64,000 nucleotides of DNA. Origin: Roseburia hominis. GTDB lineage: Bacteria > Bacillota > Clostridia > Lachnospirales > Lachnospiraceae. The DNA lies in the NCBI GenBank assembly GCA_021771815.1, contig JAETOE010000016.1, positions 1-64,000 of the forward strand. The letters are read 5' to 3'. Position numbers and translations under genes: made by a program. The notes beneath the pieces are model-generated. The model worked only from the letters and a program-made list of their open reading frames with translations, did no database searches and had not been told where the DNA came from. Positions 1 through 64,000 of the stretch are shown in pieces (the stretch's first letter is position 1; every line of letters begins with the position of its first letter).

Positions 1-113
1 GTGTCAGTCTTATAAGAAGATAATAACAGAAGGAAGATAGATTAGAGAAGTGAAAGGTAGACAAGATGTTTCATGGCGCATTGGTGCCTTTCGCAGAAAG
101 GCGGATTATAATT

Positions 114-398
114 ATGGAAAATACAGCAGACAAGGCAATTATTACTGTCGTTGGAAAAGATACAGTGGGCATTATTGCAAAGGTGTGTACTTATCTTTCC
201 GAGAAGCAGATCAATGTTTTGGACATTTCCCAGACAATCGTATCGGGCTTTTTCAATATGATGATGATCGTGGACATGAGCGGCTCGGTGAAGTCTTTTG
301 GCGAGTGCCAGAAAGATCTCGATGAACTCGGTGCAGGGATCGGTGTTTCCATCAAGTGCCAGAAGGAAGAAATCTTCGAGAAAATGCACAGAATCTAG
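114..398 (+). CDS. ACT domain protein (UPF0237 type)
   Basis: A 94-residue protein that is essentially one ACT domain: the N-terminal strand AIITVVGKDTVGIIAKV, then a helix and a second strand (INVLDISQTIVSGFFNMM). ACT domains bind amino acids or other small ligands as dimers, and small stand-alone ones of this type are presumed regulatory; the ligand is unknown. I start at the ATG at 114, which has an AAAGGCGG-like ribosome site, because the 16 residues upstream in the open frame (from 66) do not belong to the fold. The UPF0210 gene begins 46 bases downstream on the same strand. That pairing is common in Firmicutes and suggests that the ACT protein regulates or partners UPF0210. Confidence 0.85.
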   Translation: MENTADKAIITVVGKDTVGIIAKVCTYLSEKQINVLDISQTIVSGFFNMMMIVDMSGSVKSFGECQKDLDELGAGIGVSIKCQKEEIFEKMHRI

Positions 399-444
399 CA
401 AGACGCTGATGTGAGAAGAATGGTACAGGGCATGGAGGATAGAG

Positions 445-1809
445 ATGATCAACATATGGGAAGTAAATGAGACGAATAAGATGGTGGAGCAGGAGAATCT
501 GGACGTCCGCACCATCACCATCGGTATCAGTCTGTTGGAATGTATTGATTCCGATTTGAAGAAGTTAAATGAGAATATCTACGATCGCATCACCACGGTC
601 GCCAAAGATCTTGCGGCGGTCGGTGAGAAGATTGAGAATGAATATGGGATTCCGATTGTCAACAAGCGCATTTCCGTGACGCCGATCGCACTGGTCGGCG
701 GTTCTGCCTGTAAGTCGCCGGAGGATTTTGCGACAATCGCAGATACGCTTGACCGCGCGGCAAAGACAGTCGGGGCAAATCTGATCGGCGGTTATTCCGC
801 GCTTGTGTCGAAGGGGATGACGAAAGCAGACGAAATGCTGATCCATTCCATTCCGATGGCGCTGTGCCGGACGGAACGTGTGTGCAGTTCCGTAAATCTT
901 GCGTCCACAAAGACGGGAATCAATATGGATGCAGTTAAGCTGATGGGAGAGATTCTGCTTGAACTGGCGGAGCAGTCGAAGGACCGTGATTCTGCGGACT
1001 GCATGAAGCTTGTCGTGTTCTGCAATGCGCCGGATGATAACCCGTTCATGGCGGGCGCGTTCCACGGTGTGACGGAGGCAGATGCGATTATAAATGTCGG
1101 CGTCAGCGGGCCGGGCGTGGTAAAAACAGCGCTTGAGGCGGTGCGCGGTGAGAATTTTGAGGTGCTCTGCGAGACGATCAAGAAGACGGCGTTTAAGGTG
1201 ACGAGAGTCGGACAGCTCGTTGCGCAGGAGGCTTCGAGGCTTTTAGACATCCCGTTCGGTATTGTGGATTTATCCCTTGCGCCTACTCCGGCGGTAGGAG
1301 ATTCCGTGGCGGATATTCTGTGCGAGATCGGTCTGGAATATGCGGGTGCGCCGGGAACGACGGCGGCGCTTGCGATGCTGAACGATCAGGTCAAGAAGGG
1401 CGGCGTGATGGCGTCCTCCTATGTCGGCGGCTTAAGCGGCGCGTTCATTCCGGTCAGCGAGGATCAGGGCATGATCGACGCGGTGCAGGCGGGAGCGATC
1501 ACATTGGAGAAGTTGGAGGCGATGACCTGTGTCTGCTCGGTAGGTCTTGACATGATTGCGATTCCGGGGGATACGAAGGCGACGACGATTTCCGGTATGA
1601 TCGCGGATGAGATGGCGCTTGGTATGGTAAACCAGAAGACGACGGCGGCACGTCTGATTCCGGTCATCGGAAAGGATGTCGGCGATACCGTTGAGTTCGG
1701 CGGATTGTTCGGTTATGCGCCGATCATGCCGGTGAACCGCTTTTCCTGTGATAACTTTATCAACCGCGGCGGCAGGATTCCCGCGCCGATTCACAGTTTT
1801 AAGAATTAA
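445..1809 (+). CDS. UPF0210 / DUF711 family protein
   Basis: A 454-residue full-length member of the UPF0210 (DUF711) family. The start ATG has a GGAGGATAGAG ribosome site. The family is recognised from its N-terminal segment ([18 protein letters not shown]) and its glycine-rich conserved segments ([10 protein letters not shown], the [11 protein letters not shown] region, [17 protein letters not shown]). The fold is related to the pyruvate formate-lyase/glycyl radical barrel, but no glycyl-radical motif is visible and the biochemical role is unknown. It lies in one direction with the ACT gene upstream and directly abuts the glycosyltransferase downstream (stop 1807-1809, next ATG 1810), so the three are probably cotranscribed. 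Confidence 0.9.
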
Positions 1810-3012
1810 ATGGGACATATCACAAAACTCATATTTATCAAAAACGCTGTCGAGACATTGGGATATTTTTCAGAGCAGCTTGCCGCAGAAATGGAACGGC
1901 TCGGGTTTTTGACATACTTTGTTGACTATGACCGTCTGTTTGAGACGGTGGACGGTCTGACGCGGTTTACGGGCAAGGGAGATACGGCGCTTGTCACGTT
2001 CAATTTTATCGGACTTCGCGGCGAGGAAGTGTTTGAGATGGCGGGCGAGGGAAGTCCGGGAGGAAGCGGCACGATCTGGGAGAAATGCGGGATCGCGGTA
2101 TATAATATCCTTGTCGATCATCCGCTGTATTATCATAAATGGCTTGTGAACGCACTTTCCGGTATGAAGATATTCTGCATCGACAGGGAACATGTCGCTT
2201 ACATGGAGCGGTTTTATCCGGGTATTCCGGTGAAGTTCCTGCCGCTGGCGGGAAATGTGCTGTGCCAGAATGTGCCTGCGCCGATTCCTTATGAAAAGCG
2301 GAAGTATGATATCGTATTTACCGGAAACTATACGCCGGTGGAGCATCTTTACCGTGAGATAGACGGTCTGGAGGCGGATTACCGGATATTCTACCGGGGA
2401 ATCATAGAGGATTTGATCGCACATCCCAATATATCCTTAGACAGCGCAATGGAAGCGCATATCAGACGCGAACTGGGAGAGATACCGGATACGGATAAGC
2501 GGTCGGCGATTGCCGGGATGGTGTTTGTTGATATCTGTGTCAGAAGCTATTTCCGCGGGGAAATCATACGGAGACTTGCGGAGGACGGCGTGCGGATTCA
2601 TGTGTTCGGGGCGAACTGGGAGAAGCTTTGTTGTAAGAGGGCGGAGAATATCATAAGCACAGGCAGGGAAGTGGATTCGAAAGCCTGTGTGGAAGCGGTG
2701 CGCAATGCGCGTATTTCCTTAAATATCATGCCGTGGTTCAAGGACGGCGCGCATGACCGCATTTTTACGGCAATGCTGCAAGAGACGGTCGCGCTCACGG
2801 ACGACAGCCGTTATTTGCGCGAGGAGTTTACGGACGGGGAGGATATCGTATTCTTTTCGTTGGAAGAGAGGGAACGCCTGCCGGAGAAGGTTCATTGGCT
2901 GCTGGAAGATGAAAAGAGAGCGAAGCGCATTGCGGAAAACGGCTGGCGGAAAGCAAACCGCAGGCATACGTGGAGCGGTCGTGCGCGGGAATTAGCGTTG
3001 GCATTTGAGTAG
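1810..3012 (+). CDS. Glycosyltransferase-like protein (CgeB / group 1 type)
   Basis: A 400-residue predicted GT-B fold protein. The C-terminal part (RISLNIMPWFKDGAHDRIF, then LTDDSRYLREEF and a final helix with RAKRIAENG) matches the CgeB-like, group-1 type glycosyltransferase C-terminal domain. The N-terminal half resembles the DUF3880-like domain that often precedes it. There is no signal peptide and no membrane segment, so it is cytoplasmic. Acceptor and donor sugar cannot be told from sequence. The start codon follows the UPF0210 stop without a gap, indicating translational coupling. A strong terminator at 3085 ends the unit. Confidence 0.75.
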   Translation: MGHITKLIFIKNAVETLGYFSEQLAAEMERLGFLTYFVDYDRLFETVDGLTRFTGKGDTALVTFNFIGLRGEEVFEMAGEGSPGGSGTIWEKCGIAVYNILVDHPLYYHKWLVNALSGMKIFCIDREHVAYMERFYPGIPVKFLPLAGNVLCQNVPAPIPYEKRKYDIVFTGNYTPVEHLYREIDGLEADYRIFYRGIIEDLIAHPNISLDSAMEAHIRRELGEIPDTDKRSAIAGMVFVDICVRSYFRGEIIRRLAEDGVRIHVFGANWEKLCCKRAENIISTGREVDSKACVEAVRNARISLNIMPWFKDGAHDRIFTAMLQETVALTDDSRYLREEFTDGEDIVFFSLEERERLPEKVHWLLEDEKRAKRIAENGWRKANRRHTWSGRARELALAFE

Positions 3013-3032
3013 CGGCAGAAGACGGGCGGTAG

Positions 3033-3064
3033 GTGATGCGTCGAAACAGTGATGCGTCGAAACA
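3033..3064. repeat. Perfect 16-base tandem duplication
   Basis: The 16-mer GTGATGCGTCGAAACA occurs twice without a gap (3033-3048 and 3049-3064) between the glycosyltransferase stop and its terminator. It has no visible coding role and is probably a replication-slippage duplication in the transcript 3' end. Confidence 0.8.
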
Positions 3065-3084
3065 GAAAATATGGTGAATATGAA

Positions 3085-3132
3085 GAACGATTTCAAACAT
3101 GACTTTTGTCACATTTGAAATCGTTCTTTTTT
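3085..3132 (+). terminator. Rho-independent terminator
   Basis: A 13-base stem (GAACGATTTCAAA at 3085-3097 pairing with 3114-3126) encloses an inner TGAC/GTCA stem and is followed by a T run. It closes the ACT-UPF0210-glycosyltransferase unit. Confidence 0.9.
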
Positions 3133-3238
3133 CACTGTCCGCCGGATGCTGCCTTTGGTATGATAATACTGCAAAAGATAAAGTGCGCCGCAGAACGGAT
3201 AAGAGAAGGCGAAAGACGGCTAAGAAAGGAAAAGAAGG

Positions 3239-4006
3239 ATGGCAGAAATCATTTTAAGAACTAAGGATCTGACAAAGAAATATCACAATAAAGCGGTTGT
3301 GGACAGCCTGAATCTGGAAATCAGAAGAGGCGAGATTTTCGGTCTGTTAGGGCCGAACGGAGCGGGGAAGAGCACGACGATGAATATGGTCTGCTCCATC
3401 ACCAGACCGACCGCCGGAAGCATTGAACTGCTGGGGAAGGATCCGTGGAAGCAGAAGCGGGAAGTGATACACAGAATCGGCTATATTCCGCAGGAACTGG
3501 CGATTCACGGGAACCTAAAGGCATGGGAAAATGTGGAGCTGTTTACATCCCTTTACGGAATCAAGGGAAATGAGTTAAAGCAGACCGTTGAGGAGTCACT
3601 ATCATATGTCGGTCTGTTGGAAAAGAAAAACGAGTTTGCAAAGAATTTTTCGGGCGGCATGAAGCGGCGGTTAAATATTGCCTGTGCGATCGGACATAAG
3701 CCGGATCTGCTGATTTTCGACGAACCGACGGTGGGCATCGACCCACAGTCGCGAAACTTTATCCTGGAGAAGATCAAGGAGTCGAATCAAAACGGAGCGA
3801 CCGTGATTTATACCAGCCACTATATGGAAGAGGTGGAGGCGATCTGTACGAGGATTGCGATCATGGACAACGGAAAAGTGATTGCCTGCGGAACGAGCGA
3901 GGAATTGAAGCGCCTTGTGACGAACGGAAGCGAGGACATTACGTTGGAGGAGGTATTCCTGACGCTCACGGGAAAGAGCCTGCGCGATTACAGCGGACAT
4001 GAGTAA
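3239..4006 (+). CDS. ABC transporter ATP-binding protein
   Basis: A 255-residue ABC ATPase with Walker A GPNGAGKST (residues 38-46), signature SGGMK (138-142), Walker B LLIFDEPTVGID and the switch-histidine region YTSHYMEE. Its C-terminus is of the CcmA/DrrA/NatA type, which energises ABC-2 exporters of drugs, lipids or peptides. The ribosome site is AGAAGG. It is followed by two ABC-2 permease genes and then by a sensor kinase and response regulator, an arrangement typical of self-regulated exporters for antimicrobial peptides or cell-envelope stress. The substrate is unknown. Confidence 0.9.
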   Translation: MAEIILRTKDLTKKYHNKAVVDSLNLEIRRGEIFGLLGPNGAGKSTTMNMVCSITRPTAGSIELLGKDPWKQKREVIHRIGYIPQELAIHGNLKAWENVELFTSLYGIKGNELKQTVEESLSYVGLLEKKNEFAKNFSGGMKRRLNIACAIGHKPDLLIFDEPTVGIDPQSRNFILEKIKESNQNGATVIYTSHYMEEVEAICTRIAIMDNGKVIACGTSEELKRLVTNGSEDITLEEVFLTLTGKSLRDYSGHE

Positions 4007-4054
4007 GAGAGGGCAGACATAATAAGAAAAATCAAAGGAGGAACATAGCAAACG

Positions 4055-5146
4055 ATGATTCGGTATTTGATAAAAAATAACTTAAAGCTCATGCTTCGCG
4101 GCAAATTGGCGATTGCAGCCATGATTGCGGGTCCGGTGCTTGTCATTGCGGTTCTATCGAGTGCTTTTCATGATCTGATGCAGTCCTATGAAGGCGTGGA
4201 GGAATTTAAGGCGGGATATCGCGTGGAAGAGGGAAGTTTTCTGGAGAATAACATGGAGGCGATTAAGGAGGCAGGAGAGGAAGCCGGAATTACCCTTCTG
4301 GAATACCCGGAGGGTGAACCGAAAGAACTGGTCGAAAACAATGATCTGGCGGGCTTTGTGGAGATCGGAAAAGATGTCTATACGATATACGAAAGCGCGG
4401 ACTACCCGGTGGAGGGCGTCACATTAGAATATTTCCTGAGCCGGTGCGTAAAGGAAGGCACGAAGCAGGCGCAAAGAGCGGTGATTCCGAATATGGAATC
4501 AGAAGAGCTTACACTTCCTAAGACGGAAATAGACTATATGCCGTCGGTCGATTCCATAGATTATTACGGTATCATTGAAATCGTGTATTTCTCGTGGATG
4601 AGCATTATCTGTGCGGCGGGTGTGCTTACCAGTGAAAAGAAGAACCGGATCGAGCAGAAATATCAGGTCACAGGTATTTCAGGAATGAAGCTGTTTCTGG
4701 GAAAGTGGATTCCGGTCGTGCTTGCGACAGCGCTAGGAATCGGTATCTGTGTTGCAGTAACGGTTGTTTTGTTTGACATTCACTGGGGAAATCCGGCTAT
4801 GTCTGCGGCGCTTATGCTTCTGCTCATTATGGCAAGCGCGTCGTTCGGGCTTATGCTCTATGCTTTTTTCAAAAACATTGCGGTAACCGTAGTGGTACTG
4901 TTCACAAGTACCTGGTTTATGGGATTTTTCGGCGGCAGCTTTGAAACGTATATGTTTTCGAGTATGCCGGATGCGCTGAAGAATGCTTCACCGATCTATC
5001 ATGTCAATCGGGCGCTCGTGGAATATTCCTGCATGGGGCACAGCAGTTATACAAACAGCAGTATTTTCTATCTGCTGGCGATCATTTTGATTTGTTCGGT
5101 GCTTGCGGTTGCAGCGGACGGAATAAGAAAGAGGGGGAGAGCATGA
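4055..5146 (+). CDS. ABC-2 type permease (first subunit)
   Basis: A 363-residue ABC-2 membrane protein. One N-terminal transmembrane helix (LAIAAMIAGPVLVIAVLSSA) is followed by a long extracytoplasmic domain of about 130 residues and then a block of five hydrophobic helices from residue 165 to the end. The AAAGGAGGAAC ribosome site lies a few bases before the ATG. The last bases (ATGA, 5143-5146) are shared with the start of the second permease, so the two are translationally coupled and probably form a heterodimeric channel with the upstream ATPase. Confidence 0.85.
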   Translation: MIRYLIKNNLKLMLRGKLAIAAMIAGPVLVIAVLSSAFHDLMQSYEGVEEFKAGYRVEEGSFLENNMEAIKEAGEEAGITLLEYPEGEPKELVENNDLAGFVEIGKDVYTIYESADYPVEGVTLEYFLSRCVKEGTKQAQRAVIPNMESEELTLPKTEIDYMPSVDSIDYYGIIEIVYFSWMSIICAAGVLTSEKKNRIEQKYQVTGISGMKLFLGKWIPVVLATALGIGICVAVTVVLFDIHWGNPAMSAALMLLLIMASASFGLMLYAFFKNIAVTVVVLFTSTWFMGFFGGSFETYMFSSMPDALKNASPIYHVNRALVEYSCMGHSSYTNSSIFYLLAIILICSVLAVAADGIRKRGRA

Positions 5147-6411
5147 GAACATTTCTGACCTTATTAAAGATGAATATACGGCTGCTTCTGAGGAATAAAG
5201 GATTTCTGTTTTTCCTGTGCGTCACTCCGATCGTATCGACGATTATACTGGGCTTAAAGACAGGTGATTCAGTGAACTTTGAGGAGGAGGGAGCAAGAAG
5301 CCGGATTCTGGAACTTAAAGATATTACTGCAAGAGCCGTATACGCCGGGGATACGACAGCGCTTATTGTAAAGGTGTATGATGCTTCGGGCACCGAGCTT
5401 TCCGAATATGTATTGGAGGAACTGACAAAGTCGGGGATGTACTCTGTATGCCGCGCCGACGTGAGCGGCATGGCGGGGGAAGCAGTGACGGAGCAGGCAA
5501 AGAAGGATGCGTTTGACGACAGGGCGGGAGTGCTGCTTTATTTAAAACCGGATTTTGACAGAGGAGTGCTGGAAGGAAATTTAGAGGAGGCGCTCTTGAC
5601 GTATATGGTATCCGAGGACGAGCGTCTGGAACTGTTTGATGAGGAATTGACGGAAGAACTTTCGCAGCTACACAGTCTTTCGGCAAGCACAGGGATGGAC
5701 GCGGAGGAAATCACAGAATTTTTAAAAGAGATGGAAGAGCAGATGCCAAAGAAGGAGGTTGTCTCTCTAAGCGGTAAGAAGGATATCGCGCTGACGGCGG
5801 AGCAGACGGCATGTCGGGATAGAATCGGCTATGCGTTTGCCATCATCACACTGGGCTTTTTGTTCTGCGGAGTATGCGTGGCGCATACAGTCATTGAGGA
5901 ACAGGAAAATAAAGTGTATACAAGAATTATGCTATCCGGTATCGGCAGGCAGACCTACCTTGGGGCAAAGCTTGTGATGGCTCTCATGATCTCTGTGCTG
6001 CAGACGGTAATCCTGGGAATCTGTCTGTTCGTTGCGGGCAATACGGATTTTGGAATGAATCAATTTGCATTTCTGATGTTGATCTTTTTGCTGGGACTGA
6101 TCTTTTCTATGGTGAGTCTTAGCATGGGGATTCTGATCGGCGATGTCATGAGCGCGAATTATGCGGTGTTTGCATTGTGGAGTATCTCGGCGCTGCTTGC
6201 AGGACTGTATTTTCCGCTGGATTCTACTTCGGCGATCCTAAAGGCGATTTCCTACCTGATGCCGCAGAAATGGTTCCTGCGGGCGGCAGAATTGTTGTTT
6301 GTCGGAGACAAAAGCGTGTATTCTATGGTAATATGTATTACGGCGGCATATCTGATCGTGATTTTGAGTGTCAGCGGCGTAGGGCTTAAGATCAAGCGCG
6401 TGGATGCGTAA
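5143..6411 (+). CDS. ABC-2 type permease (second subunit)
   Basis: A 422-residue ABC-2 permease with the same plan as the preceding subunit: helix near residues 15-35, an acidic extracytoplasmic domain, then membrane helices from about residue 230 (YAFAIITLGFLFCGVCVAH) to the C-terminus. The open frame runs upstream to 5092, but the ATG at 5143 overlaps the previous stop by four bases (ATGA) behind GAGGGGGAGAGC, so I use that start. The conserved EEQENKVYTRIMLSGI segment after the first core helix is typical of ABC-2 (YhgE/Pip-like) permeases. Confidence 0.85.
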   Translation: MRTFLTLLKMNIRLLLRNKGFLFFLCVTPIVSTIILGLKTGDSVNFEEEGARSRILELKDITARAVYAGDTTALIVKVYDASGTELSEYVLEELTKSGMYSVCRADVSGMAGEAVTEQAKKDAFDDRAGVLLYLKPDFDRGVLEGNLEEALLTYMVSEDERLELFDEELTEELSQLHSLSASTGMDAEEITEFLKEMEEQMPKKEVVSLSGKKDIALTAEQTACRDRIGYAFAIITLGFLFCGVCVAHTVIEEQENKVYTRIMLSGIGRQTYLGAKLVMALMISVLQTVILGICLFVAGNTDFGMNQFAFLMLIFLLGLIFSMVSLSMGILIGDVMSANYAVFALWSISALLAGLYFPLDSTSAILKAISYLMPQKWFLRAAELLFVGDKSVYSMVICITAAYLIVILSVSGVGLKIKRVDA

Positions 6412-6432
6412 TACAGGAGAGGATGACAGGCG

Positions 6433-7608
6433 ATGAAGGAACAGATTCGGGGAAACAATTTCGGAGAAAATTGTTTCCTTGGTATGCGGATGATTATTTT
6501 ATTCGTTTTGGAAATTTATATTGTTTTATCACAGTCTGTATTGACAGGGGCATCTGCATGGGTGCTCCTGCTTCTTGCGTTATTTGTCGGAGCGGTGGCA
6601 GGAAAGGAACTCGTGAAGGAAAGGCTAAAATGGGTCTTTTGGATTGCCGGGTGCGTGTGCTGCCTGTTGATGATCTGTTATCTCGGCAGAGAATTTGTTC
6701 TGCTGCTTATTTTCTTTTGCTTTGAAGTACTGACAACTGTAAGACCGTCACTTTTCTGGTATATCGTACCGTTTGTGCCCGCCTGTGTCACAAGCGGAAT
6801 CGGGATAGAAGTACAGCTTCTTCTCACTCTTTTTATGGGAATGATCTACGTGCAGCATGATCTTGTCGTGGTATCTTATCAAAGGCAGACGAGGGAGGAC
6901 ACGCTTTCGGAGCAGCAGTTAAAGAAAACCATGTACGAGAAAGAAAATGAGCTTCATCAGGAAATCAACCGGGGACTGCTTCGTGCGGAAAATCAGCTTT
7001 TGGAGGAGCGCACAAGGCTGTCCCAGACGCTTCACGATAAGCTTGGACATACGATCAACGGTTCTGTTTATCAGCTTGAGGCGGTGAAGGTCTTAATGGA
7101 GAGAGAACCTGAGAGAGCTAAGGGCATGACGCAGGCGGTCATCGATCAGCTTCGGACGGGGATGGATGAAATTCGGGCGATCCTAAGGAAGGAACGGCCG
7201 GAAAAATACAAACTGGCGCTGCTGCAGCTTGAACAGCTCTGTGCGGACTGTGACCGAAAGGGTATTGAGGCGGTATTGTTCACGGAGGGGGATGTGTCTT
7301 TTGTGCCGGAAGCGTATCTGGAAATCATACTCGACAATGCTTACGAGGCGGTATCAAATGCGTTAAAGTATGCGCAGTGCACGAAAATAGAAATCCGGCT
7401 CTATGTGATGAACCAGATGATAAGGTGCAGTATTTCCGATAACGGCGTGGGCTGCGACAAGGTTGTAGACGGCATGGGAATCGCAGGAATGAAGCGGAGA
7501 GTCCGCGGGGTGAACGGAATACTGGATTTTGATACGGAGCTCGGATTTACGATCAATATGCTGCTTCCGCTTGAGACGGAATGCGGACAGATGCCGTGTG
7601 AAAAATAA
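6433..7608 (+). CDS. Sensor histidine kinase (DesK/LiaS-like, HisKA_3)
   Basis: A 391-residue kinase. The first 150 residues contain five to six hydrophobic helices with almost no extracytoplasmic domain, followed by a coiled linker and the HisKA_3 box LSQTLHDKLGH, with the phospho-accepting His at residue 201. The HATPase domain carries the N box (ILDNAYEAVSNALKYA) and the G box (ISDNGVGCD, GMGIAGM). Such intramembrane-sensing kinases detect membrane perturbation or report on an adjacent ABC exporter. It sits 21 bases after the second permease and 38 bases before its cognate NarL-type regulator. Confidence 0.9.
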   Translation: MKEQIRGNNFGENCFLGMRMIILFVLEIYIVLSQSVLTGASAWVLLLLALFVGAVAGKELVKERLKWVFWIAGCVCCLLMICYLGREFVLLLIFFCFEVLTTVRPSLFWYIVPFVPACVTSGIGIEVQLLLTLFMGMIYVQHDLVVVSYQRQTREDTLSEQQLKKTMYEKENELHQEINRGLLRAENQLLEERTRLSQTLHDKLGHTINGSVYQLEAVKVLMEREPERAKGMTQAVIDQLRTGMDEIRAILRKERPEKYKLALLQLEQLCADCDRKGIEAVLFTEGDVSFVPEAYLEIILDNAYEAVSNALKYAQCTKIEIRLYVMNQMIRCSISDNGVGCDKVVDGMGIAGMKRRVRGVNGILDFDTELGFTINMLLPLETECGQMPCEK

Positions 7609-7646
7609 ATGCCACGCAGTGCAGTGCGGCGGGAGGGGAGCGCAAC

Positions 7647-8282
7647 ATGGGAAAAATAAAAGTAATTATCGCGGACGACAGCGACTTTGTAAGAGACGGA
7701 ATGCGGATCATTTTAGACGTGGATGAGGAATTCGAGGTGTTAGGCTGTGCGGCGAATGGGAGGGAAGCTATCCGGCTGGCAGAAGAGACGGCGCCGGACG
7801 TATTTCTGATGGATATACAGATGCCGGCAATGGATGGTATTGAGGCGACGAAATACATTGTGGAACACGGGCTTGGGAAGGTGCTTATTTTGACGACGTT
7901 CGACGATGATGAACTGGTGCAGAAGGCACTTTCAAACGGGGCGAACGGGTATCTGATCAAGAATCACACGCCGGAGCATTTAAAACAGATGATAAAGTCG
8001 GTCTGCAGCGGCGCAGGGGTCATGGAGGAGACGATGCTGTCGAATATGGCGAAGCAGCACAGCGAGCCTTCTGCGGGGTTTGACGGAGCGGGTTATACGG
8101 CGCGGGAATTGGAAGTGGTTCGGGCGGTCGCGGAAGGGCTTTCCAACAAAGAGATTGCGGAGAAGCTTTTTATCAGCGAGGGAACGGTGAAAAATTATAT
8201 CACAACGATTCTGGCGAAAGAAAATCTGTCCCACCGGACGGCGCTTGCGGTGTATTATCTGACGGGGAAGAAGCAGGGGTGA
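7647..8282 (+). CDS. NarL/LuxR-family response regulator
   Basis: A 211-residue response regulator. The receiver domain has acidic residues ADDSD near the N-terminus, the phosphorylated Asp at residue 56 (VFLMDIQMPAMDG) and the LTTFDD switch region. The C-terminal LuxR-type helix-turn-helix is recognisable from TARELEVVRAVAEGLSNKEI and SEGTVKNYITTIL. The ribosome site is GGGAGGGGAG. As the last gene of the ABC-kinase unit it most likely activates that operon. Confidence 0.92.
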   Translation: MGKIKVIIADDSDFVRDGMRIILDVDEEFEVLGCAANGREAIRLAEETAPDVFLMDIQMPAMDGIEATKYIVEHGLGKVLILTTFDDDELVQKALSNGANGYLIKNHTPEHLKQMIKSVCSGAGVMEETMLSNMAKQHSEPSAGFDGAGYTARELEVVRAVAEGLSNKEIAEKLFISEGTVKNYITTILAKENLSHRTALAVYYLTGKKQG

Positions 8283-8322
8283 GAGACATCGCGCTGTTTA
8301 AAAATGGGGAGAAGAAACCTGA

Positions 8323-8350
8323 GTGATATATATTAGGTGATACATATTAT
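8323..8350. repeat. Tandem 14-base AT-rich repeat upstream of purO
   Basis: Two adjacent 14-base units (GTGATATATATTAG at 8323-8336 and GTGATACATATTAT at 8337-8350) differ at two positions. They lie in the roughly 200-base AT-rich gap between the response regulator and the purine gene, about 60 bases upstream of the predicted promoter, where a regulator site could sit. No purine riboswitch core was found in this gap. Confidence 0.5.
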
Positions 8351-8407
8351 AAGAAATACTAATATAATTAAGTAAATAAATTCATAACACTAATAATAGG
8401 GGATTTA

Positions 8408-8436
8408 TTGTAAAAAAAAACTCAGCATGATATATT
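8408..8436 (+). promoter_or_regulatory. Predicted sigma-A promoter of purO-purH
   Basis: TTGTAA (8408-8413), a 17-base spacer and TATATT (8431-8436) lie 48 bases before the purO start in a very AT-rich stretch. Confidence 0.5.
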
Positions 8437-8484
8437 AAGCAATGAACAGTGTCAAGACAAAAAGTTACAAAAAGGAGGATTATC

Positions 8485-9198
8485 ATGGAAATGATGTCAT
8501 TAAAGAATGAACTTGCGACCAACGCATATCCCGGCAGAGGAATCGTCATTGGAAAGTCCAGGGACGGAAAATATGCCGTGACCGCTTACTTTATTATGGG
8601 AAGAAGCGAGAACAGCCGCAACCGTGTATTCGTAGAGGACGGCGAGGGTATCCGTACGCAGGCATTCGATCCTTCGAAGTTGACAGATCCGAGTCTGATC
8701 ATTTACGCGCCGGTGCGTGTGCTCGGCAATAAGACGATTGTGACGAACGGCGATCAGACCGATACGATATATGAGCTGATGGACAAGCAGCAGACCTTTG
8801 AGCAGGCGCTTCGCACGAGAGAGTTCGAGCCGGACGCCCCGAACTATACACCCAGAATTTCCGGTATCATGCACATCGACAACGGAAAGTTTAACTATGC
8901 AATGTCTATTTTAAAGAGCAACAACGGCAACCCGGATGCATGCAACCGCTACACCTTTGCATATGAGAATCCTATCGCGGGCGAGGGACATTTTATCCAC
9001 ACCTATATGGGCGACGGCAGCCCGCTCCCGAGCTTTGAGGGAGAACCGACCTGGGTCGGCATCGACGGCGATATCGACACTTTCACGAACATGGTATGGG
9101 AGAATCTGAACGAGGAAAATAAGGTTTCCCTGTTCGTGCGTTACATAGAGATTGAGACAGGAAAATACGAGACGAGAATCATCAATAAAAATGTGTAA
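8485..9198 (+). CDS. purO: IMP cyclohydrolase (PurO-like)
   Basis: A 237-residue member of the archaeal-type IMP cyclohydrolase family (PF07826-like), recognised from NAYPGRGIVIGKSRDGK near the start, the FIMGRSENSRNRVF segment and YENPIAGEGHFIHTYMGDG. It closes the formamide ring of FAICAR to give IMP, the last step of de novo purine synthesis. The open frame begins at 8449, but AAAAGGAGG at 8470-8478 points to the ATG at 8485. The AICAR transformylase gene follows about 110 bases downstream on the same strand, so the two steps that most bacteria place in one bifunctional PurH are on two proteins here. Confidence 0.85.
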   Translation: MEMMSLKNELATNAYPGRGIVIGKSRDGKYAVTAYFIMGRSENSRNRVFVEDGEGIRTQAFDPSKLTDPSLIIYAPVRVLGNKTIVTNGDQTDTIYELMDKQQTFEQALRTREFEPDAPNYTPRISGIMHIDNGKFNYAMSILKSNNGNPDACNRYTFAYENPIAGEGHFIHTYMGDGSPLPSFEGEPTWVGIDGDIDTFTNMVWENLNEENKVSLFVRYIEIETGKYETRIINKNV

Positions 9199-9306
9199 AG
9201 CAGCGAGGAACGCAGAAATTTATTCCCGGACCTGCGTGGAGTAGAACAGATTAGAACAGAACATATTACGTTAATTATCAAACAATAATCAGAAAGGAAT
9301 TTTATC

Positions 9307-10485
9307 ATGAAAGAATTAGAATTAAAATATGGTTGTAACCCGAATCAGAAGCCGTCCCGCATCTACATGGAGAACGGCGAGCTGCCGATTAAGGTGCTCT
9401 GTGGAAAGCCGGGCTACATCAACTTTCTGGACGCTTTTAACGGCTGGCAGCTCGTTTCCGAGTTAAAGAAAGCGACCGGACTTCCGGCTGCAACTTCCTT
9501 TAAGCATGTATCTCCGGCAGGCGCGGCAGTCGGACTTCCGCTGTCCGAGGTAGAAAGAAAGATTTACTGGGTAGACGATATGGACGTGGAGTTCACTCCG
9601 CTTGCAAATGCTTATATCCGTGCGCGCGGCGCTGACCGTATGTCCTCTTTCGGCGATTTCATTTCCCTGTCCGACGTCTGCGACAAGGAGACGTCGCTTG
9701 TCATTAAAAGAGAGGTTTCCGACGGCGTGATCGCTCCGGGCTACACCGACGAGGCGCTTGAAATCTTAAAAGCGAAGAAGAACGGCAATTATAACGTGAT
9801 CGAGATCGATCCTTCCTATGCCCCGGCTCCGATCGAGCACAAGGAGGTATTCGGCATCACTTTTGAGCAGGGCAGAAACGAGCTTGTGATCGACGAGCAT
9901 TTCTTTGACAATATTGTGACAGAGAATAAGGAAATCCCGGAGTCTGCAAAGAGAGATCTCGCAATCGCCATGATTACCTTAAAATATACGCAGTCCAATT
10001 CTGTATGCTATGTCAAGGGAGGACAGGCGATCGGTATCGGTGCAGGACAGCAGTCCAGAATCCACTGTACGCGACTTGCAGGCTCTAAGGCGGACAACTG
10101 GTGGCTGCGTCAGTCCCCGCAGGTCTTAAATCTTCCGTTTAAGGAGAACATCAAGCGCGCGGACAGAGACAATGCAATCGATCTCTACATGGGAGAGGAT
10201 TACATGGACGTTCTTGCGGACGGCGCATGGGAGAATATCTTTACGGAGAAGCCGGCGGTATTTACCGCGGAGGAGAAGAGAGCATGGCTCGACCAGAATA
10301 CAAATGTAGCGCTTGGCTCCGACGCATTCTTCCCGTTCGGTGATAACATTGAGCGCGCGCACAGAAGCGGCGTGCAGTACGTGGCGCAGCCTGGCGGTTC
10401 GATCCGTGACGACCATGTGATTGAGACGTGCAATAAGTATGATATGGCGATGGCATTTACAGGCATCCGTCTGTTCCATCACTAA
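9307..10485 (+). CDS. purH: AICAR formyltransferase (stand-alone, PurH-type)
   Basis: A 392-residue phosphoribosylaminoimidazolecarboxamide formyltransferase. The family's catalytic segment SFKHVSPAGAA is present near residue 65, along with LKYTQSNSVCYVKGGQAIGIGAGQQSR, a folate- and AICAR-binding region, and the C-terminal PGGSIRDDHVIE. It transfers a formyl group from 10-formyl-THF to AICAR. It lacks the N-terminal cyclohydrolase (MGS-like) domain of bifunctional PurH (about 510 residues), consistent with the separate purO upstream. The start has GAAAGGAAT in front. A terminator follows at 10511. Confidence 0.9.
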   Translation: MKELELKYGCNPNQKPSRIYMENGELPIKVLCGKPGYINFLDAFNGWQLVSELKKATGLPAATSFKHVSPAGAAVGLPLSEVERKIYWVDDMDVEFTPLANAYIRARGADRMSSFGDFISLSDVCDKETSLVIKREVSDGVIAPGYTDEALEILKAKKNGNYNVIEIDPSYAPAPIEHKEVFGITFEQGRNELVIDEHFFDNIVTENKEIPESAKRDLAIAMITLKYTQSNSVCYVKGGQAIGIGAGQQSRIHCTRLAGSKADNWWLRQSPQVLNLPFKENIKRADRDNAIDLYMGEDYMDVLADGAWENIFTEKPAVFTAEEKRAWLDQNTNVALGSDAFFPFGDNIERAHRSGVQYVAQPGGSIRDDHVIETCNKYDMAMAFTGIRLFHH

Positions 10486-10510
10486 GAGTAATAGAAGAAA
10501 ACAATATGTG

Positions 10511-10546
10511 AAAACCCCGGATTTCGTGAGAAGTCCGGGGTTTTGT
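10511..10546 (+). terminator. Rho-independent terminator after purH
   Basis: AAAACCCCGGA at 10511-10521 pairs with TCCGGGGTTTT at 10534-10544, giving a GC-rich stem followed by a T-rich tail. It separates the purine genes from the gallate locus. Confidence 0.92.
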
Positions 10547-10554
10547 GTTTGGAC

Positions 10555-10577
10555 ATTAATTCGAATCAGGACTTAAT
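10555..10577 (+). promoter_or_regulatory. LysR-type operator upstream of lpdC
   Basis: An imperfect inverted repeat ATTAATTC-N7-GACTTAAT (7 of 8 positions pair). The same 23-base arrangement recurs at 13666-13688 in front of the transporter gene, and both copies end exactly 16 bases before the -35 box. Their placement around -63 fits the activator-binding site of a LysR regulator, most likely the one encoded at 12673-13629. Confidence 0.75.
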
Positions 10578-10593
10578 AGACGCGCAAATTGAA

Positions 10594-10622
10594 TTGATTT
10601 GCAGAAAATACAATTTTATAAT
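10594..10622 (+). promoter_or_regulatory. Promoter of lpdC-lpdB
   Basis: TTGATT (10594-10599), a 17-base spacer and TATAAT (10617-10622). The element aligns base by base with the transporter promoter at 13705-13733, including the flanking sequence. Confidence 0.8.
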
Positions 10623-10662
10623 CAATGTATGAGAACTGTAAAATAAATTGGAGGAAGTGTCT

Positions 10663-12123
10663 ATGTCGAATCGGGTAAAAGATTTGCGGAGCGCATTGGA
10701 ATTATTGGCAGATATGCCGGGACAGCTCATAGAGACGGATGTGGAAGTGGAGCCGATGGCGGAGCTTTCCGGCGTATACCGCCATATCGGGGCGGGCGGA
10801 ACATGTATGCGCCCGACGAAGGAAGGTCCTGCAATGATATTTCACAATGTAAAGGGACATCCTGATGCAAGAGTTGCAATCGGAGTTCTCGCAAGCCGTA
10901 AACGGGTGGGAGCGCTTTTGGATTGTGAACCGGAAAATCTGGGGAAATTATTATATCACAGTGTAGAAAAGCCGATTCCTCCGGTTATCACATCGAAAGC
11001 AGCGCCATGTCAGGAGGTGGTACATAAAGCATCCGAACCGGACTTCGATTTATATAAGCTGGTTCCGGCGCCGACCAATACGCCGGACGATGCAGGACCG
11101 TACATTACGCTTGGCATGTGCTATGCGACGCACCCGGATACCGGAATCAACGATATTACGATTCACCGTCTGTGCATTCAGGGAAAGGACGAGTTGTCGA
11201 TTTTCTTTACGCCGGGAGCAAGGCATATCGGTGCAATGGCGGAGCGGGCAGAGGAGCTGGGGCACAGATTACCGATTTCCGTGAGCATCGGCGTCGATCC
11301 TGCGATTGAGATCGGTGCCTGCTTTGAGCCGCCGACGACTCCGTTGGGGTATGACGAGCTTGCGGTCGCAGGTGCACTGCGGGGAGAGCCGGTGGAACTG
11401 GTGCAATGTCTCACGATAAACCAGAGGGCGATCGCCAATGCAGAGTACGTGATTGAGGGCGAGGTGCTGCCGAATGTGCGGGTGCAGGAAGATAAAAACA
11501 GCCATACGGGTTATGCGATGCCCGAATTTCCGGGGTACACCGGGCCTGCCAGCAATGAGTGCTGGCTGATTAAGGTCACGGCTGTCACGCACCGACGAAA
11601 CCCGATCATGCAGACGTGCATCGGACCGAGTGAGGAGCATGTCTCGATGGCGGGAATTCCGACCGAGGCAAGCATTTACGGAATGATAGAAAAGGCAATG
11701 CCGGGGAAATTGCAAAATGTGTACTGTGCAACGCCCGGCGGCGGAAAGTTCATGGCGGTTCTTCAGTTCAAAAAGACAGTTGCCAGTGATGAGGGAAGGC
11801 AGCGTCAGGCGGCGCTTTTGGCATTTTCGGCATTCAGCGAGCTAAAGCATATTTTTCTTGTCGATGAGGACGTCGACCCGTTCGACATGAATGATGTGTT
11901 GTGGGCGATGAATACAAGATTTCAAGGGGATGCAGACATTATTACGATACCGGGGGTGAGGTGTCATCCGCTTGACCCATCCAATGACCCGGCGTTCGAT
12001 CCGAGCATCCGTAATCACGGAATTGCATGCAAGACAATTTTTGACTGTACCGTACCGTTTGAGTTAAAGGATCGTTTTGTCCGCGCAAGATTCAAGGAGG
12101 TTGATCCAAATCACTGGGTGTAA
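10663..12123 (+). CDS. lpdC: Gallate decarboxylase catalytic subunit (UbiD family, LpdC-like)
   Basis: A 486-residue UbiD-family decarboxylase. From memory of the Lactobacillus plantarum LpdC sequence it shares long segments: TDVEVEPMAELSGVYRHIG, PAPTNTPDDAGPYIT, CFEPPTTPLGYDELAVAGA, IGPSEEHVSMAGIPTEAS and the DEDVDPFDMNDV stretch. LpdC decarboxylates gallate to pyrogallol (and protocatechuate to catechol) with prenylated FMN. The AEYVIEGE segment (residues 260-267) contains the conserved active-site glutamates. The annotation start TTG at 10648 is inside the ribosome site TTGGAGGAAG, so the ATG at 10663 is the start. lpdB follows after 4 bases. The substrate range (gallate, protocatechuate or both) cannot be set from sequence. 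Confidence 0.88.
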   Translation: MSNRVKDLRSALELLADMPGQLIETDVEVEPMAELSGVYRHIGAGGTCMRPTKEGPAMIFHNVKGHPDARVAIGVLASRKRVGALLDCEPENLGKLLYHSVEKPIPPVITSKAAPCQEVVHKASEPDFDLYKLVPAPTNTPDDAGPYITLGMCYATHPDTGINDITIHRLCIQGKDELSIFFTPGARHIGAMAERAEELGHRLPISVSIGVDPAIEIGACFEPPTTPLGYDELAVAGALRGEPVELVQCLTINQRAIANAEYVIEGEVLPNVRVQEDKNSHTGYAMPEFPGYTGPASNECWLIKVTAVTHRRNPIMQTCIGPSEEHVSMAGIPTEASIYGMIEKAMPGKLQNVYCATPGGGKFMAVLQFKKTVASDEGRQRQAALLAFSAFSELKHIFLVDEDVDPFDMNDVLWAMNTRFQGDADIITIPGVRCHPLDPSNDPAFDPSIRNHGIACKTIFDCTVPFELKDRFVRARFKEVDPNHWV

Positions 12124-12127
12124 GACT

Positions 12128-12712
12128 ATGAAGAAGAGAATCATTGTAGGGGCGTCCGGAGCGAGCGGGCTCCCGCTGTTGATACAGTGCTTAAAGCTGA
12201 TAAAAGAACATGCAGAGTATGCGTCCTGTCTGATTATGAGCGATGGGGCAAAGCTTACATTGCAGCATGAGACAAAGTGGACGATGGAGGAAGTGTACGC
12301 ATTGGCGGATGAGACGTTTGAACTCACAGAGATTGGGGCAAAGCCGGCAAGCGGTTCCTTCAAAACCGAAGGAATGCTGGTCGTACCGTGCAGTATGAAG
12401 ACGCTGGCGGGAATTCACAGCGGATATGCGGACAATCTGCTGCTGCGGGCGGCGGATGTGACATTAAAGGAAGGGCGGATTTTGGTGCTTGCCGCAAGGG
12501 AGACGCCCCTTAACAGCATTCATCTCCGCAATATGTATGAGTTATCCATGCTAAACGGCGTGAGGATCATTCCGCCGATGCTGACTTATTACATTAAGCC
12601 GGAATCGGTGGAGGAAATGACTTATCACAGCGCGGCGAAGCTGTTGGAACCATTCGGAATCGAGGCACCGGATTACAGGCGCTGGGAGGGACTTTCCCCC
12701 TCATCCTTTTGA
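12128..12712 (+). CDS. lpdB: Flavin prenyltransferase (UbiX family, LpdB-like)
   Basis: A 194-residue UbiX-family enzyme that prenylates FMN to the prFMN cofactor required by UbiD decarboxylases. The flavin-binding N-terminus GASGASGLPLL, the VVPCSMKTLAGI phosphate/flavin segment and the ETPLNSIHLRNM motif are all present. The ATG at 12128 is used; the open frame upstream overlaps lpdC. It lies 4 bases after lpdC, so supply of cofactor and apoenzyme is coupled. Its last 40 bases overlap, tail to tail, the 3' end of the convergent lysR gene, and its terminator lies inside lysR. Confidence 0.9.
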   Translation: MKKRIIVGASGASGLPLLIQCLKLIKEHAEYASCLIMSDGAKLTLQHETKWTMEEVYALADETFELTEIGAKPASGSFKTEGMLVVPCSMKTLAGIHSGYADNLLLRAADVTLKEGRILVLAARETPLNSIHLRNMYELSMLNGVRIIPPMLTYYIKPESVEEMTYHSAAKLLEPFGIEAPDYRRWEGLSPSSF

Positions 12713-13629
12713 ATGCACAATTGTTGACAAAGATTCACAAAGTTCTGGGCAGAGGCTGACAGCCTCTGCTTTTTTAAATAGCAGAGGGAAATCTGTGAGC
12801 AGATCTGCGGGGTGATGTCTACGGCAGCCCACGGCCGGTCCGTGGAGTAGCGATCTTTTTTCGGTGAGAGCAGATGGTGGTTCATCAACAGGGCGACATG
12901 CGAATCGGTGGAAACCATGTCAATGATACTGTCCAGCCGGTGGCTGGTAAAGGCAATTTCAGGAATAAAATTTGCCGCCTGACAGGCGTTGACGCAGATA
13001 TCATACATCAGGGAATCCTCCTTGATGAAGCAAAAGCTTTCATCCTTCAGATCCCGCAGCGTAATTGCCTGTTCGGAAGCGAGCCGGTGGTTTTTGGGAA
13101 GCAGCGCCACCAGATGGTCGCGGATGTATGGAATGCGGACAACGTCGGCGTCCTCCAGAAAGTTCTTTTCAAAAGACAGTTTGGTTTCCCGCGTGAAGAC
13201 CAGCTCGCATTTCCCGGTATGGAGGAGGTGGAGTAAGTTCTTCGCGTCATCTTCAACAGTTTTCACTGTGCTGTCGGGATAGATTTTCCGGAAGGATGAC
13301 AGTAGATTTGTGATGTTATATTGTGCCATGGCGGGAATGCTTCCCAGAGTCAGAGTGCCTTTTTCGGAATCCTGGATTCGCATTAAAAGCGTGGAATATT
13401 CAAACTCGGCCCTGATGATAGACTGTGCGTAGGGGAGCAGCGCCTCGCCGTACTTTGTCAGCTCCACACGGCGTGTGGTGCGGGTAAAAAGCGGTACGCC
13501 GAGCTCACTCTCCATAAGCTTGATATGTTTTGAGAGCGTAGACTGGTTTACGTAGAGACGTTCTGATGCTTCCCAGAAATTCTTTGTCTCTGCCAATATT
13601 GCAAATTCCTTAAAATATGCAGTGTTCAT
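12673..13629 (-). CDS. LysR-family regulator of gallate/tannin genes (TanR-like)
   Basis: A 318-residue LysR-type regulator. The N-terminal winged helix contains AETKNFWEASERLYVNQST followed by LSKHIKLMESELGVPLF, the standard LTTR recognition helix. The rest is the periplasmic-binding-like effector domain. The ATG whose complement ends at 13629 has GGAGGAG in front; the frame upstream to 13656 is not needed. It is divergent from the transporter gene and convergent with lpdB. By position, and by the two matching operators (10555 and 13666), it is the likely activator of both transcription units, with an aromatic acid such as gallate as the presumed inducer. In L. plantarum a LysR protein (TanR) has this role. 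Confidence 0.88.
   Translation of the reverse strand: MNTAYFKEFAILAETKNFWEASERLYVNQSTLSKHIKLMESELGVPLFTRTTRRVELTKYGEALLPYAQSIIRAEFEYSTLLMRIQDSEKGTLTLGSIPAMAQYNITNLLSSFRKIYPDSTVKTVEDDAKNLLHLLHTGKCELVFTRETKLSFEKNFLEDADVVRIPYIRDHLVALLPKNHRLASEQAITLRDLKDESFCFIKEDSLMYDICVNACQAANFIPEIAFTSHRLDSIIDMVSTDSHVALLMNHHLLSPKKDRYSTDRPWAAVDITPQICSQISLCYLKKQRLSASAQNFVNLCQQLCIQKDEGESPSQRL
12749..12776 (+). terminator. Terminator of lpdC-lpdB, embedded in lysR coding sequence
   Basis: GCAGAGGCT (12749-12757) and AGCCTCTGC (12761-12769) form a 9-base stem with a 3-base loop, followed by six T. It lies 37 bases after the lpdB stop but within the 3' part of the convergent lysR gene. Confidence 0.85.
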
Positions 13630-13665
13630 AGTGGTATCTCCTCCGAAAAAACACACGGATCAGGC

Positions 13666-13688
13666 ATTAATTCCGATTGTGACTTAAT
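13666..13688 (+). promoter_or_regulatory. LysR-type operator between lysR and the transporter
   Basis: ATTAATTC-N7-GACTTAAT is the second copy of the operator found at 10555-10577. It lies 16 bases before the transporter -35 box and 37 bases from the lysR start codon, so the regulator could also control its own divergent gene here. Confidence 0.75.
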
Positions 13689-13704
13689 CCTAAGGGAAAT
13701 CGAA

Positions 13705-13733
13705 TTGTTTGTCAAGAGATGCAAATTTATAAT
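13705..13733 (+). promoter_or_regulatory. Promoter of the transporter-esterase-lpdD operon
   Basis: TTGTTT (13705-13710), a 17-base spacer and TATAAT (13728-13733), with the transporter ATG 44 bases downstream. Spacing to the operator is identical to that at lpdC. Confidence 0.8.
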
Positions 13734-13776
13734 AAAGCTATCAAATACAAAAGGATTATGGAGGAGGTAATTCATA

Positions 13777-15195
13777 ATGAATGAAAATCAAAAGATTCCT
13801 ATGTGGAAAAAAATTAGTTATGGATGCGGTGCAGGAGGCGGAAATGTCATGAGCACATTGCTTGCGACATTTTTGACGGCATACTACACGGATACGGCGG
13901 GAATCGCAGCGGCAGCGGTGGCTACCATGTTTCTTGTGTGCCGTGTGCTGGACGGCATCACAGACTTTGCGATGGGCGGTATCGTGGATAAGACCAATAC
14001 AAAGTGGGGAAAAGCAAGACCGTGGCTGATTCTGGCTGCGCCAATGATGTGTATCGGCATCATTCTCATCGTGAGTGTTCCGCAGGGCATAAGCGCAGGC
14101 ATGAAGCTTGTTTATGCATATGCGACATACATATTTTTAAACTGTATTGTGTATACCATTTTTGGTATTGCACATACGGCGCTGCTGGCAAGAATGACAC
14201 GTGATTTTAAAGACAGAAATACGACGGCAACCGTTTCATCTATTATCAACAGTGTGGCCGGTCTGGTAGTCGGTACGCTGATCACAAGACTGCAGATGAA
14301 CCTTGGCTGGACTGTGACAGGCGTTATCCTTGGTGTGATCGCCGGAGGTCTGATACTGATTACCGGTCTGGTATGTAAGGAAACGGTCGGCATGGACGGC
14401 ATGGAAGAAATGCCGGGAATGGGAAGGAAAGGAACGGGCAGCATTCCGATGAAGGAACAGCTACCGGCTGTTCTCAAAAACAGGTATTTCTGGATTGCAT
14501 TGATTATGGGTGCATTGGTTCTTTTCGTCAACGGAAATGCGATCGGAGCACAGTTCTATTATTGTAATTTGGTATTGGGAAATCCGATGTATATGGAAAT
14601 GCTGATGCCGGCAGGTATGGCGCCCGGAATTATTGCGATGTTCTTTATGCCATACTTTTCGAACAAGTACTCAAAGCGCGCGTTCATGAGTGCCGGTGCA
14701 ATTTTGATGATTCTCGGTTTCTCCGTTGTGGGATTGGCCGGAGATAATCTTACGATGGTAATTATTGGTACAATCATTCGCTCACTTGGCATCACACCGA
14801 TGTTTGCAGGCTTGTATGCCTTTGTTGCAGATGCGGCGGACTATGGCGAGTGGAAGTTCGGCATCCGCTCGGAGGGTCTTATGTCGGCGTCACAGTCGAT
14901 CGGCTCTAAGATCGGAATCGGTCTTGGCTCTGCATGTTCCGCATGGATTCTTGCAATATCAGGATATATTCAGCCGGCGATGGATATGGCGGGACCGGGA
15001 GCGGATATGGCGGATGGCGCACTCCCGGCGATGGGACCGATGATACAGCAGCCGGAGTCCGTTATCGCAGCAGTCCGTTTTGATTATGGATGGCTCGGTG
15101 CGATTGTAAGCATTGTTCTGTTAATTTGTGTGCTGATGATGGATGTGGAAAAATATCTTCCGGAAATCCGCAAGGCATTGGGAAAAACACAGTAA
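13777..15195 (+). CDS. MFS transporter, GPH (MelB-like) family
   Basis: A 472-residue membrane protein with about 12 hydrophobic helices. The GPH/MelB signature is clear: DGITDFAMGGIVDKTNTKWG followed by KARPWLI in the helix 2-3 loop, and YAFVADAADYGEWKFGIRSEG in the second half. Family members are cation symporters for glycosides, hexuronides and related compounds. Because it shares the LysR operator with the gallate decarboxylase and precedes the esterase/tannase ORF, the likely substrate is a phenolic acid, galloyl ester or glucoside. Gallate uptake in L. plantarum uses a different named permease (GacP), so the function is inferred from context only. The ribosome site is GGAGGAGG. Confidence 0.85.
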   Translation: MNENQKIPMWKKISYGCGAGGGNVMSTLLATFLTAYYTDTAGIAAAAVATMFLVCRVLDGITDFAMGGIVDKTNTKWGKARPWLILAAPMMCIGIILIVSVPQGISAGMKLVYAYATYIFLNCIVYTIFGIAHTALLARMTRDFKDRNTTATVSSIINSVAGLVVGTLITRLQMNLGWTVTGVILGVIAGGLILITGLVCKETVGMDGMEEMPGMGRKGTGSIPMKEQLPAVLKNRYFWIALIMGALVLFVNGNAIGAQFYYCNLVLGNPMYMEMLMPAGMAPGIIAMFFMPYFSNKYSKRAFMSAGAILMILGFSVVGLAGDNLTMVIIGTIIRSLGITPMFAGLYAFVADAADYGEWKFGIRSEGLMSASQSIGSKIGIGLGSACSAWILAISGYIQPAMDMAGPGADMADGALPAMGPMIQQPESVIAAVRFDYGWLGAIVSIVLLICVLMMDVEKYLPEIRKALGKTQ

Positions 15196-15230
15196 AGAAT
15201 ATAGAGAAATAGCTTCGGCGTGGAGGGAAA

Positions 15231-15988
15231 ATGGAAAAACAGATTTTGAGCGATTACAGTAAATTAGAAGGTTCTTTGCAGTTCGGCGAAGAAACAAAAT
15301 CGGGGAAAAAGCCGATGGGAGGACCGCCGGTTGACTTCAAGGCACCGATGGCGGATATCAGTTGGGTAAAGAGAAAATATCTGGATGTGGCGTATGCACA
15401 TGAGTCCCCGAATCAGCGGATGGATATTTATCTGCCGGAAGAAGGGGAAGGACCGTTTCCTGTACTGTTCCATATTCACGGCGGCGGCTTTGCGATCGGT
15501 GACAAGCGCGACGATCACATGGATACTTATCTGAAATTCCTGAAAAAAGGGATTGCCGTGGGTTCGATTGAGTACCGCCTGAGCCGTGAGGCGATTTTCC
15601 CGGCAGCCGTGTTAGACTGCCGGGAGGCAATCCGTTTCGCGAGAGAACACGCAGAGGAATATCAGCTGGATGCGAAGCATATCGGCGTGATCGGCGGTTC
15701 GGCAGGCGGAAATTTAAGTGCGATTCTGGGAATGAATATTCCGAACGGGGCATTTCCGGGAGAGGAGAACAGAAAATTTGAAGGAGATTGTCATGTCAAT
15801 GTGGCGGTAGACCAGTTTGGACCGATTTCCTTTAAGGTTATGGATGAGCAGGCGAGAACCAATAAGGTCAGCTTTGCGGATCACGATGAGCCGACTTCGG
15901 CGGAGAGCAGTTATTTGGGCGGGGCGCTGCCGGAGCTTTCAAAGAGAATCTGGAGTTGCTCTGGAAATTTATCAGTAAATATTTGTAA
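15231..15988 (+). pseudogene. Remnant of esterase 1 with an internal out-of-frame deletion
   Basis: From residue 1 to about 236 the frame is a normal acetyl-xylan/feruloyl-esterase-like hydrolase, ending in SAESSYLGGALPEL. In the +2 frame immediately afterwards (15941-15988) the sequence reads KENLELLWKFISKYL and then TAA, which is a typical hydrolase C-terminal helix and stop. A deletion at about 15935 that removed the catalytic Asp/His segment and changed frame would explain both. The original stop would be 15986-15988, 22 bases before the next gene's ATG. Confidence 0.7.
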
Positions 15989-18900
15989 TGTGATGAAGCG
16001 GGGGAAAAAGATGAAAAGAATTTGTGCAGTGTTGACAGCGGGTTTACTGTGTCTGGGGCTTACGGCATGCGGCGCGGACGGACAGGCAGAAGTGCAGACC
16101 GGTGCCGTAGAGGAAACCGGGGCATCGGAAACGGCAGAAGGCACGTATGCATATGAAGAGAAAGAGTCCTTCGGAGAAGACAGCTTTAGCATTCCGTGGA
16201 CACTGACGTTGAACGGGGACGGAACGTATTCTCTGCATACGGAAGGACCGATGGGAGAGGATACCTATACGGGAACCTATACGATGGCAGGGAGTAACGT
16301 GACGACTTCCGCTCCGAAGGAAGCGGATGTGAATATTATGGCGGGATGGTTCAACGAGGATTATTCCTGCGAGTGGATCATCAATGAAGAAGACCACACC
16401 TGCGCGCCGGCAAAGGCAGGCACACAAGAAGGGGAGAGTGGTGTGCCGGAAGGCGTTCCGGGGGGAATGCCGGGCATGAGCACGGAACCGTTTGTGTACG
16501 ACGGGGAATATTATACCGATGTGCAGTATGCGCAAATCTCCGCGTCGGATGTGATGGATATTTATCTTCCGGACACAGACGAGGCGACCCCGGTCGTCGT
16601 GATGATTCACGGCGGAGCCTTCCGGATGGGGGATAAGCAGATGGATGCAGTGACAAAATGCTTCGGGGTGTTGTTGGATCATAATTATGCGGTCGCAACG
16701 ATCAATTACAGACTGTCCGATGAGGCGACATATCCGGCAGCCGTGGCGGACGCCAAAGCCGCGGTGCGTTACCTTAAGGCAAATGCGGATCAATATGGAA
16801 TTGATGCGGAGAATATCTATATCAGGGGAGAGAGCGCCGGGGCTTATCTGGCGAACATGGTCGCAGTGACCTCCGATGTGGAAGAACTGAACGGTGATGT
16901 GGAAGATAACCTGGAGCAAAGCTCTTCGGTAAAAGCGCTGATTTCCTTTTTTGCACCGATAGACTGGTATAACATGGATAAGGATTTTGCAGAATTGGGC
17001 GTTACAGAGGCACAGCGTCCGATGGGTATTACATCCCAGGAGAATTCGGCGGAAAGTGCGTTCTTAGGGCAGAATGTAGCGGAGGACGAGGCAAAAACGG
17101 CTGCGACAAATCCCATCAATTACGTCGAGGGGATGAGCCAGAGCCAGTTTTATGCGTTCATTGAGCATGGAGATGCTGACACGAACGTGCCCTATGTACA
17201 GTCGGAGCGTTTGTATGACGCACTGTCGACAAAATACGGCACGGAGTATGTAACACTGACGATCTTGCCGCAAGCGGCACATGAGGACGCGGCATTCTAC
17301 ACGGATGAAAATCTGGCGCAGATTATCGAGTTTTTAGATGCAGTTCCGCGTTATGCAAAACAGGACAGAGAAAAGGAGGAAAGCCCAGTGTTTGATGAAA
17401 TTCAGATAACAAATAAGACGATGGAGCTTCTTGACTGTAAAGATGCATGGACATTTGATGAGACGAATTGCTGCTGGTGTCTTGAGGATATTTTGTATAC
17501 CCAAAAGGCGACGACGCCCAAGTTCCAGCGATTGAGCATTTTCGTGCCGAAGCCTTATATGAGGGCAGGCGGCGAGATCGACCCGGAGGGAGAGATGAAC
17601 GGGTATACGGCAAGGACAGTACCTGTCATATTTGAAAATAATTCCGCCGGTTATATGCAGATGCCGCATACATGGCTGGAGGGGCCCAGATGTTATGCGC
17701 ACCAGTATCTGAAACAGGGATATGTCTATGTGACTTGTGGGAACAGAGGACATGAATCCCGGGATGCAGAGGGGAAGCTTTGCGGAAAAGCTCCTGTTAA
17801 TCTGGTGGATTTAAAGACAGGCATTCGCTTTATAAGACATAACCGGGCATGGATCCCCGGAGATATGGATAAGATTATTTCCGTAGGATGGAGCGCGGGA
17901 GGCGCGATGTCTGCGCTTCTTGCCGTGACGGGAAATAATGAGAATTTTATTCCGTATCTGGAAGAGAACGGAGCGTTTATGGAGGAAAGCGACGCCGTCT
18001 ATGCATCGCAGATTTACTGTCCGATCGTGGATCTGGAACATGCGGATCTCGCTTATGAATGGCTGTTTTTTGCGGACAGGGAGAACGAGGCGTCTCCGGC
18101 GGGACCGGCGGGCACAATGACCGCTTTTGAGGAAGCGCTATCCGGAAAGCTTAAGGAAGCGTATGTGGAATATTTTAACAGTCTTAAACTGGTCAATCCG
18201 GATAACGGGGAAATCCTTCTGCTATCGTCCGACGGACGGAGCGGAAGCGGATATGACTATCTGATGAAGAAATTAAATGAAGCCGCAGGCATTTATTTTG
18301 CAAAGCTGGAAAAAGGGGAACTGCCGCAGCAGTATTCGCCGGAGGACTATCTGCGCGGAAATTATACCTATAAGATTCCGGCGCCGATGGGCGGACCCAA
18401 AGAGGAGGATAAGGCAGACTTGATGCAGGGACATGCGGGACCGGGAGTGGCGCTCCAAAAGACCCCGATGACAGGAGCGGAGAAGCAGCCCACACCGCCG
18501 TCGTTGGGGGATATGGTTTCCCGTCCGCCGAAGGGAGTACCCTATCAGCCGCCCACGCCGCCGATGATGGAGGTAAAGGGAAAGGACAAATCAGAGTGGC
18601 TTAGCTGGGACGGGGAAAGGGCGGTAGTCAAGGATTTGGACAGTTATGTGCTGAATCACCGAAGAAGAATGAAACCATGTACATCCTTTGATATCTTAAG
18701 AAATGAGAGCGGCGAAAACAAGGTATTCGGTACAAGGGAGCATCCGAACATGCATTTTAACACGTATATTGCAAAAGCAATTCTGGAATTGAAGGAACAG
18801 TTTCCGGAGGAGTATGAGAAATATTACGGGGAATATGCAGCCGTTCGGGGCGATGCGGAGCTGGCAAGAAGAATTTACATGATTAACCCGCTCAATTATA

Positions 18901-19112
18901 TCGGAACGGATGAGAAGAGCGATATGGCAAAATACTGCCGCATCCGGGTCGGGGCAAGTGACGCGGATACCGCCTTTTCTGTCAGTATGACACTGGCATT
19001 AAAGCTTGCAGAGGCAGGAATCCCCACAGATTATCGATTTGTGTGGGAGCAGCCCCACTGTGAAGCCGATTATGTGGGCGAAGTGATTGATTGGATAGAA
19101 AGTATTGTATAA
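15231..19112 (+). CDS. Three-esterase fusion ORF: truncated esterase + lipoprotein esterase + tannase
   Basis: An uninterrupted 1293-codon frame made of three alpha/beta-hydrolases. Part 1 (residues 1-240) has the oxyanion HGGGF (His83) and nucleophile GGSAGG (Ser157) but breaks off before the catalytic Asp/His. Part 2 (261-715) begins with a lipoprotein signal (lipobox LTAC, Cys280) and has HGGAF (His460), GESAGA (Ser535), GDAD (Asp648/650) and AAHEDA (His684). Part 3 (720-1293) is a subtype B tannase: GWSAGG (Ser888), YCPIVDLEHADLAYEW, RIRVGASDADTAFS and a C-terminal EQPHCEADY (His1276). Parts 2 and 3 each have their own ribosome site and in-frame start (16011, 17388). The frame therefore looks like three genes joined by loss of stops, and the real products may be separate proteins. 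Tannase hydrolyses galloyl esters to gallate, the substrate of LpdC. A sequencing or assembly error at the first junction is possible. Confidence 0.8.
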   Translation: MEKQILSDYSKLEGSLQFGEETKSGKKPMGGPPVDFKAPMADISWVKRKYLDVAYAHESPNQRMDIYLPEEGEGPFPVLFHIHGGGFAIGDKRDDHMDTYLKFLKKGIAVGSIEYRLSREAIFPAAVLDCREAIRFAREHAEEYQLDAKHIGVIGGSAGGNLSAILGMNIPNGAFPGEENRKFEGDCHVNVAVDQFGPISFKVMDEQARTNKVSFADHDEPTSAESSYLGGALPELSKRIWSCSGNLSVNICNVMKRGKKMKRICAVLTAGLLCLGLTACGADGQAEVQTGAVEETGASETAEGTYAYEEKESFGEDSFSIPWTLTLNGDGTYSLHTEGPMGEDTYTGTYTMAGSNVTTSAPKEADVNIMAGWFNEDYSCEWIINEEDHTCAPAKAGTQEGESGVPEGVPGGMPGMSTEPFVYDGEYYTDVQYAQISASDVMDIYLPDTDEATPVVVMIHGGAFRMGDKQMDAVTKCFGVLLDHNYAVATINYRLSDEATYPAAVADAKAAVRYLKANADQYGIDAENIYIRGESAGAYLANMVAVTSDVEELNGDVEDNLEQSSSVKALISFFAPIDWYNMDKDFAELGVTEAQRPMGITSQENSAESAFLGQNVAEDEAKTAATNPINYVEGMSQSQFYAFIEHGDADTNVPYVQSERLYDALSTKYGTEYVTLTILPQAAHEDAAFYTDENLAQIIEFLDAVPRYAKQDREKEESPVFDEIQITNKTMELLDCKDAWTFDETNCCWCLEDILYTQKATTPKFQRLSIFVPKPYMRAGGEIDPEGEMNGYTARTVPVIFENNSAGYMQMPHTWLEGPRCYAHQYLKQGYVYVTCGNRGHESRDAEGKLCGKAPVNLVDLKTGIRFIRHNRAWIPGDMDKIISVGWSAGGAMSALLAVTGNNENFIPYLEENGAFMEESDAVYASQIYCPIVDLEHADLAYEWLFFADRENEASPAGPAGTMTAFEEALSGKLKEAYVEYFNSLKLVNPDNGEILLLSSDGRSGSGYDYLMKKLNEAAGIYFAKLEKGELPQQYSPEDYLRGNYTYKIPAPMGGPKEEDKADLMQGHAGPGVALQKTPMTGAEKQPTPPSLGDMVSRPPKGVPYQPPTPPMMEVKGKDKSEWLSWDGERAVVKDLDSYVLNHRRRMKPCTSFDILRNESGENKVFGTREHPNMHFNTYIAKAILELKEQFPEEYEKYYGEYAAVRGDAELARRIYMINPLNYIGTDEKSDMAKYCRIRVGASDADTAFSVSMTLALKLAEAGIPTDYRFVWEQPHCEADYVGEVIDWIESIV
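16011..17387 (+). other. Internal gene unit: lipoprotein alpha/beta-hydrolase (esterase 2)
   Basis: The ATG at 16011 follows GCGGGGGAAAAAG and starts MKRICAVLTAGLLCLGLTAC, a complete lipoprotein signal peptide with cysteine at position 20. About 150 residues of linker and a small lipocalin-like beta segment precede the hydrolase core with a complete Ser/Asp/His triad. As an independent translation product it would be membrane-anchored outside the cell, where it could deacylate galloyl or acetyl esters. In the long frame the signal would be buried in mid-protein. No stop separates it from the tannase part. Confidence 0.65.
17388..19112 (+). other. Internal gene unit: subtype B tannase
   Basis: The in-frame GTG at 17388 sits 7 bases after AAAAGGAGGA, a near-ideal ribosome site, and would give a 574-residue protein (MFDEIQITNKTMELLDC...). 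Length and motifs fit subtype B tannases such as L. plantarum TanB (about 470 residues) plus a proline-rich insertion near residues 1080-1110 of the long frame. Segments recalled from TanB include GDMDKIISVGWSAGG, the AYEW motif after EHAD, INPLNYI and the WRIRHGAADRDTSF counterpart. It would be cytoplasmic if made separately. Confidence in the tannase call is higher than in separate translation. Confidence 0.75.
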
Positions 19113-19130
19113 CCAAGGCGAGGGGAGAGT

Positions 19131-19505
19131 ATGGCAATGGGACAGATTAGAAGACGGCTGTCATTTGCAGAGCTTGTGATACAGGCATATCGGATAGGAA
19201 AAGAATACTGTATTCATGTAAGCGGCGGAGATTGCCCGCATATCGGGTGTGCGGTTCTTGCCATGCCCCGCGCCTCCCTGAGAGATTCAGAAAAAGTCAG
19301 TGCAACCTCTTGTGTGCTGAATGTGGCGGGGCATCAGGACGAGTATATCTGCCGTCCGCTTGCGGAGGCGGTTGCCAAGAAGGAGAACGCGGTTACGGTA
19401 TGCACGGGAGGGTTTCACACGGATGGTATCACGAATGAGCAGATACAGGAGCTTATGGACTGTATCAGACAGATCACAGAGGAGGAAATAGAATGCCTGA
19501 TTTAA
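19131..19505 (+). CDS. lpdD: Prenylated-flavin chaperone LpdD-like protein
   Basis: A 124-residue protein with the segments HVSGGDCPHIGCAVLA, MPRASL, SATSCVLNVAGHQDEY and VTVCTGGFHTDGIT. This pattern matches the LpdD-like family, encoded with UbiD-type gallate decarboxylases and reported to assist prenylated-flavin incorporation or decarboxylase activity. It lies 18 bases after the tannase and its stop overlaps the GH3 start by 13 bases. It is therefore in the transporter operon rather than beside lpdC and lpdB, which ties the two operons together functionally. The start ATG has GAGGGGAGAG before it; a second ATG at 19137 is possible. Confidence 0.75.
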   Translation: MAMGQIRRRLSFAELVIQAYRIGKEYCIHVSGGDCPHIGCAVLAMPRASLRDSEKVSATSCVLNVAGHQDEYICRPLAEAVAKKENAVTVCTGGFHTDGITNEQIQELMDCIRQITEEEIECLI

Positions 19506-21178
19506 AACAAAGTCCTTTTTATCTTAATGAGGCGCAGGAAAAATGGGTGATGGAGCGGAAGCAGGAGCTGACTTTAGAACAGAAGGTGGGGCAGCTCTTT
19601 TGCGTCATGGGCGGCGATTATGAGCCGGCGGAGCTGACGGACATGGTGCGTGAGGGAAAAATCGGAGGCGTGCTGTTTCGCCCGGATACAGCCGAACAGA
19701 TTCAAAGAAAATATCGGATATTGGATGAAGCTGCAAAAGTACCATTGCTGAAAGCAGCCAACCTCGAGGAAGGCGGGGCAGGTGCGATCAGCGATGGTAC
19801 TTTATTCGGATGGCCGATGTTTGTAAGCGCGGCGAATGATGACGGGATGGTTGAGAAGTTTGCGAAGGTATGCGCCGTCGAGGGGCAGAGCGTAGGCATT
19901 AACTGGAGCTTTTCCCCGGTGTGCGATCTGGATTTCAATTACCGCAATCCGATTACGAATGTGAGAAGCTATGGAAGTGATAAGGAGCGGGTAAAGCGGA
20001 ACACAGAACTCTATGTCAGGACCATGCAGAGCTGCGGGATGGCAGCCTGTGCGAAGCATTTTCCGGGGGATGGGGTGGATTTTAGGGATCAGCATCTGCA
20101 TCCTACATACAACAGCCTGCCGGCGGAGGAGTGGTATGCCTCTTACGGAGCGATTTATAAAAATTTGATTCAAAACGGTCTGATGAGCATTATGGCGGGG
20201 CATATTGTGCAGCCGAACGTCGCGCGGGATATCAACCCCGGTCTTAGCTTTGCGGATTGTCTTCCGGCATCGCAGAGCAGGGAACTTCTGACCGGAGTGC
20301 TGCGGGAAAAGTACGGATTTAACGGCGTGATCACCACTGATGCTACGATCATGGGCGGCTATTGTATGGCGATGGAGAGACGATATGCGCTTCCCCGCTC
20401 GATTATGGCGGGATGCGACATGCTTGTATTTAATACGAATTTTGCGGAGGACTACGCCTATCTGCTCGACGGAGTCAGGGAAGGACTTCTGACAGAGGAG
20501 CGTCTGGATGAGGCGGTGGAGCGGATTCTTGCGCTAAAGGCATGTGTATGCAAAATCCGCGGCATGACAGAGGAATGGGAGTGCCCGGACGATAGAGACG
20601 AAGAACGGGCAGCAGAAGAGACGGAGGCAGCCCGCTGGCACCGGGAATGTGCGGATAAAGCGATAACATTGATGAAAAATGTCAATCCAGAGGTTCTTCC
20701 GGTGACAAAAGAAAAGTATGACAGCATCCGTTTGATCTCCCTTGGAAAAGACCGGATAGCGGAGGGCAGCATCACAGAAATTGCGCAGGAGCTTTTGCAA
20801 AAAAGGGGATTTGAGACGGAGCGATACGAACCATATGCGGACGATCTGCACGGCTGCAGGGATCTTTCCAAAAGAAGGCTGACGCTGTATCTTGCCAATT
20901 ATGAGCAGGCAAGCAACCAGACGGAGGTGCGTATACACTGGTGCGAAAAGCATGCGCTGGATTCTCCGCGTTTTCTCAACGAGGAGGACTGCATTTTTGT
21001 ATCGTTTGCCAACCCGTATCATCTGCAGGATGTGCCGAGAATCAAGACCTATATCAACGCCTACACTGCGACGCGGGGAACCATCGAGGCCGTCGTTGAA
21101 AAGATGCTCGGGGAAAGCGAATTTAAGGGCATAAGCCCGGTCGATGCATTCTGCGGACTTCCCGATGCGAGGTTGTAA
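19493..21178 (+). CDS. Glycoside hydrolase family 3 enzyme (NagZ-type)
   Basis: A 561-residue GH3 protein without signal peptide. Family features are the early LTLEQKVGQLFCVMGGD, KHFPGDG followed by RDQH (Asp199/His201, the Asp-His acid/base dyad of NagZ-type GH3) and the nucleophile region ITTDATIMGG with Asp283. It starts inside the end of lpdD behind GAGGAGGAAATAG. The C-terminal third (from about residue 390) resembles the GH3 C domain of longer members. The neighbouring beta-phosphoglucomutase suggests that it releases glucose or beta-glucose 1-phosphate, perhaps from phenolic or galloyl glucosides. Activity against N-acetylglucosamine is the alternative. Confidence 0.8.
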   Translation: MPDLKQSPFYLNEAQEKWVMERKQELTLEQKVGQLFCVMGGDYEPAELTDMVREGKIGGVLFRPDTAEQIQRKYRILDEAAKVPLLKAANLEEGGAGAISDGTLFGWPMFVSAANDDGMVEKFAKVCAVEGQSVGINWSFSPVCDLDFNYRNPITNVRSYGSDKERVKRNTELYVRTMQSCGMAACAKHFPGDGVDFRDQHLHPTYNSLPAEEWYASYGAIYKNLIQNGLMSIMAGHIVQPNVARDINPGLSFADCLPASQSRELLTGVLREKYGFNGVITTDATIMGGYCMAMERRYALPRSIMAGCDMLVFNTNFAEDYAYLLDGVREGLLTEERLDEAVERILALKACVCKIRGMTEEWECPDDRDEERAAEETEAARWHRECADKAITLMKNVNPEVLPVTKEKYDSIRLISLGKDRIAEGSITEIAQELLQKRGFETERYEPYADDLHGCRDLSKRRLTLYLANYEQASNQTEVRIHWCEKHALDSPRFLNEEDCIFVSFANPYHLQDVPRIKTYINAYTATRGTIEAVVEKMLGESEFKGISPVDAFCGLPDARL

Positions 21179-21216
21179 ACAGCATCAGGCACACAAAAGA
21201 GAGGAGGCAGTAAGAA

Positions 21217-21858
21217 ATGAAATATAAAGGCATTATTTTCGATCTGGACGGGGTGATTTGCTTTACGGATCAATTTCATTATCAGGCATGGAAAAAGATG
21301 GCGGATGAGACCGGCATATATTTTGATGAAGTAATCAACAACCGTCTCCGAGGAGTCAGTCGGATGGAAAGCCTCAATATTATTTTAGAGCGTGCAAAGC
21401 GCGTCTATTCCGACGATGAGAAGGAGGCGCTTGCGGAAAAGAAAAACCGGCTCTATGTAGAATTCCTGCAGAAGATGAGCCCTGCGGATTTGAAAATGGA
21501 AGTGAAGGAAACCTTAGAGGCGCTGCGTAGAGTGGGCTATAAGCTTGCGATCGGTTCCTCCAGCAAAAATGCAAAATTGATCTTGGAAAGACTGGGGCTG
21601 GACGATTTTTTTGACGCAGTCAGCGACGGAACCAATATCACTCGCTCCAAGCCTGACCCGGAGGTTTTCTTAATAGCGGCGGAGTATTTAAAGCTTGCCC
21701 CGAAGGAGTGTCTTGTTGTGGAGGATGCATTGGCGGGAATTGACGCAGCCGTTTCGGGAGGCTTTGACAGCGCGGGAATAGGCGAAGCGGCATCACATGA
21801 AAAGGTGACATACCCGATTGCACGCTTTTCACAGCTTTTGGAAATCGAGGAAGGTTAG
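21217..21858 (+). CDS. pgmB: Beta-phosphoglucomutase (HAD family)
   Basis: A 213-residue HAD phosphatase-fold enzyme with the bPGM pattern: nucleophile motif IIFDLDGVI, cap residues INNRLRGVSRMESL, motif II GSSSKNA, Lys in SKPDPEVF and motif IV VVEDALAGIDAA. It interconverts beta-glucose 1-phosphate and glucose 6-phosphate. Such genes normally sit with an enzyme that makes beta-glucose 1-phosphate by phosphorolysis, and here the only candidate partner is the GH3 gene. GAGGAGG precedes the ATG. It is the last gene of the tannin operon. Confidence 0.88.
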   Translation: MKYKGIIFDLDGVICFTDQFHYQAWKKMADETGIYFDEVINNRLRGVSRMESLNIILERAKRVYSDDEKEALAEKKNRLYVEFLQKMSPADLKMEVKETLEALRRVGYKLAIGSSSKNAKLILERLGLDDFFDAVSDGTNITRSKPDPEVFLIAAEYLKLAPKECLVVEDALAGIDAAVSGGFDSAGIGEAASHEKVTYPIARFSQLLEIEEG

Positions 21859-21870
21859 AGGGGAAGTTTC

Positions 21871-21998
21871 ATGAGAAGGAGTATCGGGGTTAAAGTATTT
21901 ACTATGCTTTTTGTTATGGGTGCGACATTTTTATTGCGATGGTATCCAATATAAATGCATTGGCGGTAGTGCGGGATAATGGGAAGATAGTCCGATAG
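21871..21998 (+). pseudogene. Remnant of a membrane signal transducer N-terminus
   Basis: ATG at 21871 begins MRRSIGVKVFTMLFVMGATF, a cytoplasmic cap and first membrane helix of the type found in chemoreceptors or GGDEF sensors. The frame stops at 21954, but the sensible continuation AMVSNINALAVVRDNGKIV is in another frame (21936-21998) and then also stops. A frameshift and truncation have left only about 40 codons. Identification as chemoreceptor-like is tentative. Confidence 0.5.
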
Positions 21999-22039
21999 AG
22001 GGAACGGTGTAGAGATTTTAATTTTTTACATAACAGCTA

Positions 22040-22070
22040 TTGACTTAGAGTCAACTCCAGGTTGTACAAT
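22040..22070 (+). promoter_or_regulatory. MerR-family type promoter with 19-base spacer
   Basis: TTGACT (22040-22045) and TACAAT (22065-22070) are separated by 19 bases that contain the interrupted palindrome GAGTCAACTC. Over-long spacers with a central dyad are the hallmark of MerR-type activation. It lies 49 bases before the alcohol dehydrogenase start. No merR gene is present in the window, so the regulator must be elsewhere or lost. Confidence 0.75.
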
Positions 22071-22119
22071 CGATATAGCCATTGGGACTGGTGAGACAAA
22101 TAATAAGGAGGACGATTGT

Positions 22120-23283
22120 ATGCAAAATTTTGATTATCAGACACCTACCAGACTGATTTTTGGCAAGGGCGTGATTTCCGGTCTGCCGGAGGTGATGAAA
22201 CCGTTCGGAAGAAAGATTCTGATGACTTACGGAGGCGGGAGCATTAAGAAGCTGGGGCTTTATGACAAAGTAAAGGAATTGCTTTCGGATTATGAAATTT
22301 ATGAGCTGCCGGACATCCAGCCGAATCCAAAGTACGACCCCAGTGTTTTAGATGGCGTCCGCATTTGCAAGGAGAAGCAGATCGACGTAATTCTTTCCGT
22401 AGGCGGGGGCAGCGTGCTGGATTGTTCCAAGGCAATCGCCGCCGGGGCGAAGTATGAAAGTGACCCGTGGGATCTGATTTCCTATAAAGTCAAGGCAAAA
22501 GCCGCGCTTCCCATTGTGGACATTCTGACGCTGGCGGCCACTGGCAGCGAGTATGACTGCGGAGGAGTGATCTCCCGCACCGAGACGAACGATAAAATCG
22601 GCTATGTGGATCCGCTGTTGTTCCCTGTCTGCTCCATCCTTGACCCGGTCTATACTTTTACAGTATCGAAGAAGCAGACGGCTGCGGGCTGTGCGGACGC
22701 TATGAACCATATTATGGAGCAGTATTTCACGGAAGATACCACACTGCTGAATGACGGTTTCTGCGAGGCAGGGCTGAAAAGCCTGATGGTCAATGCGAAA
22801 AAGTGTCTGGAAAATCCGGAGGATTATACTGCGAGGGCGGAAATGATGCAGGTCTGCACCTATGGCTGCAATGGAATCTATGCGCTTGGGAACAGCGCTT
22901 CCGGCTGGCCGTGCCACGGTATGGAACACGCGCTGAGCGCTTATTACGACATTACCCACGGCGAGGGGCTTGCGATCATTACGCCCAGATGGATGAAGCA
23001 TATTTTAAACGACAGGACCGTGGGACGGTTTGTGAAGTACGGCGTGAATGTGTTCGGGATCGACAGCAGCCTTGAACGGTACGAAATCGCAGAGAAAGCA
23101 ATCGAGGAAACCTACCGTTTCTTCGAGTCTATCGGAATCCCGATGCATTTAAAGGACGTGGGAATCGATGAGAGCAGGCTTTCCGAGATGGCGCATCATG
23201 TCGCTGTGAACGAGGGACTGGAGAACGCCTATGCGCCGCTTTTGGAGCAGGATATTCTGGATATTTTCAAGGCGTCCCTGTAA
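22120..23283 (+). CDS. Iron-containing alcohol dehydrogenase (butanol dehydrogenase-like)
   Basis: A 387-residue group III alcohol dehydrogenase. It has the NAD(P)-binding SVGGGSVLDCSKAIA, the metal ligand segments ADAMNHIMEQY (Asp and His) and HGMEHALSAYYDITHGEGLA (two His). This is the BdhA/YqhD branch, which reduces aldehydes, often NADPH-linked. TAAGGAGGACGATTGT precedes the ATG. The MerR-type promoter upstream and the aldo/keto reductase remnant immediately downstream suggest an aldehyde or electrophile detoxification unit that has partly decayed. Confidence 0.9.
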   Translation: MQNFDYQTPTRLIFGKGVISGLPEVMKPFGRKILMTYGGGSIKKLGLYDKVKELLSDYEIYELPDIQPNPKYDPSVLDGVRICKEKQIDVILSVGGGSVLDCSKAIAAGAKYESDPWDLISYKVKAKAALPIVDILTLAATGSEYDCGGVISRTETNDKIGYVDPLLFPVCSILDPVYTFTVSKKQTAAGCADAMNHIMEQYFTEDTTLLNDGFCEAGLKSLMVNAKKCLENPEDYTARAEMMQVCTYGCNGIYALGNSASGWPCHGMEHALSAYYDITHGEGLAIITPRWMKHILNDRTVGRFVKYGVNVFGIDSSLERYEIAEKAIEETYRFFESIGIPMHLKDVGIDESRLSEMAHHVAVNEGLENAYAPLLEQDILDIFKASL

Positions 23284-23289
23284 ACGGCT

Positions 23290-23753
23290 GTAGGGGAATT
23301 GACGGCATGCTGTCGCGCCTTGGGGCAGACTATCTGGATTTATATCAGATTCACCGCTTTGACTATGATACGCCAGCGGAAGAGACAATGGAAACATTGG
23401 ATTCTTTGGTAAAAGCAGGAAAAGTTCGGGCGCTGACAGGCGGTCATTATGATGGAACCGGTCAAGGGAGGTGCGCTTGTAAATGTCCCGAAGGAATCAG
23501 AGCGGATTTTGAAGGCGCAAAAACCGGAATTATCTGTTGCGTCAAGGGCGATCCGTTTTACGGCAACCCATGAAAATGTGATGATGGTGCTTTCCGGCAT
23601 GAGCAACATGGAACTGCTATCTATTACAATAATCTGACAGTATCACACGGCAAGGCGTCGGAATGTATCGGCTGCGGTAAATGCGAGAAACACTGCCCGC
23701 AGCATCTGCCGATCCGGGAGTATCTGAAAGATGTCGCAGGGATGTTTGAGTAA
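23290..23753 (+). pseudogene. Broken aldo/keto reductase (with 4Fe-4S tail)
   Basis: Three pieces in different frames: 23307-23435 reads RLGADYLDLYQIHRF and TMETLDSLVKAGKVRAL (central AKR barrel); 23443-23610 reads VIMMEPVKGGALVNVP and ATHENVMMVLSGMSN (barrel end); 23617-23753 reads YYNNLTVSHGKASECIGCGKC... and ends EYLKDVAGMFE at a TAA, a ferredoxin-like 4Fe-4S tail (CxxCxxCxxxCP). The N-terminal third is missing and at least two frame breaks and a large internal deletion are present. It was presumably cotranscribed with the alcohol dehydrogenase. Confidence 0.8.
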
Positions 23754-23794
23754 AATTTCCATATGTAATTTCTAGTGCAAAAGTTTGACAACCG

Positions 23795-23863
23795 GATGCT
23801 CTTGTTGAGAAAGATTCTGTCATTACAGCGCTTAAAAAGCAACTTACAGAAGCACAAAAATAA
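23795..23863 (+). pseudogene. C-terminal remnant of an Rpn-family nuclease gene
   Basis: The frame ALVEKDSVITALKKQLTEAQK ending in TAA at 23861-23863 closely matches the coiled-coil tail of the intact gene ending at 25017 (ALAEKDSVIAELKKQLAEAQK). Only about 22 codons survive next to the aldo/keto reductase remnant. The roughly 260 bases after it hold no gene. Confidence 0.65.
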
Positions 23864-23951
23864 TTTGTAAACACCTTTGCTTTTTGTGTATTCCTACAAA
23901 AATAAACGCATTTTCTTGACTCCCGAAATACTTTTGTGTTACGGTTTTCTT

Positions 23952-23974
23952 GATAATATTTCATTAATATTATC
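23952..23974. promoter_or_regulatory. Perfect AT-rich dyad upstream of the Rpn gene
   Basis: GATAATATT (23952-23960), loop TCATT, AATATTATC (23966-23974). It lies about 150 bases before the Rpn gene. There is no following T run of the usual kind, so an operator is as likely as a structured RNA. Function unknown. Confidence 0.35.
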
Positions 23975-24126
23975 CTATTCCCGGAAAGTTCTTGCTTTCT
24001 GCCTGGTCTACGATTTTCCGGCATTTCGCCGTCAACTCCTGATATCACGTTTGTATAGTTTTATACCGCTCTTCGGATATCATGTTCCTACAGTTTTATA
24101 TCACATGTTACAAAAGAAAGGAACTT

Positions 24127-25017
24127 ATGCTTATGGCAAAAACCTCAGCTACACCGTCTCAATCGGTATCTTATCTGGATGCCACCGGGCCCATCCGCTA
24201 CGGCATGACCAATGACTATATGTTTCGTTCGGTCTTGCAGAACAACAATTACGTACTGAAAGGACTCATCTGTTCCCTTCTGCACTTACAGCCTGACGAA
24301 GTCACATCCGTCGTCATCACCAATCCGATCAAGCCCGGCGACTCCGCGGATGATAAGGAATTTATTCTGGATATTGATATACTCATGAATGATAGTACCT
24401 CCATCAACCTGGAAATGCAGATGGCCTATCAGGTTGACTGGCAGGAACGCTCCTTAAGCTATCTCTGCCGTTCTTTTGACAATCTCTGCCGCGGCGCCCG
24501 CTATGGCAAGACCCGGCCCACCATCCACATCGGCTTTTTGAACTTCACACCCGACAGGAACGCGGCGCCCGAATTTTATGCCAGCTATCGACTTTTAAAT
24601 GAGAAAACCCACCAATCCTATAGTGACAAATTCATCCTCCGTGTGGTAAACTTGAAACAGATAGATTTGGCCACCGAGGAAGACCGCGCCAGCCGGATTG
24701 ACTACTGGGCCCGCCTCTTCACCGCAGCTTCATGGGAGGAGATTAAAATGATTGCACAAAATGATTCGTTTCTTTCTGCCGCATTACAATCCATGTATGA
24801 ATCGAATGCCGACGAGATCACCCGGCAGAAGTGCCGCGCCAGGGAAGAATATTGCAAGCTGGAGCGCGCCTTGGAGGAAACAACGGACGAAGTTGCAGCG
24901 TTAAACCGACAGCTTGCGGAAAGAGATTCTGTTATTGCAGAGAAGGATTCTGCTCTTGCAGAGAAGGATTCCGTCATCGCCGAACTCAAAAAGCAGCTTG
25001 CAGAAGCACAAAAATAA
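24127..25017 (+). CDS. Rpn-family nuclease / PD-(D/E)XK transposase-like protein
   Basis: A 296-residue Rpn-family protein. The PD-(D/E)XK core is seen in the early TNDYMFRSVL, then FILDIDILMNDSTSINLEMQM (catalytic Asp and the Glu-x-Gln), followed by SLSYLCRSFDNL. The tail is a coiled coil built of repeats related to RDSVIAEKDSALAEKDSVIA. Rpn proteins cleave DNA and promote RecA-independent recombination; they are highly multiplied in Lachnospiraceae. Start chosen at the ATG at 24127 behind AAAGAAAGG (24133 is an alternative); residues before it are not family-like. It lies beside Wadjet, in accessory DNA. Confidence 0.8.
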   Translation: MLMAKTSATPSQSVSYLDATGPIRYGMTNDYMFRSVLQNNNYVLKGLICSLLHLQPDEVTSVVITNPIKPGDSADDKEFILDIDILMNDSTSINLEMQMAYQVDWQERSLSYLCRSFDNLCRGARYGKTRPTIHIGFLNFTPDRNAAPEFYASYRLLNEKTHQSYSDKFILRVVNLKQIDLATEEDRASRIDYWARLFTAASWEEIKMIAQNDSFLSAALQSMYESNADEITRQKCRAREEYCKLERALEETTDEVAALNRQLAERDSVIAEKDSALAEKDSVIAELKKQLAEAQK

Positions 25018-25184
25018 TGAGCAGAAAGCCTTTGCGAGACATGCCAGTCTTCCAGGGTACATTCGTCTATTCCGCATATGATTTCCCCAGATGAACCTGC
25101 AGACCAACAGATGATTATTCTTTGAATATCTCAAGGTCGTAATATGAAGACCACAGAAAAGGATAAACATAAGAGGAATCCAAC

Positions 25185-26597
25185 ATGTTTCACATATTGC
25201 CGGAGAATTTTTTTGTACCGCTGGCAGCGCCCGGAAAAATAGCATATTGGGAATGCATTTGTAAGCTGTTTAACGTCATGGATAATCAGCTTTCTTTTGG
25301 TGTCGAAAGAGATGTTCTCGTAGAAGAATTGCAGTACTATTTTGAGCAGGCGAATGCGGCTTCCATCATGGAGGAGGACGCGGAGGCAGGCGATGCAAGA
25401 AGCAAGGCGAACTGGATGCTGCGCCGCCTGGAATATTACGGCTGGATTGAAATTGAGACGGATAAGAGCTATGTACAGCGTGTCAACTTTAAGGAGTACG
25501 CGGTCAAAATTATAAAGACACTGACGGAGATTGCAGAGGGCAGACAGATCGAATATCAGGGGTATATTTATACGATCTACAGCCTTGTCAGAAGCAACAC
25601 GGACAAGCCGGGAATTGTACTTTTGCAGATATTGGAGAATACGGACTTGTTGGTGACCGGACTGAAAAACTTGAATTCCAGTATCAAGCATTATATCGAT
25701 GAATTGACAAAGCATAAGACGGTCGCGGAGATCATGGATGCTCTTTTTAATGATTATATCACGAATATTGTAGATAAAGCTTATCACCGTCTTCTGACTT
25801 CGGACAATGTGTCGAAATTCCGACCGGAGATCGTGGAGCGGCTTGAGAGCAAAAGCAGAAGCAGAACATACATAGAGAAGGCGAGCGCAGATATTGCGGG
25901 TATCAAAGAAATACCGCAGGGGGAAGCCGAGGAACTGGTATATCACTATATTCGTGAAATTATCGATGCGTTTCAGAACATGGATGATATTCTGGTGGAG
26001 ATCAATCACAAAAATACACAGTATCAGAGGGCGGCGATCAACCGTGCCAAGTTTCTTCTCACCGGGAGTGAGGATATCAGAGGGCAGCTCAAGGAACTGT
26101 TAATTGGTGTCAACGAGCGGATGAATGAGGAGAATTTGGAACTGGGAGGGATTTACCGGATTGATTTCCTCGAAGAATTAGTGCGCATTTACAGCATGTC
26201 CGTGATAGATGAGAAATCACTGTACGCTCCGATTGAAGGTCGTAAGGAATTTAAGCCGCAGGAAATTGGCGAAGAGGAGCCGGATCTTATGCTGCGGCGG
26301 GATAAGCTGCAAAGAATGGTGGAAAAGATGCAGCGCGTCATGAATCCCGATAAAATTGATTGTTATGTGAAGGCGCATATGGGAGAAAGCGGACAGATAC
26401 AGGCGTCGCAGCTTCCATTGGAGAATACGGAGGATTTTGTGAAAATAATATATGTACGTCTGTACGGACAACGCAGGAGTATGAGTTACACTGTGGAAGC
26501 AGGAGAAGAAATAGATCTTTCAGGATACCGGTTCCGCGATTTTACAATTCGTCGGAAGAGCGAAAAGAGAGCGCAAAGCGTGACGATGAATATATGA
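25185..26597 (+). CDS. jetA: Wadjet anti-plasmid protein JetA
   Basis: A 470-residue protein opening FHILPENFFVPLAAPGKIAY, recognised as the JetA (DUF5716-like) kleisin subunit of a Wadjet system. JetA links the two SMC-like JetC heads and, with JetB, forms the DNA-loop-extruding complex that senses small circular DNA for cleavage by JetD. Its long, mainly helical make-up with little hydrophobic sequence fits a kleisin. The ATG has AAGAGGAATC before it. The order jetA-jetB-jetC-jetD with short gaps or overlaps confirms the call. The subtype is not settled by eye (not the DUF3375 type I JetA). Confidence 0.88.
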   Translation: MFHILPENFFVPLAAPGKIAYWECICKLFNVMDNQLSFGVERDVLVEELQYYFEQANAASIMEEDAEAGDARSKANWMLRRLEYYGWIEIETDKSYVQRVNFKEYAVKIIKTLTEIAEGRQIEYQGYIYTIYSLVRSNTDKPGIVLLQILENTDLLVTGLKNLNSSIKHYIDELTKHKTVAEIMDALFNDYITNIVDKAYHRLLTSDNVSKFRPEIVERLESKSRSRTYIEKASADIAGIKEIPQGEAEELVYHYIREIIDAFQNMDDILVEINHKNTQYQRAAINRAKFLLTGSEDIRGQLKELLIGVNERMNEENLELGGIYRIDFLEELVRIYSMSVIDEKSLYAPIEGRKEFKPQEIGEEEPDLMLRRDKLQRMVEKMQRVMNPDKIDCYVKAHMGESGQIQASQLPLENTEDFVKIIYVRLYGQRRSMSYTVEAGEEIDLSGYRFRDFTIRRKSEKRAQSVTMNI

Positions 26598-26622
26598 TGA
26601 ACAAAGGAAGGAATACAGGAGA

Positions 26623-27237
26623 ATGGATTTTTTAGAGGGAATGCTGCAAAGGGATAAGGATGACTTCACAAGAATCTGCAACCGCCTTTTGAGCAATTGT
26701 TTTCTGTGTAAGGGAAATCCTGTGAGCAAAGCTGACTATTACTTTGTGTTAAAATATAAGGAAAAGTTTTCGGAATATCTTTCGCTGTTGGGGTATCGTC
26801 TGGAGATAAACGAAGAATACGGTGTTGTGCAGTTGACGAATCCGCAGAACTATAACCGCTGTAATCTGAAATTATATGAATCCGTTATTCTCCTGATTTT
26901 GCGAATTCTCTATGACGAGAAAAGGCGAGAATTGTCAACGAGCGATGAGGTCATTATTAATGTCGGGGATATTCATGATAAATTCTTAAGTCTTAAGATC
27001 AGAGACAAAATGCTTGATAAGACAACACTCCGCAATGCGTTAAGCGTCTTCCGGCGATTTCAGATCATAGAGACGTTGGACAAGGATCTGGGGAAGGAAG
27101 ATTCCAGGATTATTATTTTTGATTCCATATTGATGGCAGTCCGCGTGGAGGATATCAAGCAGGCATACGATAAACTGGAAAACTACCGGAAGGGAGCAAA
27201 AGTGGATGAAGAAATTGACGAGAGTGAAGCTGATTAA
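26623..27237 (+). CDS. jetB: Wadjet protein JetB (DUF4194-like)
   Basis: A 204-residue protein of the JetB type, a small winged-helix KITE-like subunit that binds JetA. Recognisable segments are RICNRLLSNCFLCKGNP at the start and LDKTTLRNALSVFRRFQIIE in the winged-helix part. It follows jetA by 25 bases with CAGGAGA as the ribosome site, and its last 32 bases overlap jetC in another frame. The acidic C-terminus EIDESEAD lies in the overlap. Confidence 0.85.
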   Translation: MDFLEGMLQRDKDDFTRICNRLLSNCFLCKGNPVSKADYYFVLKYKEKFSEYLSLLGYRLEINEEYGVVQLTNPQNYNRCNLKLYESVILLILRILYDEKRRELSTSDEVIINVGDIHDKFLSLKIRDKMLDKTTLRNALSVFRRFQIIETLDKDLGKEDSRIIIFDSILMAVRVEDIKQAYDKLENYRKGAKVDEEIDESEAD

Positions 27238-30200
27238 CTGGCATCGCTTCACCAATAACATAATCGAGATTGAAAGTTCCACTTTGGTTTCAGGGGAAAA
27301 TGGCGCCGGTAAATCCACGCTTTTGGACGCGATCCAGTTTGTAGTTACCTGTTCCACCAATTATTTTAACAAAGCAGCCCACGAGAATGGCAAGAGAAAG
27401 CTGACGGGTTATATACGCTGTAAGACGGGGCGGGAGAATAGGCCTTATGAGCGGACGGGAGAAATCAGTGCGCATGTGGCGCTCGAATTTTATGAAGAGA
27501 GCAAAAAGCGTTATTTTGTAGTGGGATCAGTCATCGATTCTGCATCTGAGGGACAGGAAAAATGGGTGCGCTACCTGATGGACGGCGTGCGTCTTGACGA
27601 TGGGATGTTCTTTTCGGGAAAGACGCCAAAGTCGATTACTCAGTTTCGTACCACCAATGCAAAACAGATTAAAACATGGTGCACCACGGACAAAGACGCA
27701 AGGGTCATGATACGGAACCGGTTCGGAAGAATCGAGGAGAAATTTTTCCGTCTGATTCCAAAAGCCATGGCGTTCCGCCCAATCGATGATATTAAGGATT
27801 TTGTTTACTCCTATGTATTGGACGAAAAGGGGGTTAATATTGATATCCTGAGGGAAAACGTGAGAACCTATCAGGATCTGCAGAGAACGCTTGAGAATGT
27901 CAAAACCCGCATTGGAAGACTCGATGTCATTGAGAAATTCCATGCGCAGACGGTGGATGGCCGGAAGAAGGACCGGATGTATGAGTATTTCCTTGCCAGA
28001 GCCGGGGCAGATATCACAAGTGAGAAAATTACGGAGCTGGAACACCGGGTAAAGAGCGATGAATTTCGGTTGGAGGAGCAGAACGCCCGGATTGCAAATT
28101 TGGATAAGGAGAAGCGGGAAAAAGATGAAATACGGACAAGCTTGCGGGACGAATTACGACAGGATAAAGACTTTATAGCCCGTGATGAGCAGAAGAAAAA
28201 GTTAGAGAAGCTCGAGGAGAGGAAAGGAGAACTTGAGAAGGAACGTGGTCGTCTCTTGGGCAGTATTCGTAAAGCCGGAGAGCAGGCCGCTGCACTGTCA
28301 GAAGTAAAAGATGTGGCTGATTGCGTACGCAAATACCAAAGCCTGTTGAAAAATGTGAATCATATGCGAGAGCTTGCGGAGTTTAAACAGACACTGCAGG
28401 ATGTGATCGAATACAAGACGGAAATGTATGGAAAAGTGCAGATGAAAAAGGCTGAGGTCGCAATCCGGCAGAATGCGGCTGACAAGGAAAGTCAGGAGTT
28501 AAAGCAGCGCATGGAACTGCTTAACAAAAAGAAATTTTCCTATCCGGATGAGGTGACCCGGGTCATGGAGGCAATCAGGGCGGAATTTGTCCGGATCGGG
28601 AGAACGCCGGAACCGAAGGTGTTGTGCGAGCTGCTTGAAATCACGGATGACACATGGCGGAACGCGGTAGAAGGGTACTTGAATACACAAAGATTCTATA
28701 TTCTGGTGGAGCCTGAGAATTTCGACATTGCATTAGGCACTTATGACAAGCTGAGAAAAGAACGGAAAGCCTATGGGGTAGGACTGATCAACAGCCAGAA
28801 GTTAGAGGAGTACGATACTGCGCCGGAAGGGTCGCTTGCCACAGTTGTGTCGTCACAGAACGTGTATGCCAAGCGTTTCACTAACATGGTTCTGGGAAAG
28901 GTGCATATGTGCGGTCATTACAGTGAACTGAAAAAATATCCGACTTCGATTACCAGCGAATGTATGAAATATCAGAATCATGTGGCGAGCGCGATAAAGC
29001 CTGTGATCTATGAGACACCGTATATCGGTAAGAATGCGATTAAGGTTCAGTTGGAGCAGGCAAGAAAAAAGCGTGAAGAGGTAAATGCTCTGCTTTGCAG
29101 CCTTAAGGAACAGTTAAAGCAGCTTGACTATGTCATGGAGCCGCTGGCAACGGATGTAGATACGGATATCAAATACCGGGTGGATGTGCTCGGAGAGATA
29201 TGGGCGCTTGAAGAGGAAATCAGGAAGTGCAAGGAAAATATTGCAACACTGGAAAAGAATTCCAATATGATTCAGAAGCAGATTCAGCTTGATGCACTGG
29301 AAGAGATTATGAAGGACCTGGAGGAGAGACTTCGAAGTCTAAACAGGGACGTAGGTGGAATTGAAGAGAAGATTCGCAAGACCAACGAGGACATTTCGCT
29401 GCTGCGGGCAGAGTACGCTTCGGAGAAGGCGTCATATTTGGAGCTTGGCGCGAATGCAGGAGAACAGCTTCTCTCATGGAACAGCGATTATGAGAAGCAG
29501 ACATCGGATAAGACCTTTGAAAAGTTTCGGAATAATTTTGATAAAAGAAAGAAAGCAAATCTTACAACTGTAGATGCCTCGCAGAAGAACATGGAAAAGG
29601 CAATGGTGGAGTACAAGACGGCGCATGATTTTGGCGCGGCGCCCACGATGGAGGGTTACCCGGATTTTGCGGCGGAGTATGATAAGCTGAAGAATTCGGA
29701 GCTTCTCAGCTATGAAGAAAAAGTGCAGTCTGCAAGAAATGCCGCTGAGGAAGAATTCCGGGAGCAGTTCCTTTCCAAGCTGCAGGAAAATATGAAGGTT
29801 GCGCAAAGTGAATTTAAGGAGCTGAATAAGGCGCTGAATGATATCGTATTCAGTAATGAGAAATACGAGTTCCTTTTTATGCCGAGCAGGCGGTATCGCC
29901 AGTATTATGAGATGATTATGGATGATTTCAATGCCATGCAGGGGGAATCTATTTTCAGCGGACTTTTCCATGAAAACCACAAAGAAGTTATTGACGAGCT
30001 GTTTGAAAAGCTTGCCATAGATAATGAGAACAATGGAAAAGCGCTGGATGAATTTATAGATTACCGGACCTACATGGATTATGATATTAAGATCATTCAC
30101 AGCGATGGCAATTACTCTTTTTATTCCAAGGTGTGTGAAGAAAAGAGTGGAGGGGAGACGCAGACGCCATTTTACGTTACTGTGGCGGCGTCCTTTGTAC

Positions 30201-30448
30201 AGTTATACAAGAATAATATCGGCGGAGAAGCAATCGGACTGGTGATGTTCGATGAGGCCTTCAATAATATGGATGACGAGAGAATCGGCGGCGTGCTGGA
30301 ATTTCTGGGGCGTCTGCCGATTCAGATTATCATCGCGGCTCCGCCGGATAAGATTCAATACATCAGTCCTTATGTGGAGGAAACGCTGCTTGTTATGACC
30401 GATGAAAAGGTAAGTTTTGTGGAGAGATATCACAATGGTGCAGTATGA
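27206..30448 (+). CDS. jetC: Wadjet SMC-like ATPase JetC
   Basis: A 1080-residue SMC/Rad50-like ATPase. Walker A GENGAGKS is at residues 30-37. Two long coiled-coil arms follow, separated by a hinge-like region near residues 470-600. The C-terminal head has signature KSGGETQTPFYV and Walker B AIGLVMFDEAFNNMDDERI. JetC extrudes DNA loops and brings plasmid-sized circles to JetD for cleavage. The start overlaps jetB by 32 bases and the end overlaps jetD by 14, so translation is coupled. It should not be confused with the housekeeping smc at 45785. Confidence 0.92.
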   Translation: MKKLTRVKLINWHRFTNNIIEIESSTLVSGENGAGKSTLLDAIQFVVTCSTNYFNKAAHENGKRKLTGYIRCKTGRENRPYERTGEISAHVALEFYEESKKRYFVVGSVIDSASEGQEKWVRYLMDGVRLDDGMFFSGKTPKSITQFRTTNAKQIKTWCTTDKDARVMIRNRFGRIEEKFFRLIPKAMAFRPIDDIKDFVYSYVLDEKGVNIDILRENVRTYQDLQRTLENVKTRIGRLDVIEKFHAQTVDGRKKDRMYEYFLARAGADITSEKITELEHRVKSDEFRLEEQNARIANLDKEKREKDEIRTSLRDELRQDKDFIARDEQKKKLEKLEERKGELEKERGRLLGSIRKAGEQAAALSEVKDVADCVRKYQSLLKNVNHMRELAEFKQTLQDVIEYKTEMYGKVQMKKAEVAIRQNAADKESQELKQRMELLNKKKFSYPDEVTRVMEAIRAEFVRIGRTPEPKVLCELLEITDDTWRNAVEGYLNTQRFYILVEPENFDIALGTYDKLRKERKAYGVGLINSQKLEEYDTAPEGSLATVVSSQNVYAKRFTNMVLGKVHMCGHYSELKKYPTSITSECMKYQNHVASAIKPVIYETPYIGKNAIKVQLEQARKKREEVNALLCSLKEQLKQLDYVMEPLATDVDTDIKYRVDVLGEIWALEEEIRKCKENIATLEKNSNMIQKQIQLDALEEIMKDLEERLRSLNRDVGGIEEKIRKTNEDISLLRAEYASEKASYLELGANAGEQLLSWNSDYEKQTSDKTFEKFRNNFDKRKKANLTTVDASQKNMEKAMVEYKTAHDFGAAPTMEGYPDFAAEYDKLKNSELLSYEEKVQSARNAAEEEFREQFLSKLQENMKVAQSEFKELNKALNDIVFSNEKYEFLFMPSRRYRQYYEMIMDDFNAMQGESIFSGLFHENHKEVIDELFEKLAIDNENNGKALDEFIDYRTYMDYDIKIIHSDGNYSFYSKVCEEKSGGETQTPFYVTVAASFVQLYKNNIGGEAIGLVMFDEAFNNMDDERIGGVLEFLGRLPIQIIIAAPPDKIQYISPYVEETLLVMTDEKVSFVERYHNGAV

Positions 30449-31760
30449 CAGAAAAGTTTTAAATCATCTTTTGGATTCCTACGAGAACAGCCGGCTGTTT
30501 ACGGGAGAAAATAAAGTAAATATCAGCATAGAGTTCCCTTTTAACAAAAAGAAAATTCCGGCATATTTTGACGAGAGTTCTTATGAATATGAACGCATAC
30601 ACAGCGCAATGCAGGAGCTCGAAGAACAGGGATATATCCGTATTGTGTGGAAACGGGGAAAGGAAAACCACATCATTTCCAAAGTGGTTTTAATTCCCGA
30701 ACAGATTGAGCGCGCCTATCAGTACGTAAAACGCGTCCCCAAGGCGGATCTTGTCGCTTCGAATATCGCAATGTTAAAAGAGTGCCAAAACGCTTATGAT
30801 ACGCCGGTATGCCGGAACTTTATCTCATATTTGCTAAAGCGGCTGCAGGCGAATCAGTCGGTGAAAGAATTCGTAGAACTTTCGGATATGGGGAAAACAA
30901 GGCAGCTTCTACAGGGAGTATTTGAGATAGAGAGAAATAAACGGCAATGTTATCTCAAGGAGTTCTCTATTGAAGTATTCCATGATTCCAAGGCGTTACA
31001 GAATATGAGCGGCAGGCTGGGAAAAGTATTTCGCAGATTCGGGGAGGATTTCGGAGAAAATGGTTTGGACGTAAGGGATACAGATGAAAAAATTTTCAGC
31101 AAAAAAGACCCTGGTGAAAAAGATTTCAGCGAAAAAGATTTCAGCGAAAAAGATTTCGGCGAAAAGGATTTTGTAGAAATCCTGGCGGAATATGGGATAT
31201 ACCATACACCGAACTACGTGCATCTGAAAGGGCAACTTTCTTTCAGAATCTATGGGACAGAGTTTGATCTTGCAAACTTAAAGCAGGGAATCGGTATTTC
31301 CGGGGAGGATTTATTCGCAATTCGTTTTTGTGAGATGTCTGCGATAAAGCGTGTGATTACGATTGAAAATCTTACGACCTTTTTTCGATGGGAGGAGCCG
31401 GAGAGTCTTATCATTTATCTGGGAGGCTATCACAATGCTGTCCGGCGGGCGCTTTTGAAGGCAGTGTATGAGGCTTTGCCGGATGCAGAATATTATCATT
31501 TCGGGGATATTGACGCGGGCGGGTTTGAAATATACAGAGATCTCTGCCAGAAGACGGGCATCCCGTTTGAAATGTACCGGATGAATCTGGATACGTTAAA
31601 GGCTTATCAGGAATATGGAAGAGAATTGACGGAGAATGACAGAATCCGGCTGAGGAAGATACTGGAGAGAAATGTCGGGGAGACAGAGGAAATTTGTGAG
31701 GTGATCCGGTATATGCTGGAGTGGAATGTGAAGCTGGAACAGGAATGTGTGGTGGGATAG
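30435..31760 (+). CDS. jetD: Wadjet nuclease subunit JetD (Toprim-like)
   Basis: A 441-residue JetD protein (DUF3322/DUF2220 type). The C-terminal Toprim-like domain has the acidic motif YYHFGDIDAGGFEIYRD and the preceding conserved Glu region (ITIENLTTFFRWEEPE). It is the endonuclease that cuts trapped plasmid DNA. The ATG at 30435 follows TGGAGAGATATCAC; the longer frame from TTG 30417 lies within jetC. Residues 218-247 are six 5-residue units (EKIFS, KKDPG, EKDFS, EKDFS, EKDFG, EKDFV) encoded by 15-base tandem repeats just N-terminal to the catalytic domain, an unusual feature. Confidence 0.88.
   Translation: MVQYDRKVLNHLLDSYENSRLFTGENKVNISIEFPFNKKKIPAYFDESSYEYERIHSAMQELEEQGYIRIVWKRGKENHIISKVVLIPEQIERAYQYVKRVPKADLVASNIAMLKECQNAYDTPVCRNFISYLLKRLQANQSVKEFVELSDMGKTRQLLQGVFEIERNKRQCYLKEFSIEVFHDSKALQNMSGRLGKVFRRFGEDFGENGLDVRDTDEKIFSKKDPGEKDFSEKDFSEKDFGEKDFVEILAEYGIYHTPNYVHLKGQLSFRIYGTEFDLANLKQGIGISGEDLFAIRFCEMSAIKRVITIENLTTFFRWEEPESLIIYLGGYHNAVRRALLKAVYEALPDAEYYHFGDIDAGGFEIYRDLCQKTGIPFEMYRMNLDTLKAYQEYGRELTENDRIRLRKILERNVGETEEICEVIRYMLEWNVKLEQECVVG
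31086..31175 (+). repeat. In-frame 15-base tandem repeats inside jetD
   Basis: Six consecutive 15-base units with consensus GAAAAAGATTTCAGC: units three and four (31116-31145) are identical, the fifth differs by one base and the outer ones have diverged. Copy-number change would add or remove five residues without breaking the frame. Confidence 0.9.
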
Positions 31761-31917
31761 ATGTGGAGACAATGAAGTATATATGGACAGGCTATCTGGT
31801 GGCTTTATTGCCTGTACAAAATGGTATTTTGTTTCGCCTGTTCCGCCGCATGGAGGCGGAGGGCACGCCGTTGCGCCCTCGGGCGAAATATTTTTTCATA
31901 TGATACGTCTGCCCCTG

Positions 31918-31955
31918 AGCAACCTTTAGGAAATCTTTAGGTTGCTTTTATTTTG
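31918..31955 (+). terminator. Probable terminator of jetABCD, overlapping CTTTAGG repeats
   Basis: AGCAACCT (31918-31925) pairs with AGGTTGCT (31939-31946), followed by a T-rich run. The roughly 150 bases before it, from the jetD stop, contain a GC-rich stretch with no gene (only weak inverted repeats such as GAGGGC/GCCCTC at 31858-31880). The same bases contain two CTTTAGG direct repeats (31924-31930 and 31935-31941) 11 bases apart, so the segment may instead be an operator. Confidence 0.55.
31924..31941 (+). promoter_or_regulatory. Direct repeats, candidate OmpR-type operator for the ABC operon
   Basis: CTTTAGG occurs twice, 11 bases start to start, about 70 bases before the ABC ATPase gene. 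Direct repeats one helical turn apart immediately upstream of a weak promoter are typical of OmpR/PhoB-family activators, and such a regulator is encoded at 34567. No clean -10 was identified. Confidence 0.45.
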
Positions 31956-32008
31956 TTTTTAAATACCCTCGCTAAGATAGAATCATAAAAAGCAAAGGAG
32001 AAGTCGTT

Positions 32009-32746
32009 ATGATAAAGATAAACGGACTTACGAAGAGCTATCGGAAAAAGCGGGTCGTAGATGAACTTTCTTTCGAGATCAAAGAAGGCGAGTTGTTCGC
32101 ACTGCTCGGAAGCAACGGGGCGGGGAAGAGCACGACGATCAAGATGATTCTGGGGCTGGTGAAAAAAGATGCGGGGGAAATCGTGCTTCCCGAGGGAAAG
32201 AAAATCGGGTATTCGCCGGAGACGCCTCATTTTCCTCCGTTTTTGACCGGGGAAGAGGTATTGCGTTACTACGGTGAGTTACAGGGCATTGCAAAGAAAG
32301 AATGGAAGGAGACATGTGAAAGACTGCTGGAAGTGGCCGGACTGGACAACGACGGGACGAAGGTGCGTCATTACTCCAAGGGAATGCTGCAGCGGCTCGC
32401 GCTGGCACAGGCGCTTTTGGGTGACCCGGAAATATTGATTCTGGATGAGCCGTGCGCGGGCTTGGACGCGATGGGAAGACTGGAAATGCTCGAGCTGATC
32501 CGCGGCTTTAAGGAACAGGGCAAGACGATCATCATGAATTCCCACATCCTAAGCGACATTGAGAAGGTCTGCGACGGCGGCATCATTATGAAAAAGGGAA
32601 AAAAGGTGAATGCGTTCAAAAAGAGCGACCTGACCAAAGAGCGGACGCTTGAGGAACTGTTCGTGGAATCCGTGGGCGGCACTTTGGGAGAGAGAGGAGA
32701 AGCGGTATGTGGGTCATTGCAAAAAATGCATTGCGGGAACGCATAA
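32009..32746 (+). CDS. ABC transporter ATP-binding protein
   Basis: A 245-residue ABC ATPase: Walker A GSNGAGKSTT, signature YSKGMLQRLA (SKGML in place of SGG), Walker B EILILDEPCAGLD and the switch region MNSHILSDIEKV. The signature variant SKGMxQRL is common among ABC-2 exporters of the CcmA/BcrA type. The ribosome site is AAAGGAG. Its last 40 bases overlap the permease gene. With the HExxH protein and the two-component genes downstream it forms one exporter-sensor module. Confidence 0.9.
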   Translation: MIKINGLTKSYRKKRVVDELSFEIKEGELFALLGSNGAGKSTTIKMILGLVKKDAGEIVLPEGKKIGYSPETPHFPPFLTGEEVLRYYGELQGIAKKEWKETCERLLEVAGLDNDGTKVRHYSKGMLQRLALAQALLGDPEILILDEPCAGLDAMGRLEMLELIRGFKEQGKTIIMNSHILSDIEKVCDGGIIMKKGKKVNAFKKSDLTKERTLEELFVESVGGTLGERGEAVCGSLQKMHCGNA

Positions 32747-33465
32747 GGAGAAAAGAACTTTATATTGTGGTGGCAGTCGGGATTCTGATCCTTTTGCTGT
32801 ACAGCAGCGGTACGGCGACAATCACGATGAATGGAGAGCCGATTACAAGCGTTGACAATATGATCGTGGTGATGCATACGATGGTCGCAGCGGTGGGTTG
32901 TCTGCTTGCGGTCGTTCTTGGCATCCGAACAATTCCAAATGAATACGAGAGAAAAGACAGTCATTTGGTCTGGGTCAGGGGAATCAGCCAGCCGGTCTAT
33001 CACGGCGGGCTGGCGCTCGCCAATATGCTTAGCGCCATGCTTGCGACAGGAATTCTCTATCTCGCGCTGGCAGTCTATATCGTGGCAAACGGCAGAACGG
33101 ATTATCTTGTGCGGATGCTGCCTGCATTTTTGATCGTATGCATTGCCGTGGCGACGGCGAGTCTTTTTATAAGTGTCTTAAGTATTATACTGCCAGTCGC
33201 GGCGGTCGGCATCCTTGGAATTTTGTTCACACTGGGCGGTATTTTGCACGGAATACTGGATCTTTATAAAAATGTAGCGGGCGGCGTCGCCGGAGCTTTG
33301 CTAAAGGGTCTGCTCTTTGTGCTGCCGGACATGAACGGAATACAGCAGCAGGCAAGGCGGCTGATGGCGCAGGAGAGCGTGGATGTGCATCTGATTCTGA
33401 CGGGACTTTTGGCAATCTACGTACTCTCCGTCGGAATTATGGTGTTCCGGCGCAGGGAAGCGTAG
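32707..33465 (+). CDS. ABC-2 type permease
   Basis: A 252-residue integral membrane protein with six predicted helices (first YIVVAVGILILLLYSSG; then MVAAVGCLLAVVLGIR; the last LTGLLAIYVLSVGIMVF). Short loops and the YERKDSHLVWVRGISQP segment after the second helix are typical of compact ABC-2 permeases. The start lies inside the ATPase gene, behind GGAGAAGC, giving a 40-base overlap and tight coupling. Substrate unknown. Confidence 0.8.
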   Translation: MWVIAKNALRERIRRKELYIVVAVGILILLLYSSGTATITMNGEPITSVDNMIVVMHTMVAAVGCLLAVVLGIRTIPNEYERKDSHLVWVRGISQPVYHGGLALANMLSAMLATGILYLALAVYIVANGRTDYLVRMLPAFLIVCIAVATASLFISVLSIILPVAAVGILGILFTLGGILHGILDLYKNVAGGVAGALLKGLLFVLPDMNGIQQQARRLMAQESVDVHLILTGLLAIYVLSVGIMVFRRREA

Positions 33466-33541
33466 GAGCGGTTGGCGATAGCGAATCGGAAAGACCCGCA
33501 AAGTGAAAAAGAAATCATAAGATCGGGAGGAGAGACAGGAA

Positions 33542-34501
33542 ATGAAAGTATTTCATATTTTATACGGGGCAGCAGGCGTACTTCTTGCGGCAGCCACCGT
33601 GTTTACCGGAGATTACGGACTGTCAAAGAAGGACATGGAAATCTATGACCGTGCAGTCGGTATTGAGGATGCCATGGTAGAGAACGGATTTTGCGATTTT
33701 TCCCCGTCAGATTATAAGATTCGTTTTTTCAATGGAAGTTGCGATTATGTTGTAAAGGAAGGAGAGGTGGCAAAGGAGGACGCGGCATTCGGCACGTTTG
33801 TGGGAACGGCATACGAAATTGACGGAGAATATCAGGTCGTCCTGCCGACCTATGAGAATTTTTCCGAACTGTTCACTATGCTGAATTCCGTCCAGAGCGT
33901 TTCGGACGGGGAAATGCATTTTGGAGAGGCGAATTACAGTGAGGATGCACATGCGGCTACACTGTGGCATGAGGCATTTCACGCATGGCAGCTCACAAAT
34001 TGGGCGGATGAGGTGTTTGCCCGCGGTGAGGCGGCAGACATTTCCGAAGAGGGCGGCTATGAGCGGATCGTGGTAAATGAGGTTGATTCCGATTCGGAAT
34101 ATGTGCTATCCTTTTCACAGGAAATGGAGCTTTTGCAGAAGGCTTACGAGTCGGACGACACCGAAGAAAAATGCAGGCTGACCCGGGAAGCGCTTGCGCT
34201 CGCTGCCGAAATGGAGCAGGGAATGAGTGCGCAGGCGGCTTATGTCACGCAGTACTTTCAGACGCTTGAGGGCAGCGCGCGCTATGTAGAGGCACAGGCA
34301 TACAGGCTGCTTGCCGGTGAGGAGGCGTGGAGCGAGACTTACATGGGAGACTTCAATTACAGCAACGGCGCAGGAAAATATTATGCGATGGGAATGTTAA
34401 AGTGTCTCCTTTTAGACCAGCTTGCACCGGAGTGGAAGGATGATTTTACGGCGACGGCAGATCTGGACGAATTTCTGCAGGCGGCAGTCGGAGGAAGATA
34501 G
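33542..34501 (+). CDS. Secreted/membrane-anchored HExxH metallopeptidase-like protein
   Basis: A 319-residue protein with an N-terminal hydrophobic segment (ILYGAAGVLLAAATVF), placing the rest outside the cytoplasm. The zinc motif HEAFH occupies residues 143-147, with Glu243 in LEGSARYVE as a candidate third ligand, a gluzincin-like layout. I do not recognise the exact family. It lies between an exporter and a two-component system on one strand, 77 bases after the permease, with GGGAGGAGAGACAGG before the ATG. A role in processing an exported peptide or in generating the signal is possible; a catalytically inactive relative cannot be excluded. Confidence 0.6.
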   Translation: MKVFHILYGAAGVLLAAATVFTGDYGLSKKDMEIYDRAVGIEDAMVENGFCDFSPSDYKIRFFNGSCDYVVKEGEVAKEDAAFGTFVGTAYEIDGEYQVVLPTYENFSELFTMLNSVQSVSDGEMHFGEANYSEDAHAATLWHEAFHAWQLTNWADEVFARGEAADISEEGGYERIVVNEVDSDSEYVLSFSQEMELLQKAYESDDTEEKCRLTREALALAAEMEQGMSAQAAYVTQYFQTLEGSARYVEAQAYRLLAGEEAWSETYMGDFNYSNGAGKYYAMGMLKCLLLDQLAPEWKDDFTATADLDEFLQAAVGGR

Positions 34502-34566
34502 ACGCGGTCAGCCGGAGAAACAGAGAAAGCGACAGATGTGGGAATATGTAAAAAGGGAGCAGAGGG

Positions 34567-35271
34567 ATGAAGGAACAGAAATACGTCGTCCTGGCGGCGG
34601 ATGACGAGCGGGAGCTTTTGGACACATTAGAGTTATTTTTACAGCGGGAAAATATACTTCTGGTCAAGGCGGCGGACGGAAGGGAGGCGCTTGCGCTCTT
34701 TGCGGAGGAACAGCCGGATCTGGTGCTGCTCGATATCATGATGCCGCAGGTCGATGGATTTTGTGTGCTTCGGAAAATACGGGAGACAAGCCGTGTTCCG
34801 GCAATCATGATGACGGCGCGTGGCGAGGATTATGACAAGATTTTGGGGCTCGAGCTTGGCGCAGACGATTATGTGACGAAGCCCTACAATCCGATGGAGG
34901 TCGTGGCGCGCATCAAGGCGCAGCTCAGACGTACCTACAGCTATGCGGCGCCGCTCGAGGAGAAGGAGGTGTACGAGGCGTTCGGACTTGCGGTAGATAC
35001 GAGGGAATGCTCCGTCAAAAAGCATGGCAGGGATATCCTTCTGACCAGAACGGAATACCGGATTTTAGAGCTTTTGATGAAGACGCCTGGTCGCATCTAC
35101 ACAAAGCAGCAGATCTTCGACTATGCGTGGGAGCAGGCGTACATGGGAGACGACGCTACGCTCATGGTTCACATCAGCAATCTGCGCAATAAGATTGAGG
35201 ATGATCCGAAGCATCCTGTCATGATTAAAACGGTAAAAGGATTGGGGTATCGGTTTGAAAAGGAAAAATAA
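34567..35271 (+). CDS. OmpR/PhoB-family response regulator
   Basis: A 234-residue regulator: acidic pocket AADDERE, phosphorylated Asp56 in VLLDIMMPQVDG, then MMTARGED and the invariant Lys in VTKPYNP. The C-terminal winged helix contains LTRTEYRILELLMKTPG and DDATLMVHISNLRNKIE. GGGAGCAGAGGG precedes the ATG. The last 17 bases overlap the kinase start. It probably binds the CTTTAGG repeats in front of the ABC operon. Confidence 0.93.
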   Translation: MKEQKYVVLAADDERELLDTLELFLQRENILLVKAADGREALALFAEEQPDLVLLDIMMPQVDGFCVLRKIRETSRVPAIMMTARGEDYDKILGLELGADDYVTKPYNPMEVVARIKAQLRRTYSYAAPLEEKEVYEAFGLAVDTRECSVKKHGRDILLTRTEYRILELLMKTPGRIYTKQQIFDYAWEQAYMGDDATLMVHISNLRNKIEDDPKHPVMIKTVKGLGYRFEKEK

Positions 35272-36637
35272 GAGGGGAAGCATTTTTGGAAAACTGATCG
35301 GAAGTTATTTCCTGTTCGCGGCGGCTGCCGTCGTCACAGTACTGGTATATGGCGTGGCGCAGCTTCTTGCGTTTTCCGGGGGAGATATCGACCAGATGAA
35401 TCCGGGCGCGCTTGTGGCGGAAGATGGGACACTTAGTCCGCTCGACGTTGTTTACCGGTGCGGCGGCTGGGTGGAGTGTCTTGATGAACAGTATCGGGTG
35501 ACCCGGGTATTTGGTGAGAAGCAGACGCCGCAGCAAAGTTACACGGAGCGGGAGCTTTTGGAAGCAACTGCTTTGAGTGGTGACGGGAGTGACTACTGGA
35601 TGTTTTGGGAAAGCTATGACGGAGGAAGCTATCTGTTCGTCTATCCGTCGGATGCGATGAAGCTTACGTTTAATTTTGAACTGGAAGCATCGGATATGTC
35701 AGGAGCAGAAAATGCGATGATTGCCGTGATGGTGCTGATGCTCATTGCCGAGAGCGTGCTGGTCAGTTTCTATATTTACCGGAAAATCAAAAAACCGTTA
35801 AAACAGACGGTGGAGGGAATGCAGAGAGTGACGCTTGGGGAGCAGCGGGTACATCTTTCGTTTGGGGCAGAGGGAGAGTTTACGGAGATACAGGATGCGT
35901 TCAATCTTATGATTGACCGTCTGGAAGCAGAGCAGTCAGAGAAGGAAAAGCTGCAGAAAGAACGTCAGCAGATGCTGCTGGAATTGTCGCACGACTTAAA
36001 GACGCCGCTTGCCACGATTAAGAGCAGCGCGGCGGCGCTTGTGGAAGGGGTCGTGGAGGAGGAGGAGAAGGAACGTTATTATCAGACGATCGTAGTGAAG
36101 AGTGATCGCGTCAATACGATGGCGGATGATATGTTCACCATGCTTAAGATGGAGAGCAGCGACTACCAGCCGAGGCTTATAAGGATGGATTTCTGTGAGC
36201 TTGTGCGTCAGATCTGCGTGGAGCATTATGAGGAGATGGAACAGGCGGAGTTTTCGGTGCAGATTGGGATACCCGAGGAGACGGTATGGGTTCTGGCGGA
36301 CGATAAGCTGCTCGCGCGCGTCGTGGCAAATTTCATCACGAATGCGGTCAAGTATAATAAGACAGGAAAAGAGATTTCTGTTACGGTGAAGAGGGAGGGG
36401 GATGAGGCAGTGCTCATTGTAGCGGACGACGGAATGGGGATTGAGGAAAACGTGCAGCGGCGTATGTTTTTGGCGTTTGTGCGGGGCGATGCGTCGCGCA
36501 GTACAAGCGGCGGTACAGGACTTGGGCTTGCCATTGCAAAGGGCATTGCCCGAAAGCACGGCGGGGATGTCGGTTACCTTTATGAACAGGGGAAAAATAA
36601 GTTTTTTCTGCGGCTGCCATGTGCAGAGAATACTTGA
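35255..36637 (+). CDS. Two-component sensor histidine kinase (HAMP, HisKA)
   Basis: A 460-residue kinase: first membrane helix near residues 12-40, an extracytoplasmic domain of about 110 residues, second helix (MIAVMVLMLIAESVLVSFYI), HAMP linker, HisKA box LLELSHDLKTPLA with His246, and HATPase with N box FITNAVKYNK and G boxes DDGMGIEE and GGTGLGLAI. The start is the TTG at 35255 inside the regulator gene; GGGGTATCGG upstream could serve as ribosome site. It pairs with the regulator at 34567. Confidence 0.9.
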   Translation: MKRKNKRGSIFGKLIGSYFLFAAAAVVTVLVYGVAQLLAFSGGDIDQMNPGALVAEDGTLSPLDVVYRCGGWVECLDEQYRVTRVFGEKQTPQQSYTERELLEATALSGDGSDYWMFWESYDGGSYLFVYPSDAMKLTFNFELEASDMSGAENAMIAVMVLMLIAESVLVSFYIYRKIKKPLKQTVEGMQRVTLGEQRVHLSFGAEGEFTEIQDAFNLMIDRLEAEQSEKEKLQKERQQMLLELSHDLKTPLATIKSSAAALVEGVVEEEEKERYYQTIVVKSDRVNTMADDMFTMLKMESSDYQPRLIRMDFCELVRQICVEHYEEMEQAEFSVQIGIPEETVWVLADDKLLARVVANFITNAVKYNKTGKEISVTVKREGDEAVLIVADDGMGIEENVQRRMFLAFVRGDASRSTSGGTGLGLAIAKGIARKHGGDVGYLYEQGKNKFFLRLPCAENT

Positions 36638-36713
36638 GAAATCGCACTCCATATCTATATCAATACAAGTTTATTTTCTCTTTAGAAAATTTATAAAAAG
36701 TTTACTGAAAATA

Positions 36714-36740
36714 TTAGCACTCATTATTGACGAGTGCTAA
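36714..36740. promoter_or_regulatory. CIRCE element (HrcA operator)
   Basis: TTAGCACTC-N9-GAGTGCTAA, a perfect match to the consensus CIRCE inverted repeat. HrcA binds it to repress heat-shock genes. Its right arm overlaps the -35 region of the hsp20 promoter. No hrcA gene is in the window. Confidence 0.97.
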
Positions 36741-36755
36741 TAATAGTGATATAAC
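36727..36755 (+). promoter_or_regulatory. Promoter of hsp20, overlapping CIRCE
   Basis: TTGACG (36727-36732) within CIRCE, a 17-base spacer, TATAAC (36750-36755), 89 bases before the hsp20 start. Confidence 0.85.
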
Positions 36756-36844
36756 ATAATCAGAACGAAGGAGATCAGTTCCGAAGTTCCGAAAAAGAAA
36801 AAGTAAACAGTTATGATACAACACATTATAAGGAGGAATGACTT

Positions 36845-37282
36845 ATGTTGATGCCTAGTATTTTTGGAGAAAGCTTATTTGACGATTTGTTTGATGATTT
36901 TGCACGTCCGGTAAAGCGTGCGGCGGCGACAGCGACGCCTGCTGTGATGCGGACAGATATCAAGGAGAATGAGAAAGGTTATGAACTGGATATTGATCTC
37001 CCCGGATATAAGAAGGAGGATGTGCAGGCACAGTTGCAGAACGGGTATCTGACTATCACGGCAGCGACCAATACGAGCGATGAGAAACAGGATGATGACG
37101 GCAGGTATATCCGCAGAGAGAGATATTACGGAGCTTGCAGCCGGAGTTTCTACGTCGGCGAGGATATCAAGCAGGAAGATATTAAGGCGAAATTCGAGGA
37201 CGGCATTTTAAAGGTTGCTGTTCCGAAAAAGGAAGCAAAGCCGGCAGTAGAAGAGAACAAGTACATTAAAATTGAAGGCTGA
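36845..37282 (+). CDS. Small heat-shock protein Hsp20
   Basis: A 145-residue small heat-shock protein with the alpha-crystallin domain from about residue 35: DIKENEKGYELDIDLPGY, then YLTITAATN, and the C-terminal GILKVAVPKK. These proteins form oligomers that hold unfolding proteins for refolding by the DnaK system. Transcription is controlled by CIRCE/HrcA and sigma-A. AAGGAGGAATGACTT precedes the ATG. A terminator separates it from dnaJ, so dnaJ may depend on read-through. Confidence 0.93.
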   Translation: MLMPSIFGESLFDDLFDDFARPVKRAAATATPAVMRTDIKENEKGYELDIDLPGYKKEDVQAQLQNGYLTITAATNTSDEKQDDDGRYIRRERYYGACSRSFYVGEDIKQEDIKAKFEDGILKVAVPKKEAKPAVEENKYIKIEG

Positions 37283-37286
37283 CGAT

Positions 37287-37330
37287 AAAGGGGGATACCG
37301 GTGGGGATACTGTGTATCCCCCTTTTGTGT
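37287..37330 (+). terminator. Terminator or attenuator between hsp20 and dnaJ-like gene
   Basis: AAAGGGGGATA (37287-37297) pairs with TATCCCCCTTT (37315-37325), followed by TTTGTGT. It lies 5 bases after the hsp20 stop. The dnaJ-like gene begins 50 bases further on, with no clear promoter of its own. Confidence 0.88.
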
Positions 37331-37379
37331 TTACAGATGCGCAGCTTTTGATTTCTTTTTTCGCGGGAGGTGAGGATTG

Positions 37380-38381
37380 ATGGAAAAAAGAGATTATTAT
37401 GAGGTGCTTGGTATCAGCCGAAATGCAGACGAAGCGGAAATCAAGCGGGCGTACCGGAAGCTCGCCAAGAAATATCATCCGGATACAAACCCCGGAGATA
37501 AGCAGGCGGAGCAGAAGTTCAAGGAAATTACGGAAGCATACGGTGTCTTAAGTGATTCCGAAAAGAAGAAGCTGTATGACCGGTATGGTTTTGCTGCATT
37601 TGAAGAAGGTCCTGGAACGGATCGGGGCGGCTTTGGCAGAGGCGCTTCTTCCGGCAGTTCTTTTTCCGGCGGTTTTGGAAATGGCGGAGCCTATCAGAGT
37701 TTTCATTTCTCCGGTCAGGATATGGGAGATATTTTCGACGATCTTTTTGGAAATATGTTTTACGGACAGGATAAGGACGGATTTCATCACCGGGCGGAAA
37801 ATGATTTTGGCGGGGGCAGTTTTGGCGGAAAGGGGGCGAATGCCCGTGCAGAAATGGAAATCAGCTTTGACGAGGCTGTTTTTGGCTGTGATAAGATCCT
37901 GCGGCTGCAGGATGGAAACGGAAAAAGCAGTTCGCTTAAGGTGCATATTCCGGCAGGCATTGATGAAGGTCAGAGCATCCGGCTGAAAGGCAAAGGTGCG
38001 CCCGGCACGGGAGGGGGAAGCGCCGGGGACCTTATGATCAAGGTGCATATCCTGCCGAAGCCCGGGTACGAGCGGAAAGGAAACGACGTTTATGTCACGG
38101 TGAATATTCCTTATACGACGGCGGTACTCGGCGGGGAGGCGGTCGTTCCGACCCTGACAGGGAAGGTGTCGTGTAAAATTGCCGCCGGAACGCAGTGCGG
38201 AAGTAAGATCCGTCTGAAAGGCAAAGGAATCCCGTCGATGAAGAATCCGGCAAATAAGGGGGATGAATACATTGTCGTCGGGATAGAAGTACCGCGGGAG
38301 CTGACGGCGGACGAGCAGCAGAAGCTAAAGGAGTACGACAAAGCACGCAGGCAGCATGGACATGGAGGAAGTGCGGCGTAA
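37380..38381 (+). CDS. DnaJ-like co-chaperone without zinc finger (CbpA type)
   Basis: A 333-residue J-domain protein. The J domain (residues 4-68) has [11 protein letters not shown] with the HPD motif; then a Gly/Phe-rich linker ([11 protein letters not shown]...) and the two-domain C-terminal substrate-binding part ([33 protein letters not shown]). The four CxxCxGxG repeats of true DnaJ are absent, so this is the CbpA/type II class. It stimulates DnaK ATPase. GGGAGGTGAGG precedes the ATG at 37380. It is convergent with tmcAL. Confidence 0.92.
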
Positions 38382-38409
38382 TTACAGAAATTTGTGCATG
38401 GCTACGGTT

Positions 38410-39939
38410 TCAGATACGGACGATTTCGCGCGTATATTCACTGCGCGGAGTCGTCCCTTTTTTCTGTGATGCAATCTGTTCATAGAGGTCTGCCGCAAAA
38501 ATATCCAGGTCAAGGAGCGTTGCGGCATATGATTTATGCATGGCGCAGGAAGCCTGCTTCGACAGAGTGTCAGCAGTCCGCTCCTGCATGGTGCAGGCTG
38601 CCTTGGAAAGCAGTCTTTTTGCGTCGGCAAGCTTTGAAATCACGGGTACAGCCGCCCGGCGTTTTAATTCGCCAAGCAGTGCCAAGGAATCCCTGTGGAA
38701 ACCAAGGATTCTGAGGTACGGAATATAGCCCTGCGCTTTTCCTGCTGCATAGTCGGTATTCTGGATGTGAAGCAGCATGTGGAACAGAATCCGGCTCATG
38801 CGGGTGTAGGTGATGTCGCGGCTCTTGTTCTGCTCGCAGAATTGTGAGACGGAGCGATAGGAAAAGAGGTTCTTAGAAAGGCGGTTCGCGATATCTATAT
38901 TGCAGTCGCCGTATAAAGCAAGCTCCTCCGGTGCCTTGGACAGCAGGAGATAGCCCAGAATCGAAGAGAAATCATCGCTCCATACCGCAGGCATTTGCGA
39001 GAGATAATTCGTGAGCACAGAGAGTGCAGGCGCAGGCATGGCGGCGGCAAGCTTTGCGGATGGAGAATCGGAGCTTTCGGCTGCAAGAGTCTCGCGGATT
39101 GCGGTTGCCGGGTTCGCGGATAGAGAATCGGATGGTGCGGCTGCAAGTGTCTTACGGATTGCGGTTGCAGAGGCGGTAGGCGCAGCAACGGGGGCAGAAG
39201 TCGGAGATATGGCAGGAGTGCTTACATCAGAATGACTACAAGAGACGTTTTCACTGCCGCTGAAACCGAGGGGAGCATCATAAATTTCCGTATCATGATA
39301 CCCCGCCCCTTCCCGTTTGATAAGATATGGCGTGAGGGAAGAATCCTGCCGCCGGATCGCCTTTAAATATTCGATGGCAAGGATGTTGTTCGGAGAGACG
39401 AGTATCTTTGCAAGTTCAGACTGCGTGAGAGAAGCAGACTCTGAAAAAGCATTTTTTAAAGCGGAGCCGGTTTTGGGTGGGGTCGGGGCGGACTCTGAGA
39501 GTGCCTTTGCCCTCGCCTGTGGAAACGTCAGTCCTTCTTTTATATAGGAAGAGAGGGCGGCGCGGTAAGCCGACGGTTCCTCCGCAAGAATATCAGCGAT
39601 TTCAGAGAGCAGAGAAAGGTTCTCACACTCAGCGCCGAAGCAGATACCGTCCACACAGCCTATTTTTTCAAAAAGAGCCACGCCTGCCGCCGCAAAGTTC
39701 TCGGCGGAAGCGGTCGCCCAGAGAACGGGGAGCTCTATCACAAGGTCTGCGCCGCAGGAGAGCGCCATCTTTGTGCGGGCGTATTTGTCCACGATGGCGG
39801 GAGCGCCGCGCTGCACGAAATCGCCGCTCATAGCGACGACGATGTAATCCGCCTGTGTGCGGCGGCGGATTTCTTCGATCTGATAGGCGTGCCCGTTGTG
39901 GAACGGATTGTATTCTGCGATAATCCCGATGATTTTCAT
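38410..39939 (-). CDS. tmcAL: tRNA(Met) cytidine acetate ligase TmcAL
   Basis: A 509-residue nucleotidyltransferase-fold enzyme with the opening GIIAEYNPFHNGHAYQIE (HxGH motif) and MSGDFVQRGAPAIVDKYAR. TmcAL uses acetate and ATP to acetylate the wobble cytidine of elongator tRNA-Met. Typical members are about 400 residues; the excess lies mainly at residues 245-300, an Ala/Ser-rich insertion with a 20-residue tandem duplication (ATAIRKTLAAAPSDSLSANP and a diverged copy). The ATG complement is at 39937-39939. It is oriented against its neighbours, upstream of ackA as in many Clostridia. Confidence 0.9.
   Translation of the reverse strand: MKIIGIIAEYNPFHNGHAYQIEEIRRRTQADYIVVAMSGDFVQRGAPAIVDKYARTKMALSCGADLVIELPVLWATASAENFAAAGVALFEKIGCVDGICFGAECENLSLLSEIADILAEEPSAYRAALSSYIKEGLTFPQARAKALSESAPTPPKTGSALKNAFSESASLTQSELAKILVSPNNILAIEYLKAIRRQDSSLTPYLIKREGAGYHDTEIYDAPLGFSGSENVSCSHSDVSTPAISPTSAPVAAPTASATAIRKTLAAAPSDSLSANPATAIRETLAAESSDSPSAKLAAAMPAPALSVLTNYLSQMPAVWSDDFSSILGYLLLSKAPEELALYGDCNIDIANRLSKNLFSYRSVSQFCEQNKSRDITYTRMSRILFHMLLHIQNTDYAAGKAQGYIPYLRILGFHRDSLALLGELKRRAAVPVISKLADAKRLLSKAACTMQERTADTLSKQASCAMHKSYAATLLDLDIFAADLYEQIASQKKGTTPRSEYTREIVRI
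38418..38464 (+). terminator. Terminator of the dnaJ-like gene, inside tmcAL coding sequence
   Basis: GGACGA and CGCGC (38418-38431) pair with GCGCG and TCGTCC (38443-38456), followed by CTTTTTT. The hairpin encodes part of the last residues of tmcAL on the other strand. Confidence 0.75.
39056..39175. repeat. 60-base tandem duplication within tmcAL
   Basis: Two adjacent 60-base units (39056-39115 and 39116-39175) share most positions, e.g. GCGGAT(g/a)GAGAATCGGA and GCGGATTGCGGTTGC. They encode two 20-residue copies in the variable insertion of TmcAL. Confidence 0.85.
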
Positions 39940-40047
39940 AAATGCTTTCTCCGATATCTGTTTTTATGGGAACATCTTAACATATCATATGGAGAAACGC
40001 CAGATTTAGCCGGAGGAAGAGGAAGTTCATTGGTTGTTAAGAAGGAT

Positions 40048-40503
40048 ATGGCAAAGTATACTTTCACAGAGCAGTGCGAGGAGATAGCAGGGCTGCATCT
40101 TGAAGACGAAACGAAGAAAATTTTTTTAAATATGACAAGTAAAAATGGTTCCAAGGAACTGGTCAGTCTGTTACAATATATGAAGAATACATCCTTGAAT
40201 AATCCGGAAATAGAAAGTAAGGATGAGAGGATAATCAGACTGGATGAGATTGTGACGGAGGTCAAAGAGTCAGAAGAATGGGAGGCGGTGCAGATGAACA
40301 TTCTGGAGATTGGAATGGAGCAGGGAATTGTGCAGGGAAAAGCAGAAGCCATATTGGAACTGTTAGAAGAATGTGGTGAAGTACCAAAGAATTTGAGAAA
40401 CACTATTTTGGAAGAAACAAATCTGGAACGCTTACGAGCATGGCTGAAGCTCTCTGCCAAAGCTGGCAGTATAGAGGAATTTCGTAGTCAGGCAGGGGTA
40501 TGA
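40048..40503 (+). pseudogene. 5'-truncated Rpn-family nuclease gene
   Basis: An open frame of about 150 codons from ATG 40048 (AKYTFTEQCEEIAGLHLED, then KKIFLNMTSKNG and the C-terminal IGMEQGIVQGKAEAILELL). These match the C-terminal half of a common Lachnospiraceae Rpn-type protein (…TKIFLNT…, …NIEKGIEQG…). The PD-(D/E)XK catalytic half is absent; upstream the frame runs into antisense tmcAL. It is probably a decayed copy; expression is doubtful. Confidence 0.6.
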
Positions 40504-40563
40504 TCCGTTAATTTTTTGACGAGCTGTTCCTCATTTTATACAAGAAAACTGTCCGAAAGTGAC

Positions 40564-40592
40564 TTGTTTCCGACGCGTGACAGGCGTATACT
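40564..40592 (+). promoter_or_regulatory. Promoter of ackA
   Basis: TTGTTT (40564-40569), a 17-base spacer, TATACT (40587-40592), 130 bases before the ackA start. The 200-base stretch between the Rpn remnant and ackA holds no other feature. Confidence 0.6.
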
Positions 40593-40721
40593 GAATCTAT
40601 ATGCGATTCGCATGGCAGAGTCTGCCGGGAGGCAGGAGAGAGCGTGCGGGATCGCTTCTTGCGGTATTTTTGCAGAAATACTGGATGAGATTTGCTTAAC
40701 GCAGAAGAATGGAGGAAAATT

Positions 40722-41912
40722 ATGAACGTATTGGTAATTAACTGTGGCAGCTCTTCTTTAAAGTATCAGTTGATCGATTCGGAGAGCGAAGCCGTATTAG
40801 CGAAGGGTCTTTGCGAGAGAATCGGTATTGACGGGAGACTGGTTTATCAGAAGACAGGACTTGATAAAGAGATTACAGAGGCGGCAATGCCGACGCATAA
40901 GCAGGCGATCCAGATGGTGCTCGATGCATTGGTGAACCCGAAGACAGGTGCGTTAAAGAGCCTGTCTGAGATCGACGCAGTCGGTCACCGTGTTGTACAC
41001 GGCGGTGAGAAGTTCGCGTCCTCTACCGTCTTAACGCCGGAAGTCTTAAAGGCAATCGAAGAGTGCAACGACCTCGCGCCGCTTCACAACCCGGCGAATC
41101 TGATCGGTATCGACGCTTGTAAGGAACTGATGCCGAACGTACCGATGGTCGGAGTGTTCGATACCGCATTCCACCAGACGATGCCGAAGAAGGCATATCT
41201 CTACGGACTTCCGTATGAGTACTATGAGAAATACAAGGTGAGACGCTACGGCTTCCACGGAACGAGCCACAGCTTTGTATCGAAGCGCACGGCAGAGTTT
41301 CTTGGCATGGATTTGAAGAATTCCAAGATCATCGTGGCACACCTCGGAAACGGCGCATCCATCAGCGCCGTGTTAAACGGCGAGTGCGTGGATACCTCCA
41401 TGGGACTGACGCCGCTTGAGGGTCTTGTGATGGGAACGCGTTCCGGCGACATCGATCCGGCAATCATGGAGTTCATTGCAAAGAAGGAGAACCTTGACAT
41501 AGAAGGTGTTATGAACGTCCTGAATAAGAAGTCCGGCGTGCAGGGACTTTCCCGTCTGTCCTCCGATTTCCGCGATCTTGAGGCGGGCTACAACGAGGGA
41601 AACGAGCTTGCCATCAATGCGATTGAGGTATTTTCCTACCGCGTGGCGAAATACATCGGTTCTTACGTTGCGGCAATGAACGGCGTGGATGCAATCGCAT
41701 TTACCGCAGGCATTGGCGAGAATACCTCTATCGTGCGTGACAAAGTGCTTTCTTACCTCGGTTATCTTGGTATTACTGTGGATGAGGAGGCAAATCAGGT
41801 GCGCGGTGAGGACAAGGTCATTTCCACACCGGATTCCAGGGTGAAGGTATGCGTCATTCCGACAAACGAGGAGCTGGCGATCGCAAGAGAGACGGTAGCG
41901 CTTGTAAAATAA
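40722..41912 (+). CDS. ackA: Acetate kinase
   Basis: A 396-residue ASKHA-fold kinase with the family signatures NVLVINCGSSSLKYQL near the start and VMGTRSGDIDP, and the mid-protein RRYGFHGTSH. It makes ATP from acetyl phosphate and ADP, the energy-yielding step of acetate production. GGAGGAAAATT precedes the ATG at 40722. The usual partner pta is not adjacent upstream; its place is taken by the Rpn remnant. Confidence 0.97.
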   Translation: MNVLVINCGSSSLKYQLIDSESEAVLAKGLCERIGIDGRLVYQKTGLDKEITEAAMPTHKQAIQMVLDALVNPKTGALKSLSEIDAVGHRVVHGGEKFASSTVLTPEVLKAIEECNDLAPLHNPANLIGIDACKELMPNVPMVGVFDTAFHQTMPKKAYLYGLPYEYYEKYKVRRYGFHGTSHSFVSKRTAEFLGMDLKNSKIIVAHLGNGASISAVLNGECVDTSMGLTPLEGLVMGTRSGDIDPAIMEFIAKKENLDIEGVMNVLNKKSGVQGLSRLSSDFRDLEAGYNEGNELAINAIEVFSYRVAKYIGSYVAAMNGVDAIAFTAGIGENTSIVRDKVLSYLGYLGITVDEEANQVRGEDKVISTPDSRVKVCVIPTNEELAIARETVALVK

Positions 41913-41966
41913 TATCGCATCTTTGGCTGTCAAGGAGAAATGCTTGACAAAAAGTCAAAAAAGTGA

Positions 41967-41995
41967 TTGACAAAAGATACATGCCTATGTATAAT
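41967..41995 (+). promoter_or_regulatory. Consensus sigma-A promoter of DUF177-rpmF
   Basis: TTGACA, a 17-base spacer and TATAAT are both perfect consensus, 57 bases before the DUF177 gene. Confidence 0.9.
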
Positions 41996-42051
41996 TGTTT
42001 AGGTGTGAAAACCTCATGCTATAGATTGTAGGTGAGGCGAAGGAGTAAGCC

Positions 42052-42576
42052 ATGCTGATTGATATTTCAGAGATTGTATCTTGTGAGAACAAGGAGATTA
42101 CCAAAGAAGTCCGGATCGAGCAGGAAGCATTCGTATCGAAGCTTGGCGAGTTCCCGATCACGAAGAAGGAACCGTTTGAGATACGGATTGCGAACCGTGA
42201 GAATAAGTTGCTGCTTATTTTTGGAGAGACGGATGTGACAGTATCGATACCGTGCGGCAGATGCCTTGCGGAAGTTCCGAAGGACATCCATATCGCCATC
42301 GATAAGGACTTACTGATGAATGGTCAGGAGCTTTCCGATGAAGAGATGGAAGAAACAGACTACCTGATTGGATTAAATCTGGATATAGATAAGCTTATCT
42401 ATGGAGAGATTTTGGTGAACTGGCCGGTGAAAGTTCTGTGCAGGGAAGATTGCAAAGGAATTTGCAAGGTGTGCGGAATGAACCTCAACGAGGGGAACTG
42501 CGATTGCCAGAGAACAGAACTGGATCCAAGAATGGCAGCAATCCAGGATATCTTTAACAAATTTAAGGAGGTGTAA
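42052..42576 (+). CDS. DUF177 (YceD-like) ribosome-associated protein
   Basis: A 174-residue YceD/DUF177 protein. Its C-terminal part has a zinc-type cluster: VLCREDCKGICKVCGMNLNEG followed by CDC. It is almost always encoded directly before rpmF and has been linked to 23S rRNA or L32 metabolism. It lies 4 bases before rpmF under a perfect consensus promoter. GGCGAAGGAG precedes the ATG. Confidence 0.9.
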   Translation: MLIDISEIVSCENKEITKEVRIEQEAFVSKLGEFPITKKEPFEIRIANRENKLLLIFGETDVTVSIPCGRCLAEVPKDIHIAIDKDLLMNGQELSDEEMEETDYLIGLNLDIDKLIYGEILVNWPVKVLCREDCKGICKVCGMNLNEGNCDCQRTELDPRMAAIQDIFNKFKEV

Positions 42577-42580
42577 GTAA

Positions 42581-42760
42581 ATGTCTATTTGTCCGAAGAA
42601 TAAATCTTCCAAAGGAAGAAGAGATAAAAGAAGAGCGAACTGGAAAATGACAGCTCCTGCATTAGTAAAATGCAGCAAATGCGGCGAATTGATGATGCCG
42701 CACAGAGTATGCAAGAACTGTGGCTCTTATAATAAGAAAGAAATCATTGCTCAGGACTAA
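42581..42760 (+). CDS. rpmF: 50S ribosomal protein L32
   Basis: A 59-residue protein beginning MSICPKNKSSKGRRDKRRAN, the L32 N-terminus, and carrying the zinc ribbon CSKCGELMMPHRVCKNCG (four Cys). AAGGAGGTGTAAGTAA precedes the ATG. It is too short for a usual length cut-off but unambiguous. A strong terminator follows. Confidence 0.97.
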   Translation: MSICPKNKSSKGRRDKRRANWKMTAPALVKCSKCGELMMPHRVCKNCGSYNKKEIIAQD

Positions 42761-42772
42761 GCAGAGACAGGG

Positions 42773-42799
42773 GAGCCCGCGAAAGCGGGCTCTCTTTTG
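42773..42799 (+). terminator. Terminator after rpmF
   Basis: GAGCCCGC-GAAA-GCGGGCTC (42773-42792), an 8-base stem capped by a GNRA tetraloop, followed by TCTTTT. Confidence 0.95.
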
Positions 42800-42826
42800 T
42801 GCAATGAGAAAGGAAAGGGAGCATTT

Positions 42827-43549
42827 ATGGGAGAATTATTTAACATTGACAACAAGTTTTTTCAGGCATTGGGTAAGCTGATCGACTGTATCGTTGTCAG
42901 TATTTTGTGGCTGTTCTGCTGCGTTCCGGTCATAACGACGTTTTATGTGGCATGGCAGAGCGCTACGGTCCCCGGCTGGTTGATCTGCTGGGCGGTATCA
43001 TTTCTGGCAGGACCGGCGACGACTGCGCTTTACTATACGATCAATAAGGTCATTCGCCATGGCAGAAGCTATATATGGAAGGAATACTGGCATTCATTTC
43101 GTGCGAATTTCAAGCAGTCGGCAGCGGCGATGTTGATTTTGTTCGGTATCTGTCTCTTCATGGGAATGGACTGCTACATTATGTACCAGATGGCGGCGGC
43201 GGGACAGAGGGGCGGAAAGCTTTATATTGTGTTCGTCGTATTTATCGCGCTTCTTTTGGTGTGGGGCACTTATCTGTTTGCATACATAGCACGATTTGAG
43301 AACACAGTAAAGCAGTCCTTTAAGAACGCAGCGCTCATCGCAATCGCAAATCTTCCGTGGTCGCTGCTTTTGTTGGCGCTTCTTGCGGCAACAGCGTTTT
43401 TGACGTGGATCATGCCGCCGCTTGCGCTTATCCTTCCGGCGGGCTTTATGCTTGCTGCAAATCTGATTCTGGAGAAAATTTTCCGCAGGTATATGTCCGA
43501 GGAGGATATTGCGGCGGAAGAGGAGCGGAATCAGGAATTCTATAACTAG
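42827..43549 (+). CDS. YesL/DUF624 family membrane protein
   Basis: A 240-residue membrane protein with five or six hydrophobic helices; the N-terminal LFNIDNKFFQALGKLIDCIV and the PAT TALYYTINKVIR region are typical of DUF624. Family members sit beside carbohydrate transport genes in Bacillus (YesL), but here no such genes are near. The function is unknown. The ATG at 42827 is preceded by GAAAGGAAAGGG; the longer frame would begin inside the rpmF terminator. Confidence 0.8.
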   Translation: MGELFNIDNKFFQALGKLIDCIVVSILWLFCCVPVITTFYVAWQSATVPGWLICWAVSFLAGPATTALYYTINKVIRHGRSYIWKEYWHSFRANFKQSAAAMLILFGICLFMGMDCYIMYQMAAAGQRGGKLYIVFVVFIALLLVWGTYLFAYIARFENTVKQSFKNAALIAIANLPWSLLLLALLAATAFLTWIMPPLALILPAGFMLAANLILEKIFRRYMSEEDIAAEEERNQEFYN

Positions 43550-43568
43550 AAAACAAGTTTTTTTGATA

Positions 43569-43597
43569 TTGACTTATATAAAGACTTATAGTACATT
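43569..43597 (+). promoter_or_regulatory. Promoter of plsX
   Basis: TTGACT (43569-43574), 17-base spacer, TACATT (43592-43597), 52 bases before the plsX start. Confidence 0.65.
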
Positions 43598-43649
43598 TTT
43601 TTATAGACGCAGACGGAGAACCGAAAAGCGGCATGATTGGAGATGGAAT

Positions 43650-44690
43650 ATGCAGCAGAATAGTGGAACGGACAGGACGAAAGTTGTTCTGGACGCGATG
43701 GGCGGCGACTATGCCCCGGCGGAACCCGTCAGGGGAGCGGTCGATGCAGTCAATGCGCGGTCAGATATCCAGGTGTTTCTGGTAGGACAGGAGGACGTCA
43801 TCCGGGAGGAACTTAAGAAGTATACTTATCCGGAGGATCAGATCCAGGTCGTACATGCGGAGGAAGTCATTGAGACGGCGGAGCCGCCGGTGAATGCGAT
43901 CCGCAGGAAGAAGCAGTCATCCATCGTACTCGGAATGAATATGGTAAAGCAGAAGGAGGCAGACGCCTTCGTATCGGCAGGGAGCTCCGGCGCGATCTTA
44001 GTCGGCGGACAGGTACTCGTCGGCAGGATCAAAGGGATTGAGCGTCCGCCTCTGGCGCCGTTAATTCCAACGGAGAAGGGCGTATCGCTTCTGATTGACT
44101 GCGGAGCGAATGTGGATGCGAGAGCATCACATCTGGTGCAGTTTGCCAAAATGGGTTCGATTTATATGGAGAATGTTCTGGGGATTCAGAAGCCGAGAGT
44201 TGCGATCGTCAATATCGGCGCGGAGGAAGACAAGGGAAACGCTCTTGTGAAAGAGACGTTTCCGCTGCTGAAAGAGTGCACGGACATTAATTTTGTCGGG
44301 AGCATCGAGGCGAGGGAAATCCCGCACGGGGAGGCTGACGTCATCGTCTGTGAGGCATTTGTGGGAAATGTGATTCTGAAGCTGTACGAGGGTCTCAGCG
44401 GCACATTGATCGGAGCGATCAAGAAGGGCATGATGAGCACGCTAAAGAGCAAGATCGGCGCGGCGCTTGCATTGCCGGCGCTAAAGAGCACGCTTAAGGC
44501 GTTTGACGCCACACAATATGGGGGCGCGCCGCTTTTAGGACTGAATGGTCTTGTCGTAAAGACGCATGGCAGTGCGAAAGCCAAAGAAATCACGAATTCC
44601 ATTTTTCAGTGTGTGACTTTCAAAGAACAGGACATCAATGGAAAGATCAAGAAAAATATTATAAGTTCAACGGAACAGGAAGGGATGTAG
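43650..44690 (+). CDS. plsX: Phosphate acyltransferase PlsX
   Basis: A 346-residue PlsX. Recognised from VVLDAMGGDYAPAEPVRGAV, SAGSSGAILVGG and the C-terminal GGAPLLGLNGLVVKTHG. It converts acyl-ACP to acyl phosphate for phospholipid synthesis with PlsY. The ATG at 43650 has TTGGAGATGGAAT upstream; the frame from 43509 contains a basic leader overlapping the upstream gene and is rejected. acpP follows after 3 bases. Confidence 0.96.
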   Translation: MQQNSGTDRTKVVLDAMGGDYAPAEPVRGAVDAVNARSDIQVFLVGQEDVIREELKKYTYPEDQIQVVHAEEVIETAEPPVNAIRRKKQSSIVLGMNMVKQKEADAFVSAGSSGAILVGGQVLVGRIKGIERPPLAPLIPTEKGVSLLIDCGANVDARASHLVQFAKMGSIYMENVLGIQKPRVAIVNIGAEEDKGNALVKETFPLLKECTDINFVGSIEAREIPHGEADVIVCEAFVGNVILKLYEGLSGTLIGAIKKGMMSTLKSKIGAALALPALKSTLKAFDATQYGGAPLLGLNGLVVKTHGSAKAKEITNSIFQCVTFKEQDINGKIKKNIISSTEQEGM

Positions 44691-44693
44691 GGT

Positions 44694-44927
44694 ATGGAAT
44701 TTGAGAAGCTGAAAAAAATCATTGCAGAGGTTTTGAATGTGGATGAAGAGGAAATTACGATGGAGAGTACATTCGTAGATGATCTCGGAGCGGATTCCCT
44801 TGATATATTTCAGATTATTATGGGGATTGAAGAGGAATTTGACATTGAGATTGCAAATGAAGATGCAGAACATATCGTGACCGTGTCAGATGCAGTAGAA
44901 GAGATCAAGAATGCTTTAAACGCATAA
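44694..44927 (+). CDS. acpP: Acyl carrier protein
   Basis: A 77-residue acidic helical protein with the phosphopantetheine site [15 protein letters not shown] (Ser in DSLD). It carries acyl chains for fatty acid synthesis and donates them to PlsX. It sits 3 bases after plsX. GATGTAGGGT precedes the ATG. Confidence 0.97.
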
Positions 44928-44951
44928 TAGACAATTTGATGATGTGACGTG

Positions 44952-44984
44952 AAGCCCTTGTTTCTGCGACAAGGGCTTTTCTTT
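44952..44984 (+). terminator. Terminator after acpP
   Basis: AAGCCCTTGT (44952-44961) pairs with ACAAGGGCTT (44969-44978), followed by TTCTTT. Confidence 0.92.
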
Positions 44985-45096
44985 AGCGAGGCTTTTTCTT
45001 ATCCTATACAGCGGATGTAGGGCAAGAAAAGATCTCGGAAAAATCTGTAAGCTGCGGCGCAGAAACGCTGTCTTGCAGGAAGGTATAGGGAATGAT

Positions 45097-45795
45097 ATGT
45101 CTAAATTGACAGAACTGGAAGAAAAAATCGGTTATAGGTTCAGGGAACAGGGACTGCTCCGTCAGGCGCTGACGCACAGTTCTTTTGCAAATGAGAAGCA
45201 TATGAAAAAGCTCTCGGACAACGAGCGTCTTGAGTTTCTGGGAGACGCGGTGTTAGAGGTCGTCTCAAGTGAATTTCTGTACAAGAAGTACCGCGATCTG
45301 CCGGAGGGGGATCTGACGAAGCTTCGTGCGAGTATTGTCTGTGAACCGACATTAGCGCTCTGCACGAGGGAAATTGAACTGGGAAAGTATCTCTATCTCG
45401 GCAAAGGCGAGGACCAGACGGGAGGAAGAGGGCGTAAATCGGTTCTCTCGGATGCGCTTGAGGCGGTAATCGGGGCCATTTATCTGGACGGCGGTTTTGT
45501 GCCTGCAAGCGATTTTATCCACCGTTTTATTCTGACCGATATTGAGCATAAGAAGCTTTTCTATGACAGCAAGACGATCTTACAGGAGGTCGTGCAGGGA
45601 AATATGGAAGAGAGCCTGCATTACGAGCTGATCGGCGAGGAAGGTCCGGATCACGATAAGCATTTTCTTGTGGAGGCGGTGATCGGGGATCAGACAATCG
45701 GCAGGGGGAGCGGACACACTAAGAAGGCAGCGGAGCAGGAGGCGGCATATCAGGCGTTGCTTTTGCTGAAAGAGAGAGGTTTATATGTATCTTAA
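45097..45795 (+). CDS. rnc: Ribonuclease III
   Basis: A 232-residue RNase III. The catalytic signature NERLEFLGDAVLEVV is near residue 45, and a second conserved acidic segment (LSDALEAVIGAIYLDGG) completes the endonuclease domain; the C-terminal dsRNA-binding domain ends in TKKAAEQEAAYQALLLL. It processes rRNA and scRNA (4.5S). The ATG at 45097 is preferred to the frame start at 45073. Its last 11 bases overlap smc. Confidence 0.96.
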   Translation: MSKLTELEEKIGYRFREQGLLRQALTHSSFANEKHMKKLSDNERLEFLGDAVLEVVSSEFLYKKYRDLPEGDLTKLRASIVCEPTLALCTREIELGKYLYLGKGEDQTGGRGRKSVLSDALEAVIGAIYLDGGFVPASDFIHRFILTDIEHKKLFYDSKTILQEVVQGNMEESLHYELIGEEGPDHDKHFLVEAVIGDQTIGRGSGHTKKAAEQEAAYQALLLLKERGLYVS

Positions 45796-48700
45796 GAGCA
45801 TCGAAGTGCAGGGATTTAAGTCATTTGCGAACAAGATCGTATTTGATTTTCACAACGGAATCACGGGAATTGTAGGACCGAACGGCAGCGGTAAGAGCAA
45901 CGTTGCGGATGCGGTGCGCTGGGTGCTTGGAGAACAGAGCGCGAAGCAGCTCCGCGGCGCGAGCATGCAGGACGTCATTTTCGCGGGAACGGAGAACCGC
46001 AAGCCGCTCAGTTATGCTTATGTGGCGATTACCATGGATAATGCAGATCACCAGCTTGCGATTGACTTCGAGGAGGTCACGGTCGCGAGGCGTGTGTACC
46101 GTTCGGGTGAGAGCGAGTATTTGATCAACGGCAATCCGTGCCGTCTTAAGGATGTCACGGAACTGTTCTATGATACGGGTATCGGGAAAGAGGGCTATTC
46201 CATCATCGGGCAGGGGCAGATCGAGCGTATCTTAAGCGGAAAGCCCGAGGAGCGCAGAGAGCTTTTCGACGAGGCTGCCGGTATTGTGAAATACAAAAAA
46301 CGCAAGGCGACAGCACAGAAGAAGCTTGAGAACGAGAGGGAGAACCTCGTCCGCGTCAATGACATTCTCACAGAACTGGAGCGTCAGGTGGGACCGCTGG
46401 AGCGTCAGGCGGAGAAAGCGCGTATTTACCTTAAGAAAAAGGAAGAATTAAAGACCTACGATGTGAATATGTTCCTTCTGGAAGTGGAGCGCATCGAGGG
46501 AGCACTAAAGGAAGTACAGGAGAAGTATAACATCGCAGACCAGGAAATGCAGGGCGCCAGGGAGTCCTATGAGAGCGTGAAGTCCGAGTATGAGCGCATG
46601 GAGCAGGACATGGCTGCGATGGATGAAAAACTGAACTCTATCCGTGAAGAGCTGAATCACTCCACTGTGACGAAGGGAAAGCTGGAAGGGCAGATCAATG
46701 TCTTAAACGAGCAGATCCACACGGCCCAGATGACGGACGAACATCTTAAGAGCCGTCTGGATTCCATTGACCGGGAGAAGGAAGAGCGCATAAAGTCCCG
46801 TGAGACTTACGAGAAGGAAAGGGCGGAGCTGGAGAATGAGCTTGCGGCAGCCGGGCAGGAAAAGGAAGTGTCGGCAGAGCGGCTTCGCACGCTGCAGGAA
46901 GAAATCGCACGCTGCACGGAGGGCATCGAGAAGGGCAAGAATGAAATCATCGAGCTTCTGAATAAGAAGGCGTCCGTCAAAGCGCGCCAGCAGCGCTTTG
47001 ACACGATGGCGGAGCAGGTGAACATCAGAAAGGCGCAGCTTACGCAGAGACTTCTTGCCAGAAAGACGGAGGAGGCGGATCTCGCATCTGTTCTGGAGGA
47101 ATACCAGAAGGAACTGGATGAAGTGAACGCGTCCATTCAGGCGAATAAGAAGGAAGCCGCCGGGATGGAGGAGAAGAGCAGGGAGTGGAAGCGCAAGTCT
47201 GCCGAGACGAACCAGAAGCTAGAGCAGGCGATTGCGAAATACCACAAGGAACAGTCCAGACTGGAATCCCTTAAGAATATCGCGGAGCGTTACGACGGTT
47301 ACGGCAACAGCATCCGCCGCGTCATGGAGCAGAAAGCACAGCATAAGGGCATTCTCGGCGTTGTGTCCGATCTGATCCAGGTCGAGAAGAAGTATGAGGT
47401 CGCGATCGAGACGGCGCTCGGAGGCAATATCCAGAATATCGTCACCGAGGATGAAGAGACTGCGAAGAAGATGATTTCTTATTTGAAGCAGAACCGTTAC
47501 GGAAGGGCGACGTTTCTGCCTCTTACAAGCGTAGACGGCAAGGGCAATTTCAAGAATATGGACGCCTTAAAGGAGCCGGGCGTCATCGGGCTTGCCAACA
47601 CCCTTGTCGCGACCGAGAAGAAATATGAAGGCGTGACGGCATATCTGCTCGGCAGGGTGATCGTGACCGAGAACATCGATTACGCGATCGCGCTTGCAAA
47701 GAAGAACCGTTATTCCCTGCACATCGTAACGCTGGAGGGCGAGTATTTAAGCCCGGGCGGTTCGATGACGGGCGGTGCCTTTAAGAACAGCAGCAATCTG
47801 CTTGCGAGAAACCGTGAGATTGAAGAACTGGAAAAGACAGTAGCGAATCTGGAAAAAGAGATTGCAGAACACAGAAACCGTCTCGAGGATATTAAGACGG
47901 CGCAGAGCCTTCTTGCTGAGGATATTGAGAAGACGAAGACCACACTGCAGGAACAGTATATTCTGCAGAATACGGCGAAGCTCAACGTAGAGCGCGCGAC
48001 CGAGCAGAAGAATGAGAGCGAAAGCGTCTTCGCGGGTCTTAAGACCGAGAGTCAGGAGCTTGAGAACCAGCTCCGTGAGATTTCGGACAATAAAACGCGG
48101 ATTACAGAGGAAATTGAGGCGGCAAAGGAACGCGAGAAGCAGATCGAGGAAGAGAACGCACAGTTCCAGAAGAGCCTGGATGAGAATGCCGCGAAGGAGG
48201 AAGAAGCGCAGAAGGCGGCGTCCGAGGTACAGCTTAAGGAAGCGGCGGTTCGCCAGAAGGTGGAGTTCGTGTTGGTGAACCTGGACCGTATCAACGGAGA
48301 AATCAAACGATACGAGGATGAGCGTGAGGGCTTCGTGAGAGATGCGAAGGATGCGAAGGCGGACGCCGAGAGGAAGCGTCATGACATCGAGGAGATCAGG
48401 AAGACGATCCTGGCATCCGACGACAGTTATGCAAAGCTCGAGGCGGAACTTAAGGAAACGACAGCCAGAAGAGAAGAGATGTCCGCAGAGTACAAGGGAT
48501 TTTTCCAGAAGCGTGAGGATATCTCGAATAAGATCACCGATCTTGATAAGGAAATCTTCCGTCTGAACAGCCAGAGAGAGAAGCTAGAAGAGGCACATGA
48601 ATACCAGAATAATTACATGTGGGAAGAGTATGAACTGACGCTGCACGCGGCAATGGAGCTGCGCAACGAAGAATACACAGATCTTTCCGCGATGAAGAAG

Positions 48701-49345
48701 CTAATTGCCGTGATCAAGGATGATATCCGAAAACTCGGCGATGTCAATGTCAACGCGATCGAGGATTATAAGGAGATTTCGGAGCGCTACGAGTTCTTAA
48801 AGACGCAGCATGACGATCTCGTCGAGGCGGAACAGACGCTGATCGGCATTATCGAAGAACTCGACACCGGAATGCGCAAGCAGTTTCTGGAGAAGTTCGC
48901 CGAGATACAGCGCGAGTTCGATAAGGTGTTTAAGGAACTGTTCGGCGGTGGAAAGGGAACGCTCGAATTGGTGGAGGATGAGGATATCTTAGAGTGCGGC
49001 ATCCGCATTATCGCACAGCCGCCGGGAAAGAAGCTGCAGAATATGATGCAGATGTCCGGCGGTGAGAAATCTTTGACGGCGATTTCACTGCTCTTTGCGA
49101 TCCAGAACCTAAAGCCGTCCCCGTTCTGTCTGCTCGATGAGATTGAGGCGGCGCTTGACGATTCGAATGTCGGACGTTTTGCAAAGTATTTACATAAGCT
49201 GACGAAGAGCACGCAGTTCATCGTTATCACGCACAGGCGCGGTACGATGGCGGCGGCAGACCGACTGTACGGTATCACGATGCAGGAGAAGGGAATATCT
49301 ACGCTTGTCTCTGTGAATCTGATCGAGGATGATCTTGACAAGTAG
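45785..49345 (+). CDS. smc: Chromosome segregation ATPase Smc
   Basis: A 1186-residue SMC protein: N-terminal head with [20 protein letters not shown] (Walker A), long coiled coil, hinge near residues 510-660 ([18 protein letters not shown]), second coil, and C-terminal head with [17 protein letters not shown] and Walker [19 protein letters not shown]. It organises the chromosome with ScpA/ScpB. The start overlaps the rnc end by 11 bases. Confidence 0.98.
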
Positions 49346-49479
49346 TGCATGTGACGAAACAGGAAGATGCGGCTGCGAAAATAGCAGCAGGATGTAAGCG
49401 GCAGCAAATAAAACGGAAGGATGCGGTTGCTGGAACAGCCATAGGGTGTGAGCAGTAACCCGGAATGTGAGGACATAAA

Positions 49480-50406
49480 ATGAGTGAGGAAAAGAAAGGC
49501 TTCTGGGGACGTTTAGTCGCGGGATTAGGCAAGACCAGAGACAATATTGTCGCAGGTATTGATTCCATTTTCAGCGGATTTTCCAGTATTGACGACGAGT
49601 TTTATGAGGAGATCGAGGAGATTCTCATCATGGGGGATATCGGCGTGAATGCGACTGAGGCGATCATTGAGAGCCTCAAGGAAAAGGTGAAGGAGAATCA
49701 TATCAAGGATCCGGCGGAGTGCAAGGAACTGCTGATTCACAGTATCAAGGAGCAGATGGATGTCGGCGAGACGGCGTACCGTTTTGAGAATGAGAAATCC
49801 GTCGTGCTTGTGATCGGCGTTAACGGCGTCGGCAAGACGACCTCTGTTGGTAAGCTGGCAGGCAAGCTTAAAGATCAGAATAAAAAGGTAGTTCTTGCGG
49901 CGGCAGATACCTTCCGCGCCGCGGCGGGCAATCAGCTTTTTGAGTGGGCGAACCGCGCGGGCGTCGATATGATCGGCGGACAGGAGGGCGCAGATCCGGC
50001 AGCGGTCGTTTACGATGCGGTAGCGGCTGCGAAAGCGAGAAACGCGGATGTACTTCTCTGCGATACGGCGGGGCGCCTCCACAATAAGAAGAACCTGATG
50101 GAGGAATTAAAGAAGATTAACCGTATCTTAGAGAAGGAATACCCCGATGCATACAGGGAGACACTTGTAGTACTTGACGCCACGACCGGACAGAATGCCT
50201 TGAGTCAGGCGAGAGAGTTCTCCGAGGTCGCAGATATCACAGGCATTATTTTAACGAAGATGGACGGCACGGCGAAGGGAGGAATTGCGGTAGCGATTCA
50301 TTCGGAGCTTGGCATTCCGGTGAAATATATCGGTGTCGGAGAGACGATCGAGGATCTGCAGAAATTCGATCCCAACCAGTTCGTGGACGCACTCTTCGAA
50401 GTGTGA
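49480..50406 (+). CDS. ftsY: Signal recognition particle receptor FtsY
   Basis: A 308-residue SRP GTPase consisting of the N and G domains only (no long acidic N-terminal extension). It has P loop GVNGVGKTTSVGKLAG, DTAGRLHNKKNLM, and TKMDGTAKGG. It docks SRP-ribosome complexes at the membrane with Ffh (54382). It lies 134 bases after smc; that gap contains only a sequence with GGAA/GCGGC-like short repeats and no gene. Confidence 0.97.
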   Translation: MSEEKKGFWGRLVAGLGKTRDNIVAGIDSIFSGFSSIDDEFYEEIEEILIMGDIGVNATEAIIESLKEKVKENHIKDPAECKELLIHSIKEQMDVGETAYRFENEKSVVLVIGVNGVGKTTSVGKLAGKLKDQNKKVVLAAADTFRAAAGNQLFEWANRAGVDMIGGQEGADPAAVVYDAVAAAKARNADVLLCDTAGRLHNKKNLMEELKKINRILEKEYPDAYRETLVVLDATTGQNALSQAREFSEVADITGIILTKMDGTAKGGIAVAIHSELGIPVKYIGVGETIEDLQKFDPNQFVDALFEV

Positions 50407-50432
50407 GCAAAATTGATAGAAGGAGAAAAGAA

Positions 50433-51644
50433 ATGTTGACATTGGACAAATTTGAAGAGGCGAGCGAGAAGGTCAAAGAGGTAACGCTTGAGACGAAGCT
50501 GATCTACAGTGATTTCTTAAGCGAGCAGACGGGCAACAAGGTCTTTTTAAAGCCGGAGAACATGCAGTTTACCGGGGCATACAAGGTCAGGGGAGCGTAC
50601 TATAAGATCAGCACGCTTTCCGACGAGGAGCGCGAGAAGGGATTGATTACCGCGTCGGCGGGCAATCATGCGCAGGGCGTTGCTTATGCGGCGAAGTGTT
50701 ACGGCTGCAAAGCGGTCATCGTGATGCCGACGACGACGCCTCTTATCAAAGTGAACCGCACGAAGAGCTACGGCGCACAGGTCGTGCTCTACGGAGACGT
50801 TTATGATGAGGCGTGCCAGAAGGCATATGAGCTTGCCGAGAAGGAAGGCTACACGTTTATTCACCCGTTCGATGATCTTGCGGTTGCGACCGGGCAGGGA
50901 ACGATCGCCATGGAAATCTTTAAGGAGCTTCCGCTTGTGGAATACATATTGGTGCCGATCGGCGGCGGCGGACTGGCGACAGGCGTCTCTACGCTGGCGA
51001 AGCTGCTGAACCCGAAGATCAAGGTCATCGGCGTGGAGCCTGCGGGCGCGAACTGTATGCAGGCTTCGTTTGCGGCGGGCAAAGTGACGACGCTTCCGAA
51101 TGTGAACACGATTGCGGACGGAACTGCCGTAAAGACGCCGGGAAGCAATATTTTCCCGTACATCCAGAAAAACCTTGACGACATCATCACGGTCGAGGAC
51201 GACGAGCTTGTGGTTGCTTTCCTGGACATGGTGGAGAACCACAAGATGATCGTGGAGAATTCGGGGCTGCTTACCGTGGCGGCTTTAAAGCATCTGGATG
51301 TTACCGACAAGCGCGTTGTCTCTATCTTAAGCGGCGGAAATATGGACGTCATCACGATGTCTTCCGTGGTGCAGCAGGGACTTATTTTCCGCGACAGAAT
51401 ATTTACCGTGTCGGTGCTTCTGCCGGATAAGCCGGGCGAGCTTACGAAGGTGTCGGCGACGATTGCAGAAGAGCAGGGCAACGTCATCAAGCTGGAGCAC
51501 AACCAGTTCGTGTCGACGAACCGGAGCGCGGCGGTGGAACTTCGTATTACGCTCGAGTGTTTTGGAACGGACCACAAGAAGCAGATTATGAAAGCGCTCG
51601 AGAAGAACGGCTATAAGCCGAAGCTTGTGCGCGCAAGCCTGTAA
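50433..51644 (+). CDS. ilvA: Threonine ammonia-lyase (threonine dehydratase)
   Basis: A 403-residue PLP enzyme of the TdcB/IlvA type. The PLP lysine is Lys51 in FTGAYKVRGAYYK; the phosphate-binding loop is PIGGGGLATG. The C-terminal ~75 residues form an ACT-like domain (FTVSVLLPDKPGELTKVS), which makes it the catabolic-length, regulated form. It deaminates threonine to 2-oxobutyrate. GAAGGAGAAAAGAA precedes the ATG. The gene is inserted between ftsY and ylxM, which are neighbours in many relatives. Confidence 0.93.
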   Translation: MLTLDKFEEASEKVKEVTLETKLIYSDFLSEQTGNKVFLKPENMQFTGAYKVRGAYYKISTLSDEEREKGLITASAGNHAQGVAYAAKCYGCKAVIVMPTTTPLIKVNRTKSYGAQVVLYGDVYDEACQKAYELAEKEGYTFIHPFDDLAVATGQGTIAMEIFKELPLVEYILVPIGGGGLATGVSTLAKLLNPKIKVIGVEPAGANCMQASFAAGKVTTLPNVNTIADGTAVKTPGSNIFPYIQKNLDDIITVEDDELVVAFLDMVENHKMIVENSGLLTVAALKHLDVTDKRVVSILSGGNMDVITMSSVVQQGLIFRDRIFTVSVLLPDKPGELTKVSATIAEEQGNVIKLEHNQFVSTNRSAAVELRITLECFGTDHKKQIMKALEKNGYKPKLVRASL

Positions 51645-51668
51645 AATGTAAATGAAAGAGGAGAGAAA

Positions 51669-53027
51669 ATGTTAGAAAAACTTTTTAAACTGAAAGAGAA
51701 CAACACAACTGCGAAAACCGAGGTCATGGCGGGAATTACGACATTTATGACGATGGCGTACATTCTGGCGGTCAATCCGGCAATGCTTGCGGACGCGGGT
51801 ATGGATAAGACGGCGGTGCTGATCGCAACAGCGCTCGCGGCGTTTGTAGGAACAATGGCGATGGCGTTTCTTGCAAATTACCCGTTCGCGTTAGCGTCAG
51901 GCATGGGCTTAAATGCATATTTTACCTACACCGTATGCGGCGCGATGGGGTATTCGTGGCAGGTCGCGTTGATGGCAGTGTTCGCGGAAGGATTGATTTT
52001 TATCGTACTTTCCCTGACGAACGTGCGTGAGGCGATCTTTAATGCGATTCCGACTAATCTGAAAAAGGGCGTGAGCGTCGGTATCGGTCTGTTCATCGCG
52101 TTTATCGGACTGCAGAACGGCGGAATCGTAGTGGCAAACAGCTCGACACTTGTCTCTTATGTGGACTTTACGGGAAATTTTAAGACAGAAGGAATCTGTG
52201 CGCTGCTCGCACTGCTCGGTCTGTTCATTACGATTATTCTTTATATCAAACATGTGAGAGGAGCCATCCTTTTCGGTATCGTGCTGACATGGATTCTCGG
52301 CATGCTGTGTCAGGCAGTGGGAATTTATGTGCCGGATGCGGAAGCGGGATTCTATTCGTTGTATCCGGCATGGGGATTTACGGATCTGTCTGCGATTGGA
52401 AAGACGTTCGGTCAGTGCTTTAGAGCAGATTTTGGTAATGTGCGTGTATTTGATTTCATTGTAATTTTGTTATCGTTCCTGTTTGTCGATATGTTCGATA
52501 CGCTCGGTACGCTTATCGGTGTTGCAAATAAGGCGGATATGCTCGATAAAAACGGCAGACTGCCGCGCATCAAGCAGGCGCTGCTTGCGGATGCGATCGC
52601 GACCTCAGCGGGCGCGGTGCTCGGTACTTCCACAACGACGACCTTTGTTGAGAGTTCTTCCGGCGTTGCGGAGGGAGCAAGAACCGGACTGGCGTCGGTC
52701 GTTACCGGATTTCTGTTTTTGATTTCCGTTGTATTGTCTCCGATTTTCTGCTCGATTCCGAGCTTTGCGACGGCTCCGGCATTGATTTTCGTGGGATTTT
52801 TGATGGTGTCTACGGTGACGAGCATAGAGTTCACGGATATGACGGAGGCGGTTCCGGCATACTTGTGCCTGCTTGCAATGCCGCTTATGTACAGTATTTC
52901 CGAGGGTATCGCAATCGGTGTTATTTCCTATGTCATTATTAATGTGGTTTGTGGAAAAGCAAAGAAGATCACGCCGCTTATGTATGTGCTGGCAGTTCTC
53001 TTTGTCTGCAAGTACATTTTCTTATAA
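51669..53027 (+). CDS. NCS2-family purine permease (AzgA-like)
   Basis: A 452-residue membrane protein with about 12-14 helices. The AzgA/PbuG branch is recognised from TEVMAGITTFMTMAYILAVNP, SGMGLNAYFTYTV and FVDMFDTLGTLIGVANKA, and from the ATSAGAVLGTSTTTTFVESSSG motif. These carry adenine, guanine or hypoxanthine with protons. GAGGAGAGAAA precedes the ATG. Confidence 0.92.
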   Translation: MLEKLFKLKENNTTAKTEVMAGITTFMTMAYILAVNPAMLADAGMDKTAVLIATALAAFVGTMAMAFLANYPFALASGMGLNAYFTYTVCGAMGYSWQVALMAVFAEGLIFIVLSLTNVREAIFNAIPTNLKKGVSVGIGLFIAFIGLQNGGIVVANSSTLVSYVDFTGNFKTEGICALLALLGLFITIILYIKHVRGAILFGIVLTWILGMLCQAVGIYVPDAEAGFYSLYPAWGFTDLSAIGKTFGQCFRADFGNVRVFDFIVILLSFLFVDMFDTLGTLIGVANKADMLDKNGRLPRIKQALLADAIATSAGAVLGTSTTTTFVESSSGVAEGARTGLASVVTGFLFLISVVLSPIFCSIPSFATAPALIFVGFLMVSTVTSIEFTDMTEAVPAYLCLLAMPLMYSISEGIAIGVISYVIINVVCGKAKKITPLMYVLAVLFVCKYIFL

Positions 53028-53073
53028 AGCGGATATGGCGTGACCGCCCGGACGGCGGCAGAAATGAGGAACT

Positions 53074-53328
53074 ATGGCAGAAAGAATGAAAAAAAGTCTG
53101 TTCTTTGGAGCGGTTCTATGCAGCGGTCTTGCGGCGGCGCTTGTGCTTTGCGCCGTAAGCGGCAGGTCATTCGGGAGGCGGATGCTGCCGTTTGCAGTCT
53201 GTGTGGATGGATTTGTGTTTGCCGCAGTCGGGTTTTTCCAGACAGAAGGGAAAAGCGGGGCGCTCTACGGCGTCTGCACGGCGTTATGCCTGTTCTGCGC
53301 GATCGTGCAGGCGGCGATGGTGCTTTGA
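53074..53328 (+). CDS. Small membrane protein, unknown function
   Basis: An 84-residue hydrophobic protein with three predicted helices (FFGAVLCSGLAAALVLCAV, MLPFAVCVDGFVFAAVGFF, YGVCTALCLFCAIVQAAMVL). The ATG follows AATGAGGAACT. It is on the same strand as, and 47 bases after, the purine permease. I do not recognise a family. Its composition and clean membrane pattern support a real gene. Confidence 0.5.
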   Translation: MAERMKKSLFFGAVLCSGLAAALVLCAVSGRSFGRRMLPFAVCVDGFVFAAVGFFQTEGKSGALYGVCTALCLFCAIVQAAMVL

Positions 53329-53357
53329 GGGAAAAGTCTGTAAATGATTAAAAATAT

Positions 53358-53386
53358 TTGACGTACGTATTTGCGTACGCTATAAT
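53358..53386 (+). promoter_or_regulatory. Promoter/operator of the toxin-antitoxin pair
   Basis: TTGACG (53358-53363), 17-base spacer, TATAAT (53381-53386). The spacer region contains the dyad GCGTAC / GTACGT (GTACG-TATTTG-CGTAC, 53363-53378), as expected for autoregulation by the antitoxin complex. Confidence 0.85.
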
Positions 53387-53408
53387 AAAAGTGAAGGGAG
53401 AGGATCCT

Positions 53409-53660
53409 ATGACAGCGATTAGCGTAACAAAGGCGAGAGAGAATATTTATCAGCTACTTACAGATGTTAATACGAATAGTCAGCCAATCACTATTACAAA
53501 TAACAGAGGAAAAAACGGCGTTCTCATATCAGAGGATGATTGGAATGCGATTCAGGAAACATTGTATCTTAATTCTATTCCGGGAGTGGCAGAATCCATT
53601 ATAGCGGGAGGGAATACACCTCTTAGGGACTGTGTGCCGGAAGATGAGGTGGAGTGGTAA
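53409..53660 (+). CDS. Phd/YefM-family antitoxin
   Basis: An 83-residue antitoxin of the Phd/YefM type: N-terminal DNA-binding fold (AISVTKARENIYQLLTDV, then PITITNNRGKNGVLISEDDW) and an acidic C-terminal tail (DCVPEDEVEW) that wraps the toxin. It overlaps no neighbour; the toxin ATG follows the stop directly (53660/53661). It should repress its promoter at 53358, cooperatively with the toxin. Confidence 0.9.
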   Translation: MTAISVTKARENIYQLLTDVNTNSQPITITNNRGKNGVLISEDDWNAIQETLYLNSIPGVAESIIAGGNTPLRDCVPEDEVEW

Positions 53661-53957
53661 ATGTATCGAATCGTTTACGAGAAGCAGGCTGTAAAAGATA
53701 TTAAGAATCTTAAGTCAGCCGGATTGGACAAAAAGGCAAAAGAACTGATCGAAGCTATGAAAGAAGATCCCTTTAAAAATCTACCACCATACGAAGGGCT
53801 GGTTGGAAATCTAAAAGGCTTCTTTTCCAGGAGAATAAACATACAGCACAGGCTTATATATCAGGTGTACGAGGAGCCGATAGAAATTGACAGTGTTAAG
53901 TATGACGGAACAATTAAGATCATTCGTATGTGGACGCATTATGAAGGGGTACGATAA
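53661..53957 (+). CDS. Txe/YoeB-family toxin (RelE-like mRNA interferase)
   Basis: A 98-residue RelE/YoeB-fold toxin: MYRIVYEKQAVKDIKNLKSA, then NLPPYEGLVGNLKGFFSRRI and the C-terminal IKIIRMWTHYEGV, with the conserved His-Tyr end. Such toxins cut mRNA on the ribosome. The start is immediately after the antitoxin stop, the usual translationally coupled layout. A terminator follows. Confidence 0.9.
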   Translation: MYRIVYEKQAVKDIKNLKSAGLDKKAKELIEAMKEDPFKNLPPYEGLVGNLKGFFSRRINIQHRLIYQVYEEPIEIDSVKYDGTIKIIRMWTHYEGVR

Positions 53958-53967
53958 GGTACAAAAG

Positions 53968-54010
53968 GAACGAGTGTCAAGAAAAAATACTTGACACCCG
54001 TTCTTTTTTA
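53968..54010 (+). terminator. Terminator after the toxin gene
   Basis: GAACGAGTGTCAAG (53968-53981) pairs with CTTGACACCCGTTC (53990-54003), followed by TTTTTT. Its right arm doubles as the -35 region of the next promoter. Confidence 0.9.
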
Positions 54011-54019
54011 TGATAATCT
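53991..54019 (+). promoter_or_regulatory. Promoter of ylxM-ffh, overlapping the terminator
   Basis: TTGACA (53991-53996) inside the right arm of the toxin terminator, a 17-base spacer, TAATCT (54014-54019), only 18 bases before the ylxM start. Confidence 0.6.
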
Positions 54020-54036
54020 ACCCAAGGTGAGCATGA

Positions 54037-54381
54037 ATGGAAGAGAAGATAGAACAGGCGTATCTCTATGATTTCTACGGAGAGCTCCTTAACGAGCATC
54101 AGAGAAGAATATATGAGGATTTCGTTTTCAATGACCTCTCACTCGGAGAGATTGCGGATGAAGAGGGAATTAGCAGACAGGGCGTTCACGATATGGTGAA
54201 GCGGTGCACGCGAATGCTCGAAGGCTATGAGGAGAAGCTTCATCTGGTGGAGAAGTTCTTATCTGCCAAGAGACGGGTGGAGGAGATTCACCGGCTTACA
54301 GAGCGCTTCCATGAAAGCCATGACGAGACGATGATACGGGAGATCGAACGGATTTCCAATCAGTTATTAGAGGAGTTATAG
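54037..54381 (+). CDS. ylxM: YlxM family DNA-binding protein (UPF0122)
   Basis: A 114-residue protein with a sigma-70 region 4-like helix-turn-helix: [19 protein letters not shown], then [19 protein letters not shown]. It is encoded directly before ffh in most Firmicutes and may act with the SRP pathway; its function is not established. The ffh start codon follows its stop without a gap. Confidence 0.93.
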
Positions 54382-55737
54382 ATGGCATTTGACAGCTTAT
54401 CTGAAAAACTTCAAAACGTATTCAAGAATCTGCGGAGCAAAGGAAAGCTGACCGAGGCGGACGTTAAGACGGCGCTTAAGGAAGTAAAGCTTGCGCTGCT
54501 CGAGGCGGATGTCAACTTCAAGGTCGTCAAGCAGTTCGTAAAGGACGTTGAGGAGCGGGCAGTCGGGCAGGACGTGATGAACGGACTGAATCCGGGACAG
54601 ATGGTCATCAAGATCGTAAATGAAGAGATGGTCAGGCTCATGGGTTCCGAGACGGCGGAGATTGAGTTGCAGCCCGGTAAGGCGCTGACGGTCATTATGA
54701 TGACAGGTCTGCAGGGAGCCGGTAAGACGACGACTGCGGCAAAGCTTGCCGGAAAGTTCAAGCAGAAGGGCAAGAAGGTACTGTTGGTCGCAGGTGACGT
54801 TTACCGTCCGGCAGCGATTGAACAGCTGCAGATCAACGGTGAGAGGCAGGGCGTGGAAGTATTCTCCATGGGAGATAAGAACAGTCCGGTCAACATCGCA
54901 AAAGCAGCGATCGAGCATGCGAAAAAGAACGAATTTAATATTGCAATTATCGATACCGCCGGACGTCTTCATATTGACGAGGACATGATGGCGGAGCTGA
55001 TTCAGATAAAAGAGAACGTCACGGTGCATCAGACGGTTCTGGTTGTGGATTCCATGACCGGACAGGATGCGGTAAATGTGGCAAAGACCTTTAACGAGAA
55101 TATCGGTATCGACGGAGTCATCTTAACAAAGTTAGACGGTGATACGAGAGGCGGTGCGGCGCTTTCGATTCGTGCCGTGACCGGAAAACCGATTTTTTAC
55201 GCGGGCATGGGTGAGAAGCTCTCGGATTTAGAGCAGTTCTATCCCGACCGTATGGCGTCGAGAATCCTCGGTATGGGCGATGTGCTGACTCTGATCGAGA
55301 AGGCGCAGGAAGACTTTGACGAGGAAAAGGCGAAGAAACTTGAGCAGAAGATGCGCAAGAATGAATTTGACTTTGAGATGTATTTGGAGTCGATGAGCCA
55401 GATGAAGAAGATGGGCGGTCTTTCCAGCATCCTTGGCATGATGCCGGGACTCGGGATGGGCGGCGGCAAGATGCCGGACATTGACGAGGCGGCAGCGGAG
55501 AAGAGTCTTTCCCGCACAGAGGCGATTATCTACTCGATGACGCCCCAGGAGCGGCAGAATCCGGCGCTCCTAAATCCAAGCAGAAAGCGCAGGATTGCGC
55601 AGGGCGCGGGTGTGGATATCGCGGAGGTCAACCGCTTAGTAAAGCAGTTCGAGCAGATGAAGAAGATGATGAAACAGATGCCCGGTATGATGAAGAAGGG
55701 CAGACGCGGCGGTATGTTCGGGAAGCTTCCGTTTTAA
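54382..55737 (+). CDS. ffh: Signal recognition particle protein Ffh
   Basis: A 451-residue SRP54 GTPase. P loop GLQGAGKTTTAAKLAGKF, DTAGRLHIDEDMM, TKLDGDTRGG, and a C-terminal methionine-rich M domain (KKMMKQMPGMMKKGRRGGMF). It binds 4.5S RNA and signal peptides and delivers ribosomes to FtsY. It directly abuts ylxM. Confidence 0.98.
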   Translation: MAFDSLSEKLQNVFKNLRSKGKLTEADVKTALKEVKLALLEADVNFKVVKQFVKDVEERAVGQDVMNGLNPGQMVIKIVNEEMVRLMGSETAEIELQPGKALTVIMMTGLQGAGKTTTAAKLAGKFKQKGKKVLLVAGDVYRPAAIEQLQINGERQGVEVFSMGDKNSPVNIAKAAIEHAKKNEFNIAIIDTAGRLHIDEDMMAELIQIKENVTVHQTVLVVDSMTGQDAVNVAKTFNENIGIDGVILTKLDGDTRGGAALSIRAVTGKPIFYAGMGEKLSDLEQFYPDRMASRILGMGDVLTLIEKAQEDFDEEKAKKLEQKMRKNEFDFEMYLESMSQMKKMGGLSSILGMMPGLGMGGGKMPDIDEAAAEKSLSRTEAIIYSMTPQERQNPALLNPSRKRRIAQGAGVDIAEVNRLVKQFEQMKKMMKQMPGMMKKGRRGGMFGKLPF

Positions 55738-55806
55738 TTGTTAGAAATTGCGTATTACGCATTCTAAAGGAATAGATTAGTCAGCAAATTTAAGGAGGTG
55801 AAAGTA

Positions 55807-56052
55807 ATGGCAGTAAAGATCAGATTAAGAAGAATGGGACAGAAGAAAGCTCCTTTCTATAGAATCGTAGTTGCAGATTCCAGATCCCCGAGAGATGGAA
55901 AGTGCATCGAGGAGATTGGAACTTACGATCCGACGAGAAATCCAAGCGAGTATCATGTAAATGAGGAGTTAGCTAAGAAGTGGTTAGCAAACGGAGCTCA
56001 GCCAACCGATACTGTTGCACGTATTTTCAAGAGCGCAGGCATCGAGAAATAG
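55807..56052 (+). CDS. rpsP: 30S ribosomal protein S16
   Basis: An 81-residue S16, recognised from [20 protein letters not shown] and the [10 protein letters not shown] segment. TTTAAGGAGGTGAAAGTA precedes the ATG at 55807; the GTG at 55798 is inside the ribosome site and is rejected. khpA follows after 19 bases. Confidence 0.98.
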
Positions 56053-56071
56053 GATTCGTGAGGTGGATCTA

Positions 56072-56302
56072 ATGAAAGAATTAGTTGAAGTAATTGCTAA
56101 ATCACTCGTCGATTCCCCGGATGAGGTCGTAGTGACCCAGACTGAAAATGAGAAAGCCATCGTAATCGAACTGCGTGTTGCGCAGTCCGATATGGGCAAG
56201 GTAATCGGCAAGCAGGGACGCATTGCCAAGGCGATTCGTTCCGTTGTGAAGGCTGCTGCCTCAAAGGAAGAAAAGAAAGTTATTGTGGAGATCGCACAGT
56301 AA
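56072..56302 (+). CDS. khpA: RNA-binding protein KhpA (KH domain)
   Basis: A 76-residue KH-domain protein with the GKVIGKQGRIAKAIRSVVK loop. It works with KhpB/Jag in RNA chaperoning and cell-size control in Firmicutes. The ATG at 56072 (behind GAGGTGGATCTA) is used; the frame start at 56015 lies inside rpsP. A terminator begins 7 bases after the stop. Confidence 0.95.
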   Translation: MKELVEVIAKSLVDSPDEVVVTQTENEKAIVIELRVAQSDMGKVIGKQGRIAKAIRSVVKAAASKEEKKVIVEIAQ

Positions 56303-56309
56303 TGCAGAA

Positions 56310-56338
56310 GGCTACCCCGGTTCGGGATAGCCTTTTCT
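56310..56338 (+). terminator. Terminator after khpA
   Basis: GGCTACCCCG (56310-56319) pairs with CGGGATAGCC (56323-56332), followed by TTTTCTT. Confidence 0.88.
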
Positions 56339-56370
56339 TCTGCAATAGGAAATTGCGCCCTATTGCAGAA
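56338..56370. repeat. Palindromic TGCAATAGG element (copy 1)
   Basis: TTCTGCAATAGG (56338-56349) and CCTATTGCAGAA (56359-56370) form a perfect 12-base dyad. A related TGCAATAGGAAAT occurs at 60053. The remaining ~120 bases up to rimM are GC-rich with two short hairpins and no gene; they could belong to the same intergenic repeat family. Confidence 0.55.
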
Positions 56371-56492
56371 AAGCACTGCGTGCACAGATGCGCACCTCGC
56401 GGAGAAGAAGTTAGCTGTAAACAGCACCGCTCGGGCGCGGGGAATCCGGCAGAGCCGGATTCTATTCTTAAATATAAATATGGGAGGACTGC

Positions 56493-57014
56493 ATGGAAGA
56501 TTTACTTCAGGTGGGAATTATCACGACGACGCACGGAGTGCGGGGAGAAGTCAAGGTATTTCCGACGACGGATGATCCGGCACGTTTTAAAAAGCTGAAA
56601 AATGTGCTGCTGGATACGGGAAAAGAGAAACTTTCACTTGAGATCGCAGGCGTTAAGTTCTTCAAGGATATGGTCATCTTAAAGTTCAAGGGAATCGACA
56701 ACATCAATGATGTGGAGAAATACCGCAAATGCGCGCTCTATGTCACACGGGAGAACGCTGTGGCATTGGAGGAGAACGAGTATTTTATTGCGGATCTGAT
56801 TGATATGGAAGTTGTGACGGACGAGGAGGAGAACCTTGGAACGCTGGTAGATGTCATGCAGACGGGCGCAAATGACGTCTATGTCGTGAAGACGGAGAAC
56901 GGCGAGGAAATACTGATTCCGGCGATCCGCGACTGCATCCGGTCGGTCGATGTGGAGAAAGGACAGATGTGCATACATCTGCTGCCGGGACTTCGGGATA
57001 TGAATAAGAAGTAG
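56493..57014 (+). CDS. rimM: 16S rRNA processing protein RimM
   Basis: A 173-residue RimM: N-terminal beta barrel ([20 protein letters not shown]) and C-terminal PRC barrel ([38 protein letters not shown]). It assists maturation of the 30S head and binds S19. TGGGAGGACTGC precedes the ATG. Confidence 0.97.
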
Positions 57015-57060
57015 AGAAACGTCAAATGACGATAAAATAGTGGAAGCAGGAGGGCAGAAG

Positions 57061-58671
57061 GTGAATTTTCATATACTGACGCTTTTCCCGGATATGGTCA
57101 TGCAGGGGCTTTCCCAGAGCATTATCGGACGTGCCGCAGAGCGGGGGCTGCTCTCCATAGAGGCGGTCAACATCCGTGACTATACGAAGGATAAGCACAA
57201 GAAAGTGGACGATTATCCTTATGGCGGCGGCGCGGGGATGCTGATGCAGGCACAGCCCGTCTACGACGCGTGGAAAGCGGTGGGGGACCGCATTGCAGAC
57301 AGGGCGCAGGCGATATCGCCGCAGTATGCCCCGAACGTGTGTGTGACGCCGCAGGGCGGGCAGGCGCAGGATGCGAGGAAGCAGACAGACCAGGCAGCAT
57401 TAGGGCGCATCCGCACCGTGTATGTAACGCCGCAGGGCGAGACGTTTTCTCAGCAGAAGGCAAAGGAGCTCGCGAGGGAGGAGGACGTGATCTTCCTCTG
57501 CGGGCATTACGAGGGAATCGACGAGCGCGTGTTGGAGGAGATTGTCACGGATTATATTTCGATCGGCGACTATGTGCTGACGGGAGGGGAACTTCCGGCG
57601 ATGGTCATGATCGATGCCATTTCGAGGATGGTGCCGGGGGTGCTTAACAACGGAGAGTCCGGCGAGACAGAATCCTTCGAAGGCGATCTGCTGGAATATC
57701 CGCAGTACAGCCGCCCCGAGGAATGGCATGGAAAAAGTGTGCCAGAGGTTCTTTTGTCCGGAAACCGGCGGATGATCGACGCGTGGAGAAGGAAAGCGGC
57801 AGAAGAGCGCACGAAGGAGCGCAGACCGGATCTTTACCAGAAATATGCGCGCGGGCAGGCATGTATCGCGGCGTTAGAAAAACAGAAGCTTCTGCATATG
57901 GATATGATAGAACTGCTGAAAAGAGGGCAGGCGCGCATTCTGTTCGCGGAGGGCGCAAATATCTGTCTGCAGGATAAGGAGAGCGGTATCTATTTTCATA
58001 CGGCGGAGGATGAACAGACGGGACATCAGATGCTAAAGGTGCTGGGAGAGGATGCAGCGGCGGAGGGCAGAAGCTATGTGCAGACGGCGGAAATGCCGGA
58101 GGGCGGCGTGGCAGATGACGCGGCTCAGGCAAATATAGGTGCGATTGTGCTGCATCAGGAGTTTATGATAGAACCGGTGAGGGAGCAGTTCGGTCTTACG
58201 AACACGATGCCCTGCAGCCAGGTCGTGTATACGAAGCGGGAGAAGCTTCCGATTACCGGGCTGTACCGTGCGGACGGAAGGTCCGATGGCGAATTACCTG
58301 TCATCCGGCCGCTCGGGATGGAGCACTTAGATACGGTCGCCCTGCATTACCATGAGATCGCAGACCGCACATATGTTGCCGGGCGCATTGCAAAGCGGGC
58401 GATGTACGGCGCGTTTCTGGGAGAAGAACTGGCGGGCTTCGTGGGAATGCACACGGAGGGAAGCATCGGGATGCTTCACATCCTGCCGGAGTATCGGGGC
58501 AGAAAGCTTGGCAAAGCGCTTGAGACTTATATGATCAACCGGTGTCTGGAACGCGGGTACACGCCGTATGGACAGGTGACAGCCGAGAACGGGACGTCAA
58601 AGAAGCTGCAGGAATCTCTCGGATTGTGCTGCTCGAAGTCGCAGGTGTACTGGTTGGAGAGAGAGCCGTAG
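57061..58671 (+). CDS. trmD: TrmD tRNA (guanine37-N1)-methyltransferase fused to a GNAT acetyltransferase
   Basis: A 536-residue protein, about twice the usual TrmD (240-260). Residues 1-260 are TrmD: FHILTLFPDMV, DDYPYGGGAGMLMQ, the knot LCGHYEGIDERVLEEI and IGDYVLTGGELPAMVMIDAI. An insertion at about 77-118 contains a second copy of the VTPQG strand motif (95-99 and 122-126). Residues ~270-536 resemble a complete two-part GNAT protein (RGQARILFAEGANICL...; VIRPLGMEHLDTVALHYHEI; acetyl-CoA loop LPEYRGRKLGKALETYMI). TrmD methylates G37 of tRNAs with SAM; the GNAT target is unknown. Start GTG 57061 behind AGGAGGGCAGAAG. No frame break is visible at the junction. Confidence 0.92.
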   Translation: MNFHILTLFPDMVMQGLSQSIIGRAAERGLLSIEAVNIRDYTKDKHKKVDDYPYGGGAGMLMQAQPVYDAWKAVGDRIADRAQAISPQYAPNVCVTPQGGQAQDARKQTDQAALGRIRTVYVTPQGETFSQQKAKELAREEDVIFLCGHYEGIDERVLEEIVTDYISIGDYVLTGGELPAMVMIDAISRMVPGVLNNGESGETESFEGDLLEYPQYSRPEEWHGKSVPEVLLSGNRRMIDAWRRKAAEERTKERRPDLYQKYARGQACIAALEKQKLLHMDMIELLKRGQARILFAEGANICLQDKESGIYFHTAEDEQTGHQMLKVLGEDAAAEGRSYVQTAEMPEGGVADDAAQANIGAIVLHQEFMIEPVREQFGLTNTMPCSQVVYTKREKLPITGLYRADGRSDGELPVIRPLGMEHLDTVALHYHEIADRTYVAGRIAKRAMYGAFLGEELAGFVGMHTEGSIGMLHILPEYRGRKLGKALETYMINRCLERGYTPYGQVTAENGTSKKLQESLGLCCSKSQVYWLEREP

Positions 58672-58694
58672 GAAAATGCGGGGAGGTAGAGAAG

Positions 58695-59483
58695 ATGAAA
58701 GCATTTGTATCGTGCCTTAGCACGGATAATTATTTGAACGGGATTCTGGTGTTATATCAGAGCCTTATGGACACGAATACGAAATATCCGTTTTATTGTC
58801 TGGTGTCCGATCAGGTCAGTGAGGAGACGAGGAACAGTCTGGAGAAAGTGGGAGTCCATGTCATTGTGCGCGAGGCAGTGTCCGTGTCTGAGATTACGAA
58901 CCGACCGATGGAAGGATGGGATTATACATATTTCAAGTTCCGTCTGTTCGAACTGACCGAGTTTGAGAAGCTGGTGTATCTCGATGCGGATATGATCGTG
59001 ATGCGGAATATCGACGCACTGTTTGACGAGAAGGCGATCGCAATCTGTCAGGACGGCTATCAGTTTACCGGAATCAAAGGAAAAGAAAACTGCGGATGTA
59101 ATTCGGGACTGATGGTGATAGAACCGGATGCGGAATTATTTCACAAGCTTGTTGCGGAGCTTCCGGCGGCTATGGAGCGCGGACTTTCCGGGGATCAGGA
59201 GGTGCTTAATCTCTTTTTGGATGGAAATACATGGCTTCCCGCGTACTATAACATGACGCCCAACATGATCGATAAGGCGTGCTACCGCGAGAAATATTTT
59301 GATTTCCGATACAAGGATATCCGGGTCGTTCATTTTATCTGGAAGATGAAGCCGTTCTTCACCACAAAGCTTGATGCAAAGCGCGTTTTCTCCATGCTGT
59401 CGCGGCTGCATTTCTATGAGGTCAAGGTGAACCAATATTATTATAAGGAAATGAAGAAAATCATGCGCAGGCTTGAGGCGTAA
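58695..59483 (+). CDS. Glycosyltransferase family 8 protein
   Basis: A 262-residue GT8 enzyme (glycogenin/galactinol synthase-like): N-terminal FVSCLSTDNYLNGILVLYQS, donor-binding YLDADMIVMRNIDALF with the DxD motif, and the conserved GCNSGLMVIEP and GDQEVLNLF. No membrane segment. Donor and acceptor are unknown. The ATG at 58695 is preceded by GGGGAGGTAGAGAAG; the longer frame from 58542 overlaps trmD. It is inserted between trmD and rplS. Confidence 0.85.
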   Translation: MKAFVSCLSTDNYLNGILVLYQSLMDTNTKYPFYCLVSDQVSEETRNSLEKVGVHVIVREAVSVSEITNRPMEGWDYTYFKFRLFELTEFEKLVYLDADMIVMRNIDALFDEKAIAICQDGYQFTGIKGKENCGCNSGLMVIEPDAELFHKLVAELPAAMERGLSGDQEVLNLFLDGNTWLPAYYNMTPNMIDKACYREKYFDFRYKDIRVVHFIWKMKPFFTTKLDAKRVFSMLSRLHFYEVKVNQYYYKEMKKIMRRLEA

Positions 59484-59531
59484 CCATCGGGTGAAGCGGT
59501 GTGATACACCCGGAAAAGTTGTAGAAATCGC

Positions 59532-59560
59532 TTTACATTTAAAACAAGTTGTGGTATTAT
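59532..59560 (+). promoter_or_regulatory. Promoter of rplS
   Basis: TTTACA (59532-59537), 17-base spacer, TATTAT (59555-59560), 78 bases before the rplS start. The leader between them could carry an L19 autoregulatory RNA, but I see no clear structure. Confidence 0.65.
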
Positions 59561-59638
59561 ACAAAAGTTGTGAGTAAATAGATGGTCCTCTGTTACGGGA
59601 AGCGTATTAAGAACATCCAAATATCAGGAGGTCACAAA

Positions 59639-59992
59639 ATGAACGCAAGTGAAATTATTAAGAGCATTGAAGTAGAGCAGTTAAAGGCTGAGGTTCCGGA
59701 GTTCCGCGTTGGCGATACCGTGAAGGTCTACGGTAAGATCAAAGAGGGTAACCGTGAGAGAATTCAGGTATTCGAGGGAACTGTCATCAAGAGACAGGGC
59801 GGAAGCAACCGCGAGACGTTCACCGTAAGAAAGATTTCCAACGGTGTCGGCGTAGAGAAGACCTGGCCATTGCATTCTCCGAACGTAGAGAAGGTAGAGG
59901 TTGTTCGTCAGGGTAAGGTAAGACGTGCAAAGTTATTCTACTTAAGAAACCGTGTCGGCAAGAAGGCAAAGGTAAAAGAGCTTGTAAAATAA
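59639..59992 (+). CDS. rplS: 50S ribosomal protein L19
   Basis: A 117-residue L19: [46 protein letters not shown] and the C-terminal [29 protein letters not shown] precedes the ATG at 59639. Terminator at 60007. Confidence 0.98.
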
Positions 59993-60006
59993 TTGCGGCG
60001 TAGGAA

Positions 60007-60050
60007 GAGCCTGACAGCATTTCATAGGGATGCTGCCGGGTTCTTTTTTA
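60007..60050 (+). terminator. Terminator after rplS
   Basis: GAGCCTGACAGCAT (60007-60020) pairs with ATGCTGCCGGGTTC (60030-60043, with two G-T pairs), followed by TTTTTT. Confidence 0.85.
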
Positions 60051-60052
60051 TG

Positions 60053-60114
60053 CAATAGGAAATACCGAGTCGCCGTAAAATGCAAAAGTGGTGATTCCTA
60101 TGGAGCAGAAGAGT
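60053..60114. repeat. TGCAATAGG element (copy 2, degenerate)
   Basis: TGCAATAGGAAAT right after the rplS terminator is identical over 13 bases to the arm of the element at 56341. A partly matching inverted arm GATTCCTATGGAGCA follows at about 60090-60106. The rest of the gap to 60215 is extremely AT-rich and non-coding. Confidence 0.4.
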
Positions 60115-60215
60115 GTTGTTGCTTGTATGATATGTAAAAATATAAAATTGTAAAATATTGTAAAAATACACAAAAATTTTGCCAAAATAACTATAAATAT
60201 ATACAATATATGGTA

Positions 60216-60247
60216 TTGACAAAATTTTTAGGGGGGGGGGGTAAAAT
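60216..60247 (+). promoter_or_regulatory. Candidate phase-variable promoter with 11-G tract
   Basis: TTGACA (60216-60221) and TAAAAT (60242-60247) are separated by 20 bases: nine A/T bases and then 11 consecutive G (60231-60241). A loss of three G would restore the optimal 17-base spacer. Homopolymer slippage at this position is a known on/off mechanism (for example Neisseria porA). It is the only promoter seen for the surface protein. Confidence 0.7.
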
Positions 60248-60320
60248 AGGATATAGATTTTCAAGGAAATGTTTGAAAATACAGAAAATTTATATCCGTG
60301 AAATGGAGGTACAAAAGTTT

Positions 60321-61067
60321 ATGAAGAAGAAACTATTAACAGCCGTATTGAGTATGGTACTGTGTCTTGGGTCTGCAATGACTGTTATGGCAGCACCAAG
60401 CCCGACATATCAGAACACCTACCAGGCGACGACCGGTTCTGTGGAGGATTACGTTGCGACGGCATCCAGCGAAGTGAAAGCAGCATATGACAGCTACAAA
60501 GCTGCTGTAGCATCCGGCGATGAGCAGGCTTATAAGTCATTTATAAAAGCACAGACCGGTGTGGATGTAGCGCAGGCATCAGCTTCTAACGTTATTGATG
60601 TTGTAAGACCGGCGAACCTCACCGATGCGGCACTTGCAAATGGAGTTCTTGTTACATTTGATGCACCGGGGATTCATGGAAACAGCCAGGTTATCGTACT
60701 TCACTTAAAGAATGACGGAACATGGGAGCAGCTTTTGGCATCTGCAGCAGGTGACGGAAAGATTACAGCTACATTTACATCCTTCTCACTTGTATTTTAT
60801 GCGGAAGTAGGAACAATTGCTTCCGAACATTATCATCAGTATAGTCAGTTCACGACAGCGCCTACGGCTACAACATGGGGTTACACCACCTATTATTGCG
60901 AGTGTGGTGACACCTATTATGACAACTATGTTGCTCCGACAAGCCAGAGCGCAGCGGCAGTTACTTCTCCGAAGACTGCAGAGAACAATATGCCAATCGT
61001 AGCTCTTTTCGCGGCAGCGGCAGCAGTCGGTGCGGCGACATGTGTAAGACGCAAAGTAAATGCGTAA
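60321..61067 (+). CDS. Secreted, probably sortase-anchored surface protein
   Basis: A 248-residue protein with a signal peptide (KKLLTAVLSMVLCLGSAM, cleavage near VMA-AP at residue 25), a helical part, a beta-rich domain (about 110-175), a His/Tyr/Cys segment (HYHQYSQF, CECGDTYY), and a C-terminal SPKTA (216-220) followed by a membrane helix and RRK tail. This resembles a class B sortase sorting signal (S/N-P-x-T-G) with Ala in place of Gly. A sortase B is encoded 1.2 kb downstream. Start ATG 60321 with TGGAGGT 11 bases before it. Expression is possibly phase-variable (see promoter). Function unknown. Confidence 0.8.
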   Translation: MKKKLLTAVLSMVLCLGSAMTVMAAPSPTYQNTYQATTGSVEDYVATASSEVKAAYDSYKAAVASGDEQAYKSFIKAQTGVDVAQASASNVIDVVRPANLTDAALANGVLVTFDAPGIHGNSQVIVLHLKNDGTWEQLLASAAGDGKITATFTSFSLVFYAEVGTIASEHYHQYSQFTTAPTATTWGYTTYYCECGDTYYDNYVAPTSQSAAAVTSPKTAENNMPIVALFAAAAAVGAATCVRRKVNA

Positions 61068-61090
61068 GAGAGTATTTTAAGACAGAATAT

Positions 61091-61128
61091 GGATCGCCGG
61101 ACTTTTATAGCCCGGCGATTCCTTTTTG
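61091..61128 (+). terminator. Terminator after the surface protein
   Basis: GGATCGCCGG (61091-61100) pairs with CCGGCGATTCC (61112-61122, one bulge), followed by TTTTTG. Confidence 0.88.
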
Positions 61129-61187
61129 AATAAGCACAGGCAATACACTGGGAAAGCAGGGTGCCTGTGTGTTCGGGAGAGACAAAC

Positions 61188-62237
61188 GTGAGAAAAAGAG
61201 TATGCGCGTACGGGTTAAAGGACGGAAAGGGCAGGCGTACAGTTCTTAAAATGATAGCTGTCATATTGCTTCTGGTTGCAATTTTGACGGGAGCGGTATA
61301 TAGTATTTGGTGGTCGGGCAGGAGCAGTCTGCTCAAAGACAGCAACAATCCGTGGTCCGGAAGCATCAATTCGGATGCGGATGAGATTGTGGCAGAGGAA
61401 ATTGACGGTGTGACATATTATTATCAGCCTGATATCCTGAATATCCTCTGTGTCGGAATCGACAAGGAAGGGGAACTGACAGGGGTTGATTACAGCGGGA
61501 ACAGCAGAGGACAGTCCGATGCGATTTTTCTCGTGTCGCTCGATTTAAAAAAGAAGGACATCCGGGTGATTACGGTACCCAGAGATACGGTCGTGAATCT
61601 GGAAATGTATGATGTCCTGGGAAATTATATGGGAAGGGCCGAAGGACAGATTGCGCTTCAGTATGCGTACGGAGACGGTATGCAGCAGAGCGGAGAATTG
61701 GTAACGGCGCGCGTGTCAGAGATTTTCGGAACGATACTGATCAGCGGCTACGCTGTTTTGGACCTAGAGTGTATTCAGATTCTGAACGATATGATCGGCG
61801 GTGTGGATGTGACGATGGATCAGGATTACACGATGCTGGATGAGGCATTTGTAGAAGGAGAGACGGTGCATCTGACGGGCGAACAGACGATGCATTTTGT
61901 GCGGAACCGTGATACGGAGATTCCGGCGAGTGCGTACACCAGACTTGACAGGCAAAGGCTTTATCTGGAAGCATTTGCAAAACAGGCAAAGCGCGCGGTG
62001 AAAGAGAATATCGGATTGCCTGTAAAGATATTGGAAGAAGTAAGGAACTATATGGTGACGGATATGAGCGCGTCACAGATACTTTATCTGGTGACCGAAG
62101 TGGTGAATTATGATTTTTCGGGCGACGGCATGTATATACTGCAGGGCGATATTGTAGATAACAACGGATACGAATGGTTTTATCTGAATCAGGATGCGCT
62201 GAATGATTTGAAAATCCGGTTGTTTTATACGAAATAA
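61188..62237 (+). CDS. LytR-CpsA-Psr family protein
   Basis: A 349-residue LCP protein: short basic N-terminus, one membrane helix (IAVILLLVAILTGAVYSIWW) and the extracytoplasmic LCP domain with SDAIFLVSLDLKKKDIRVI, TVPRDTVVNLE and FVRNRDTE followed by TRLDRQR (phosphate-contact Arg/Asp residues). LCP enzymes attach teichoic acids or capsular glycans to peptidoglycan. Start GTG 61188 with GGGAGAGACAAAC; the frame from 61161 has no ribosome site. It is part of the surface cluster. Confidence 0.9.
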   Translation: MRKRVCAYGLKDGKGRRTVLKMIAVILLLVAILTGAVYSIWWSGRSSLLKDSNNPWSGSINSDADEIVAEEIDGVTYYYQPDILNILCVGIDKEGELTGVDYSGNSRGQSDAIFLVSLDLKKKDIRVITVPRDTVVNLEMYDVLGNYMGRAEGQIALQYAYGDGMQQSGELVTARVSEIFGTILISGYAVLDLECIQILNDMIGGVDVTMDQDYTMLDEAFVEGETVHLTGEQTMHFVRNRDTEIPASAYTRLDRQRLYLEAFAKQAKRAVKENIGLPVKILEEVRNYMVTDMSASQILYLVTEVVNYDFSGDGMYILQGDIVDNNGYEWFYLNQDALNDLKIRLFYTK

Positions 62238-62257
62238 GAGAAAATGAGAGGATACAT

Positions 62258-63112
62258 ATGAAGTTAAATAATATGTGGAGAACCTTTGTAAAAAAGTTAA
62301 AGGAGGATGCGGCATACAGAAAGCGTTTTTGGTTGATTGTAATTGCCGCGCTTCTCGTGCTTGCCGCCTGCTGCATTGGCTATGTGGTGCATTATTATCG
62401 TGCATTGGACAGGCAGGAAGCGCTATATGAGGAACTGCGTGTGACGGAAATGCCGGAGTCGGTCATGATTGAAGCGGAAGTGTCGGAGCAGGGGGAAACA
62501 GAGCCGCAGACCTGTGAAGCCGTCTATGATTTTGACGCATTGCAGGAAGAGAATGCGGATATCTATGCGTGGATCACAGTGCCGGGAACTCAGGTCGATT
62601 ATCCGGTGCTCCAGAGCGAGACGGACAATTATTATCTGGAGCGCAATCTGGATGATTCCCCGGGCTATCCGGGCTGCCTGTATACGAACAAGTGCAATCA
62701 GAAGGATTTCTCCGATTACAATACGGTCATTTACGGACATAACATGAAAAACGGCAGTATGTTCGGCTGTCTGCATTCTTACGAGGATGCGGAATTCTTT
62801 GATGAGAACCGCAAGATCATTGTCTACACGAAAGAGGGATGTCTGACCTATGAAATCTGTGCTGCGGTGAAGTTTACGGATGTTTATATTCCGGCTTACT
62901 ATGATGGGACGACCTCTTTGGGCAGGGATGCGTTCCTTGCAGCGGTGAAAGAAGAGAGCGCAAAAAGCGATGTCTCGCATATGGCAGAAGATATCGAAAT
63001 TCAGCCGGAGGATAAGATAATCACACTTTCTACCTGCGTGAACGGCGAGCGGGAAAAGCGCTGGCTGATCGTGGGGCGGCTGGTGAGCGAACTGCCGTAC
63101 GCAGCCAATTAA
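62258..63112 (+). CDS. Class B sortase
   Basis: A 284-residue sortase: N-terminal membrane anchor (FWLIVIAALLVLAACCIGYVV), sortase fold with NADIYAWITVPGTQVDYPVL, catalytic His161 (YGHNMKNGSMFG), Cys260 in TLSTC and Arg268. This is SrtB, which in Clostridia cleaves (S/N)PxTG-like motifs and joins proteins to peptidoglycan. The adjacent surface protein with SPKTA is the natural substrate candidate. The start is 20 bases after the LCP stop. Confidence 0.93.
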   Translation: MKLNNMWRTFVKKLKEDAAYRKRFWLIVIAALLVLAACCIGYVVHYYRALDRQEALYEELRVTEMPESVMIEAEVSEQGETEPQTCEAVYDFDALQEENADIYAWITVPGTQVDYPVLQSETDNYYLERNLDDSPGYPGCLYTNKCNQKDFSDYNTVIYGHNMKNGSMFGCLHSYEDAEFFDENRKIIVYTKEGCLTYEICAAVKFTDVYIPAYYDGTTSLGRDAFLAAVKEESAKSDVSHMAEDIEIQPEDKIITLSTCVNGEREKRWLIVGRLVSELPYAAN

Positions 63113-63126
63113 AAGCTGTCGGGAAG

Positions 63127-63172
63127 CTACATAACGTGTTACCGGAAAACTACATAATGTGTTACCGGAAAA
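63127..63172. repeat. 23-base tandem repeat before lepB
   Basis: CTACATAAYGTGTTACCGGAAAA occurs twice in tandem (63127-63149, 63150-63172), differing at one base. It lies between the sortase stop and a terminator-like hairpin. Function unknown. Confidence 0.8.
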
Positions 63173-63182
63173 TGGAATTGCG

Positions 63183-63230
63183 AAGCCACATGGTTTGTGT
63201 TAAAGTAGAACAGGAATCATGTGGTTTTTT
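63183..63230 (+). terminator. Terminator-like hairpin before lepB
   Basis: AGCCACATG (63184-63192) pairs with CATGTGGTT (63218-63226) around a 25-base loop, followed by TTTT. The run of T lies only 16 bases before the lepB start, so read-through or an attenuation role is needed for lepB expression. Confidence 0.6.
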
Positions 63231-63245
63231 GAGCGGAGAGATAAA

Positions 63246-63827
63246 ATGCGTAGACGTAGGGGCGGACTGAATTTTGGGAGACAGAAGAAAAAAGTAAATG
63301 TGGCAGTCGTGCGGGAGGTGTGCGTATGGGCGGTCGAGATATTGATTACACTTCTTTTGGCATTTACACTTGTCTATTTTGTCGGACTGCGTACAAGCGT
63401 GGTCGGACAGTCTATGGCGGAGACATTGGAAGGCGGAAGCGAGATTTTGGTCAATCGCTTTATCTATAAAGTGACGAATCCCAAGGCGAATGACATTATC
63501 GTGTTCCTGCCGAACGGAAATGAGAAATCACATTATTATGTCAAACGTGTGATCGGTGTTCCGGGCGATACGGTTTGGATCAAAAACGGAGAGGTCTACG
63601 TGAACGGAGAATTGTTTGAGGAGGAGGTCGATGTGACGTCGATCGAGGAGGCCGGGCTTGCGGCGGAAGAGATTACGCTGGAGCAGGACGAGTTCTTTGT
63701 GCTCGGAGACAACCGCAACAATAGTGAAGACAGTCGTTACGCGAATATCGGTAATATAAGGAAGGAATATATTATCGGAAAAGCCTGGTTCATTGTGGCT
63801 CCGTGGGGAGATTTCGGCTTTCTGTAG
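63246..63827 (+). CDS. lepB: Signal peptidase I
   Basis: A 193-residue type I signal peptidase: basic cytoplasmic start, one membrane helix (VEILITLLLAFTLVYFV), catalytic Ser56 (GQSMAETL) and Lys100 (YYVKRVIGVPGD), and the C-terminal FFVLGDNRNNSEDSRY. It removes signal peptides, such as that of the surface protein upstream. ATG 63246 (ribosome site GGAGAGATAAA) is preferred; ATG 63219 lies in the hairpin. It is in its conserved place between rplS and rbgA, except for the inserted surface genes. Confidence 0.95.
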   Translation: MRRRRGGLNFGRQKKKVNVAVVREVCVWAVEILITLLLAFTLVYFVGLRTSVVGQSMAETLEGGSEILVNRFIYKVTNPKANDIIVFLPNGNEKSHYYVKRVIGVPGDTVWIKNGEVYVNGELFEEEVDVTSIEEAGLAAEEITLEQDEFFVLGDNRNNSEDSRYANIGNIRKEYIIGKAWFIVAPWGDFGFL

Positions 63828-63857
63828 TAGGAACACGTTTGGTAAAGGGAGGTAAGA

Positions 63858-64000
63858 ATGCAATTTCAATGGTACCCCGGGCATATGACGAAAGCAAAGC
63901 GTCAGATGCAGGAGGATATGAAGCTGATCGATCTGGTGATTGAACTGGTGGACGCGAGAATTCCACTCAGCAGCAGGAATCCGGACATCGACGAGCTTGG
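63858..64000 (+). CDS. rbgA: Ribosome biogenesis GTPase RbgA (partial)
   Basis: The first 47 codons of an RbgA/YlqF gene: [20 protein letters not shown], then [20 protein letters not shown]. The gene runs off the window end. RbgA is a circularly permuted GTPase needed for late 50S assembly. GGGAGGTAAGA precedes the ATG. Confidence 0.95.

Follow-up and report, generated by a model that had tools for sequence, protein, structure and literature searches.

A single open frame joins a truncated esterase, a lipoprotein-type esterase and a tannase in Roseburia hominis

Introduction

The subtype B tannases of the L. plantarum type (4j0g and 4j0c), the tannase 6yq4 and the profile NF041556 are the closest described systems for the last part of the locus studied here. 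In its account of subtype B, the part of PMC8958541 used here takes a catalytic Ser-Asp-His, including the Asp, as the criterion. It also presents the kinds of residue that contact gallate. The same part of the source calls the absence of a signal peptide unreliable as a tannase criterion and records tannases with predicted signal peptides.

The first two parts of the locus correspond to the BD-FAE family (PF20434). Its nearest solved chains are 6mly, 6nkf and 6tkx. A more general category is the chimeric pseudogene, or stop-loss fusion of operon neighbours. A fusion of an esterase with a tannase was not named in the literature titles and abstract openings that were listed.

The locus is found in a window of 64,000 nucleotides of Roseburia hominis (contig JAETOE010000016.1). 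It consists of two esterase units, which we call est1 and est2, and a tannase. The tannase resembles the described subtype B enzymes in a profile score above the cut-off and in the Ser, Asp and His motifs (compared with 4j0g). However, a lipoprotein esterase precedes it in one continuous frame, and it is longer than 4j0g between the two matched parts (query residues 297-411 versus 26 residues). With respect to the BD-FAE family, est2 matches the whole profile, and two full-length homologues of est1 match positions 1-213 of 215. In contrast with the family, est1 of the window has no Asp/His end and est2 is fused to the tannase. The locus shares with the chimeric pseudogenes a disrupted frame, a joint without a stop, presence in one genome and intact relatives. 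Unlike that category, it keeps internal ribosome sites, and its last gene probably survives.

Our preferred reading, drawn from the sequence, is that three neighbouring genes of a tannin/gallate operon were probably merged by two lineage-specific lesions. It would be recent damage, with the tannase made from its own start.

Layout of the merged frame and its operon

The reading of ORFs in the window gives a single open frame at 15231-19112 (+), from ATG to TAA, with 1293 codons (1293 aa). Pfam and NCBIfam profiles found three hydrolase units in it: two of the BD-FAE/Abhydrolase_3 type and one tannase. This confirms the initial annotation, which had described three hydrolases in one frame of this length. 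More precisely, the frame holds the first 236 codons of est1, a complete est2 from ATG 16011 and a complete subtype-B-like tannase from GTG 17388.

The surroundings comprise a UbiD/UbiX pair, a LysR regulator, an MFS-type transporter, the merged frame, a small PAC_bac gene and a GH3-type protein. This content suggests a cluster for tannin/gallate degradation, where gallate is the putative substrate. The MFS/GPH-type transporter (13777-15195, +) is intact. The UbiD-family decarboxylase (10663-12123, +) is also intact and VdcC-like, with a score below the VdcC cut-off of NF041204 (474.5 bits versus 650). Its neighbourhood with a tannase points to gallate as its likely substrate. The GH3 N-terminal-domain protein (19493-21178, +) is intact too. 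The transporter, the UbiD and the tannase align without internal stops, so this stretch is not generally error-ridden.

In the region 19131-21178, the GH3 protein of the cluster matches only the GH3 N-terminal domain (Pfam) and overlaps the small PAC_bac gene. PAC_bac is proteasome-assembly-chaperone-like. A PAC_bac gene is also present just before the tannase in the Petralouisia muris locus L038 (7620-7997).

Truncation of the first esterase

The est1 part (15231-15938, +) is the N-terminal portion of a BD-FAE-type alpha/beta-hydrolase, 236 codons long. It presents the GGSAGG nucleophile motif and no signal peptide by eye. We compared it with the relatives L038 (Petralouisia muris), L040, L070 (G442), L068 (G403), L041/L071 (SIG321), L039 and L089 (G617). 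Two more distant est1-like places (G831 and G990) are outside this inspected set. The matched part is 74% identical to L038 and 69% to L040.

The resemblance to the relatives ceases after codon 236 (15938). This supports the out-of-frame deletion that had been placed near 15935. In six of the six homologues counted, all full-length, 71 residues separate the last shared position from the C-terminal helix. The window has 5 nt there (the junction, 15939-15943, +) instead of 71 codons (213 nt). The net loss of about 208 nt is not divisible by three. The native C-terminal helix of est1 remains in the +2 frame at 15941-15988 (+). Read by eye, it translates as KENLELLWKFISKYL and ends in TAA; the Petralouisia muris homologue ends in DENLDLIWNFVKKYL before its stop. 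The two helices are closely similar, as the initial annotation had seen for the helix and stop in this frame.

A missing Asp/His end had been reported for the first hydrolase, and the comparison bears it out. This end is kept in all seven est1 homologues inspected (six by alignment, L089 by eye). The homologues present an Asp as in HGCVDRLVP and a His as in ADHEDK, which from the family pattern we take to be the triad residues. Both fall in the missing stretch of 71 residues, and est1 of the window shows no complete Ser-Asp-His triad. Because two triad residues and the last part of the fold are lost, est1 is probably a truncated pseudogene.

The remainder of est1 is well preserved. It is changed at 1 of the 74 columns that are invariant in the six others (190 gap-free columns). 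The same measure gives 2/75, 3/76, 2/75, 3/76, 12/85 and 7/80 for the six homologues. So, the lesions look young. The lack of visible decay would mean that the lesion is recent, or that the fragment is kept for use, or that the assembly is at fault.

The last option is an error of assembly or consensus. The organism would then have three ordinary genes, and the window would miss a 208-nt segment of est1 and contain a base-calling mistake or an indel near 17346-17387. It agrees with the undecayed est1 remainder, with the draft state of the genome (3.74 Mb in 85 contigs) and with the two independent lesions within 1.5 kb that the merger needs. Likewise, the part of PMC3711429 used here expects the homology-validated singleton frame transitions of its set to be sequencing errors and not genuine indels. 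Nevertheless, a clean loss of 208 nt is atypical of base-calling errors. The neighbouring genes are intact, and the tannase has its GTG and Shine-Dalgarno sequence in place, which also speaks against an error. So does the direct-repeat search of 15200-19200, which found none at either joint and is by design blind to repeats lost together with the segment. The longest direct repeats in this region are of 56 nt with 71% identity and lie elsewhere in est1 and est2. We consider an artefact unlikely.

Other explanations of the est1 lesion were rejected. In L040 a short similarity was noticed by eye, but it does not suit as the cause of the deletion, because the resulting loss would be in-frame. A programmed frameshift or recoding could not rescue est1, since the Asp/His stretch is absent and not out of frame. 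A close second est1 was not found in the same genome, where six other places are listed with 30-35% identity.

The second esterase and its joint to the tannase

The est2 part (16011-17345, +) is a lipoprotein-type esterase of the BD-FAE family. Its ATG at 16011 opens a lipoprotein-type signal peptide, MKRICAVLTAGLLCLGLTAC, with the lipobox LTAC (by eye). A ribosome-binding-like GGGGG is found upstream at 16000-16004 (+), with a duplex energy of -8.6 kcal/mol against the anti-Shine-Dalgarno. The initial annotation had proposed a lipoprotein signal peptide with its own ribosome site at 16011. Both elements are present, although the site is moderate and not strong.

The Ser (GESAG), Asp (GDAD) and His (AAHEDA) motifs are all present in est2. 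It matches positions 1-215 of 215 of the PF20434 profile at residues 442-665, and its best PDB match is the bifunctional GH43-CE protein 6mly. It is 42-49% identical to three aligned homologues over 307 shared columns. In all the pairs printed, dS was at least 1.9 or undefined, and est2 is too diverged for a selection test.

The homologues of est2 end two residues (L038 and L070) or five residues (L068) past LD(A/S)V or LNTV. The est2 of the window runs 14 codons further, into the GTG of the tannase. By alignment, this tail (17346-17387, +) is absent from the est2 homologues. It could be a former intercistronic stretch, now without a stop, and the ends of the homologues suggest that a stop once followed est2. 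The lost stop cannot be placed because the homologues are too diverged (42-49%).

From 16011 to 19109 there is no in-frame stop, in support of the claim that the stop before the tannase is missing. Ribosomes that start at 16011 run into the tannase, so est2 cannot be made alone.

The tannase and its own start

The tannase (17388-19112, +) has 574 aa from its GTG and matches the subtype-B profile. With the whole merged protein as the query, NF041556 gave 389.9 bits, against a curated cut-off of 300. Read from GTG 17388, the tannase can be aligned over its length with seven homologues, to which it is 59-74% identical. These seven closest homologues are all separate ORFs, of 564-597 aa. The catalytic motifs GWSAGG, GASDADT and QPHCEAD align with 4j0g, and the Ser-Asp-His triad is complete. 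One Lys, one Glu and one Asp are likewise conserved, aligned with 4j0g residues that we take to be gallate contacts by their spacing. No signal peptide is seen by eye from GTG 17388, and the location of the enzyme is presumably cytosolic. A read-through from 16011 would place a signal peptide in front of it.

A Shine-Dalgarno sequence, GGAGG, lies at 17375-17379 (+), 8 nt before the GTG. The merged frame contains 93 in-frame ATG, GTG and TTG codons, which we ranked by a simple duplex energy with the anti-Shine-Dalgarno. GTG 17388 was second of 93 (-11.6 kcal/mol) and ATG 16011 was seventh. The frame's own start at 15231 scores -9.8. The best-scoring candidate, TTG 18420, is inside the tannase and surely is no start, so this measure is weak. 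The tannase start with its own ribosome site, already present in the initial annotation, was found again by this ranking.

That annotation had left two outcomes, three proteins by internal initiation or a polyprotein-like esterase. For the tannase, internal initiation is the better supported of the two. However, only this part of the first outcome stands, as est2 without a stop has no separate product. The second outcome would be a chain of 1293 aa, made in one piece and then cleaved into three enzymes. The frame is indeed open over 15231-19109, although there is no sign that a polyprotein is processed. The est1 part is without two triad residues, and the signal peptide at residue 261 would follow a cytosolic domain. 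Cutting is unnecessary given the internal ribosome sites, and the fused order is missing from every relative inspected. We regard such a polyprotein as extremely unlikely.

In the window, a stop of the upstream ORF is all that separates the two ORFs in 7 of 32 tandem pairs, counted by a crude ORF calling in which some ORFs are probably not genes. Therefore, the loss of a single stop can readily merge neighbours.

Distribution of the merged frame in relatives

We searched for the fused order in genome sets of different taxonomic breadth. The counts of matches include the genome of the window. The family draw (397 genomes) gave 43 matches at 1e-20 with the tannase query and 16 at 1e-30 with the est2 query. 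Four of the 62 genomes of the genus set had a match to the full query at 1e-60. Matches at 1e-30 were present in 27 of the 392 genomes of the order draw. The class draw (391 genomes) had three genomes with a match at 1e-60, all covering only the est1 part. The family, genus and order draws overlap. Each species is represented in them by one genome, and only the few best first-look candidates of a genome are scored, so the counts may contain misses.

No other est2-tannase or est1-est2 frame was present among the matches listed from the 397 family, 62 genus and 392 order genomes. The same fused domain order was not seen in a second lineage among these matches, and the fusion does not appear as a conserved one. 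We also checked whether all relatives share the fused order, the case that the initial annotation had set against its own reading; they do not. On this comparison, the merger appears to belong to one lineage. Two scans of viral contigs found nothing.

The separate genes are found in different arrangements. The est1 gene is adjacent to est2, and closed by its own stop, in G442 (L070), G403 (L068) and G617 (L089). Among the loci read, est2 is directly before a tannase only in the window. In SIG321 (L041, 7053-9698), est1 and a tannase are in the same frame, parted only by the TAG of est1 and a stop-free spacer.

Two genomes show est1 fused in frame to the ABC permease that precedes it. One is of the same genus (G403; L068, 1421-3370, 649 aa) and the other of the same order but another family (G617; L089, 4486-6489, 667 aa). 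Their domains are BPD_transp_2 and BD-FAE, with a complete est1. These cases are like the window in that the same est1 family is joined in frame with an operon neighbour. They differ in that the joint is at the N-terminus of est1, est1 is complete and two families are represented. L089 of G617 keeps an internal ATG (5521) behind GGAGG before est1, as in the window. The joint of G403 is without a strong ribosome site (best -6.7 kcal/mol). No further permease-est1 frame was present among the matches listed from the 391 class genomes. The permease-est1 fusion may couple the uptake of esters with their hydrolysis. Altogether, est1 is in a merged frame at three of eight est1 loci, including the window. 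Therefore, its neighbourhood merges easily.

The persistence of such fusions bears on a more favourable view of the merged frame. The est2-tannase could be a useful new fusion, a bifunctional lipoprotein at the surface, accompanied by cytosolic tannase from GTG 17388. The est1 remnant would be only a translated leader. An est2-tannase is unavoidable if est2 is translated, and the catalytic motifs are intact in both domains. The permease-est1 frames, in two genomes of different families, together with a tannase-GH3 frame in G298, indicate that fusions of this cluster can persist. The tannases with predicted signal peptides recorded in the consulted part of PMC8958541 agree with an exported enzyme. 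However, the fusion is present in one genome only among the matches listed. The tail after est2 is absent from its homologues, hence it gives no sign of a conserved linker, and the truncation of est1 in front speaks for damage. For these reasons we hold a useful fusion to be unlikely. The related idea, that the stop loss made an enzyme of two places, an early-stage bifunctional tannin degrader beside an est1 pseudogene, is equally doubtful.

The long frame of G298 (L072, 3880-7923, -) encodes a tannase-like hydrolase with GH3, of 1347-1348 aa and with a signal-peptide-like start. Its counterparts in the window cluster are the tannase and GH3 genes, which are near neighbours. The tannases of G589 (L090, 1419-5084, -), G597 (L091) and G625 (L092) carry C-terminal extensions and are about 1200 aa long. 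The extension of L090 contains a dockerin type I and a beta-helix (Pfam, searched for L090 only of these three). The frame of G021 (L093, 902) has a single hydrolase domain. All these long frames (G298, G589, G597, G625 and G021) were considered as est2-tannase fusions and rejected, since on reading they have other architectures.

Origin and products of the merged frame

We return to the preferred reading of two recent lesions. By comparison with the relatives, the out-of-frame loss of about 208 nt removed the Asp/His end of est1 and shifted its frame, which now bypasses the old TAA and enters the frame of est2. No stop closes est2, whose frame continues through the 14 codons into the tannase; a second lesion would account for this. 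Most of the tannase would come from its own GTG, which has a strong Shine-Dalgarno. Starts at 16011 would give an est2-tannase of 1033 aa as a lipoprotein, and the signal peptide of est2 would export it together with the attached tannase. Starts at 15231 would give a product of 1293 aa, probably misfolding, in which the signal peptide is buried. The sequence itself fixes these lengths.

The locus would thus be a case of operon neighbours becoming one frame by one indel and one stop loss, with the internal starts kept. An annotation by the longest frame would give one protein of 1293 aa and be mistaken about domain order, size and location. If the est2-tannase is truly exported, a presumably cytosolic tannase would have reached the cell surface by a single step. 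Such export, if true, would bear on the site where gut bacteria cleave dietary tannins.

Elsewhere in the window, a frame at 50403-55737 looked riddled with stops and was rejected as a similar case. It consists of separate neighbouring genes, among them a toxin-antitoxin pair of the YefM/YoeB type. The PhdYeFM_antitox (53409-53660) and YoeB_toxin (53661-53957) genes are adjacent and in one frame.
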